Under the pieces are notes generated by a model, which made no database searches, was not told where the DNA came from, and saw only the letters and a program-made list of their open reading frames with translations. A program made the translations under genes and the position numbers. Of a stretch of DNA of 37,635 nt, positions 1 through 37,635 are shown piece after piece (the first letter of the stretch is position 1; the number at the start of each line of letters is the position of its first letter). The DNA is taken from NCBI GenBank assembly GCA_003598085.1, contig QZKU01000043.1, positions 1 through 37,635 of the forward strand. Direction: 5' to 3'. The DNA comes from Candidatus Abyssobacteria bacterium SURF_5 (lineage in GTDB: Bacteria > Abyssobacteria > SURF-5).

Positions 1-1
1 C

Positions 2-184
2 CCGATCAGCTCGGCGCCCTGCAGCGCATGCCACAAAGAGGCGCCGCATCCGACCGCGCCGGCATCGCCGCACCCGCCGTTCAGCGGATTCGACTGCGCG
101 GCATGCCACCCCGGCGGAGTGCCCGGACGCCCGCCGCATCCCAATCCGGGACATGAATGCACCATCTGTCATCCAAGGGGATGA
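2..184 (+). CDS. Multiheme c-type cytochrome, C-terminal end (partial)
   Basis: The reading frame is open from the left edge to a TGA at 182-184, so only about 60 C-terminal residues are visible. They contain three CxxCH covalent heme-attachment motifs (CSACH, CAACH, CTICH) separated by Pro/His-rich linkers, the hallmark of periplasmic multiheme cytochromes or doubled-CxxCH proteins. The last heme lies four residues from the end. The downstream cytochrome gene starts 28 bases later on the same strand, so the two are probably co-transcribed and exchange electrons. Family, total heme number and signal peptide lie outside the window. Confidence 0.8.
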   Translation, partial: PISSAPCSACHKEAPHPTAPASPHPPFSGFDCAACHPGGVPGRPPHPNPGHECTICHPRG

Positions 185-212
185 ACGATTAAAGGAAAAG
201 GAGTTGGCGGCT

Positions 213-1358
213 ATGAGTTCAACGAATATTCTGAAAGGCCTGGGATTCCTGTTCCTTATCTGCAGCGTCGGATTCATTGCCGGATGCAACGCCGACGGCA
301 GCTCCGGCCGTGTCGAATTCACCGAGCATGTGCTGCAGGAAGAAGAAGAATTCGAGCAATCCGGTCATGGCGACGAAGAAGCCGAAGCCTTCAACCATTG
401 GGATGAAGACGTGCCTCCGGAAGTTCCGGTGGATTGTGCAAAGTGTCACAACACCGCCGGCTTCCTTGATTTCCTCGGCATCACGGACCCCAATGAACGA
501 CTGGTAGACAATCCGGTTGCGATCGACCCGAATGCCGATAACGCCCTTGACTGCGACATCTGCCATAATGAGAAAACAGATACTTGGGATACGGTCATCT
601 TCCCCTCGGGCGCTGTTGTGGATGGGACGCTTGGACGCGAGGCGCTGTGCATGGAATGCCATCAGGGACGAACTTCGGTCTTCGACGTGCTCACGGCCGT
701 TGGGACAACTCCGGACGACACCGTTGACCCTGCACTCCAATTCATCAACATCCACTACTTTGCCGCCGCGGCGACACGCTATGGAACTGAAGTGCAGGGC
801 GGTTTCGAATACGCCGGCCAGACGTATGCGGGATATTTTGCGCATGTGCCGCAGGCGGACATATGCTACGAATGCCATCTCCCTCATTCCCTGCGTGTGA
901 ATGTGGAACTTTGTTCTCAATGTCATCCGGAAGTGCAGACGGAAGAAGATGTCGTTAACATCCGCCTGCCAAGGCCTTCGGCGGACTTCAACGGTAACGG
1001 CGACACAACCGAAGGCATCAGCTTTGAAATAGCAGGATTACGGGATATCCTCTATGAAGCCATGCAAATTTATGGAGCGACTACTCCCGGCACCAATCCC
1101 ATCATTTACGCAGGAGACACCTATCCATACTTCTTCATCGATACCAACGGTAATGGCCTTGTGGATGCGGGCGAAGCTACGTTTGCGAATCGGTACAATA
1201 CATGGACCCCCAGTCTTTTGAAGGCCGCATACAACATGCAATACACGATCACAGACCCGGGATGCTCTCCCCACAACGCTGATTACGTGATGCAGTTGCT
1301 ATACGATAGTATTGTGGATCTCGGCACCGTGGACACGAGCGGTCTTGTTCGCCCATAA
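213..1358 (+). CDS. Pentaheme c-type cytochrome lipoprotein
   Basis: 381 residues from ATG 213, chosen over the in-frame ATG at 153 because GGAG at 200-203 precedes it and it yields a clean lipoprotein signal peptide: hydrophobic residues 8-22 and lipobox FIAGC with Cys25. Five CxxCH motifs (Cys75, 114, 146, 218 and 234) predict five c-type hemes on an extracytoplasmic, membrane-anchored electron carrier. An acidic stretch (about 43-65) follows the anchor. The C-terminal third has no heme but contains a calcium-loop-like motif around 310-321 (D-x-N-x-N-G-x-x-D) and a weaker one near 258-266. The partner redox enzyme is not visible. Heme binding is certain from the motifs; the substrate is unknown. 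A factor-independent terminator follows. Confidence 0.85.
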   Translation: MSSTNILKGLGFLFLICSVGFIAGCNADGSSGRVEFTEHVLQEEEEFEQSGHGDEEAEAFNHWDEDVPPEVPVDCAKCHNTAGFLDFLGITDPNERLVDNPVAIDPNADNALDCDICHNEKTDTWDTVIFPSGAVVDGTLGREALCMECHQGRTSVFDVLTAVGTTPDDTVDPALQFINIHYFAAAATRYGTEVQGGFEYAGQTYAGYFAHVPQADICYECHLPHSLRVNVELCSQCHPEVQTEEDVVNIRLPRPSADFNGNGDTTEGISFEIAGLRDILYEAMQIYGATTPGTNPIIYAGDTYPYFFIDTNGNGLVDAGEATFANRYNTWTPSLLKAAYNMQYTITDPGCSPHNADYVMQLLYDSIVDLGTVDTSGLVRP

Positions 1359-1379
1359 ACTATCCCAAAAATTTGAAGG

Positions 1380-1412
1380 GAAAGGCCGGATACTCCCGGC
1401 CTTTCTCATTTT
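1380..1412 (+). terminator. Rho-independent terminator after cytochrome gene
   Basis: A 10-bp perfect inverted repeat, GAAAGGCCGG (1380-1389) and CCGGCCTTTC (1396-1405), encloses a 6-base loop and is followed by a T-rich tract. It lies 21 bases after the cytochrome stop codon and would end the cytochrome transcript. Confidence 0.85.
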
Positions 1413-1489
1413 CAGTCCGAATGCGAAGAGCCTAGCTTCATTTACAAAAGTGCGATCTCACTATTCCGACTCACCCCTTAATCCTTTTC

Positions 1490-1519
1490 TTGAAAAACCG
1501 TCTCGATTACAGATATAAT
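1490..1519 (+). promoter_or_regulatory. Sigma-70-type promoter for the UroD-family gene
   Basis: TTGAAA (1490-1495) and a perfect TATAAT (1514-1519) are separated by 18 bp, placing a start site near 1526, about 40 bases before the ATG at 1569. It sits directly after the cytochrome terminator. Confidence 0.6.
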
Positions 1520-1568
1520 TGGTTTCCCTCTCGGTCGGGCAATATTTTCCAGAAGGACAAATGAATCT

Positions 1569-2663
1569 ATGAATGCAAGGGAACGATTTCTGGCAACCTG
1601 CGCGTTTGAACCGGTGGATCGTACATTCCGCTGGGAATCACTGGGTTTCTGGCCGGAAACAATTGCCCGTTGGCATGGAGAGGGTCTTCCCGAAGAGCTC
1701 GACGAGGCGCTGTCCTTCATTCATTTCGGAATGGACCTGCGCATGATGATTACTCTCGGCAATTTCGACAATCCGGGACTGTGCCCGACATTCGATGAGC
1801 AAGTCATCGAGGAGACCGACGCCTATCGCATCAAAAGAGACGCCGTCGGCAACGTCATCAAGGAGTTCACGAGCGGGCAATCAGCGCTCCCGCAGTTTCT
1901 CGAGTTTCCCGTTCGCGACCTGAGTTCGTTCGAGGAAATCAAATGGAGGCTCGACCCCTCGAATCCGGATCGGCTCGGCAGCGATTGGGAATATTCCTCA
2001 TATGTCTTTAACGAGTCCGAGCTTCCTGTCTTCGTGTACGTGTGCGGCCTGTTCGGAACCGCGCGTCACCTGCTCGGGTTCGAGAATCTGATGTACGCGT
2101 ATTACGATCAACCGCAACTCATCCACGCGATCGGCGAGCACTGGGTTACACTCTATACGAGCCTCCTCGAACAAATCTGCGCCACCGCCAAAATCGACGC
2201 CATCGATTTCTGGGAGGACATGGCGTATCGCAACGGCCCAATGATCGGCCCATCGATCTTCAAGGAGTTCATGACGCCGTACTACAAGCGCGTGATCGAC
2301 TGCGCCCGCTCCCTTGGCATCAAGATCTTCGAGGTGGACTCCGACGGCAACATTGAAAAACTCATTCCCTTGTTTCTCGATGTGGGCGTAAACATGATGT
2401 ATCCGTTCGAGGTGCAGGCGGGTATGGACATCCTGACCGTGCGCAAAAGATATGGGAAGAAGCTGGTGATCCAGGGCGGATTGGACAAGCGGACCTTGGC
2501 GTGGGGACAGGACGCCATCAGGCAGGAAGTGGATTCCAAGGTGCCGGCATTACTGTATGCCGGAGGATTCATTCCTTCTCTTGATCATTCGTGTCCCCCA
2601 GATGTTTCGCTTCAGGATTTTGAATTCTATCTGCAGTATCTCAGAGAGTCAGCTTCCGGATAA
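1569..2663 (+). CDS. Uroporphyrinogen decarboxylase-family (UroD/MtaA-like) protein
   Basis: 364 residues. AGAAGGA at about 1551-1557 precedes the ATG at 1569. The N-terminus (MNARERFLATCAFEPVDR) is typical of UroD-superfamily proteins that act in corrinoid-dependent methyl transfer rather than heme synthesis. In the second half, the WEDMAYRNGPMIGP stretch, the D-x-D-G-N segment, GGLDKR and the C-terminal GGFIPSLDHSCPPDVS region follow the family pattern. The HSC near the C-terminus recalls the His/Cys zinc site of MtaA/MtbA enzymes, but the full set of ligands is not clear to me. Such proteins often accompany MttB-type methyltransferases, one of which lies at 10401-11885. True heme-pathway HemE is less likely because the divergent N-terminus lacks the usual HemE arginine motif. 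The substrate is not assignable. Confidence 0.75.
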   Translation: MNARERFLATCAFEPVDRTFRWESLGFWPETIARWHGEGLPEELDEALSFIHFGMDLRMMITLGNFDNPGLCPTFDEQVIEETDAYRIKRDAVGNVIKEFTSGQSALPQFLEFPVRDLSSFEEIKWRLDPSNPDRLGSDWEYSSYVFNESELPVFVYVCGLFGTARHLLGFENLMYAYYDQPQLIHAIGEHWVTLYTSLLEQICATAKIDAIDFWEDMAYRNGPMIGPSIFKEFMTPYYKRVIDCARSLGIKIFEVDSDGNIEKLIPLFLDVGVNMMYPFEVQAGMDILTVRKRYGKKLVIQGGLDKRTLAWGQDAIRQEVDSKVPALLYAGGFIPSLDHSCPPDVSLQDFEFYLQYLRESASG

Positions 2664-2693
2664 CCCGGGTTTCCATCAAAAATAATCTAGACC

Positions 2694-4259
2694 TTATTTC
2701 ACCTCAAGGACTCGCTCGCATTTTCCTTCCGTACCGAAGTTGTTTATTACCGTCAGGCTCACTGGATAACGGCCCGGCTTGTCGAAAACATGCAAGACGA
2801 CCGGCCCCTTCGCTCCTGTCTCGCCCGCGATATTCCAGTGCATATCCACAAGGACTCCGTCCAGATCAACAAAATCCTCCACGTAAAGAAGTGAAGGTTG
2901 TCCCGCCTTTAGCTCGGCGGGAAGGAAAGTGAAATCTATAGAAGGACGCCTTCTCGTTTGTTTCCGCTCAATCAGAAGCTGCGGATCAAAGGGCTGTTTT
3001 TCGGCAGCGCGAATCTCCACCATCGGCATCTTGTCAAGACGATCGACTATTTCCAGTTGCGCGAATGTACCGCGCTCCAGTTGGTCGGGCGTCAGCTTAT
3101 CCGGAGTATCGGCTTCGGTATGATACCAGATGGGCTTGCCGATTATATCGATGATCGGAACGCCTGCCGCATGGAATCGACCCTCGAGGTCCTCATTCGG
3201 GCACATGATGTCGATTGTCAGAAGCGCCGACGGCTGGATGCGGTATTTCAAAACGATCGGGAGAATGAGCTTTGCGAGCGCTTGATTCGGTGAAATAAAA
3301 ATTCCCCTGATTTCATCGAGATCCTTTAAAATCACTTTGCCGCCGGCCTCTCGATAGCTTCCGCAGCCGATCCCGTCAAGCGTGATATACGCCGACGTCT
3401 TTGCGAGTATGGCGGCTTGCCTCTTCACGAACTCGCGCGCGCCGATTAGTAATTCATGACCCGGATGCGTGGCAAAGATAATTGTCTTTGCCGGCGGCCG
3501 CGCTCTGCCCGCCAGCTCTTCCGCTATGCCAATCAAAGCCGCAATCCCGGCAGCGTTATCCACCGCGCCTCCATAGATACTGTCGTGGTGTGCGCCGAGT
3601 ATGATGTGTTCATCCGTTTCCCCTGGAAGAATCCCGATTACGTCTCCCGTGCGCCCGATGGCGGACCTTGCTTCAAGCACGAACTGAAGCCGTGGATTTC
3701 CTTCTGAAAATCGATTTTTCAGCAGTTCCCCGGCAGAACGGCTGACTAGGACAGCAGGAATCGGGTTTTCATGTTTCTGCTCGTCTGCCGTGAAAATGGG
3801 AATCAGATCGCCCGGCGTGTCACCGATTACAACAAGCGCGAGAGCACCCGCCTTCACCGCCGCGTCATAACTGCCGAAGAAACGATACGTCGGCAAAAAA
3901 TGCAGCAGGGCTCGACCCTGCATTACCGCAATCTTTCCGCGTGCATGATCAAACTCGTGCGGAAAGCCGTACCCACAGGATACGGCTTCTCCCTGTATGC
4001 CGCCGGACGGCGTTGTACCCGAATACCAGACGGCCCTACACGGAAGCTCTGTCCCTTTCGGGAGCAACTCGAGCCGAATGTTTCCCGGTTCCCAAACATG
4101 CATATCGAACCACTCGATAGCCACATCCTTCAGTCCGCTTCGCGCGAAACAGTCTCGAATGTATTCCATCGCCCGGTGTTCGACGGAACTCCCGGATTTT
4201 CGATCCCCCATGTCCGATATTACCCTCACCAGCGAATGAAGGTTGGCGCCTGTTATCAT
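2694..4259 (-). CDS. M28-family metallopeptidase-like protein with PA domain
   Basis: 521 residues with no signal peptide, hence probably cytoplasmic. AAAGGAAAAAGAG precedes the ATG. A protease-associated (PA)-like domain occupies roughly 60-195 and the M28 zinc-aminopeptidase fold 205-410. Expected metal ligands are visible: His224 and Asp226 (GAHHDS), Asp234 (VDNAAG), Glu269, Asp295 and His380 (WYHTEADTPDKL). The usual Glu-Glu pair, general base plus ligand, reads His268-Glu269 here, so the general base seems replaced. A beta-rich PKD/Ig-like tail covers about 440-521. The gene is convergent with the UroD-family gene, with a 30-base gap. Substrate unknown; it could be an altered-mechanism aminopeptidase or a non-peptidase amidohydrolase. 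Confidence 0.75.
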   Translation of the reverse strand: MITGANLHSLVRVISDMGDRKSGSSVEHRAMEYIRDCFARSGLKDVAIEWFDMHVWEPGNIRLELLPKGTELPCRAVWYSGTTPSGGIQGEAVSCGYGFPHEFDHARGKIAVMQGRALLHFLPTYRFFGSYDAAVKAGALALVVIGDTPGDLIPIFTADEQKHENPIPAVLVSRSAGELLKNRFSEGNPRLQFVLEARSAIGRTGDVIGILPGETDEHIILGAHHDSIYGGAVDNAAGIAALIGIAEELAGRARPPAKTIIFATHPGHELLIGAREFVKRQAAILAKTSAYITLDGIGCGSYREAGGKVILKDLDEIRGIFISPNQALAKLILPIVLKYRIQPSALLTIDIMCPNEDLEGRFHAAGVPIIDIIGKPIWYHTEADTPDKLTPDQLERGTFAQLEIVDRLDKMPMVEIRAAEKQPFDPQLLIERKQTRRRPSIDFTFLPAELKAGQPSLLYVEDFVDLDGVLVDMHWNIAGETGAKGPVVLHVFDKPGRYPVSLTVINNFGTEGKCERVLEVK

Positions 4260-4566
4260 CTCTTTTTCCTTTCGTGTCCTCGTTTGCTCGTTTCGCGGGA
4301 AACCAGTTTATCACAATGAGGCTTTCTCCGTGCAGGGGTGGCAGCGCCATTTTTGTAACCGCCCGCCATATTTTGCCACTTTTCTAGGGAATAACTTGTA
4401 GGTTAATAAGAACGGCGGAATTTGTGGCTGTTCTTAAGATCAATGGTAACATCGACTTATAATGGAGTTTCATTTATTTTGTCCCCGATCCTTTCTTGGC
4501 ATGATTTGTGTTCTACATAATCGTCAGGCTAACTAGTATCAATCGCATAGACGCGGAGGAAGCAAT
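4260..4566. other. Divergent intergenic region, M28 peptidase / pilin operon
   Basis: 307 bases between divergently read genes, AT-richer than its surroundings, so it should hold promoters for both. I see no convincing sigma-70 pair. TGGCATG at 4497-4503, followed by GTGT at 4508, is a weak match to the -24/-12 sigma-54 pattern that drives pilin genes in many bacteria, but the -12 GC is GT, so I do not call it. A good ribosome-binding site (GGAGGAAG) lies just before 4567. Confidence 0.4.
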
Positions 4567-4974
4567 ATGACCGGCGACGGGTTTCTTAAAAAATCAGAAT
4601 CCGGAGTGACACTAATTGAATTGATAGTTGCCATGACCGTTCTGACCTTCGGGGTCGTGGCGGCCTTGTCAATTCTGGTGGAAGCGCATAAATCCAATTC
4701 GTTTGCCCGCGCGAAGACCATGGCAATAAATGCGGCCGAGCAGCAGATCGAGGAAATTTTCGAGCGTGATCCGACAATGATCATGACGTTCAACAACCGA
4801 ACGTTTGCTGTTGGCGATTTAGTCGGTCCCGGCGGCAATCCGCCCGGTTCGGTAATAGTTGACATAAACGAGCCTCATCAGGTTACGGTGACCGTAGCCT
4901 GGCAGGGAAGCGGAACGTTGCCGTCGGGAACGGTAAGCATTAACGCGATCAGAAGCGAAGCGAACAGGTCCTAA
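4567..4974 (+). CDS. Type IV prepilin-like protein (PilV-type minor pilin)
   Basis: 135 residues from ATG 4567, preceded by GGAGGAAG. It has a short positively charged leader and a prepilin peptidase site after Gly13, with VTLIELIVAM following. Glu at +5 of the mature protein is the residue needed for N-methylation and pilus assembly. A hydrophobic helix runs to about residue 38, then a small beta-rich head domain. It is first of four same-strand genes encoding three pilin-like proteins and a TPR protein, the usual composition of a minor pilin or pseudopilin priming set. PilV is assigned from size and order; a general secretion pseudopilin (GspI-like) cannot be excluded. Confidence 0.8.
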   Translation: MTGDGFLKKSESGVTLIELIVAMTVLTFGVVAALSILVEAHKSNSFARAKTMAINAAEQQIEEIFERDPTMIMTFNNRTFAVGDLVGPGGNPPGSVIVDINEPHQVTVTVAWQGSGTLPSGTVSINAIRSEANRS

Positions 4975-4993
4975 CCGAGCGAGGATGAAAAGC

Positions 4994-5734
4994 ATGCTGA
5001 AAAAAAGCAACAGACAAGAGGCTGGCTTCACGCTGATTGAGGTGGCAGTCTCTATCGGAGTTCTGGGGGCGCTGAGCCTGGTCATCACCGCTCTCCTCCT
5101 GCGGACGCTTGACACCTACGGTCAAATAATGAGCGACACCGACACCATAAAGCAGGCCCGCTATTCTCTCAATATGGTCAGCCGTGAAATACGAGAGAGC
5201 GTGAACCTCAATTTCGCAGACGTAGTTGTGCCCGGAGACGCTTTGATTCTTGCGTCTGCACGGAATGTAAACAATGATTTCGTGTTGGACGGTCCGCCTT
5301 TTGTGGCGGCAGGTCCCACAAATACCTTTGACCCGATTGATTCATCGATCATCCTTTTGTACATAAATACCTCCGCCGACGGGATTCCGCAATTAGTCAG
5401 GCATCAACTCTATTATGCCCAAGACTTGAACCTCTATGTGCCGCCGTTTAATCTGGTGTTGCCTGATCCCTATAGCGGTACGGATATCCTCATCGTCGAC
5501 AGCGCCGGAACTCAGATTGCGGTGAATATGACCACCGGCGCAGTCGCGGGAACTGCGCCCACAGTTCCGCCAAAAATTCTGATGAACAGAGTTGCTGCAT
5601 TTGACCTCGCACTGAACGTTGCTCCCGCTCCGCCTTTTCCATTGAACATCTTTCTAACCTGCCAGGTCGTAGACCGATATGGGCGCACGGCGACTTCGCG
5701 GTTTCAGGCGCAAGCCGATCCGCGAAACACATGA
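4994..5734 (+). CDS. Prepilin-type protein (PilW-like minor pilin)
   Basis: 246 residues from ATG 4994. The in-frame ATG at 4985 directly abuts the GAGG at 4981-4984, whereas 4994 has correct spacing to it. A leader of 11 residues ends in Gly; cleavage would give FTLIEVAVSIG with Glu at +5. The hydrophobic helix extends to about residue 40, then a heptad-like segment with SLNMVSREIRES, the pattern of PilW/GspJ-type minor pilins, leads into a beta-rich C-terminal domain. It lies 19 bases after the PilV-like gene. It is likely an inner-membrane-inserted subunit that helps initiate pilus or pseudopilus assembly. Confidence 0.8.
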   Translation: MLKKSNRQEAGFTLIEVAVSIGVLGALSLVITALLLRTLDTYGQIMSDTDTIKQARYSLNMVSREIRESVNLNFADVVVPGDALILASARNVNNDFVLDGPPFVAAGPTNTFDPIDSSIILLYINTSADGIPQLVRHQLYYAQDLNLYVPPFNLVLPDPYSGTDILIVDSAGTQIAVNMTTGAVAGTAPTVPPKILMNRVAAFDLALNVAPAPPFPLNIFLTCQVVDRYGRTATSRFQAQADPRNT

Positions 5735-5757
5735 AGTCAGGTAAGGAGGCGAATCGT

Positions 5758-7440
5758 ATGCGCTTGTTTAGTATTATCCAGGACAATAAAGGCATTGCCA
5801 TCGTGGCGGTCACTGTGGTCCTCGTCGTTGCGGCGCTGTTGGGAGGGACGGTTATCAGCCAGACTTCCAGCGATATCCAGCTTGCCAACAGAACGTATGA
5901 GGAAAAGCAGGCCCTGTTCTTTGCCGAAAGCGCGAAGGAGGCGGCATTTCGTGCCATATTGGACGCCGGCATAGCGCCGGACGGCAGTCTCAATTTCGCC
6001 AATGACACCCAGCCCGGCGAAACCCAGCCGGGTACCGTTTCCGGCCAAACACTGACGGGCGGAACATATGGATTCACCGTCACGGAGCTGGCATCAGCTC
6101 CCTCACAGATCATTCAGGTCGTTGGGACCGGCGATTCCGGGACGGATCGTCCACGACAAGTGACGGTTCTTGCTGAGGTCGTAAAGGAAAATGTCTGCGT
6201 TTGGAATAACGCCATTTTCGGCGGTTCCGGCAATGTGGGGGGCGTGATCAACGGCAACTGCGCCATCCACGGCTCGGTACACCTGCTTGGCGACGGCGTC
6301 GGCGAGGGAAGCGCCGCAATCGAAGCTCTCGATCTGAATGGAACAGCTCTTATCCACAACAACTATGAAGGCATACCGCCTGAGTTGCTGGCCAAGATTC
6401 CGCCGATGCCGATAAATGACGATGGTCTATCCAGTCTCGATGCAAAATTGAGGGTGAAAAATGGCGCTGTCGGCGTCTCGGGAAATTCGGAAATCGGAGA
6501 AATAGACGATTCCACCAACGCCTGGAAAGAAACGATGGATGGAATCTATATCGAGACCAACCATACGGATACCAGATGGACGGGAACCTCGGTCGTCGAC
6601 GGCGTGCCGGACCCGTCGCGCGTGCAGTCTGATAACGGTACCGAGGCTTTATATGATGTGGGTGACGCCGTATCCATGCCCGACATCAACGACCCCTATT
6701 ACGACTCCGTCACGGATGTACAATACGCCAGCTATACCGATTTCTTCTCCCAGAATTCGCTGCATCTGCCGACGATCACTCTGGATGCTTCGACTTCAGC
6801 GGCTACCACCGTGGATACCTACATCCAGACAAATTATCCCACGCCTGAAATGCAAGCGGCCGCGGGAATCGCCTATATAACAAACGGCAGCTCCTTCACC
6901 ATTACGCAGACCACATCCTACGGTCAGGTCAATTCCATAAGCTACAACCCGACGGCGGCGGCCGGAGTGGCGGGCCTCACGATCAGCGGCATGGTCATGA
7001 TCGATGGCGATATTACCATGGGAACGAAGCAAACGAGCATCAGTTATTCCGGCAGCGGTACAATTTATGCAGCCGGCAATGCATCCGGTGATCAAGGCGA
7101 CGTCTCAGTCCATGGACACGTCCTGCCGGCAACCACCTTCCCCACAGTCGACGTGCTTGGCCTTGTGGCGAAGCACGACGTGCTGCTGGCGACCGGCCCG
7201 GGCGATTCCAACTTGTTCATGGCCGGAGCTTTCTTTGGAGCGAATCAGGTGGTTTCCACGAAACAGAACCAGATAGCGGGCACGTTTGTCTGCCAGTACT
7301 TCGACATGGGCACCAACGTTCCCAAAATCTACCAGGTTCCCGATCTGATGAATCACCTTCCGCGGGGTCTCATCGGAAGCGAGCCAATCTGGGTAATCAC
7401 CGAGTTTGAGGAAAAAAGCTGGCAAGCGGATTTTATCTAG
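5758..7440 (+). CDS. PilX-like pilus assembly protein with large beta-rich domain
   Basis: 560 residues. ATG 5758 is favoured over ATG 5731 because GGAGG at 5745-5749 lies 8 bases before it and because it avoids overlap with the upstream stop. The N-terminus (DNKGIAIVAVTVVLVVAALL) is a PilX N-domain: a Gly-terminated leader and hydrophobic helix without the +5 Glu. Residues about 25-60 (QTSSDIQLANRTYEEKQALF, then FAESA) match the PilX N-terminal family. The remaining 450 residues are Gly/Asn/Thr-rich with repeated short beta-like segments (GNVGGVINGNCAIHGSVHL), suggestive of a right-handed beta-solenoid; that fold is inference. It probably forms the exposed tip-proximal part of the minor-pilin complex. 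Confidence 0.7.
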   Translation: MRLFSIIQDNKGIAIVAVTVVLVVAALLGGTVISQTSSDIQLANRTYEEKQALFFAESAKEAAFRAILDAGIAPDGSLNFANDTQPGETQPGTVSGQTLTGGTYGFTVTELASAPSQIIQVVGTGDSGTDRPRQVTVLAEVVKENVCVWNNAIFGGSGNVGGVINGNCAIHGSVHLLGDGVGEGSAAIEALDLNGTALIHNNYEGIPPELLAKIPPMPINDDGLSSLDAKLRVKNGAVGVSGNSEIGEIDDSTNAWKETMDGIYIETNHTDTRWTGTSVVDGVPDPSRVQSDNGTEALYDVGDAVSMPDINDPYYDSVTDVQYASYTDFFSQNSLHLPTITLDASTSAATTVDTYIQTNYPTPEMQAAAGIAYITNGSSFTITQTTSYGQVNSISYNPTAAAGVAGLTISGMVMIDGDITMGTKQTSISYSGSGTIYAAGNASGDQGDVSVHGHVLPATTFPTVDVLGLVAKHDVLLATGPGDSNLFMAGAFFGANQVVSTKQNQIAGTFVCQYFDMGTNVPKIYQVPDLMNHLPRGLIGSEPIWVITEFEEKSWQADFI

Positions 7441-7449
7441 GAGAATGTG

Positions 7450-7995
7450 ATGCAAAACATCTTGATCGAGAACAAGAAGCAATTAATGATCGGTATCTGC
7501 ATTGCTCTTGCTCTGATAATCGGGGGGCTCGCGAGAGGCCTGACACGGGAACAACCTTCTTCGCAATCACCGGCGCCTCTTCCTCAGAATTCGGCGCAAC
7601 TCACCGAAAAAAACATTGTTCGACCAACCGAAACCATCGAGGAGAAACTGGCGGCGGAACGCAGGGAAAAAGCCCGTAAAGCCATCGCCGAGCATGAGGA
7701 GGCCATCAAGCTGCATTGGGGGGCCGAGGATACCCCCGACAGAATGATGGCAATGGGTAATCTCCACCAGTACCAGCTAAGCGACTATTATTCCGCGATC
7801 GAGTGCTACCGCAATCTGGTCGATAACTTCTCGGACCACGACAAGGTCGCCCAGGCTTACGTGGAAATCGCCACTTGTTATGAGAAAGTCGGCGATCAAG
7901 CACAGGCCAGGTTCATTTATCAGGAAATGGTGGACTCCCTGGATTCTTCTCTTCAGCATGTCCAATACGCCAAGCTGAAGTTGGGGAAAGACTAA
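7450..7995 (+). CDS. Single-pass membrane TPR protein
   Basis: 181 residues. The ATG at 7450 follows AGGAGA (7439-7444); an in-frame GTG at 7447 is too close to it. One transmembrane helix spans about 12-30, then a Pro/Gln-rich and a charged linker (about 38-85). Two to three TPR-like helical hairpins end the protein (YYSAIECYRNLVDNFSD and KVAQAYVEIATCYEKVGDQA). The gene starts 9 bases after the PilX-like gene and is the last of the pilin operon. An assembly or scaffold role at the inner membrane, with the TPRs outside the cytoplasm, is inferred. No specific partner can be named. Confidence 0.7.
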   Translation: MQNILIENKKQLMIGICIALALIIGGLARGLTREQPSSQSPAPLPQNSAQLTEKNIVRPTETIEEKLAAERREKARKAIAEHEEAIKLHWGAEDTPDRMMAMGNLHQYQLSDYYSAIECYRNLVDNFSDHDKVAQAYVEIATCYEKVGDQAQARFIYQEMVDSLDSSLQHVQYAKLKLGKD

Positions 7996-8008
7996 GACCA
8001 AATATAAT

Positions 8009-9250
8009 TTATCTTTCGTTTTCCCCTTTCCACCCGTAAGAAATATGGGAAGGCATAAAGCGCTCGCCATCGACCTCGATGAGCGTGTAGCCTTCGGGCC
8101 AGCTCTCGTAGCCGATGGCGTGATCGCCTTTCCACCACTCCCCGCACACCGAGCCGCCGACCACGAACAGCGCGTCGTACAGGTTGGTCTTCCAGTGGAT
8201 CATTTCATATGTGTGGTAATGACCGGCAAGCGCAAGCTTGAAGTTGTAGCCTCTCAGAATTTCCCCAAACAGTTCCGCAAAATTCATGATTTGATGCTTC
8301 GGGACGGTATCGCCTGCAGGCGTGACGGCCAGTTCGCGTTTTAACCCGTAAACGCTCGCGAGCGCGTTCACCGTCGGTATGTGCGTCACAATGACCACCG
8401 GCTGCGATCGATCAATATGTTTCAGGTCCTTCCGCAGCCAGTTTAGTTGAGCGTGGTCGACGAACCCGAAATAGCTGATCTCGCCATTTAACAGCTTCCC
8501 GCGAGCCACGCTGTCCAGCACAACAAAATGGCAGTGATCGTAATTGAATGAATAGTACCGGGGACCAAAATATGCCTCATACATCTTCTTGCCATAGAGC
8601 GGCGGAACCGGGCGTGGATTCGGCATCGAGATCCACCCAAAGACGTCGTGGTTTCCTATCGTGTGGTAGAAGGGCGCATGGATCAACGGCGCAAGTTCAT
8701 TCAAATATAATTCGTACTGTTTCTGCGCGAGCCCCTGGTCGGTTCTCAGCGCGTCCAGGATAATGTCGCCGCCATGGATCACAAAAGCCGGATGGCGTTC
8801 CATGATCGAGGCAAACGCCTTGGCCGTCCCCTTGTCGGCGTCACGAATGAAACCGACATGTGTGTCGCTTGCGAAAACGAAGGTGAATCTCTTTTCAGCA
8901 TTCAGTCGATTCTTCACAAGCGGAAAGTCAATTCCAGCCGTACCCGACAAGTCGTCAACTCTCCTGTAGAACTTATTTCCGGCCGCGTGATGGGTTCCCG
9001 GAACGGAAATAAAAACGATTCTTCCCGCCTTCGTCTTGAGTGAATATGTTCCGGCCGCGCCGGTTATCGTCACCACATCTCCGTCGGAAACGACCGCATT
9101 TTGCAGAGGACTTTCTCCAGGATCATAGGCGTGATTGCCGTTTGCATCCTCGAATACCTTCCCAGAGACATCAAGCGCCGCGACTGGAAAGAACAAGCCG
9201 CTCAAAAAGAGAATCAAGAACGCCGTCAAAACAACCCGAAACTTTCTCAT
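8009..9250 (-). CDS. Secreted calcineurin-like metallophosphoesterase
   Basis: 413 residues with a cleavable signal peptide (about 1-25, ending PVAA). Residues 27-80 form a small beta-sandwich that begins VSGKVFEDANGNHAYDPGES, like the N-terminal domains fused to Bacteroides-type metallophosphoesterases or SdrD-B modules. The catalytic domain shows all dimetal motifs in order: D129-T-H131, GGD 160-162, GNHD 199-202, TH at 289-290 and GHYH 343-346. It should hydrolyse phosphomono- or diesters outside the cytoplasm; the substrate is not deducible. It is convergent with the TPR gene (13-base gap) and divergent from the amidohydrolase gene. Confidence 0.85.
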   Translation of the reverse strand: MRKFRVVLTAFLILFLSGLFFPVAALDVSGKVFEDANGNHAYDPGESPLQNAVVSDGDVVTITGAAGTYSLKTKAGRIVFISVPGTHHAAGNKFYRRVDDLSGTAGIDFPLVKNRLNAEKRFTFVFASDTHVGFIRDADKGTAKAFASIMERHPAFVIHGGDIILDALRTDQGLAQKQYELYLNELAPLIHAPFYHTIGNHDVFGWISMPNPRPVPPLYGKKMYEAYFGPRYYSFNYDHCHFVVLDSVARGKLLNGEISYFGFVDHAQLNWLRKDLKHIDRSQPVVIVTHIPTVNALASVYGLKRELAVTPAGDTVPKHQIMNFAELFGEILRGYNFKLALAGHYHTYEMIHWKTNLYDALFVVGGSVCGEWWKGDHAIGYESWPEGYTLIEVDGERFMPSHISYGWKGENER

Positions 9251-9386
9251 TCCCTGTCTCGTCTCCTGCAGTCGCCCCTTACGAAACCCGCGGCCGTCAG
9301 TGTATCACAAAGGAATGATTTCTCACCACCACGGAGAAGACATCGGCGCCGGCAAAATAAATTTCCCAAAACCGCTCTTCGTCCTG

Positions 9387-9392
9387 TATAAT
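9387..9392 (+). promoter_or_regulatory. Candidate -10 element upstream of amidohydrolase gene
   Basis: A perfect TATAAT at 9387-9392 lies 41 bases before ATG 9434 in the 183-base divergent region. No matching -35 hexamer is seen at 16-18 bp, so the call rests on the -10 alone. A strong ribosome-binding tract (GGAGGAAGGA, 9421-9430) follows. Confidence 0.35.
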
Positions 9393-9433
9393 TTCCCAAT
9401 CACCCCAAAGCACTCTTATAGGAGGAAGGAATA

Positions 9434-10369
9434 ATGATCGTCGATAGTCATGTGCATTTGTTTTTTGAAGGCTCCGATCCGGAATCTTTCTTTATCGGGG
9501 CGGCCCGCGCCGGAACGGCTTTCTTCAACAAAAAGAGCGGTCAATTTGACGTTAACATGGAAGAAGCGTACGACGCCAACATCGAGTTGTTAAGCGATAA
9601 AACCGGCGAAAAACTGGTCCAGAAAATGGATGAAGCCGGTATCGACAAGGCAATCCTGCTGCCGCTCGATTTCTGGCTGGGGTGCCCCCCCTCCAGCGGG
9701 ATGAGCATCGAGGAAAAGAACGCCCTCTATGCCGCAGCGGTCAAGCGGCACGCGGGAAGATTGCTTTCGCACGTCGGCGTCGACCCTCGCCGGCCGAATG
9801 CGCTGGATATCATGCAAAAAGGAGTGGAAGAAGGCGCAATCGGCTTGAAACTACATCCCACTGCCGGGTTCTATCCCGATGACCCCATATGTGCGCCGCT
9901 GTACCGCAAAGCCCTCGAGTATGACATTCCCGTCCTCATACACTCCGGCAACGAGCCGGCTCCCCTGCGAATAAAATTCTCGCAGCCGAAATACATCGAT
10001 ACCGTGGCCGCCGAGTTCCCCGACCTCAAAATCATCATCGCGCATACCGGCCATGGCTGGTGGCAAGAGGCAATCGATCTTGCCTCCGTCAAACCGAACG
10101 TATACGTTGATTTCGCGGGATGGCAGATGGAATATCTGAACGGATTCGATTATTTCTATCAGCCGCTCCGGTTCGCCCTCGACACACTCGGGCCATGGCG
10201 CATTCTGTTCGGAACCGATGGCTTGATGCTTGACGTGATGCTCTCGCCGCGAGATTGGGTGCTTGCGCACAAGGAATACCGATCGCCGGCAGGAATCCGT
10301 TTCGACGGCGAAGAAATCGACATCATCCTCGGCCATGCAGCGGCTCGACTTTACAATCTTTCCGATTAA
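9434..10369 (+). CDS. Amidohydrolase-family (amidohydro_2/TIM-barrel) metal-dependent hydrolase
   Basis: 311 residues preceded by a strong Shine-Dalgarno. It has the amidohydrolase TIM-barrel metal pattern: DSHVH (His6, His8), KLHP (His141), LIHSG (His170), IAHTG (His204) and FGTDG (Asp262). The C-terminal GHAAARLYNL is the usual ending of amidohydro_2 proteins, which include decarboxylases and lactonases. It lies 31 bases before the MttB-family methyltransferase on the same strand, so it may process the same compound or its product; that link is inference. Confidence 0.8.
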   Translation: MIVDSHVHLFFEGSDPESFFIGAARAGTAFFNKKSGQFDVNMEEAYDANIELLSDKTGEKLVQKMDEAGIDKAILLPLDFWLGCPPSSGMSIEEKNALYAAAVKRHAGRLLSHVGVDPRRPNALDIMQKGVEEGAIGLKLHPTAGFYPDDPICAPLYRKALEYDIPVLIHSGNEPAPLRIKFSQPKYIDTVAAEFPDLKIIIAHTGHGWWQEAIDLASVKPNVYVDFAGWQMEYLNGFDYFYQPLRFALDTLGPWRILFGTDGLMLDVMLSPRDWVLAHKEYRSPAGIRFDGEEIDIILGHAAARLYNLSD

Positions 10370-10400
10370 GCGGCATCTTTGAGAAAGGGGCTGATTGACA

Positions 10401-11885
10401 ATGAGAACGTCCAGGCTGCAGGTGCTGAGCAAAAAAGAGATAGTGCAGATTCATGAGGGCTCGCTCATGGTGCTCATGAGAAAGGGCGTGAAAGTGGAGG
10501 CGCAGGACCTGCGTGATCTGTTTCGACAGAAGGGCGCGGACGTAAATGATGCGGAGCAGGTTGTCCGGATACCGCAGGAACTCGTGCTGTGGGCTGTCGA
10601 GCAAGCGCCCAGGGCTTTCGTCTTGTACGGATTCAACCCGAGGTTCCGCGCGAAAATCAGCACCCGGTCTTCGCTCTTTTGCGGACTCGGCACGCCGACG
10701 AATATGTTGGACAAGGCCGGAAATTTCACGCCCACCACGCTGGAAGACCTCCGCAGGCACCTCATCCTGATCGACGATCTCGAACACCTCACCAATGACC
10801 AGATGGACCTGTGGCCAAACGATATCCCGATGACCACGATCCACGTCGAAGCGATCCGGTTGTGGGCGCGCGAATGCCGAAAACCCTTCGGGTGCGGCAC
10901 GCTCGGATACCTCGCCTGCAAGGACATGATGGATATGGCGGCAATGGTTGTCGGTGGCATGGATGAATTCATGGCAAGGCCGCGCATGATGGGCATATGC
11001 AGTATCGTGAGTCCGCTGAAAATCGATACCGCTCAAGGCCACGGGATGAAGGTCTACGTCGAACACAATCAGCCGGTCATCATGGCGCCGGAGGCAATGG
11101 GCGGAACGACCGCCCCCGTCACGCTCGCCGGCCTGCTCGTCCAGCACAATGCCGAGGTGCTCGCTCATATCACGCTGGCTCAGATCATCAAGCCGGGAGC
11201 GCCGGTGCTCTGGGGCACGGTTTCGACCGTGGCCGATATGAGAACCGGTAACGTTGCGCTCGGCTCGTTCGAAACAGGACTTGTCACGGCGGCCGGCGCG
11301 CAACTCGCCCGGTTCTACAATATTCCCTCGCGCGGCGTCGGCGGAACAACCGACTCCAAGCTTCTCGATATCCAGTGCGGCTTCGAACGGATGATGAACC
11401 TCGCGGCAGCCTATCTGGCCGGGATCAACTATATCACCTGCGCCGGCACACTCGAACGCACGGTCACCGGCTCGCACGAACTGATGGTGCTCGACAACGA
11501 ACTCGCCGGAATGCTCGCGCGCGTCGGGCGCGGAATTGAGGTGAATCCCGATACTCTGGCGATCGATTTGATCTGCAATCTTGGCTGGAGTGAGAACTAC
11601 ATGGACCAGATGCATACCGCCGAGAATTTCCGCTCGGAAATATTCCTCTCAGACCTGGTCGACCATACCAGCCGCGATGCCTGGCAAACCGCGGGATCAA
11701 AAACGGTGCTCGACAATTGCGCCCAGAAGGTCGAGCAATTGGTTGACCGCCATAAATCGAACAAATTGAAACCGGCTCTCGAGGCCGATATGCAGCGGTT
11801 CATCGATGAGGTTGCGGCAAGGCCGATCGAAGAGTTCTATAAATATGAAGGGTTGGCGGAAGCACCAACCAACCTGCCGATCTAA
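10401..11885 (+). CDS. MttB-family (trimethylamine methyltransferase-like) protein, non-pyrrolysine
   Basis: 494 residues from ATG 10401. AAAGGGG at 10384-10390 precedes it; the frame could extend to a TTG at 10395. The whole chain matches the trimethylamine:corrinoid methyltransferase superfamily (N-terminal LSKKEIVQIHEGSLMVL; central MDEFMARP; C-terminal AGINYITCAGTLE). The frame contains no in-frame TAG, so it lacks the pyrrolysine of true MttB and belongs with Pyl-free relatives such as the glycine-betaine enzyme MtgB. Those transfer a methyl group from quaternary amines to a corrinoid protein. No corrinoid-binding protein or reductive activase is encoded in this window. The gene follows the amidohydrolase gene and is probably co-transcribed. 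The actual substrate is unknown. Confidence 0.85.
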   Translation: MRTSRLQVLSKKEIVQIHEGSLMVLMRKGVKVEAQDLRDLFRQKGADVNDAEQVVRIPQELVLWAVEQAPRAFVLYGFNPRFRAKISTRSSLFCGLGTPTNMLDKAGNFTPTTLEDLRRHLILIDDLEHLTNDQMDLWPNDIPMTTIHVEAIRLWARECRKPFGCGTLGYLACKDMMDMAAMVVGGMDEFMARPRMMGICSIVSPLKIDTAQGHGMKVYVEHNQPVIMAPEAMGGTTAPVTLAGLLVQHNAEVLAHITLAQIIKPGAPVLWGTVSTVADMRTGNVALGSFETGLVTAAGAQLARFYNIPSRGVGGTTDSKLLDIQCGFERMMNLAAAYLAGINYITCAGTLERTVTGSHELMVLDNELAGMLARVGRGIEVNPDTLAIDLICNLGWSENYMDQMHTAENFRSEIFLSDLVDHTSRDAWQTAGSKTVLDNCAQKVEQLVDRHKSNKLKPALEADMQRFIDEVAARPIEEFYKYEGLAEAPTNLPI

Positions 11886-11998
11886 ACGGCCCTCGCCATA
11901 TCTGTACGTGACGGCGTGCGGTGGCCCTTCGAGTTTTTTTGTCCAATACGCAGGGGCATGGCTGCAAACACCGGTTCATCGCGCACGGTTTTTTTGGA

Positions 11999-12211
11999 TG
12001 TAGGGGCACGGCATGCCGTGCCCGTTTGAAGGGCCGCCCAACAGATACGGGCACAGCTTCATAGATGATTCACGTGCGCAGGTCGTCTCTGCAGGGTCAC
12101 GGCATGCCGTGCCCGTTTGAAAGGCCGCCCAACAGATACGGGCACAGCTTCACAGATGATTCACGTGCGCAGGTTGTCTCTGCAGGGGCACGGCGCGCCG
12201 TGCCCATTTGA
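11999..12211 (+). repeat. 91-bp tandem repeat carrying three class-A REP-like palindromes
   Basis: Palindromes at 12004-12023, about 12095-12114 and about 12186-12205 are spaced exactly 91 bp apart, and the DNA between them is nearly identical (GGCCGCCCAACAGATACGGG and GATTCACGTGCGCAGG recur). The first core, GGGCACGGCATGCCGTGCCC, is a perfect 20-base palindrome; the third is GGCGCGCC-centred. Each is preceded by TGTAGG or GCAGGG and followed by (G/A)TTTGA. The layout suggests duplication of one REP plus its flank rather than a spacer array. Confidence 0.85.
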
Positions 12212-12265
12212 AGGATTCTTGTCCAACGAGGTCACGGCACGGCGCGCTTGAAAGGTTCGAAACGT

Positions 12266-12295
12266 TGTAGGCGCGGCCCCATGTGGCCGCCCGCA
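12266..12295 (+). repeat. Class-C REP-like palindrome
   Basis: A TGTAGGCGC head, a GGCCCCATGTGGCC core and a GCCCGCA tail. It is nearly identical to the copy at 33885-33914. Confidence 0.75.
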
Positions 12296-12340
12296 TAAAA
12301 ACCCGATATCATCGACATTCGGCATTCTGTTCTTACCTTT

Positions 12341-12374
12341 CCCCCTTTGGAAAAGGGGGACTAAGGGGGGATTT
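12341..12374 (+). repeat. Dispersed hairpin repeat (CCCCCTTT...AAAGGGGG, uninterrupted copy)
   Basis: An inverted repeat (CCCCCTTT/AAAGGGGG with a 3-base loop) followed by GACTAAGGGGGGATTT. It lies just before the ribosome-binding site of the PLP-enzyme gene, so it would be a hairpin in its leader. The copy at 33620-33784 has the same sequence split by an insertion. Confidence 0.75.
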
Positions 12375-12396
12375 CAAACCAGAAGGACGGTCCATC

Positions 12397-13686
12397 ATGT
12401 CTGAAAAAACAGAACGAGGCGAACAATATTCAAAACAGTCGCGCATCGTACACGGCGACTGGAAACAAACCGGTGTCGATTACAGCCACGCCATGATCCC
12501 GCCGATTTCATCAACGGTGACGTACGACCTTAACTCGAAGGTTTTCGGCGGGAAATCTCCAATGGAATTCCTGATGGGGCTGGAGGATTGGAGCCGCCTG
12601 CCGTTTTACATCTATTCGCGCTTCGATGACCCGACCAACATGCTGCTCGAAAACAAGATCACACTTGCCGAGGGCGGAGAAACCACATTGGTTTTCGGGA
12701 GCGGCATGGCCGCCATCACCGCCGCTCTTTTAACTTCTCTCGGACCCGGCGATGAAATCCTCTACCACCACATACTCTACGGGAATACCCACGGCCTCAT
12801 CACGAAATGGCTTCCTCGCTTCGGAATGAAAATCAAAGGTCTCGATTTCACCGACGAGCAGGCCCTCACAGAAGCCATCAGCGAGAATACGCGCGTCGTC
12901 TACTTCGAGACGCCCGTCAACCCGCTGATCGAACTGGTCGACATTGCGAGGGTACGCGCCATTGTCGACGCCGCGGAAAAGAAAATGGGACAACAGGGCC
13001 AGGTGCGGATCATCGTCGATAACACCTTCGCCACACCCTTCTGCCAGCGGCCCATCGAACTGGGCGTGGACGTGGTCGTCCTCAGTCTCACAAAAGCGAT
13101 GGGCGGCTTCGGCATCGATCTGGGCGGCGCCATCGTCGGCAAAAACGAGATTCGGGCTCCGCTCATCATGTTTCGCGAGGAAACGGGCGGCGTTCTTTCT
13201 CCGAAAGCGGCGTGGAACGTTCTCACCTTCGGAATCCCGACACTGCCGGTCAGAATGAAAGCGATGCAGGAAAGCGCCTCGCAGATCGCCACTTTTCTCG
13301 GGGATCACCGCAAAATCAAGAAGGTGAATTTCCCCGGGCTGCCTTCGCATCCGCATCATCAGATCGCAAAAAAACAGATGCGCGACTTCAAAGGCAGCTT
13401 CGCTCCCGGCTCCATGCTGTACTTCGAGATCGATACCGACGACGATCGCGCGATGGAGCGCTTCACTGCCCATGCCGGCGACAACTGTTACTGCCTTTCT
13501 GTGGCCGTGAGCCTCGGAAATACCGCTACTCTCCTGGAAAATCCCTACAACATGACGCACCTGTTCATGTCGGAAGAGGAGAAAGAGGAGGCGGGCATCA
13601 AGCGCAGCGGCATCCGCATGTCGGTCGGCCTCGAGGACCCCGACGATATCATCCGCGACCTGAAAGAAGCTCTCGAGAAAGTCTGA
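12397..13686 (+). CDS. Cys/Met-metabolism PLP enzyme (cystathionine gamma-synthase/lyase family)
   Basis: 429 residues. ATG 12397 is chosen over the frame-opening ATG at 12283 because AGAAGGA lies at 12381-12387 and the extra 38 residues would be encoded by dispersed repeats. Fold-type I PLP features: YSRFDDPT around Tyr73, SGMAA 102-106 (phosphate loop), Asp208 (VDNTFATPF) and Lys233 in LSLTKAMGG as the Schiff-base lysine. The family includes cystathionine gamma-synthase, cystathionine/methionine gamma-lyase and O-acetylhomoserine sulfhydrylase, all in transsulfuration or methionine metabolism. Sequence motifs alone do not separate them, and no met-pathway neighbour helps. Confidence 0.85.
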   Translation: MSEKTERGEQYSKQSRIVHGDWKQTGVDYSHAMIPPISSTVTYDLNSKVFGGKSPMEFLMGLEDWSRLPFYIYSRFDDPTNMLLENKITLAEGGETTLVFGSGMAAITAALLTSLGPGDEILYHHILYGNTHGLITKWLPRFGMKIKGLDFTDEQALTEAISENTRVVYFETPVNPLIELVDIARVRAIVDAAEKKMGQQGQVRIIVDNTFATPFCQRPIELGVDVVVLSLTKAMGGFGIDLGGAIVGKNEIRAPLIMFREETGGVLSPKAAWNVLTFGIPTLPVRMKAMQESASQIATFLGDHRKIKKVNFPGLPSHPHHQIAKKQMRDFKGSFAPGSMLYFEIDTDDDRAMERFTAHAGDNCYCLSVAVSLGNTATLLENPYNMTHLFMSEEEKEEAGIKRSGIRMSVGLEDPDDIIRDLKEALEKV

Positions 13687-13769
13687 GCAACAGTGCGGCT
13701 TCTCGGCATACCACGCCCCGCGCCGTTCGTAAATGCGAAGAAGGGGCGGGGTCTGTTGTAAGGCAATCA

Positions 13770-13796
13770 GGCCGCACCATGTGGCCGCCCGGATAA
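13770..13796 (+). repeat. Degenerate class-C REP-like palindrome
   Basis: GGCCGCACCATGTGGCCGCC followed by CGGATAAA. It shares the ATGTGGCCGCCCG half with the copies at 12266 and 33885; the head is decayed. Confidence 0.6.
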
Positions 13797-13825
13797 AGAA
13801 CACGGAATAACAGGATTTTCAAGAT

Positions 13826-13850
13826 TGTAGGGGCACGGCACGCCGTGCCC
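13826..13850 (+). repeat. Class-A REP-like palindrome at convergent gene ends
   Basis: TGTAGGGGCACGG followed by CACGCCGTGCCC. It ends 7 bases from the stop codon of the leftward U32 gene, between two convergent genes, where a stable hairpin could also protect or end transcripts. Confidence 0.8.
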
Positions 13851-13857
13851 GAAACAT

Positions 13858-15066
13858 CTATTTCCTCAGGAGCGAGAAAGTCTGGAGGTGAATCGGCAGG
13901 TGAATTACGGAGTTCGGCTGCGCGATCTCAACAGGCTGTCCGTTTTCGCCGAACATGGAGTCAACCACCCAGCGAACGCTATCAGCTTTCGGCTGGATTG
14001 CCTCAAGCGTGTCGCCTCGCCTGATCTGGCCGCGTACTTCCACTGTTGCGCGTCCGTCATCCGAACCCGTCACCAGGCCGACGAATGAGCGGACGGATTT
14101 GCGCTCGGCGCCGCCTGCGGGAGCCCTCCCATCCTGCATCTCGCCCAGATAGAATCCCGTGGTGAATTCCCGATTGCCGGTTTGCCGCAGTTCCTCAACC
14201 AGCTCCGGGTCCGGCGCATAATCGGCCGGCGACGCGTGATACCTGTCAAGCGCCATGCGGTACGTCCGTGTCGTGATTCCGAGATAATAAACGCTCTTCA
14301 TCCGCCCCTCGATCTTCAACCCGTAAACTCCGGATTGGAGGACGGCGGGCAAATGCTCGATCATACAGAGATCGCGCGAGCTGAATATGAAAGTTCCCTC
14401 CGGATGCTCCTCGACTTCGAAAGTTTCCGCCGGACGCGTTTCTTCCACCACGCGATATTTCCAGCGGCACGACTGCGAGCAATCTCCCAGATTAGCGTCT
14501 CGCCCCGTCAGGTGCCTGCTCAGGAAGCATCTTCCGGAGTATGCCATGCACATTGCGCCATGCACGAATATCTCGAGGTCGACTTCGACGCGCGCTGCGA
14601 TTTCTTCTATTTCCTGCAGGCTTAATTCGCGCGCCAGGATCAGCCGCGATGCGCCCATCTCTTGCCAGAAGCGGGCGGTTCTCCAATTGGTGACGTTTGC
14701 TTGCGTGCTGATGTGGACCGGGACCAGCGGAGCGATTTCGCGGGCCACTTCGAAAGCGCCGATATCCGAAACGACGAAGGCGTCCGGTCGGAGATCGCCC
14801 AGATATTCAAGGAACGCACGCATCTCGTCAAGGTGCCTGTTGTGAGGAAAAACATTGAGGAGGACATAAACTCGCACATTACGCGCGCGGGCGTAAGATA
14901 GACCTTCCGTCATTTCGGAGGGCGTGAAATTTTCCGACCGCGCCCGAAGACTGAATCGGCGCCCGCCGAGATACACCGCGTCGGCGCCATATTCAACCGC
15001 CACTTTCAGCTTCTGCAAGTTGCCCGCGGGCGCAACCAGTTCAGCTTTCCGATTCACCGACTTCAT
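13858..15066 (-). CDS. trhP: U32-family tRNA/RNA hydroxylation protein (TrhP/RlhA-like)
   Basis: 402 residues. The N-terminus (AELVAPAGNLQKLKVAVEYG, then ADAVYLGG) and the signature around 165-183 (E-I-F-V-H-G-A-M-C-M-A-Y-S-G-R-C-F-L-S) are those of the old peptidase U32 family. E. coli members TrhP (YegQ) and RlhA are now linked to prephenate-dependent hydroxylation of tRNA U34 or 23S rRNA. Four Cys (173, 180, 196, 200) are placed to bind an iron-sulfur cluster. The start overlaps the mltG end by 26 bases, so it is translationally coupled. The alaS-ruvX-mltG-U32 order is seen in many bacteria. TrhP rather than RlhA is inferred from length. Confidence 0.8.
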   Translation of the reverse strand: MKSVNRKAELVAPAGNLQKLKVAVEYGADAVYLGGRRFSLRARSENFTPSEMTEGLSYARARNVRVYVLLNVFPHNRHLDEMRAFLEYLGDLRPDAFVVSDIGAFEVAREIAPLVPVHISTQANVTNWRTARFWQEMGASRLILARELSLQEIEEIAARVEVDLEIFVHGAMCMAYSGRCFLSRHLTGRDANLGDCSQSCRWKYRVVEETRPAETFEVEEHPEGTFIFSSRDLCMIEHLPAVLQSGVYGLKIEGRMKSVYYLGITTRTYRMALDRYHASPADYAPDPELVEELRQTGNREFTTGFYLGEMQDGRAPAGGAERKSVRSFVGLVTGSDDGRATVEVRGQIRRGDTLEAIQPKADSVRWVVDSMFGENGQPVEIAQPNSVIHLPIHLQTFSLLRK

Positions 15067-16150
15067 TCAAAACCTGGTACTTGCGGACAGCGTCATTATG
15101 ATCTTTCAAGTTCGTCGAGAATTTGTGACGCTTGTTGTTCATGGACACGAAGTACAGATAATCGGTTTTGGGCGGAGATAATGCCGCCCTGATCGCCGAC
15201 CGGCCCGGATTGCAGATGGGCGTAGGCGGGAGCCCCCGATTACGATACGAGTTGTACGGAGAGTCCAGTTCCAAATCGGCATAGGTAAGATTGACTCCAT
15301 AATTGTCCAGCGGATATCGAATGGTCACGTCGCATTGCAGCGGCATCTTCTTCTTGAGACGGTTATAGATGACGCTCGCTATGAGAAGCTCCTCGTCGTC
15401 ATAGATCGCTTCTTTTTCGATGATCGAAGCGATGGAAACGATATCTCGAAGATTGAGCTCATCGGCGTCGGGACGCTTGTTCGTCTCTGCAATCCAGACG
15501 TGCCAGAACCGGTCCACCATGATTCGAAGAACAGATTCAGCGGATAATCCTTTGGCTATTTTATATGTTTCCGGAAAGAGAAAACCCTCAAGCGAGGGAC
15601 TGTCCAGCCCCAACTCCTGGCAGAATGCTGCATCGTTGGCCAGAGACAAAACCTCCTGCGGGTCCGCGAGCCTTTTATTCGACAGTAGCATCGCAATCTG
15701 TTCGACTGTTGATCCCTCAGGAACCGTAAACTTGTGAAGCATCACGCGGCCTTGCTCCAGCCACGTCAGAATCTCCAGGAGAGACATGGTTCGGTCAAAG
15801 CGGTATTCGCCCGATTTCAATCGGTGGGTCGTTCCCCGAACTGCGGCCGCCATTGTAAAGATCAGCTCGCTCGAAATGAGCTGATGAGTAGAGAGACGCT
15901 CCGCGATTTCAGCGACCGGAGAGCCTGGCGGAACTTCTACAACAACATACCTGGGATGGCCGGCTTCCACTCTCTGCGGCCAAGCCATCGTTCTATTCAC
16001 AAAATACAAAAGCAGCCATAGGAGAATGAAGAATGCAAAGAAGAGAATCGAGACAACTTTTTGCCGGGTTCGGCTTTTATTTTCGGAGGGTGTCCGTTCT
16101 ATTTCGTTTTCTTCGGCGGGCGAATCGGAATGGAGTCGTTCGTGTACCAT
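15041..16150 (-). CDS. mltG: Endolytic murein transglycosylase MltG (YceG-like)
   Basis: 369 residues from ATG 16150; a TTG at 16186 that overlaps the ruvX stop is an alternative but has no ribosome-binding site. One transmembrane helix (about residues 32-52 of this form) anchors a periplasmic YceG domain. LysM-like segments (VVVEVPPGSPVAEIAERL, FTVPEGSTVEQIAMLL) precede the catalytic region. The motif IASIIEKEAIYDDE carries the catalytic Glu, and SPYNSYRNRGLPPTPICNPG is the conserved C-terminal block. It cleaves nascent glycan strands and sets their length during elongation. It sits in the alaS operon between ruvX and trhP. Confidence 0.9.
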   Translation of the reverse strand: MVHERLHSDSPAEENEIERTPSENKSRTRQKVVSILFFAFFILLWLLLYFVNRTMAWPQRVEAGHPRYVVVEVPPGSPVAEIAERLSTHQLISSELIFTMAAAVRGTTHRLKSGEYRFDRTMSLLEILTWLEQGRVMLHKFTVPEGSTVEQIAMLLSNKRLADPQEVLSLANDAAFCQELGLDSPSLEGFLFPETYKIAKGLSAESVLRIMVDRFWHVWIAETNKRPDADELNLRDIVSIASIIEKEAIYDDEELLIASVIYNRLKKKMPLQCDVTIRYPLDNYGVNLTYADLELDSPYNSYRNRGLPPTPICNPGRSAIRAALSPPKTDYLYFVSMNNKRHKFSTNLKDHNDAVRKYQVLNEVGESES

Positions 16151-16182
16151 TGATTGAACATTTTTCCTTCCATCGTTCAGAG

Positions 16183-16617
16183 TCAAGGAGACCGGGTGCA
16201 GTCCAGATAGTGTTGTAACATGATTTGAGCGGCAACCGCATCAATTATCTTCTTCCTCGCTTTGCGACCGACGTCGGCCTCGATTAATGAAGCTTCCGCA
16301 GATGTGGTGGTAAAGCGTTCGTCCCAGGTCAGGACCGGGATTTCCACGTGCTTCCTCAGGCCGTCAAGAAACTGTTGCACCTTCTCGGTCTGGGGACTGC
16401 TTGTTCCGTCAAGCTTCTTCGGCAGGCCGGCGACGACGGCAGCGGCATCGTACTCCTCCGCCAGTTTCTTGACCGCCGCGAAATCATTTGCAGGAGTCGA
16501 CCGTTCTATTGTGCACACGGCTTGCGCCGTTATCCTCAATTCGTCGCTTACCGCGACGCCTATCCGCCTGTCGCCGACATCAAGCCCGATAATCCTCTTG
16601 TAACTATCAATTTTCAT
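16183..16617 (-). CDS. ruvX: YqgF/RuvX-family RNase H-fold nuclease
   Basis: 144 residues, the normal length. It starts IIGLDVGDRRIGVAVSDEL, with the first catalytic Asp in GLDVG. LPKKLDGTSSPQTEKVQQF and WDERFTTTSAEASL (catalytic Glu) follow, with KKIIDAVAAQIMLQHYLD at the end. Members process pre-16S rRNA (YqgF) and have been proposed as Holliday junction resolvases. It lies 6 bases after alaS and touches mltG, so it is clearly in one operon. Confidence 0.9.
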   Translation of the reverse strand: MKIDSYKRIIGLDVGDRRIGVAVSDELRITAQAVCTIERSTPANDFAAVKKLAEEYDAAAVVAGLPKKLDGTSSPQTEKVQQFLDGLRKHVEIPVLTWDERFTTTSAEASLIEADVGRKARKKIIDAVAAQIMLQHYLDCTRSP

Positions 16618-16623
16618 GCCGTC

Positions 16624-19245
16624 TCAGGCGCCCTTGACCATGCGGTCTACTGCTCGTGGCACTTCATCGAGCGCCTCGGCGATCTTGGATGCATCTTTGC
16701 CGCCGGCTTGAGCCATGTCCGGACGTCCGCCGCCGCCGCCTCCTACTATTCGGGCCACGTCCTTGATCAGGTTGCCGGCATGCACTTTGTGGCTAAGATC
16801 CTTCGTAACCGTCGCGATCAAGATTACTTTGCCCTCGGACACCCCGCCGATGACAACGACGCCGGATTTTAATTTTGCCTTGAGCGAATCGGCGGTGTTT
16901 CGCATTTGGGTCGTTTCCTGATCGTCCAGACGAACAGCCAGCACCTTCACACCGTCGACTTCGACCGCTCTCGCAAGCAGATCGTCCACCTTGTCGGCAA
17001 CCACCGCTCGTTTTAAGCGCGCTAGTTCCTTTTCCTGTTTCTTCTTTTCTTCAAGCAACTGGCGAATACGGTCCGGAAGGTTTTCGCGCGGCGCGTTCGC
17101 ATAGCCCGCCGCTTCCTGCAAAATATCCTCGCCTTCCCGTACCCTTCGATATGCGGCGCTCGCACAGACCGCTTCGATTCGACGCATTCCGGCGGCTATC
17201 GATGACTCCGAGATCAGCAGACACAGTCCAATCTCGCCCGTGGAATGCACATGGGTCCCTCCGCAGAGTTCTCTGCTGACGTCGCCCATTTTCACCATGC
17301 GCACCTGGTCGCCATACTTCTCCCCGAACAGCGCGATTGCCCCCTGACGCTTTGCTTCCTCGAACGGCATGACAACAGCCTGCACCGGAAGGTTTTCGCG
17401 AATGCGCTGGTTGAGCAGCATCTCGACCCGACGAAGCTGCCTCCTGTCGGGAGCGGTATAATGCGCGTAATCGAAACGAAAATGATCCGGCGCAACCAGA
17501 GAGCCCGCTTGATACACGTGTTCTCCCAGCACTTCTCTGAGGGCGCTCTGCAACAGATGCGTCGCTGAATGGTGGGCCGCGGTGTCGCGCCGCAGGCTCT
17601 CGTCAACCTGAGCCACAACCTGCAGGCCGATTCGAAGCCCGCCCTTCTTCAGCTTCACCTTGTGAACCCTCAGCCCCTGCACCGGCTCCTTCGTGTTCAC
17701 TACTTCGGCTTCAACGCCGGGGCTAATCAACCGCCCGGTGTCTCCTATCTGGCCGCCTGCCTCAGAATAAAATGGGGTGACATCGAGAATCACTTCGACG
17801 TCCGTCTCCGCCTCGGCGGACTCTGCCGGTGAGCCGTTCACAAGAAGCGCCATGATCTTCGCATCAGCTTGAAGTTCTGAATAGCCAACGAACTCGGCCG
17901 GCGGAACTTTCTGCGACAGGTCGGTGTATATCTGCAGTTCTCCAGCAGCCTCATAACCGGTAAAAGCCGCACGCGCTCGCTCTCGCTGCTTGCTCATCTC
18001 CGATTCGAAGCCTGCCTGATCAAGTGTAAAACCTTCGGCGGCGGCTATCTCCTGCGTCAGCTCGACCGGAAACCCATAGGTGTCATAGAGCCTGAAGAGC
18101 TGAGCGCCATTGATCTCCTTTTTCCCGGCTTGGCTGAGATCATTCATGATATCTCGGAGCAGGCCGAGTCCTTGCGTGAGCGTTTCGAGGAACCGCTCCT
18201 CCTCTGTCTTGATCAAGCGGCTAACATGTTCGCGCTTGCCCTCGAGTTCGGGATACGCCGGTTTATAAATGTCAACGACGGAACCGACCAGACGGTACAG
18301 AAAAGGTTCCTGCATCCCGAGATCGCGTCCGCGCTGGACCGCCCGCCTGAGAATCCTTCGTTCAACATATCCTCTTCCTTCATTCGAAGGAAGCACTCCG
18401 TCACTGATGAGGAAGGTGAGAGCCCGCACGTGATCGGCCATCACCCGATACTGCTCGACCGCGTCGGCCGGATCGACGCCGGTAAGAGATGCCGCATATT
18501 CGATTATCGGCAGAAACAGGTCCGTCCCGAAGTTCGATCGGGTATCCTGCATCACTGCCGCTATCCGCTCAAGTCCCATCCCCGTGTCAATATTCCTTTT
18601 CGGAAGCGGCTGAAGCGCACCGTCGGGCTGGCGGTCGAACTGAGTGAAGACGTGGTTCCAGATCTCCACGTATCGGTCGCAGTCGCATCCGGGGCGGCAA
18701 TCTGGCCTGCCGCAGCCGATGCCTTCGCCATAATCGTAATAGATCTCAGAGCAGGGGCCGCATGGCCCGGTCGGGCCCATCGCCCAGAAATTATCCTTTT
18801 CGTCCATCCGCAAAATTCGCCCGGCCGGCACAAATTTTTTCCAGATGTCGATCGCCTCATCGTCATCCCGAAAAACGCTCACCCAGAGCCGCTCCTTGCG
18901 TATGCCAAGCTCCTTTGTCACATATTCCCAGCCCCAGGCGATTGACTCCTCTTTGAAATAATCGCCGAAGGAGAAGTTGCCAAGCATCTCAAAAAATGTG
19001 TGATGCCGGGTGGTTTTCCCGACATTATCAATATCGGATGTTCTAAAACATTTCTGGCAGGTTGCGGCACGGGTGAATTTGAGTGGAATTTCGCCCAGAA
19101 ACTCTTTCTTGAACTGAACCATTCCGGCGCTCGTAAACAGGAGCGTCGGGTCGTCGGGCGGCACCAGCGGCCAACTCGGCTTTATCGTGTGCCCTCTTAC
19201 GCGGAAAAAATCGAGAAAACTCTCTCGAAGTTCGTTTCCTTTCAT
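16624..19245 (-). CDS. alaS: Alanyl-tRNA synthetase
   Basis: 873 residues, full length for AlaS. The N-terminal class II catalytic domain begins LRESFLDFFRVRGHTIKPSW with motif 2 (TRAATCQKCFR). Motif 3 region GLERIAAVMQ follows. The editing domain has its zinc ligands in HHSATHLLQSAL and CGGTHVHSTGEIG, and the C-terminal C-Ala domain contains a Gly-run followed by GRPDMAQAGGKD. It charges tRNA-Ala and deacylates Ser/Gly mischarging. It is first gene of a leftward operon with its own near-consensus promoter at 19306-19334. Confidence 0.97.
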   Translation of the reverse strand: MKGNELRESFLDFFRVRGHTIKPSWPLVPPDDPTLLFTSAGMVQFKKEFLGEIPLKFTRAATCQKCFRTSDIDNVGKTTRHHTFFEMLGNFSFGDYFKEESIAWGWEYVTKELGIRKERLWVSVFRDDDEAIDIWKKFVPAGRILRMDEKDNFWAMGPTGPCGPCSEIYYDYGEGIGCGRPDCRPGCDCDRYVEIWNHVFTQFDRQPDGALQPLPKRNIDTGMGLERIAAVMQDTRSNFGTDLFLPIIEYAASLTGVDPADAVEQYRVMADHVRALTFLISDGVLPSNEGRGYVERRILRRAVQRGRDLGMQEPFLYRLVGSVVDIYKPAYPELEGKREHVSRLIKTEEERFLETLTQGLGLLRDIMNDLSQAGKKEINGAQLFRLYDTYGFPVELTQEIAAAEGFTLDQAGFESEMSKQRERARAAFTGYEAAGELQIYTDLSQKVPPAEFVGYSELQADAKIMALLVNGSPAESAEAETDVEVILDVTPFYSEAGGQIGDTGRLISPGVEAEVVNTKEPVQGLRVHKVKLKKGGLRIGLQVVAQVDESLRRDTAAHHSATHLLQSALREVLGEHVYQAGSLVAPDHFRFDYAHYTAPDRRQLRRVEMLLNQRIRENLPVQAVVMPFEEAKRQGAIALFGEKYGDQVRMVKMGDVSRELCGGTHVHSTGEIGLCLLISESSIAAGMRRIEAVCASAAYRRVREGEDILQEAAGYANAPRENLPDRIRQLLEEKKKQEKELARLKRAVVADKVDDLLARAVEVDGVKVLAVRLDDQETTQMRNTADSLKAKLKSGVVVIGGVSEGKVILIATVTKDLSHKVHAGNLIKDVARIVGGGGGGRPDMAQAGGKDASKIAEALDEVPRAVDRMVKGA

Positions 19246-19305
19246 CTCGCTTTACCTTTATCGATAGGCTGAAGGTTAACGCCATCTGCTTTCCTAAGTA
19301 CGCGT

Positions 19306-19334
19306 ATTATAACAAGATACTCCTGTTTTTGCAA
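19306..19334 (-). promoter_or_regulatory. Sigma-70 promoter of the alaS operon
   Basis: Read on the minus strand: TTGCAA (19334-19329), 17 bp, perfect TATAAT (19311-19306). The start site would be near 19299, about 55 bases before the alaS ATG. It lies just beyond the terminator of the upstream sigma gene. Confidence 0.75.
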
Positions 19335-19378
19335 ATCGCGGGCGGGAGCGGAGTCGGAAGGTTTTTGAGGGGCGCGGG

Positions 19379-19410
19379 AAAAAAGCGGCTGCACACCCGG
19401 GTGCAGCCGC
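19379..19410 (-). terminator. Rho-independent terminator of the sigma-factor gene
   Basis: Read leftward: a 10-bp perfect stem, GCGGCTGCAC with GTGCAGCCGC (19410-19401 and 19394-19385), a 6-base loop and a run of six T (19384-19379). It is 44 bases after the sigma gene stop and insulates it from alaS. Confidence 0.95.
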
Positions 19411-19454
19411 CATATCCTAATTACCGGGCACGAAAAGTCCCTGTTGCCCTGTTG

Positions 19455-20657
19455 CTAATTGAGAAAACTCCTCAAAGAATGGCTGCGAGCATGGTGGCGC
19501 AACCGCAAAAGCGCCTTGTTCTCGATCTGGGATACGCGCTGGCGTGATAATTTCAAGTACTCGGCTATCTCGGATTGCGTGTGCTCGGTACCGTCCTCGA
19601 GGCCGTACCTTAGTTTGAGTACTTCCTGCTCGCGCGCATCAAGGGCATCCTTCATTACGCCTTCAAGATGCTCGCGGAAAAAGTGCTTGTCGACCACGTC
19701 GGAAGTCGACGGGCTGTGCGTGTCGCCGAGAATTTCGCCAAGGGTGCAATCTCCATTATCTCCATCTACTGGAAAATCAAGAGAAATCGAGCGCTGCGGA
19801 ATCTCCGCCATCGACCGGATCTTGTCGCTTTCCACCCCGGAGCCTTTCGAGATCTCCGCGATCGTCGGCCGTCTGCCCAGTTCTCTCGTCAGTTTCCGGC
19901 TCGTCCGGTCCACCCGCTTCAGTGCGGGAATCACGTTTACCGGAATTCGGACTGTACGCACCTGATTGGAAATCGTCCGTGTGATGGATGCCTGAATCCA
20001 TTTGGACGCGTACGTGCTGAATTTAAACCCCATCTTATAGTCAAAGCCCTCTACCGCTTTCATCAGGCCCATGTTGCCGGCCTGAATAAGATCGAGAAGA
20101 GGCATCCCGCAATTCGAAAATTTCTTCGCTATACTAACCACCAATCGCAGATTCGCCGTCACCAACTCGGATTTGGCTTTTCTCAGCGCCGGCTTGTCGC
20201 TTTTCTTGCGCGCTTTTTCGATCCGTTTGGCTATTTCGATAACCCCTTGATCGGACAGAAGGGGGATCTTTCCAATATCGCGAAAGTATAGGCGGAGCAG
20301 GTCTTCGCCTGATGACCGCTCTCGCGGAATTCGAACCTCTCTTGGCTCGCCAACAATCTCTTCCTCTACTCCGTCATGCTCATGAAGAGACTCGATTTCC
20401 TCCAGATGCTCCGGCGATTCCTCACTGTCGGTTTTTACAAATTTGTAATCTTCCCCGTCTGTCAATTGGAGCACTTTCTCAAACGAAAGCTCGGGATGCT
20501 GTCCCTCTTTGTCGGCAGCCGCGGGCGCGCCTGATGCACCGGTGACTCGCGCTTCGTTCGTCTTTAACTTTCTGGCTACTGCCTTGGAGGTTCGGGAAGT
20601 CTTGTGGACGGCTTTTGCGGAGGGTCGGTTGGGTTTTCTTTGTTTACGCATTTGCAC
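19455..20657 (-). CDS. Sigma-70-family RNA polymerase sigma factor, divergent RpoD/RpoS-like
   Basis: 400 residues. A Lys-rich (1-35) then acidic (55-110) N-terminal region lacks a recognisable region 1.1. Region 1.2 is at about 119-136 ([18 protein letters not shown]), region 2 at about 163-240, region 3 at about 241-325 and region 4 at about 332-400 ending LRSFLN. Region 2.1-2.2 ([19 protein letters not shown]) is canonical for core binding. In 2.3-2.4, K219, Q222, A223 and S224 stand where RpoD has W433, R436, Q437 and A438. In 4.2, SRQRVSQIE replaces TRERIRQIE. It is therefore probably an alternative group-2-like factor with altered promoter preference. It is monocistronic with its own promoter, operator candidate and terminator. 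Confidence 0.85.
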
Positions 20658-20710
20658 TCCTTTGTTTCGTCCCTCTTTCTTTACGGTTAGGGAGTCTATT
20701 GCGTCTTTTT

Positions 20711-20733
20711 AACTGGACTTAATTGGTCCAGTT
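20711..20733. promoter_or_regulatory. Candidate operator palindrome at the sigma-gene start site
   Basis: A perfect 8-bp inverted repeat, AACTGGAC (20711-20718) and GTCCAGTT (20726-20733), with an AT-rich 7-base centre. It lies immediately downstream of the predicted start site (about 20738) of the sigma gene, where a dimeric repressor would block transcription. It has no T-tract and does not look like a terminator. Confidence 0.5.
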
Positions 20734-20744
20734 AGTCTAGCGTG

Positions 20745-20773
20745 ATTGTAGCATACTATTCCACTCTTGTCAA
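20745..20773 (-). promoter_or_regulatory. Near-consensus sigma-70 promoter of the sigma-factor gene
   Basis: Minus strand: perfect TTGACA (20773-20768), 17-bp spacer, TACAAT (20750-20745), preceded by TGC, an extended -10. It is the best promoter in the window. About 80 bases of leader separate the start site from the ATG at 20657. Confidence 0.85.
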
Positions 20774-21120
20774 GCATCTCAAATAAATAAATTTCTAGCT
20801 CCACTAAACCTTTCTTTTACAACTAGTTATATATGGTAATCGTCTCGCGTGAAGCCTGCATCTTACCCATCAAAATGCCAGCTTGCTAATCCAGAGGATA
20901 AAGCCACTCCAATTTATCAAGCATGGAAATTGGCAGTCTTGGCGATAGTCCGGCCCGGGCATTTCCGCAAACCCAATTTCCGGGGATGCTGGGTGCTATT
21001 GCATCATGATTCATGAGGGATCGCGATGACCGCTGAGCTGACAGCGTCGCATTTGTTCGTGTAGGTGCGGTCTTGTCAGGTTGTGATCACCGCAAAAAAC
21101 CCTCTAACCCGCTGAAATCA
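20774..21120. other. Divergent intergenic spacer, no feature recognised
   Basis: About 350 bases between the sigma-gene promoter and the transketolase promoter. I see no tRNA, riboswitch, repeat-family copy or convincing small ORF here. The half next to the sigma gene is AT-rich. It may hold regulator sites that cannot be recognised by eye. Confidence 0.4.
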
Positions 21121-21149
21121 TTTACATTTTTTAGTCGATCTGGTAAACT
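21121..21149 (+). promoter_or_regulatory. Sigma-70-type promoter of the transketolase-ftsEX-hslU operon
   Basis: TTTACA (21121-21126), 17-bp spacer, TAAACT (21144-21149), preceded by TGG (extended -10). The start site is near 21156, 40 bases before the ATG at 21197. It is the only promoter-like pair seen in front of this long operon. Confidence 0.55.
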
Positions 21150-21196
21150 AAGGAGTTGTCCGACCAGCCACTTGTGATAATGCGGAGCCGAAATAC

Positions 21197-22021
21197 ATGC
21201 GTATTGACCAGGAGCTGATAAAAAATCTGGAGGCGCAGGCAAAAATCGTTCGCAGGGACATCATTCAGATGCTGACGAAGGCAGCTTCCGGGCATCCCGG
21301 CGGCAGCCTCTCATGTGCGGATCTGATTGCTGCGCTTTACTTTCACGTGATGCGTCATGATGCGAAGCGCCCCGATTGGAGCGATCGCGACCGGTTCCTG
21401 CTGTCGAAGGGGCACTGCGCGCCCGCCTGGTACTCGGTGCTCGCCAGAAGCGGCTATTTTCCGGCGACATGGCTTGACGCCTTGCGGAAGCTGAATCACC
21501 CTCTGCAGGGGCATCCCGACATGCTGAAAACGACGGGGGTGGAAATGTCCAGCGGCTCGCTCGGACAGGGGCTTTCCATCGCTAACGGAATGGCATTGGC
21601 GGCCAGGTTGGATCGCAAGAGCTACCGCATTTACGTATTGATGGGCGACGGAGAAATCCAGGAGGGGCAGGTATGGGAAGCCGCCATGACCGCGTCTCAT
21701 CACAAGCTCGACAATCTGTGCGCAATTATTGATAACAACGGATTGCAGATCGACGGTCATACGGAAGAGATAAAATCTCTTGGTTCCATCTCCGAGAAAT
21801 GGATAAGTTTCGGCTGGAACGCCATTGACATAGATGGGCATGACATGCGGCAGATACTCCAGGCACTGAAGATGGCGGAGGAGACCAAGGGCAAACCGTC
21901 GATCATCGTGGCGAAAACGACCAAGGGTAAAGGCGTCTCTTTCATGGAGAACCAGGTGGATTTTCACGGGGTCGCGCCCACGGCGGAAGAATGCGTGAGA
22001 GCTCTGGCGGAATTGGAATAG
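21197..22021 (+). CDS. Transketolase, N-terminal (ThDP-binding) subunit
   Basis: 274 residues, the size of split transketolase alpha subunits. Visible motifs: HPGGSLS around His33, SKGH 70-73, GSLGQGLS 120-127, and the thiamine-diphosphate/Mg motif GDGEIQEGQVWEA (150 on) ending in NNG around 180-182. It transfers two-carbon ketol units in the non-oxidative pentose phosphate pathway, and needs the C-terminal subunit encoded 13 bases downstream. GGAG lies 10 bases before the ATG. First gene of a long operon that also encodes RpiB, another pentose-phosphate enzyme. Confidence 0.95.
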   Translation: MRIDQELIKNLEAQAKIVRRDIIQMLTKAASGHPGGSLSCADLIAALYFHVMRHDAKRPDWSDRDRFLLSKGHCAPAWYSVLARSGYFPATWLDALRKLNHPLQGHPDMLKTTGVEMSSGSLGQGLSIANGMALAARLDRKSYRIYVLMGDGEIQEGQVWEAAMTASHHKLDNLCAIIDNNGLQIDGHTEEIKSLGSISEKWISFGWNAIDIDGHDMRQILQALKMAEETKGKPSIIVAKTTKGKGVSFMENQVDFHGVAPTAEECVRALAELE

Positions 22022-22034
22022 TGGGAGAGAAAAC

Positions 22035-22985
22035 ATGCTGAAGGTGAAGGAGAAGGTGGCCACTCGCGACGCATATGGCAGCGCACTGGTTCTGCTTGGA
22101 GAGCGGAATCCCAACATCGTTGTTCTCGATGCCGATCTCGCCAAATCGACCAAAACGATTAAATTCAAAAACAAGTTTCCCGACCGATTTTTCGACATGG
22201 GCATCGCAGAGGCCGATATGATGGGGACGGCGGCAGGATTGGCCGCCGCCGGGAAGATCGCCTTTGCCAGCACGTTCGCTATCTTCGCCACCGGCCGCGC
22301 CTGGGAACAGATACGCAATTCCATATGTTACACGAACCTGAACGTGAAGATAGCCGCGTCGCATGCCGGCATAGCAGTCGGGCCCGACGGCTCCTCTCAT
22401 CAGTCGATCGAAGATATTGCAATCATGCGCGTGATTCCGAACATGAAGATCGTGGTGCCAGCCGATGGGACAGAAACAGAGCAGGCTGTGGCGGCGCTTG
22501 CAGAGACGCCGGGGCCGGCGTATCTACGTCTGGGAAGGTCGGCGGTTCCCTTCATCTATGACAGCTCTTACCGGTTCACTTTGGGGAAAGCATCGGTGCT
22601 GCGGGAAGGGTCGGATGTGGCGATCGTCGCCGCCGGCACCATGGTGCAACCGGCTCTCAAAGCCGCCGATATCCTTTCGGAGGAGCGCATAGAGGCGCGG
22701 GTAATCAACATGAGCAGCATTAAGCCGATCGACCGCGAAGCCATAGTCGCGGCCGCACAGGAGACGGCGGGGATTGTGACGGCTGAAGAGCATAGCATAA
22801 TCGGCGGGCTCGGCGGAGCGGTTGCCGAGGTGGTGGGCGAAACGGCGCCTGCGCCGGTCGTACGGATCGGCGTTCGCGATGTGTTTGGCCAGTCGGGAGA
22901 AGCCGGCGAATTGATGGAATTTTATGGGCTTACTGCGGGGAAGATAGCCGAGGCGGCGTCCCGCATCGTCTCGCAAAAACGGTAG
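22035..22985 (+). CDS. Transketolase, C-terminal (Pyr and C-domain) subunit
   Basis: 316 residues. It contains the pyrimidine-binding domain with the conserved acid in RFFDMGIAEADMMGTAAGLA, ASHAGIAVGPDGSSHQSIED, and the regulatory C-terminal domain (AGIVTAEEHSIIGGLGGAVAE). It pairs with the preceding gene to form the active transketolase. Separate subunits are common in anaerobes and archaea. GGGAGAG precedes the ATG. Confidence 0.95.
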   Translation: MLKVKEKVATRDAYGSALVLLGERNPNIVVLDADLAKSTKTIKFKNKFPDRFFDMGIAEADMMGTAAGLAAAGKIAFASTFAIFATGRAWEQIRNSICYTNLNVKIAASHAGIAVGPDGSSHQSIEDIAIMRVIPNMKIVVPADGTETEQAVAALAETPGPAYLRLGRSAVPFIYDSSYRFTLGKASVLREGSDVAIVAAGTMVQPALKAADILSEERIEARVINMSSIKPIDREAIVAAAQETAGIVTAEEHSIIGGLGGAVAEVVGETAPAPVVRIGVRDVFGQSGEAGELMEFYGLTAGKIAEAASRIVSQKR

Positions 22986-22990
22986 CAGCC

Positions 22991-23683
22991 ATGATCATCA
23001 CGCTGGACCTCTGCTTGCGGTGCGGAGGCTTCTCGATAATCAGCGGCCTGAACCTTCACATAGAGAAGGGCGAGTTCATTTTCATTTGCGGACAGGCCGG
23101 CGCCGGCAAATCTTCGCTGATGCGCGTTCTGGCGTTGCAGGAGCTGCCGGCCGAGGGGCGTGTCCTTATCGATGGGACCGATGTAAACCAGATTTGGCGA
23201 AATGGCTTGACTGATTACAGGCGAACCATCGGGGTGATCTTTCAGGAGGATCGGCTCCTCTCGCGTCGCACAATAGCCGAAAATATCGATATCTCTCTCG
23301 AGCTTGCCGGTTGGCGCGCGGCGGAGGCGCGAAGGGAGACGAACGAATATCTGAAGGAAATCGGTCTCTTCGGCAAAGCGGACTTTTATTGCGACCGGAT
23401 ATCCGAGAACGAGAGACGGTTGTTGAAAATCTGCCGGGCGCTTGCGCGCCGCCCAAAGATCGTTCTTGCCGACGAGCCATACGAGGGGCTCGATCGACGG
23501 TCGGCGGAGAAAGCGGCGTCCCTGTTTCGCAAAGCTCATCTGAGGGGTTCGACCATTGTGATTGCGACCCATCATATCGAGTGTGCCGGACAGGCGGGCA
23601 AGCGCGCTATCATGCTCGATTCGGGTGAAGCCCGTCCTAGCGTTACAGCGTCCGGCCTTCAATATGTGCGGGAATTGACGTGA
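22991..23683 (+). CDS. ftsE: FtsE-type ABC ATPase with degenerate signature motif
   Basis: 230 residues. Walker A GQAGAGKS (34-41), Q-loop Gln85, Walker B IVLADE (157-162), D-loop GLD and H-switch His194 are intact, so ATP binding and hydrolysis look possible. The ABC signature, LSGGEQ in ordinary FtsE, reads ISENER (137-142), an unusual loss of both glycines. The gene starts 5 bases after the transketolase and ends 3 bases before ftsX-envC, the standard FtsEX arrangement. FtsE drives conformational change in FtsX to activate septal amidases through EnvC. Assignment rests on family similarity plus this context; a generic LolD/MacB-type ATPase is less likely. Confidence 0.85.
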   Translation: MIITLDLCLRCGGFSIISGLNLHIEKGEFIFICGQAGAGKSSLMRVLALQELPAEGRVLIDGTDVNQIWRNGLTDYRRTIGVIFQEDRLLSRRTIAENIDISLELAGWRAAEARRETNEYLKEIGLFGKADFYCDRISENERRLLKICRALARRPKIVLADEPYEGLDRRSAEKAASLFRKAHLRGSTIVIATHHIECAGQAGKRAIMLDSGEARPSVTASGLQYVRELT

Positions 23684-23686
23684 GAC

Positions 23687-25693
23687 ATGCGCGAATTCAG
23701 TTTTGCCGTGCGAGAAGGCATCCGCAATTTTCGACGTGACAAGACCCTCGGTTTTGCGGTGGCTGGAAGCGTCGCTATCGCCGTGTTTGCGCTCGGCGCC
23801 GTCGCGCTTTCCGCCGCTAATGTCAATTTCTTCCTCAAAGAGTGGGAAGACAAGGTTGAGCTGGTTGCGTTCCTTCGACGCGATGTGCCGGCGGAGGTTT
23901 CTCAATCAATAATCGAGCGAATTCGGGCGCTTCCAGAAGTGAAAGAAGCCGGCCTCGTTTCGGAGCAGGAGCTGAGAAGGCACCTCTCCGAGCAGGCGGA
24001 GAATTCCAAAAATCTGGAGCGAATCTCGCTTGATGAACTCTTGCCGCCGACCGTTGTGATCCGCCTGGCCAGAGGCAGTCGCGATATTTCGCAGATTCAG
24101 CAGTTGGCGGAGCAGGTGGGCCGCCTCGAGGGAGTTGATGAAGTAAAGTTTGAGAAAACGCTGCTCGAGCGTTATTTCCAGTTTCGGCGCGAGATGACGA
24201 TAGCCGCTATCGGAATGAATGTGTTCTGGCTGTTCATATTCAGCGTCGTCATCATCAACATCGCCCGCTTGGCTTCCGCGGCGCGAGCCGATGAGATACG
24301 CACTCTGCGGATGCTCGGCGCGAGCGGCAGCCTGGTGCGAAAAATCTTCAGTATCGAGAGTTTTGTGCAGGGGCTGACCGGGGCGATGTTCGGGATCATA
24401 TTGCTCGTTCTTCTTCTTTTTCTGATCTCGAACGAAATGAATCGCCCGCTTCAGGTTCCGGTTTTCCTCATTATTGCCGCGTTCAGCGCGGGACCTTTTC
24501 TGGCGGTGCTTGCGAACTGGCTGATCTCCCGGAAGGCGCTCTCCGCATTTTCGATTGCGCTTCTCCTGCTGGTCGTGTGCCAAAGTCCGCTCCGCGCGAA
24601 TGAACTCGACAGCGAAGTCGCGCGCTATCAAAAAGAACTGGAGCGGCTGAGCCTCGAACTGCAACAGAACCAATCGGTGGTAACCGAGATAACCGAGCAA
24701 GAACGGACTCTTATAGGGGGGCTGGAGAAGATCGAAAAGGAAATCGATCTTCTGGAGAAAGAGCATTCAGTAGCCGTGGGAAAGAAAACCGCCAATAAAG
24801 CGGCGATCCACGTCGGCCAAAAGCAGCTTTCAGAATATGAAAGGAAACTGGTCGAGTCCCGCCGCGAACTGGAGCGGTGGCTCAGAGAACTGTGCGTTCA
24901 GAAAATGCCGTCCGTCGCAGAAGTGATTTTTTTCGATATTCCGCATTCGGAACTCATCGTCCGCAACAAGATAATTGACCTGCTGGCCCAGAAGGAAGCC
25001 GAAGCGCACGAACGAACCGAAGAAATCCGCCGGCAATACGTCCAACAGGAGGACGATTTGCGCAAACGATCGGAGTTGGATACTTTATATATTGAAACAA
25101 ACAAGCTGCGTGTTCAGCAGTTGCTCGAGAAAAAAAGGCACCGCGAAGATCTTTTGAACCAGGTGCGCCAACAAAAGACAATCTACCTGGCCGCGATCAA
25201 CGACCTTGAGGCCTCTTCACGAAATCTGGAGCAATTGATCAGGTCAAGCAAGGCTGCACGAGGCCCCGCCGCCGCTCCCGTGCCGTTTCAACAGATGAAA
25301 GGCTTGCTTCCGTGGCCTGTTACGGGGGAGGTCGCTGCTCCATTTGGGCGAATTCAGAATCCGGACTCGCACACGTATACGCGGCATATGGGAATTGACA
25401 TCTCATCGCCTCTCGGGGCGGAAATCAGTGTCATTCATGATGGAGCCGTAGTCTATTCCGACTGGTTCAGGGGATACGGCAAGCTCATTATTCTCGATCA
25501 CGGCGACGGTTATAGCAGCGTGTACGCGCATTGCTCGGAGATTTTTGTGAAGAAAGGGGAATTCATTGGGGCCGGCACTGTAGTAGGTCTTGTCGGCGAA
25601 ACCGGCTCTTTGAAAGGGCCATACCTCTATTTCGAAATTCGGGAAAACGGCCAGCCCGTGGATCCGCTGGTCTGGCTTCAAAGGAGGACGTAA
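23687..25693 (+). CDS. FtsX-EnvC fusion: division permease with LytM-type amidase activator
   Basis: 668 residues in one uninterrupted frame. Residues 1-283 are FtsX: cytoplasmic N-tail, TM1 (about 21-45), periplasmic domain (46-170), TM2 (171-196), the EIRTLRMLGAS motif after it, TM3 (223-248) and TM4 (256-280). Where FtsX should stop, a signal-peptide-like segment follows (ALSAFSIALLLLVVCQSPLRA, about 284-304), then a long coiled coil (305-520) and a C-terminal LytM/M23 domain (540-668). The LytM HxH is YLY (646-648) and the ending YLYFEIRENGQPVDPLVWL resembles E. coli EnvC, so it should activate amidases, not cut. The topology would place the coiled coil and LytM domain in the periplasm, with the linker as TM5 or a cleavable signal. 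No ATG and no Shine-Dalgarno mark a separate envC start; only a GTG at 24506 is possible. Confidence 0.9.
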   Translation: MREFSFAVREGIRNFRRDKTLGFAVAGSVAIAVFALGAVALSAANVNFFLKEWEDKVELVAFLRRDVPAEVSQSIIERIRALPEVKEAGLVSEQELRRHLSEQAENSKNLERISLDELLPPTVVIRLARGSRDISQIQQLAEQVGRLEGVDEVKFEKTLLERYFQFRREMTIAAIGMNVFWLFIFSVVIINIARLASAARADEIRTLRMLGASGSLVRKIFSIESFVQGLTGAMFGIILLVLLLFLISNEMNRPLQVPVFLIIAAFSAGPFLAVLANWLISRKALSAFSIALLLLVVCQSPLRANELDSEVARYQKELERLSLELQQNQSVVTEITEQERTLIGGLEKIEKEIDLLEKEHSVAVGKKTANKAAIHVGQKQLSEYERKLVESRRELERWLRELCVQKMPSVAEVIFFDIPHSELIVRNKIIDLLAQKEAEAHERTEEIRRQYVQQEDDLRKRSELDTLYIETNKLRVQQLLEKKRHREDLLNQVRQQKTIYLAAINDLEASSRNLEQLIRSSKAARGPAAAPVPFQQMKGLLPWPVTGEVAAPFGRIQNPDSHTYTRHMGIDISSPLGAEISVIHDGAVVYSDWFRGYGKLIILDHGDGYSSVYAHCSEIFVKKGEFIGAGTVVGLVGETGSLKGPYLYFEIRENGQPVDPLVWLQRRT

Positions 25694-27124
25694 ATGCAAC
25701 GCAACCGCAGTCAGTTCGTTCTGTTTTTGGTCTCGGTCCTCATGCTGGGGCTCCTGTTCGGCAACAGCCTCTCAGGATATGTCGCGGCCCAAACAGGATC
25801 GACATACACCGACTTGGAAATCTTCTCGGACGCTCTCAGCATCGTTCAGAATGAATATGTCGAGCAGGTGCCGACCAAAACATTGATCTACGGAGCTATG
25901 AAAGGAATGCTGGACGGCCTCGATCCGCACAGCCAGTTCATGCCTCCGGACACCTATAAGGAATTGAAAGTGGAGACCGAGGGCCATTTCGGCGGCCTCG
26001 GCATCGTTATCAGCCTTGATGAAAACAAGATTCTTACTGTCGTCTCGCCCATTGAAGATACGCCGGCATTCAAGGCGGGCGTTCAGGCGAACGACAAGAT
26101 CATTAAAATCGAGGGTGAAAGCACGCAGGGATTGGTGCTCGAAGAGGCCGTGAAAAAACTGAGAGGACCGAAAGGCTCGAAAGTGGCGATCACCGTGCTC
26201 CGTCTCAGCGACGATCCAAAGGAGCTTCCGCAGGAGCTCGAGTTCGTGCTGACCAGGGCCGATATCCAGATTCGCAGCGTCACGCACGAGATGATCGAAG
26301 AAAAGATCGGCCGCATCCGCCTGCGCGAGTTCAGTGAGAAAACCGCGCTCGAGCTGCACAAGTCGTTGGAAGATCTCAAGGCGCAGGGGATGCGCTCGCT
26401 CGTCCTCGATTTGCGCAATAATCCGGGCGGCCTCCTCAACGTCGCAGCCGACGTCGCCGACGAGTTCTTCGAGAAAGGCCAGTTGCTGGTCTACACCGAG
26501 TCGCGCCATGCCGATCAGAACCTGAAATTCAAGGCGAAATCGAAGGCCGCCATCGGACCCGACATCCCGATCGTCGTCCTGGTTAACGGAGGAAGCGCAA
26601 GCGCATCGGAAATCGTTGCGGGCGCATTGAAGGACACCAGACGAGCTGTCATCATGGGCGAGAAAACCTTTGGGAAGGGTTCTGTTCAGAGCATTATTCC
26701 GCTGAGTGATGGATCCGCCCTCCGCTTGACAACTGCCAAATATCTCACCCCCGGCGGCAGCTCGATCAATGGGACCGGCATCCTGCCGGACATCGAGGTG
26801 AAATTGACGAAGGAACAAATGACCCAATTGATGACCACGATGGAAGTGCCGGGCTCAGTCAAGCGGCAGACGGAACAGGGCGAGCAGAAGGTCGTTGACA
26901 TCCAGTTGCAGAGAGCCATCGAGCTGCTCCAGGGCTATGATATCTTCAAGACACTCGAGCAGAATATCAGCGTCGCGAAAATGAATATCGAAGAGCAGGG
27001 GAGGGATGCCGGCACGAATCCGGAAAGCGCCGCCGCGCCGGCTAACGAGGAGGAATCGCTCGAAGGAAAGGATTTCCTCATCGAGACCCCCGGCGAATTA
27101 GAGGAAGTGCCGCTTGAAAAATAA
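25694..27124 (+). CDS. ctpA: C-terminal processing peptidase (S41, CtpA-like)
   Basis: 476 residues. ATG 25694 abuts the TAA of the fusion gene and AGGAGG lies at 25682-25687. A signal peptide or anchor spans about 8-30, a PDZ domain about 95-185 ([11 protein letters not shown]), and the S41 protease core follows. Catalytic Ser303 lies in [11 protein letters not shown] and Lys328 in [11 protein letters not shown], with the 25-residue spacing of Tsp-type dyads. The tail (about 430-476) is acidic. Such periplasmic proteases trim or degrade envelope proteins including murein hydrolases. Position just after ftsEX-envC suggests a role in controlling that system or its amidases (inference). Confidence 0.92.
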
Positions 27125-27842
27125 ACGCAGAGAACTCCGAATCGACGGGCGCGCCTGGAACGAACTGCGCCCCGTCCGCATCCAGAGGGGATTTACGGGG
27201 CACGCCGAAGGCTCGGCCTTCATCGAGATCGGAAAGACTCGCGTCCTCTGCACGGCTTCGGTGGAACCGAAGGTGCCGGACTTCCTGGAAGGCTCCGGCA
27301 AGGGCTGGATCACGGCGGAATACTCCATGCTGCCTCGCTCCACCGTTACGCGCACTTCGCGCGGGCCGTCGGCGCGCTCGTACGAAATCCAGCGACTGAT
27401 CGGACGCGCTCTGCGCTCGGTAACGGACCTTTCCCGTCTCGGCTCGCGCACGATCAGGATCGACTGCGATGTGATAGAAGCCGACGGAAGCACGCGCACT
27501 TCAGCGATCACCGGCTCGTTCATCGCGCTGTATGACGCGCTGAACAAGTTGATCGTCTCGAACGAAGTCGCCTCCATGCCCATCATTCAATTCGTGGCCG
27601 CGACAAGCGTCGGCATTGTAAATGGCCATTCGGTGCTCGACCTTTGTTATGAGGAGGACTCGCGCGCAGACGTTGACCTGAATATCGTGATGACGGAGGA
27701 CGGGCAATTGGTCGAGATACAGGGGACCGCGGAGCGGCCGTTTGAAAGGCTCCTTCTTGATGAGCTGCTTGATCTTGCCCGCGAAGGAATCCAGCAGCTC
27801 GTGACATGGCAACGGAAAACTCTCTTGATTGACAGCGATTGA
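27114..27842 (+). CDS. rph: Ribonuclease PH
   Basis: 242 residues. The start is TTG 27114, supported by GAGGAAG (27101-27107) and coupling with the overlapping ctpA stop. Conserved RNase PH blocks: [50 protein letters not shown] and [16 protein letters not shown]. It is a phosphorolytic 3'-5' exonuclease that trims tRNA 3' ends. rph-rdgB adjacency is a widespread gene pair. The protein is full length. Confidence 0.95.
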
Positions 27843-28480
27843 TGAAGCTTCTGCTCGGAACCAACAATCCCGGGAAAGTCAGGGAGATCTCGAAATTTCT
27901 TGAGGGCGTGCCGCTCGAAATTATCAGTCTCCGGACGTTCGAAGAGATTGTTCCCGTTCGCGAAACGGAGAAATCCTTCCTGGCGAATGCCCGCTTGAAA
28001 GCTTCCGAATATTTCCGCCAGACGGGCCTGTTGACCCTTGCGGAAGACTCGGGCTTGCAAATTGATGCGCTCGACGGTCAGCCCGGCCCGCTCTCGGCCC
28101 GATTTGCCGGAGAGGAAGCTTCCGATGCTGACAACGTCACAAAAGTGCTTCGCCTGTTGCGGGGGATCAAGCCCGCCCGCAGAACCGCCCGGTTTGTTTG
28201 CGTTGTCGCCATTACCGACGGCAGAAAAATCTGGATTGCGACCGGCAAATGCGAGGGCAGAATTGCGACGCGGCCCTGTGGAAAATCCGGTTTCGGATAT
28301 GACCCCATCTTCATTCCGAACGGCTACAAGTCGACGTTCGCGCGACTCGGGGATACGGTGAAGGATCAGGTCAGTCATCGAGCCGAAGCTTTCTGCAAAG
28401 TGAGGCGAATTCTGGAGAGAATAACCGGCAGCCCGAAATATGCCGCCGATGATGCTCCCCGCATTCGCAAGCGCAGTTGA
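27842..28480 (+). CDS. rdgB: XTP/dITP pyrophosphatase (RdgB/HAM1)
   Basis: 212 residues. The ATG at 27842 shares its A with the rph TGA. Family motifs: TNNPGK 7-12 at the N-terminus, LAEDSGL around Glu68-Asp69 (metal/catalytic), QPGPLSARFAG, GKSGFGYDPIF and SHRAEAF at the C-terminus. It hydrolyses non-canonical purine triphosphates (ITP, XTP, dITP) to monophosphates and so keeps them out of DNA and RNA. Repeats and a RAYT gene follow it, splitting the operon. Confidence 0.95.
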   Translation: MKLLLGTNNPGKVREISKFLEGVPLEIISLRTFEEIVPVRETEKSFLANARLKASEYFRQTGLLTLAEDSGLQIDALDGQPGPLSARFAGEEASDADNVTKVLRLLRGIKPARRTARFVCVVAITDGRKIWIATGKCEGRIATRPCGKSGFGYDPIFIPNGYKSTFARLGDTVKDQVSHRAEAFCKVRRILERITGSPKYAADDAPRIRKRS

Positions 28481-28494
28481 GGAATATATGATCC

Positions 28495-28533
28495 TGTAGG
28501 GGCATTCCGCGCTTCGCGGGACCATGCCCGAAA
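28495..28533 (+). repeat. Class-B REP-like palindrome, upstream of RAYT (copy 1)
   Basis: A TGTAGGGGCAT head, inner stem CCGCGCTTCGCGG and tail ATGCCCGAAA. GTAG at the hairpin foot is the tetranucleotide typical of REPs recognised by RAYT enzymes. It begins 14 bases after the rdgB stop. Confidence 0.85.
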
Positions 28534-28551
28534 GGCCGAAACAAATGAACC

Positions 28552-28590
28552 TGTAGGGGCATCCTGCGCTTCGCGGGACCGTGTCCGAAA
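28552..28590 (+). repeat. Class-B REP-like palindrome, upstream of RAYT (copy 2)
   Basis: The same layout as the copy at 28495 and in the same orientation, 18 bases after it: TGTAGGGGCAT, CTGCGCTTCGCGG, GTGTCCGAAA. It ends 18 bases before the RAYT ATG. Confidence 0.85.
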
Positions 28591-28608
28591 AAGCCATACA
28601 ACACGCCC

Positions 28609-29298
28609 ATGAATGACAATAAACCGAACGCTACTCTTCCAAAACGCCGCTCTCTACGGCTAAAGGCATTCGATTACACGCAATCAGGCGCGTATTTCGT
28701 CACAGTCTGCACTCAAGGGAAGAATGACCTCTTCGGGACGATCGTAGATGGACAAATGCAGGCGACGGAATTTGGGCGCGTCGTCGGCGACTGCTGGCAG
28801 GCGCTGCCGAACCATTTCCCGAACGTGCAACTGGATGCGTTCATCGTTATGCCTAATCATATTCACGGCATTCTCATTATTGATTCACCCGAGCGGGCAC
28901 GGCATGCCGTGCCCCTACAATCACGTGTGCTCGAATCATCCGGAAAATTTGCTATACCTGTCTCCGGCGCTCTTTCCACGATAATACGTTCTTTCAAATC
29001 GGCTGCAACCAAACGCATAAACGAATGCGGTAGGGGTGCAGCATCCCGTGCGCAGAAAATTTGGCAACGCAATTATTTTGAACATGTCATCCGAAACGAT
29101 GAATCATTAGACAAGATCCGGGAATACATTTTAAAGAATCCCTTTCAATGGGAATTCGATCGTGAAAACCCGTTTGCTGTGGCCGAAACCGCGGAATCAT
29201 CGGCAAAGCTGAAATATTTCCCTGTAGGGGCATCCCGCGCTTCGCGGGACCGTGCCCGAAAAGCCGTGCTTTCCGCGCGCGGCGCCCGAAAGCAATGA
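28609..29298 (+). CDS. REP-associated tyrosine transposase (RAYT, Y1/HUH, IS200-like)
   Basis: 229 residues. The N-terminal SLRLKAFDYTQSGAYFVTVC is the Y1 transposase start. The HUH metal motif is His84-Ile-His86 in MPNHIHGIL, and Tyr173 in REYILKNP is the likely nucleophile. RAYTs cut and rejoin single-stranded REP DNA at the hairpin foot. Class-B REPs with GTAG feet lie on both sides. Three repeat-like segments form coding sequence: residues about 96-104, 141-149 and 205-218. The first two lie between the HUH and Tyr motifs, the last in the tail. No Shine-Dalgarno is visible. Its stop overlaps the sua5 ATG (ATGA), so downstream translation may be coupled to it. Catalytic residues appear intact. 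Confidence 0.88.
   Translation: MNDNKPNATLPKRRSLRLKAFDYTQSGAYFVTVCTQGKNDLFGTIVDGQMQATEFGRVVGDCWQALPNHFPNVQLDAFIVMPNHIHGILIIDSPERARHAVPLQSRVLESSGKFAIPVSGALSTIIRSFKSAATKRINECGRGAASRAQKIWQRNYFEHVIRNDESLDKIREYILKNPFQWEFDRENPFAVAETAESSAKLKYFPVGASRASRDRARKAVLSARGARKQ
28895..28920 (-). repeat. Class-A REP-like palindrome inside the RAYT coding sequence (inverted)
   Basis: The perfect palindrome GGGCACGGCATGCCGTGCCC followed by CTACAA, the reverse complement of the TTGTAG head. It is translated as part of the RAYT (residues about 96-104) without breaking the frame. Confidence 0.85.
29030..29054 (+). repeat. REP-like segment inside RAYT, divergent class
   Basis: GGTAGGGGTGCAGCATCCCG followed by TGCGC has the GTAGGGG head and a GTGC tail with a new core. 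It encodes RAYT residues about 141-149 (GRGAASRAQ). It is a single copy here, so class membership is tentative. Confidence 0.5.
29223..29261 (+). repeat. Class-B REP-like palindrome encoding the RAYT C-terminal tail
   Basis: TGTAGGGGCATCCCGCGC followed by TTCGCGGGACCG and TGCCCGAAA. It lies in the same orientation as the two copies upstream of the gene and is translated as PVGASRASRDRARK. Confidence 0.85.
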
Positions 29299-29966
29299 AG
29301 ATATTCGAACTGAATCCTGAATCGCCCGAGCCCAACCTGCTTCATGAGATCGGTTCTCTCCTGAAAAAAGGTGGAATCATCGCGTATCCGACTGATACCT
29401 TCTACGCGGTGGGCGGTGACGCCTTCAATCACGAAGTCCACCACCGCGTGCGAATCATGAAGGGACGGGAGGCAAACAAGCCGTTTCCGTTCATCATGGA
29501 TAAGGCGGAGCGGCTGGCGGAATGGGGAATCACTCTGAGCCCGCTTGCGGCTGCGGCCGCCGAACGGTTTTGGCCGGGCCCGCTCTCGCTCATAATCCAG
29601 GATTCTGGGACGCTGCCGGCCGACGTCGTGGACGCGCGGGGGACTCTATGCGTCCGGGTGCCGGCCAACAGGATCGCGCGCACGATTTCCGGCTCGGTCG
29701 GCGGGCTCGTGATAGCGACGAGCGCGAATCCGGCAGGCAAAAAGCCTGCCCGCACCGCGCGCGAAGCAACATCGTGGTTCAAAGGGGAAGTCGATGCCGT
29801 GGTGGACGGCGGCCCCAGTCCCTCGAGCTTGCCCTCCACAATAGTGGAGGTAACGGGAAGAAAAATGATAATATTAAGAGAAGGAGTGATTTCGGTCGAT
29901 CAGCTCATGGCTCTGACAAATGACATCGACAAGGAGATTTTCTTCCAGGAAGGAAACGGATCATGA
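29295..29966 (+). CDS. tsaC: L-threonylcarbamoyladenylate synthase (Sua5/YrdC)
   Basis: 223 residues of the YrdC/Sua5 domain without the Sua5 C-terminal extension. Visible motifs: IIAYPTDTFYAVGGDA, IMKGREANKPFPFIM, WPGPLSLIIQ, CVRVPAN and the substrate loop ATSANPAGKKPART; it ends ILREGVIS. It makes threonylcarbamoyl-AMP for the t6A37 modification of ANN-decoding tRNAs. The ATG overlaps the RAYT stop by 4 bases and its own stop overlaps rpiB by 4 bases. Confidence 0.92.
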   Translation: MKIFELNPESPEPNLLHEIGSLLKKGGIIAYPTDTFYAVGGDAFNHEVHHRVRIMKGREANKPFPFIMDKAERLAEWGITLSPLAAAAAERFWPGPLSLIIQDSGTLPADVVDARGTLCVRVPANRIARTISGSVGGLVIATSANPAGKKPARTAREATSWFKGEVDAVVDGGPSPSSLPSTIVEVTGRKMIILREGVISVDQLMALTNDIDKEIFFQEGNGS

Positions 29967-30412
29967 AATTGGCCATTGCCTCTGACCACGCCGGATTCGA
30001 GCTGAAAGAAGACCTGCGGAATTATCTGGCGCGCGCGGGGCACGCCGTCGAGGACTTCGGCTGCTATGAGCCCGAGTCGTGCGATTACCCCGATTACGCC
30101 CAGAAACTGTGCGAGGCGGTCCTGGCCAACCTGGTCGAGCGCGGCATTCTCATTTGCGGGACCGGCCTCGGGATGAGCTATGCGGCAAATAGATATCCCG
30201 GCATCCGAGCCGCCCTATGCACGAATACCTACATGGCGGAGATGTCGCGCTCTCATAATGACGCGAATATCCTCGTCATGGGCGCCCGTCTGATCGACGG
30301 CGCAGCGGCCCGTGATGTTCTTGATGTTTGGTTGAAAACACCCTTCGAGGGGGGAAGGCACCTCAGGCGCATTCAGAAGATCGAGAATGGGACGAGAACC
30401 ACCGGGCGTTGA
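29963..30412 (+). CDS. rpiB: Ribose-5-phosphate isomerase B
   Basis: 149 residues, normal for RpiB. Signature: [15 protein letters not shown] (Asp8, His9), DYPDYAQ, catalytic Cys65 in [20 protein letters not shown], and [15 protein letters not shown] with His98. It interconverts ribose-5-phosphate and ribulose-5-phosphate, feeding the transketolase encoded at the head of the operon. rpiB-glyA-comEB adjacency is common in bacteria. Confidence 0.95.
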
Positions 30413-30446
30413 AGTTATGCGTCCAACCGACAGAAAGGAAACCGCA

Positions 30447-31709
30447 TTGGGAGTAGTCTACGAGAAAGTTAGCGCACTCGCCAAGACCGATCCGGAAATC
30501 GCAAAGGCCATCGAATGTGAATATGAGCGGCAGCGCACAAAGCTCCAGTTGATCCCGTCGGAAAACTACGCAAGCTCCGCAGTCCTCGAAGCGCAGGGGA
30601 GCGTGATGACCAACAAATACGCGGAGGGTTATCCCGCTCACCGGTACTACCGCGGATGCGAGAATATGGATGTGGTGGAGGCGCTCGCGATCGACCGCGC
30701 CAAAAAACTGTTCGGCGCCGAGCACGCCAACGTCCAGCCGCATTCGGGCTCGCAGGCGAATATGGCCGTCTACTTCAGCATGCTCCGGCAGGGCGACATG
30801 CTGATGGGCATGAGACTATCGCACGGTGGGCATCTGACCCATGGCGCTCCCGCAAGTTTCTCGGGACGCTTCTTTCAGATCGAATCCTATGGGGTTGACC
30901 CGAAAACCGAAGTGCTCGATTACGACGCTGTCAGGCGGCACGCGCTCAGGTGCAAACCGAAAATGATCGTGGTCGGCGCAAGCGCGTATCCGCGTAACAT
31001 TGATTTCGCCGCCTTCGGTGAAATAGCCCGGGAGGTCGGCGCCTATCTCATGGCCGATATCGCGCACATCGCGGGATTGATCGCCGGCGGGGTGCATCCC
31101 AGTCCGTTTCCACATGCCGATTTCGTGACTGTCACCACCCACAAGACTCTGCGCGGGCCGCGCGGCGGCTTGATCTTGTGCAAGAGCAAATACGCGCACG
31201 AAATAGACAAGATGGTTTTCCCCGGCATTCAGGGCGGGCCGCTGATGCACGTGATCGCGGCCAAAGCGGTTTCGTTGAAAGAGGCGATGACCGGCGAGTT
31301 CGCCGAGTACCAGCGGCAGATCGTCTTGAATGCGCGCCGCCTCGCGCGCGAGTTAAGCGAGCGCGGGTTCCGCCTGGTTTCGGATGGAACGGATACTCAT
31401 TTGATGCTGGTCGACCTGACCAATCGCTCCATCACCGGGAAGGAGGCCGCCGAAGTTCTCGATCAGGCCGGGATCACCGTCAACATGAACACGATTCCGT
31501 ACGACAAGCTCGGACCGGCCGTAACCAGTGGAATTCGGCCCGGCACGCCTGCGGTCACCACTCGCGGAATGGGCGAAGCGGAGATGGTGCTCATCGCGCA
31601 GTTCATCGATGACGCCCTCAACGCGCGGAAAGATGTGAAGCGGCTTGCGCAGATCAGGGAGAAAGTGCGCGAGCTGTGCGAGCGGTTCCCGATGCCCAAC
31701 GGCCTCTAA
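30447..31709 (+). CDS. glyA: Serine hydroxymethyltransferase
   Basis: 420 residues from TTG 30447, preceded at 6 bases by AAAGGAA (30434-30440). In-frame ATGs at 30417 and 30387 lack a good ribosome-binding site, and the latter overlaps rpiB. Fold-type I PLP enzyme: [44 protein letters not shown] (Asp204) and Schiff-base Lys233 in [14 protein letters not shown]. It converts serine plus tetrahydrofolate to glycine plus methylene-THF, the main one-carbon source for thymidylate and purines, which fits its pairing with the dCMP deaminase next door. Confidence 0.96.
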
Positions 31710-31748
31710 CGACGCTTGATGTCCTCCGGAAACAAAGGAAAAAAGAAC

Positions 31749-32204
31749 GTGACTCGACCGGGATGGGATGAATACTTTCTGGAAATAGCGAAGCTGGTGT
31801 CAAGTCGCTCGACTTGCCTGCGCCGGGCGGTCGGCGCAATCTTTGTACGGGACAAGCGCATCTTGACGACCGGCTACAACGGCGCGCCGAGCGGCCTCAA
31901 ACATTGCGAGGAGGTCGGCTGCATCCGCGAGCGCGAGGGGGTTCCCTCGGGTGAGCGGCACGAACTGTGCCGGGGAATTCACGCGGAGCAAAACGCGATC
32001 CTGCAGGCGGCGCAGTTCGGCATCAGCCTGAAAGGGTCCATCCTCTACTGCACCAATCAGCCGTGCGTGCTCTGCGCAAAGATGCTCATCAATGCCGGGG
32101 TCGAAAAGATCGTGGTAACGGGCGATTACCCCGACCGGCTCTCCGCGGAAATGCTCAAGGAGGCCGGTGTCGAGATAGTCGTGAAACAATTAGATGCGGT
32201 ATGA
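31749..32204 (+). CDS. Deoxycytidylate (dCMP) deaminase
   Basis: 151 residues from GTG 31749, favoured because AAAGGAA (31734-31740) lies 8 bases upstream and [12 protein letters not shown] is the usual ComEB-type start; ATG 31719 is an alternative without a ribosome-binding site. Zinc site: His78-Ala-Glu80 ([10 protein letters not shown]) and Cys106/Cys109 in [10 protein letters not shown]. It makes dUMP from dCMP, the substrate for thymidylate synthase, which uses the one-carbon unit made by GlyA. The stop overlaps the hslU ATG (ATGA). Confidence 0.9.
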
Positions 32205-33568
32205 ACAATAATTCTCTTACGCCGAAACAGATTGTCGGCGAACTTGATAAATACATCATCGGGCAGAACGACGCCAAAAGGATGGTCGCCATCGCCATGC
32301 GCAATCGCTGGCGGCGCCAGCGCCTGCCCGAGGAACTGCGCGACGAGGTGGCGCCGAAAAACATTATCATGATCGGCCCTACCGGTGTCGGCAAGACCGA
32401 GATCGCGCGGCGCCTGGCGAAGCTTGCCGATGCCCCCTTCCTGAAGGTCGAGGCCTCCAAGTTCACCGAAGTCGGCTATGTCGGTCGCGACGTCGAATCG
32501 ATGATCAGAGAGCTCACCGAGATATCCGTCAGCATGGTGAAATCGCAACGGACGGAAGAAGTCCAGCAGGTAGCCGAAAAAATGGCCGAGGAACGGCTGA
32601 TGGATATTATCCTTCCGCCGAAATATCAACCCGCGGGCGAGGTGACATACGCCGGCCACGGGCCGGCGGACATCGAGAAGACCCAGCCGACAACACGCGA
32701 TCGTCTTATGGAGAAACTGCGAAAGGGCGACATGGACGAGCGGTACGTCGAGATCGAGGTGCAGGATACGGTTTCGTTCCCGCTCCAGATTTTCTCCGGT
32801 TCCGGATTGGAGGAAATGGATGTCGGCCTGAAAGGGATGCTCGGAAAACTGCTGCCCTCGCAGACGAAAAGAAAAAAGGTCAAGATCAAGGACGCCAAGA
32901 AGATTCTCACCCAGGAAGAGGCGCAGAAGCTGATCGATATGGACGAGGTTGTCGCGACGGCGGTGAAGCGAGTGCAAGACGCCGGCATCATCTTCCTCGA
33001 TGAGATCGATAAGATCGCGAGCCGCGGGCAGGCGGGCTACGGCCCAGATGTCTCGCGTGAAGGAGTCCAGCGCGATCTGTTGCCTCTCGTCGAAGGCAGC
33101 ACCGTCATAACGAAGTACGGACCCGTCAACACCCAGCATATCCTGTTCATAGCCGCGGGCGCTTTCCACATGACGAAGCCCTCGGATCTCATCCCCGAGT
33201 TGCAGGGGCGCTTCCCGCTGCGCGTCGAGCTTTCGAGCCTGACCGCGCAGGATTTCGTGCGGATTCTCAAGGAGCCGCTGAACGCGCTGGTGAAGCAGTA
33301 TGTCGGGCTGATGAAGACGGAAAAAATCGATCTCATCATCACCGACGACGCCATCGAGGAGATCGCCAGAAGCGCCGAACTGGTGAATGAGCAAACCGAA
33401 AACATCGGCGCGCGCCGCCTCCACACGATTATGGAGCGCGTGATCGAAACGATATCGTTCGATGCGCCCGTCCATGCAGGCACATCCGTCACCGTTGATT
33501 CCTCCTACGTTCGCGAACGCCTGAGAGACATTTTGAAGGATCAGGACCTGAGCCGGTTCATTCTTTAA
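32201..33568 (+). CDS. hslU: HslU ATPase subunit of the HslUV (ClpYQ) protease
   Basis: 455 residues. ATG 32201 overlaps the dCMP deaminase stop. The open frame reaches 78 codons further upstream, but that part lies inside the deaminase gene. The N-terminus [20 protein letters not shown], Walker A GPTGVGKT (59-66), pore loop GYVG (92-95), a charged I-domain, Walker [12 protein letters not shown] and the C-terminal LSRFIL (the tail that docks into HslV) are all present. It unfolds proteins for the HslV peptidase. hslV usually sits directly upstream; here it does not, and none is visible in the window. Confidence 0.95.
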
Positions 33569-33619
33569 CGATCCGTAATGCGCTGATAACGTCGCTATCC
33601 AATGCGCGTTCTTGAATTT

Positions 33620-33784
33620 CCCCCCTTTTGAAAGGGGGACTAAGAGACTGTCCTATAATGGCGTTGGTGCCGACGACACAGCGGTATCAACAAGTCAGAG
33701 TGACCGTCATTCCTGCGAAAGCAGGAATCCAGGGTCTGGCAGAAGAAGACAAATCTCAAGTACGGGACAGCCTCCTAAGGGGGA
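33620..33784 (+). repeat. Dispersed hairpin repeat interrupted by a small inserted element
   Basis: The left part, CCCCCTTTTGAAAGGGGGACTAA (33621-33643), and the right part, CTAAGGGGGATTT (33775-33787), together match the uninterrupted copy at 12341-12374 once 131 bases plus one CTAA are removed. This pins the insertion and its 4-bp target duplication. Confidence 0.8.
33644..33774. mobile_element. 131-bp MITE-like element with 10-bp terminal inverted repeats
   Basis: The ends GAGACTGTCC (33644-33653) and GGACAGCCTC (33765-33774) are inverted repeats with one mismatch. The element is flanked by CTAA direct repeats (33640-33643 and 33775-33778) and its removal restores a known repeat. It encodes no transposase, so it would be mobilised in trans. 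Inside it lies ATTCCTGC-GAAA-GCAGGAAT (33709-33728), the hairpin of another widespread repeat type. Confidence 0.75.
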
Positions 33785-33830
33785 TTTCCAACCACCGTAT
33801 TTGCGGAAAATCAATCATCATCCGTAAGGG

Positions 33831-33869
33831 CGTAGGGGCATCCCGCGCTTCGCGGAACCGTGCCCGAAA
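33831..33869 (+). repeat. Class-B REP-like palindrome
   Basis: CGTAGGGGCATCCCGCGC followed by TTCGCGGAACCG and TGCCCGAAAG. It shares head, core and tail with the three copies at the RAYT gene. Confidence 0.85.
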
Positions 33870-33884
33870 GGTTCGAAATTCTGT

Positions 33885-33914
33885 TGTAGGGGCGGCCCCA
33901 TGTGGCCGCCCGCA
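33885..33914 (+). repeat. Class-C REP-like palindrome
   Basis: A TGTAGGGGC head, GGCCCCATGTGGCC core and GCCCGCA tail, 16 bases after the class-B copy and 46 bases before yjbQ. Its internal ATG is in frame with yjbQ but is not taken as the start. Confidence 0.8.
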
Positions 33915-33959
33915 CACAATGTCCAAACGTTTAACATTTATTTGAAATCTATTAATCCC

Positions 33960-34376
33960 ATGACCACCTTCCGCACCGAAATAAAAATCTTCACCGAAAA
34001 ACGCACTGAAATCATCGACATTACCCAGCAGGTGGCCGAGGCGTGCGTGCGCAGCGGCATCAAGAACGGCATTGTCCTCGTGTTTCCGCACCACACCAGT
34101 TCCGCCGTCTACATCAGCGATTGCGACCGGTCACTGACCGGCGATTTCGAGAAGGTTCTTTCCGAACTCGTGCCCGAGGGCCGCGAATACGCGCATGACC
34201 GCACCGATTGCAAGAAGAACGCCGCCGGCCACATGCGCGCCAACCTCGCCGGCCATCACATCATCTTCCCGCTTTCGGATGGTCGTCCCGATTTCGGGCC
34301 GTATCAGACCATTTACTACGCCGAGTTCGACGGCCGGCGCGAGAAGGAAGTCGTCGTGAAGATCGTCGGGGAATAA
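33960..34376 (+). CDS. yjbQ: YjbQ family (UPF0047) protein
   Basis: 138 residues from ATG 33960, the usual family length. The frame is open from an ATG at 33900, but that ATG lies in a REP palindrome. Family features: VFPHHTSSAVYISD (His44-His45), HMRANLAGHH (His91, His99), FPLSDGRPDFGPYQ and YAEFDGRREKEVVVK. Some members have weak thiamin-phosphate synthase activity, but the physiological role is unsettled. No Shine-Dalgarno is evident. It stands alone among repeats. Confidence 0.88.
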   Translation: MTTFRTEIKIFTEKRTEIIDITQQVAEACVRSGIKNGIVLVFPHHTSSAVYISDCDRSLTGDFEKVLSELVPEGREYAHDRTDCKKNAAGHMRANLAGHHIIFPLSDGRPDFGPYQTIYYAEFDGRREKEVVVKIVGE

Positions 34377-34390
34377 TGGAAATTGATTTT

Positions 34391-34560
34391 TACCGCAGAG
34401 ACGCAGAGACGCAGAGGCCGCAGAGCCGCGCCAAAAATCCCTGGAACACGAATCACACAGCCTCACACGGATTATCGAAACCGAATGGACGCGATGTACG
34501 GGCATGGCATGCCATGCCCGATTAACTTTTCCTCAGTGTTCTCTGCGCCTCCGCGGTGAA
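34391..34560. repeat. Intergenic element bounded by CGCAGAG-type inverted repeats
   Basis: The left end ACCGCAGAGACGCAGAGACG (with two further CAGAG units) and the right end CTCTGCGCCTCCGCGGTGAA form imperfect inverted repeats about 170 bp apart. A class-A REP lies near the right end. It fills the whole gap between yjbQ and pgeF, so it also forms the pgeF leader. Confidence 0.55.
34495..34525 (+). repeat. Class-A-like REP palindrome with GCATGGC arm variant
   Basis: A TGTAC head and the perfect 20-base palindrome GGGCATGGCATGCCATGCCC, followed by GATTAA. Relative to class A each arm has a paired change (CACGGC to CATGGC, with the complementary change in the other arm), so the hairpin is kept. 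Confidence 0.75.
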
Positions 34561-34565
34561 TAACA

Positions 34566-35354
34566 ATGACAAATAATCCAGACTCAATCGTCCCTGCCTT
34601 TCCATCCGAGCCGCCATTCGACAGGATCGCGGCTGGCTTCACCACACGACAGACCGTCAAGAAAAATCCTCATCCTCACGAAGCCGAGCCCGCGGCGCAT
34701 GACGCCCATGAACTGCGAAGAGCCGCGTGCGAAGCGCTCGGACTCGATCTGCATTCATTCACCTCCGGAAAGCAGGTGCACGGGAAGAACGTTGTTCTCG
34801 TGACCGAATCCGAGCGGGGGAGGGGAGCGCTCGATTATTATCGGGGTATCCCCGAGACCGATGCGCTTGTCACCGACATGCCCGGCGTACCAATCGGCGT
34901 CTTCACTGCCGATTGCGTGCCCGTCTTCCTCTATGATCCGGCGACGCCTGCCGTCGGCATCGTCCATGCCGGCTGGCGCAGCACCGCCAAATCAATTGTC
35001 GCTCTCGCGGTCCAGCGAATGATTTCCGAATTTCGCGCCGGTCCGCGAAACATATGGGCCGCGATCGGGCCATCCATCGGGCAGTGCTGCTATGAGGTCG
35101 GGCGAGACGTGTACGACGAATTCAATTCGGCCTTCGCGTATGGCGCGTCGCTCTTCGAGAAGAACGGCGCGCGGACGTGGCGTCTCGACCTGTGGCAGGC
35201 GAACCGAATGCAATTGCTCGAGACTGGTGTGCCGGAGAACCAGATCATCTCACATGACCTCTGCACCTTCTGCAATTCGGATCGCTTCTTCTCCGCCCGC
35301 AAGCACGGCGCGCACTCCGGCCGCATCCTTTCGCTGATCGCCCTCCGCACGTAA
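34566..35354 (+). CDS. pgeF: PgeF/YlmD/YfiH-family laccase-domain protein
   Basis: 262 residues. The metal-binding triad of the DUF152/laccase-domain family is present: His72 (KQVHG), Cys117 (FTADCVP) and His134 (IVHAGWR). GPSIGQCCYEVG and LCTFCNSDRFFSARKHG are further conserved blocks. Family members include a purine nucleoside phosphorylase/adenosine deaminase activity (FAMIN-type) and the peptidoglycan editing factor PgeF, which counters mis-incorporated serine in UDP-MurNAc-peptide. Which activity applies is not decidable here. The start has no clear ribosome-binding site because the leader is a repeat element. Confidence 0.9.
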   Translation: MTNNPDSIVPAFPSEPPFDRIAAGFTTRQTVKKNPHPHEAEPAAHDAHELRRAACEALGLDLHSFTSGKQVHGKNVVLVTESERGRGALDYYRGIPETDALVTDMPGVPIGVFTADCVPVFLYDPATPAVGIVHAGWRSTAKSIVALAVQRMISEFRAGPRNIWAAIGPSIGQCCYEVGRDVYDEFNSAFAYGASLFEKNGARTWRLDLWQANRMQLLETGVPENQIISHDLCTFCNSDRFFSARKHGAHSGRILSLIALRT

Positions 35355-35360
35355 AATTCA

Positions 35361-35385
35361 ACCACCAAGGCACGAAGACACCAAG
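35361..35385 (+). repeat. ACCACCAAGGCACGAAGACA-type intergenic repeat
   Basis: ACCACCAAGGCACGAAGACA then CCAAG, an imperfect short-period repeat, 7 bases after the pgeF stop. It resembles the CGCAGAGACG-type repeat at 34391 in style, and TCACACGGAT follows in both regions. Confidence 0.5.
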
Positions 35386-35448
35386 AAAGAGAGGAGAACC
35401 ACAAAGGCACTCAGATTCACACGGATATTGGAAGCGAGTAAACGCCAA

Positions 35449-35480
35449 TGTAGGGGCACGGCGTGCCGTGCCCGTTTGAT
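35449..35480 (+). repeat. Class-A REP-like palindrome
   Basis: TGTAGGGGCACGGCGTGCCG followed by TGCCCGTTTGAT. It is a head-to-tail partner of the copy at 35561, 112 bases away in the same orientation. Confidence 0.85.
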
Positions 35481-35560
35481 AAAACCTCGCGCCTCTCGGG
35501 GGAAGGCTCTCTCTTCCTTAACCGTCCATCCGGCAGATTTTCAAGAACCGCCCAGGTCTA

Positions 35561-35591
35561 TGTAGGGGCACGGCGTGCCGTGCCCGTTTGA
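35561..35591 (+). repeat. Class-A REP-like palindrome
   Basis: TGTAGGGGCACGGCGTGCCG followed by TGCCCGTTTGA, identical in core to the copy at 35449. Confidence 0.85.
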
Positions 35592-35772
35592 TGAAAACCC
35601 GCGCCATTGCAACATGCTTTCTCCGCCATTTGTTTGGGAATTTCATATCTGATAATCTATACATCACTCTTGTTTGAGCCAAATGTGCACTTAGCAGAAG
35701 CCGGGGAGAGGCAGGCACTGAAAAGCTTTGTGAATCGCAAAGGAATTTGAAACCACATGAGAGGACTCCATC

Positions 35773-36867
35773 ATGACGGATAAGCTTTATGATCAGTTGG
35801 CGGAGCTTTACAATCAGATAGGATACGGCAGCCACAAGAGCCCCGAACTGGAGACGCTCCTGAAGGCGCTGTTCACCGAGGAGGAGGCGCGGGCGGCCCT
35901 TAACCTTTCGCCGCTGGCGCCGGAATCGCCATCGAGCGTGGCGGAGAAGCTGGGCGGGGACCCGAAGCACGTGGCGCGCCTGCTCGATCAGATGGCCGAC
36001 AAGGGCCTCATCTACTGCAGCGAGAGAGGCGGCGAGAAGTGGTACAAAACGATCCAACTCGTTCCGGGAATCTTCGAGCTTCAGTTCATGAAGGGAGAGG
36101 TCTCCGAACGAGCCAGAAAATTGGCGCGAGCTTTCGACGCTTACTTCAATGTCATTGCGCCGAAAGGAGGCGAAAAGAGCCCGTTTCCCGTCGAGCCGGG
36201 CGGCCATTTCGCGCGCGTCATCCCTATCGAGCAAACCGTCGCGGCCGACGTGAGAGTCTTCGCCTTCGAGGAGGCCGGCAAGTACATCGATGAGGCCGAC
36301 ACGATAACCGTCTCGACCTGCTACTGCCGCCACGAGCGCCGACTGCTCGACCACGGCTGCGAGTTCCCCGATGATGTCTGCCTTCAGTTCGGCCCATTCG
36401 CCAAATTCGTGAGTGAACGAGGCTTTGGCCGAAAGATAAGCCGCGAGGAGGCTCACGAAATTCTCAAGAAGAGCGCCGACGCGGGATTGATCGCAACCTC
36501 GAGCAACACGCGCGACCGCATCGATTTCATCTGCAACTGCTGCACATGCTGCTGCGGCATCCTGCGCGGCGTCAGCAAATATCACGCGCCGGTGAGAAGC
36601 GTCTCGAGCAATTATGAGGCTGTCATCGATGCGGAGGCGTGCACCGGCTGCGGCGAATGCATGGAGAAGTGCCAGATGGACGCGATCACTCTCGATGGCG
36701 ATATCGCGCGGCTTACCGCCGAGCGGTGCGTCGGCTGCGGCGTGTGCGCGTATCACTGCCCGGCCAGGGCGATTTCCCTCGTTTCTCGCCCCGATTTCCT
36801 CGAGCCTCCCCGCAGCTTCAGAGAGCTTATGATGCGACAGGCGCAGGCCAGGATGAAGGACTCATAA
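35773..36867 (+). CDS. Winged-helix / 2x[4Fe-4S] ferredoxin fusion protein
   Basis: 364 residues; GAGAGGA precedes the ATG. Residues about 30-95 look like a winged helix-turn-helix (SVAEKLGGDPKHVARLLDQM then ADKGLIYCSERGG). A central region has two Cys clusters: C183-x-C185 with C196 and C203, and the dense block ICNCCTCCCG (254-261). The C-terminus is a classic dicluster ferredoxin: C290-xx-C293-xx-C296-xxx-C300 and C319-xx-C322-xx-C325-xxx-C329. It is a cytoplasmic electron carrier or redox-responsive regulator, or both; the combination recurs in strict anaerobes but I know no assigned function. It stands alone, between repeats and an IS. Confidence 0.8.
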   Translation: MTDKLYDQLAELYNQIGYGSHKSPELETLLKALFTEEEARAALNLSPLAPESPSSVAEKLGGDPKHVARLLDQMADKGLIYCSERGGEKWYKTIQLVPGIFELQFMKGEVSERARKLARAFDAYFNVIAPKGGEKSPFPVEPGGHFARVIPIEQTVAADVRVFAFEEAGKYIDEADTITVSTCYCRHERRLLDHGCEFPDDVCLQFGPFAKFVSERGFGRKISREEAHEILKKSADAGLIATSSNTRDRIDFICNCCTCCCGILRGVSKYHAPVRSVSSNYEAVIDAEACTGCGECMEKCQMDAITLDGDIARLTAERCVGCGVCAYHCPARAISLVSRPDFLEPPRSFRELMMRQAQARMKDS

Positions 36868-36985
36868 TCATACATCAAAGAGAGCAGTTTTTTGGCAGGC
36901 AGCATCTTCCCTCAGCTACCTGCTTCTCCAAATCAGCGACGGCTCACTCGCTCGCGGCCCGGTCCACCAGCTTAAAGTCAGACTC

Positions 36986-37288
36986 TTGAAGAGCGGCGCA
37001 TCGATTGCAGAATATTCTTTGTTGGATGACGCCATCGAATCCGATTTCTCTCTGATGACCAATCCTGAGCTTTTCGGTGCCTTGGTGGCATGCGGAAGGG
37101 AGTGTTACTCAGAAAAGCAAAAAGTTGCAAATAAATCTTTATTAGAAATACTTGACGACGAGAAACCGCGTGTGATATTATGCGACCCGTCGAGTTTATA
37201 TCCTATTGAATTAGGCTCTCAAATCTGCAAGGACCATACCATGGCGCGGGGGGTTCTCAAAACACGCCTAAACAGAGCTGCCTCATAA
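36986..37288 (+). other. Doubtful ORF next to IS element (possible gene remnant)
   Basis: A 100-codon frame with a TTG start and no ribosome-binding site, ending 2 bases before the proposed IS left end. The frame is open further upstream into the ferredoxin gene without an ATG, as a decayed or truncated gene might be. The product (e.g. SLMTNPELFGALVACGREC) matches no family I recognise. The DNA after 37110 is AT-richer than its neighbours. It may be a remnant of the locus into which the IS inserted. Confidence 0.25.
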
Positions 37289-37371
37289 CCTGCTCCCCAA
37301 AATAAGTACCACGTGAAGTGTGAGGTCCGAAGGAGTATATAATAAGGGCGAAACGGGAGGAGGACCTGCAC

Positions 37372-37629
37372 ATGAAGCGGTACACAGAGGAGCAGATAAT
37401 TCGGTTGTTGAAGGAAGCGGAAGCGACATCGATAAGCGAGACCAGCCGGAAGCACGGGGTCTCGGAATGGTCATTGTACCGGTGGCGCAAGATGTATGGC
37501 GACATGGATATTCCCGACGCCAAGCGTCTAAAGGTTTTGGAGAAGGAGAACGCGCGCCTCAAGCGGATTGTAGCGCAGCAGGCGGTTGATATAGACGCGT
37601 TGAAGGAAGTACTGTCAAAAAAATGGTAA
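37372..37629 (+). CDS. IS3-family transposase OrfA (helix-turn-helix and leucine zipper)
   Basis: 85 residues preceded by GGGAGGAGGA. The KRYTEEQIIRLLKEAEA start, the HTH (ISETSRKHGVSEWSLYRWR), the YGDMDIPDAKRLKVLEKENA stretch and the KKW ending are those of the IS407-type group of IS3 elements. OrfA binds the IS ends; with OrfB it makes the OrfAB transposase through frameshifting. A run of seven A (37617-37623) near the stop is the probable slippage site. Confidence 0.92.
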   Translation: MKRYTEEQIIRLLKEAEATSISETSRKHGVSEWSLYRWRKMYGDMDIPDAKRLKVLEKENARLKRIVAQQAVDIDALKEVLSKKW

Positions 37630-37635
37630 GCCCTT
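37623..37635 (+). CDS. IS3-family transposase OrfB, first codons (partial)
   Basis: An ATG at 37623 overlaps the end of orfA in the -1 frame and reads MVSP to the window edge, like the usual OrfB start of this IS group. OrfB carries the DDE integrase core, not visible here. After slippage on the A-run the same frame would be entered as OrfAB. Confidence 0.6.

Follow-up and report, generated by a model that had tools for sequence, protein, structure and literature searches.

An in-frame fusion of ftsX to an envC-type activator gene in Candidatus Abyssobacteria

We report here that in Candidatus Abyssobacteria, a little-known group from the deep subsurface, the gene encoding the division permease FtsX is fused in frame to a gene for an EnvC-type amidase activator, a fusion that had been proposed from a single stretch of DNA and that proves to be real and conserved in three genera of the lineage. 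In FtsEX-EnvC, the standard textbook example, an ABC machine passes force to an activator that is a protein of its own in the periplasm; where nature encodes FtsX-EnvC in one gene, permease and activator are linked genetically. We argue that the product of the fused gene is probably a precursor that is cut by signal peptidase I, a reading to which we assign a probability of about 0.6. No described FtsX-EnvC fusion was found in the open-access literature searched, in agreement with the first-pass annotation, whose author knew of no such single chain, and on that literature the fusion is apparently undescribed.

The fused gene and its two halves

In the window, i.e. the whole 37,635-nucleotide stretch of contig QZKU01000043.1 (Ca. 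Abyssobacteria bacterium SURF_5, genome G000) that was analysed, the fused ftsX-envC gene lies on the forward strand, as do all features named below by their coordinates in this and the following sections on the gene. It occupies positions 23687-25693, from an ATG at 23687 to a stop at 25691-25693, and reading of the frame bore out that its 668 codons (668 aa) are uninterrupted by any internal stop. Pfam places three domains above the curated cut-offs, namely FtsX_ECD (PF18075) at residues 57-153 (2e-9), FtsX (PF02687) at 179-286 (9e-11) and Peptidase_M23 at 566-660 (4e-30). The first corresponds to the FtsX periplasmic domain (23855-24145), which is preceded by TM1 (approximately residues 21-44, 23747-23818) and followed by TM2-TM4 (approximately residues 172-279, 24200-24523). 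Hydropathy peaks at residues 32, 181, 238 and 266 mark the four FtsX TMs and, together with the Pfam domains, confirm that this FtsX is complete, as had been claimed; a fifth peak stands at 293.

Against TIGR00439 the FtsX half scores 1.6e-34, which is under the equivalog cut-off, and judged by its sequence it is a divergent FtsX member: the ECD and the permease domain, the four TM helices and an ftsE gene adjacent upstream are all present. Absent are the usual short cytoplasmic C-terminus and the stop after TM4; the frame runs on into EnvC, and this continuation is the new feature of the fused FtsX. In each of the solved complexes 8i6o, 8tzk and 8hd0, the fused protein matches FtsX as well as EnvC. 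The proposed location between ftsE and ctpA likewise held, given the domain matches of both neighbours. The gene for FtsE, the ABC ATPase partner of FtsX (22991-23683), was recognized by alignment with relatives and by its match to TIGR02673 (7e-53, below the cut-off of that model), and the gene that follows the fusion (25694-27124) encodes a processing protease of the S41 type that is ctpA-like; such a gene also follows envC in many relatives where envC stands separate.

The EnvC half was described from an AF2 model of that part (51 rows, mean pLDDT 87); a model of the full-length chain (3 sequences, mean pLDDT 55.6) was too poor for topology, and of that model the coiled-coil region alone was used. 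In the EnvC-part model, a long helix I (residues 305-404, 24599-24898) leads to a hairpin tip (approximately residues 405-419, 24899-24943), which is followed by long helix II with a restraining-arm-like helix (residues 420-523, 24944-25255) and, as identified by Pfam and by fold match, by a degenerate LytM/M23 domain (residues 537-668, 25295-25690). An antiparallel coiled-coil hairpin (in the model) and then a LytM domain, the features expected of an EnvC, are therefore both present. The best Foldseek matches were V. cholerae EnvC from its complex with FtsEX (8tzl_E, 9.5e-21) and FtsX-bound E. coli EnvC (6tpi_A, 1.4e-16), matches that over the full length rest on local similarity, with a global TM of only 0.35-0.40, and the LytM model alone agrees with the E. 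coli EnvC LytM domain 4bh5 with a TM of 0.94 and an rmsd of 1.6. By analogy, the tip at 405-419 would be the counterpart of the EnvC region gripped by FtsX (PMC7668044, PMC11627006). H567, D571 and H615 of the zinc site are kept, and the HxH motif is replaced by YLY (residues 646-648) here and by FLY in both fused relatives described below, so that each of the three fusions lacks one LytM zinc ligand. With its zinc site incomplete, the LytM domain of the fused chain is predicted to be catalytically dead; in the separate EnvC proteins of relatives it ranges from intact to degenerate. The coiled coil and the degenerate LytM domain seen on first inspection were in this way recovered, the former as the modelled helices 305-404 and 420-523 and the latter as the lost HxH.

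Occurrence of the fusion

The same uninterrupted fusion was found in both other genomes of the phylum surveyed, that is in 3 of 3 genomes, which represent three genera of one family. The two relatives are SURF_17 of Ca. Abyssobacteria (G002, QZKI01000111.1) and a MAG from groundwater that is on record under Ca. Poribacteria (G001, JACRIR010000214.1); they are independent assemblies, and their fused proteins are 50% and 47% identical to that of the window. The groundwater MAG falls in the family of SURF_17 and has the fusion, and its Ca. Poribacteria label is probably wrong; NCBI treats Ca. Abyssobacteria as a class within Ca. Hydrogenedentota (see also PMC6121073).

One objection would be a sequencing or assembly indel that merged two genes, and it may be noted that outside the phylum the genes are separate and sometimes share a frame, parted by a single stop. 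However, three independent MAGs from different genera contain the whole gene uninterrupted, and the junction residues have diverged and are still in frame. The same stop-free fusion in three genera is thus neither chance nor artefact, and the indel is refuted for practical purposes.

Our survey comprised 386 genomes, most families being represented by one or a few, and further phylum-wide searches covered small phyla. The fused profile was matched strongly by 108 of the 386 genomes, and only in the three Abyssobacteria did the match run end to end with no stop between the halves; outside the phylum, no uninterrupted fusion was seen among the strong matches listed in the 386-genome survey. In the 31 loci that we read, the majority of which had frames of suspicious length, ftsX outside the phylum always ended after TM4 and envC, where found, was in its own frame. 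Long frames at other EnvC matches (up to 775 aa) were considered as candidate fusions and rejected, since in every one that was read the extra length came from a shadow frame, ftsX itself stopping after TM4 in a different frame. At 54 loci with separate ftsX and envC genes, envC was in frame +2 at 35, typically with a 4-base overlap of the ftsX stop, and in the same frame at 10; the ftsE-ftsX-envC-ctpA order of the window recurs at 23 separate loci. The occurrence of the separate genes as neighbours in the same order elsewhere argues that the fusion is an in-place join of adjacent ftsX and envC, and sequence comparison indicates that it is fixed in the Ca. Abyssobacteria lineage. A pre-fusion type of arrangement is plausibly represented by four genomes (G360, G366, G386 and G388) in which ftsX and envC are in register and parted by a stop and a short spacer. 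Relatives with separate genes and no fusion, which the first-pass annotation would have counted against a true fusion, have no bearing on it, because those with separate genes are distant and all three genomes of the phylum are fused.

The FtsE partner

The FtsE proteins of the three fusion genomes depart from those of their relatives. Their signature reads ISENE in the window (23399-23413) and VSENE in both related genera, where other relatives have LSGGE or close variants, and all three have EPYEGLD where most relatives have EPTGNLD; in G001 the Q-loop Gln is in addition replaced by Pro. On the alignments, the signature change is a previously unreported companion of the fusion, the two together counting as one evolutionary event sampled in three genomes. 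In other ABC proteins, ATP hydrolysis falls when the second signature glycine is replaced (PMC4459825). The loss of the signature glycines alongside the fusion makes the lineage a natural test of the extent to which the system needs ATP hydrolysis.

These changes could be taken to mean that FtsEX is decaying or repurposed here and that the fusion is tolerated since gating no longer matters. Against this stand the Walker A and Walker B motifs, the catalytic Glu and the H-loop His, all kept in the FtsE of the three genomes, as well as the LytM domain, 68-75% identical between genera, and the fact that the fused chain is the sole FtsX_ECD protein in each of the three genomes. We therefore consider decay highly improbable.

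The junction between the halves

The two halves meet at 24530-24598, where hydropathy and sequence comparison delimit R282 and K283, a hydrophobic core (residues 284-298) and a c-region (299-304). The fifth hydropathy peak and these n-h-c features substantiate the signal-peptide-like segment that had been placed at about 284-304. The motif of the suggested cleavage site, PLRA|NE, is there as well, an exact count putting the putative cut after A304 (PLRA304|N305E). From its sequence, the junction could be a signal peptide with a possible signal peptidase I cut at this position or, alternatively, could act as a fifth TM.

At each of the three fused junctions a charged residue is kept, the core measures 13-22 residues and position -1 is A (PLRA|NE, GFA|QE and VLA|QT). 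In relatives, at 50 loci, the separate envC opens with a signal peptide whose core is 11-14 residues long (interquartile range), and the fused junctions appear close to these signal peptides. Their hydropathy is 1.9-2.3 versus 2.3-2.7 for the FtsX TMs, and among the three genera their length differs by 2 residues, in frame, with the same order of domains.

The usual separate secretion of EnvC with an N-terminal signal peptide is absent here, as EnvC has no start of its own and the signal-like segment is internal. There is no ATG in the surrounding 58 codons in any of the three fused genes, and the few GTG/TTG codons near the junctions lack a Shine-Dalgarno sequence and occupy positions that are unconserved across the three genes, which argues that the fused chain is most likely the sole form in which EnvC is synthesized. 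GTG 274 in the window gene and GTG 278 in that of G002 would yield plausible signal peptides, so that an ordinary secreted EnvC might also, or mainly, be produced from an internal start. Neither GTG is preceded by a Shine-Dalgarno sequence, however, and G001 has no start codon there; we regard such a start as very unlikely.

A cut precursor or a tethered chain

We favour a cut precursor over a chain that stays whole. According to this model, one FtsX-EnvC precursor would be translated from the fused gene, FtsX would insert with its four TMs, and the FtsX C-terminal tail would provide the positive n-region (R282 K283) for the former EnvC signal peptide. This internal signal segment would re-enter the Sec pathway, and signal peptidase I would cut after approximately residue 304. 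EnvC would thus be set free in the periplasm where FtsX is made, and in the same quantity. FtsEX would then grip the hairpin tip, as in other diderms, and the degenerate LytM domain would activate periplasmic Amidase_3 enzymes and thereby promote septum splitting. Cleavage, canonical docking and amidase activation are what we infer for the fused system; genes for a type I signal peptidase (Peptidase_S26) and for Amidase_3 are present in 3 of 3 fusion genomes. A precedent exists in the Bradyrhizobium fbcH cytochrome b-c1 precursor, in which a polytopic membrane protein and a periplasmic protein are joined and the internal signal peptide is cut; it works alike, with proteins and function that are unrelated.

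The choice between the two products that had been offered rests chiefly on geometry. In solved complexes, the coiled coil of EnvC touches the TMs and ECDs of FtsX with its hinge (tip) and extends along the central axis (PMC11627006), long helix I of E. coli EnvC being formed by residues 40-123 (PMC7668044). In the AF2 model of the fused chain, a continuous helix of 100 residues, about 150 A long at a rise of 1.5 A each, lies between the junction and the tip at 405-419, and there is no linker. If the chain remained uncut, EnvC would therefore start at the membrane and its tip would lie far from FtsX, the reverse of the polarity in canonical docking. A cut by signal peptidase I would remove this conflict, and since EnvC begins far from the membrane in the solved complexes and no linker exists here, the cut polyprotein fits better and the tethered form fares worse. 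The junction is also the least conserved part of the three chains (24-29% identity, versus 38-48% for TM2-4, 42-52% for the coiled coil and 68-75% for LytM), which suits a disposable signal better than a packed TM. Finally, the solved complexes contain two FtsX per EnvC (PMC7668044, PMC11139282), which speaks against a permanent tether and implies that the 1:1 stoichiometry once expected of either product could apply at most to synthesis and not to the working complex.

If the chain stayed whole, the former signal peptide would serve as a fifth TM and EnvC would remain attached to FtsX for good; it would have to dock otherwise than in E. coli, or onto the FtsX of a neighbouring complex. We consider this rather unlikely. 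The junction cores of G000 and G001 are hydrophobic enough for a TM5 (2.05-2.31) and that of G001, with 22 residues, could span the membrane, which counts against cleavage; moreover, a home-made matrix for cleavage sites, trained on the signal peptides of separate EnvC proteins, could not tell G000 and G002 apart from uncut TM1/TM3 controls and was thus undiscriminating for these two, only G001 scoring well. A tether would replace recruitment, and with the FtsE of this clade devoid of its signature glycines, one could envisage a permanent recruitment that is independent of ATP; E. coli cells that have NlpD separate once EnvC is recruited, even if ATP is not hydrolysed (PMC7343993). A more elaborate version, in which an uncut tethered FtsX-EnvC is paired with an FtsE of altered ATP chemistry and the amidase is gated by a geometry or signal unlike the known mechanotransmission, seems to us decidedly improbable. 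Were the chain uncut, the accepted docking geometry and 2:1 stoichiometry would not be universal; if it is cut, as we favour, it is a polyprotein of a kind rare in the divisome, recognizable by its internal signal peptide.

Comparison with known FtsEX systems

The fused system resembles FtsEX-EnvC of E. coli, P. aeruginosa and V. cholerae (PDB 6TPI, 8HD0, 8I6O and 8TZK/8TZL) in its FtsX with an ECD, its EnvC hairpin, its degenerate LytM domain and the position of ftsE beside ftsX. It differs from them in having one gene for both proteins and a degenerate FtsE signature, whereas theirs are separate chains with one EnvC per two FtsX. With the separate ftsE-ftsX-envC(-ctpA) clusters of many phyla it shares gene order and neighbours; unlike here, the genes of those clusters are in separate frames and often overlap by 4 bases. 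As in FtsEX-RipC (Mycobacterium) and FtsEX-PcsB (Streptococcus), the FtsX ECD is expected to grip a coiled-coil partner, but RipC and PcsB are separate-chain hydrolases with another C-terminal domain (NlpC/P60 and CHAP, respectively; PMC11627006).

Other features of the neighbourhood

Directly upstream of ftsE, at 21197-22985, transketolase is encoded as separate N- and C-terminal genes, and downstream of ctpA lie rph and a gene of the Ham1/RdgB family. Farther on, a 53-base repeat occurs in three copies that are 81-89% alike (28486-28538, 28543-28595 and 29214-29266). The copies flank, and overlap the end of, a Y1_Tnp (IS200-like/REP-associated) transposase ORF at 28609-29298, and the whole looks like an element of the REP/RAYT type.

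Follow-up and report, generated by a model that had tools for sequence, protein, structure and literature searches.

The gene at positions 28609–29298 (forward strand) of the stretch of DNA analyzed here (the window, 37,635 nucleotides of Candidatus Abyssobacteria bacterium SURF_5) raises the question of how a transposase-like gene came to lie between the housekeeping genes rdgB and sua5, how it relates to the REP palindromes around it, and whether it has been domesticated in this position.

The gene encodes a genuine RAYT (TnpA-REP). Its open reading frame (ORF) runs for 229 codons without an interrupting stop, and alignment and codon mapping place the HUH motif H84-I85-H86 at 28858–28866 and the catalytic tyrosine motif Y173-ILKNP at 29125–29142, both on the forward strand. 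In an alignment of 35 homologs, the HUH and Y-x3-NP motifs are intact and the invariant columns are kept. The 229-aa protein matches Pfam Y1_Tnp at 1.5e-6 in a profile search and NCBIfam REP_Tyr_transpos (NF047646) with an E-value of 1e-18, the latter at 67.6 bits, below the cut-off of 80; its match in PHROGs is to just one family of unknown function. A structural model built from 35 aligned sequences has a mean pLDDT of 81.8 with a confidently modelled core, and its first fold match in the PDB is 4ER8, a RAYT in complex with a REP hairpin (E 4.2e-6, TM 0.62 by target length), followed by the ISDra2 and IS608 transposases. The alignment profile likewise finds 4ER8 in the PDB (E 5.5e-7), and the single sequence finds no match there by phmmer. 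Motifs, profiles, and fold thus bear out the preliminary description of this locus, which had reported a Y1/HUH transposase with His-Ile-His and YILKNP motifs. The HUH-Y distance of 89 and a REP read in frame between HUH and Y make it probable that the protein belongs to subclass 2.4.

The home genome (G000) contains two RAYTs, which are 47% identical to each other, and no near-identical transposase copies, the window RAYT having no second copy above that identity. The second, divergent RAYT (L061, contig C91, about 17229–17907) is preceded by class-E REPs that point in opposite directions. A search for a close ortholog of the window RAYT returned none, the best match being 50% identical, and in a roughly supported tree the three family RAYTs do not cluster together. 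The composition of the gene differs from that of its neighbors, with a GC3 of 0.513 versus 0.643 for rdgB and 0.679 for sua5, and a clear ribosome-binding site is absent before both the RAYT gene and sua5.

Three class-B REPs accompany the gene on the forward strand, at about 28496–28529, 28553–28586, and 29224–29257, the first two of them 5′ of the gene. All three share one orientation and a GTAG foot, and each folds into a hairpin bearing a 3-nt bulge. The preliminary description had treated them as flanks (at 28495, 28552, and 29223); their positions, orientation, and feet stand, but the codon map puts the third within the ORF, where, from V206 onward, it supplies the codons for part of the C-terminal tail. 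This REP-derived tail has no counterpart in 34 homologs. These three copies have flanking letters in common, with CT directly 5′ of GTAG, and several other class-B copies have AT instead; CT is the dinucleotide cut in E. coli according to the consulted excerpts of PMC8266576.

An intact class-A REP, overlooked in the preliminary description, lies within the coding sequence between HUH and Tyr (28895–28918, reverse strand; exact pattern match). It is read in frame within residues R96–Q104, and residues 97–103 form the sole run with a pLDDT under 50, the REP-encoded residues being the least confident of the model. A second stretch at 29030–29054 (forward strand) is a probable decayed class-A REP, given 19 of 25 matching letters versus a maximum of 17 in the ORF for 200 shuffled versions. 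Classes A and B share 5′ GGGGCA and 3′ GTGCCC arms, and the class-B bulge sits where class A pairs; this layout suggests that class B may have derived from class A through nesting of a second hairpin.

REPs are concentrated in the window. With at most one mismatch, TGTAGGGGCA occurs 13 times, against a mean of 0.74 and a maximum of 4 in shuffled sequence. Ten of the genome's 92 palindrome-pattern matches fall in the window versus 0.68 expected, and the computed probability of 3e-9 is to be taken as indicative because the reversed control pattern itself gives 29 matches in the home genome and adjacent copies are not independent. At 12000–12210, away from long ORFs, class-A REPs form part of a unit of about 91 bp that is repeated in tandem, with two copies or more. 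A class-C REP at 33886–33911 overlaps the initial ATG given for the ORF at 33900, for which a later start is likelier.

In-frame REPs inside a RAYT gene are no novelty, as they have already been published: in the portions of Quentin et al. 2018 (PMC6006769) consulted, subclass 2.4, which equals RAYT group 4 and has a median HUH-Y distance of 88, is described as holding REPs without a break of frame, generally between HUH and Y. The arrangement is thus known but little studied, and the window RAYT adds another case. Its extent was counted over 130 loci, which yielded 119 distinct ORFs with an HUH motif; the 111 with a W/Y anchor were used and 8 were dropped. At least one GT[AG]GGG hairpin is present in the HUH-Y loop of 66 of these 111 ORFs. 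Per kb, the loop holds 5.60 REPs, compared with 0.15 for the N-terminal part, 0.32 for the C-terminal part, and 1.28 for the 300-nt flanks, so that the loop is 4.4 times denser than flanks that take in neighboring genes. C-terminal REPs such as that of the window RAYT are uncommon, with 5 hairpin feet in all 111 ORFs together. Since the internal REPs comprise 82 distinct strings across the 66 ORFs, inheritance of a single copy does not account for them, though ORFs that are related do not count as independent. The frames in which internal REPs are read are constrained by a TAG in one frame and by double-foot palindromes. In the RAYT of the relative G002 (L018, contig C93, 1373–1487), the loop contains two mutually inverted REPs of one class, and the frame is open. 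These counts put numbers on REPs inside the gene of their presumed moving enzyme, and thereby open target choice and self-regulation to testing.

Such REPs may persist because the HUH-Tyr loop would tolerate extra residues. A broader scenario can be offered tentatively, as a conjecture that we consider rather improbable as a whole: the loop would be a preferred landing place for mobilized hairpins, and RAYT genes would record the REP classes that they have met and might be regulated by their own copy. In the window, class A would then be the older, family-wide class and class B the newer, bulged one, private within the family and derived from a second hairpin nested in class A.

Whether REPs follow their RAYT has different answers for class and for number. 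Class B has 13 copies in the home genome, 3 of them at the window RAYT, and none in G001 or G002; the 78 genomes searched include no further members of the family. Among the other 75 genomes it occurs only in G033 (2) and G041 (3). Class E, which lies beside the second RAYT, has 27 copies in the home genome and none in either relative. Class A numbers 24, 125, and 40 copies in G000, G001, and G002, respectively. Within the family, the RAYT-adjacent classes B and E are therefore private to the home genome, and class A, found inside the gene, is common to all three members. Outside the family, class E occurs in seven other genomes, most abundantly in G033 (40 copies), in which neither similarity to the window RAYT nor PF01797 returned a RAYT match (the genome is 89% complete); this result speaks against strict tracking of class by RAYT. 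The tracking of REP classes that the preliminary description proposed as a check holds in part: two classes are tied to two RAYTs in one small family, with neither class in either relative, and class E in G033 runs counter to it.

Total REP number has no need of a RAYT of this kind. There are 399 GTAG palindrome matches in G001 (control 21), 92 in the home genome (control 29), and 324 in G002 (control 30), and total REPs in G001 are about fourfold those in the home genome. Yet G001 has no match to the window RAYT; as the genome is 92% complete, a RAYT may have been missed. Three Y1 proteins of G001 (L192, L205, and L213) and a third Y1 protein of the home genome (L194) were considered as missing RAYTs and rejected, as their sequences differ and their fetched flanks contain no GT[AG]GGGGC feet. 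Across the 78 genomes, more than 50 REPs above control occur in 8 of 22 RAYT carriers versus 5 of 56 others. Raw counts differ between the two groups (p 9e-5), but control-corrected medians do not (Mann-Whitney p 0.30), and a dependence of total REP number on the presence of a RAYT was accordingly rejected. Carriers were identified by similarity to the window RAYT, an approach that misses RAYTs of other kinds; with PF01797, Y1 proteins come to light in G005, G040, and G048. The preliminary description had regarded REPs equally common in RAYT-free relatives as evidence against a link, and this is partly what is found, since they are more numerous in G001 than in the home genome, yet classes B and E are absent there.

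The distribution of classes also bears on the strongest alternative, in which the enzyme's cognate substrate is the internal class-A REP and not the flanking class B, or in which the RAYT protein binds the hairpin within its gene and the gene is regulated in this way. The excess of REPs in the loop over the flanks is in keeping with such a role, as is the correspondence of classes among the 23 surveyed ORFs that have REPs both in the loop and outside within 1500 nt, 14 of which share a class. The window RAYT is among the other 9, its loop and flank classes being different, and class A is family-wide, even in G001 without such a RAYT, while class B is private. This alternative is judged improbable for the locus at hand.

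The gene neighborhood points to an insertion. Upstream lies rdgB (27842–28480, forward strand), a Ham1-family NTP pyrophosphatase gene (Pfam Ham1p_like, 9e-59), and downstream sua5 (29295–29966, forward strand), encoding L-threonylcarbamoyladenylate synthase (Pfam, 2.1e-48; NCBIfam TIGR00057, 2.6e-46), the sole Sua5 match in the home genome. The RAYT stop and the sua5 start overlap as ATGA at 29295–29298. The rdgB–sua5 gap is 814 nt in the home genome; in G002, 10 nt separate the rdgB stop from the sua5 ATG, and in G001, the two genes overlap at the sua5 start, with no RAYT between the two genes in either relative. The placement of the RAYT between rdgB and sua5, its overlap with the latter, and its insertion together with REPs into a string of housekeeping genes, all put forward in the preliminary description, are upheld by these family matches and by the tight junctions seen once the relatives are compared. 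Because both junctions are tight and RAYT-free, we infer that the REPtron entered after the split from the two relatives, on the lineage of the home genome, within the limit set by just two other family members, with all genomes compared being incomplete drafts. The rdgB stop is followed by GAGGAATATATGA, and ATGA stands at both ends of the insert; GAGGAATATATGA could be the former sua5 start signal, or the resemblance may be chance.

A quite unlikely alternative is that the RAYT has been domesticated, its gene serving the host and the ATGA overlap making sua5 translation depend on it. The overlap itself would be compatible with this reading, and translational coupling of sua5 to the RAYT is possible because no clear ribosome-binding site precedes sua5. 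RAYTs in general are termed domesticated, on the grounds of copy number and vertical inheritance, in the sections of PMC8049555 and PMC8266576 consulted. The locus-specific evidence adds nothing to that general view: the site is empty in both relatives, the composition of the gene is foreign, and the search returned no close ortholog that would demonstrate conservation. The overlap arises because the RAYT frame reads through the third class-B REP, and is a by-product of that REP, not evidence of domestication. The domestication claimed in the preliminary description is not borne out. Among open-licence articles in PMC, nothing further was found on such coupling or on insertion of REPs into the RAYT's own gene.

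Comparably doubtful is the view that the gene is a remnant in decay, with an ORF that stays open by chance and REPs that are passive passengers. Its unusual composition, its tail without counterpart in homologs, and the lack of a clear ribosome-binding site might suggest this, but 229 codons remain without a stop, every column listed as invariant in the 35 homologs is intact, and the core is modelled with confidence.

The explanation that we regard as likely is that a REPtron, probably of subclass 2.4, inserted at the rdgB–sua5 junction after the family split, and that REPs entered the gene as well. The REPtron would consist of the TnpA-REP gene, two class-B GTAG hairpins preceding it, and a third at its 3′ end. 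Homology suggests that the enzyme would cleave and rejoin single-stranded REP hairpins with the GTAG foot as a guide, and the class-B copies elsewhere in the home genome would be its likely products. In the proposed order of events, the unit entered the junction in the home lineage, and REPs entered the RAYT gene, namely the intact class A in the flexible HUH-Tyr loop, the probable decayed copy, and the class B at the 3′ end; the frame would now run through this last REP to a stop at the sua5 start, an overlap that may couple translation. In favor of this insertion are (i) the motifs and the profile and fold matches to 4ER8, (ii) the empty junctions, (iii) the private classes B and E, (iv) the density of loop REPs, (v) the low confidence of the REP-encoded residues, (vi) the lower GC3, and (vii) the HUH-Y distance. 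Against it stand the greater abundance of REPs in G001 and the class-E copies in G033, both without a RAYT match, as well as the NCBIfam score below cut-off and the reliance on two relatives and draft genomes.

Several known systems resemble this locus to different degrees. Intragenic GTAG/CGTC palindromes, including the Rickettsia palindromic elements, are described for many kinds of genes in the parts of Di Nocera et al. 2013 (PMC3733652) consulted; unlike these, the REPs of the window sit in the gene of their presumed mobilizing enzyme. The IS200/IS605 transposases IS608 and ISDra2 share the Y1 HUH fold and hairpin recognition, but the window RAYT differs from them in having no near-identical copies, and neither a second element end nor a partner gene was seen. 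The REPtron of E. coli, whose TnpA-REP falls in group 2 (subclass 2.2; 4ER8), has the same fold, catalytic motifs, GTAG foot, and bulged REP stem, although it belongs to another subclass and is weakly similar in sequence (19% in the structural alignment). The closest likeness is to subclass 2.4, as described in the excerpts of PMC6006769 and judged by the following features: HUH and Y-x3-NP motifs, an HUH-Y distance of about 88, GTAG REPs that neighbor the gene and also lie within it, in frame between HUH and Y, and no conserved C-terminal domain. The window RAYT departs from that pattern in that its internal REP class differs from the neighboring class and in that much of its tail, up to the start of the next gene, derives from an additional REP.
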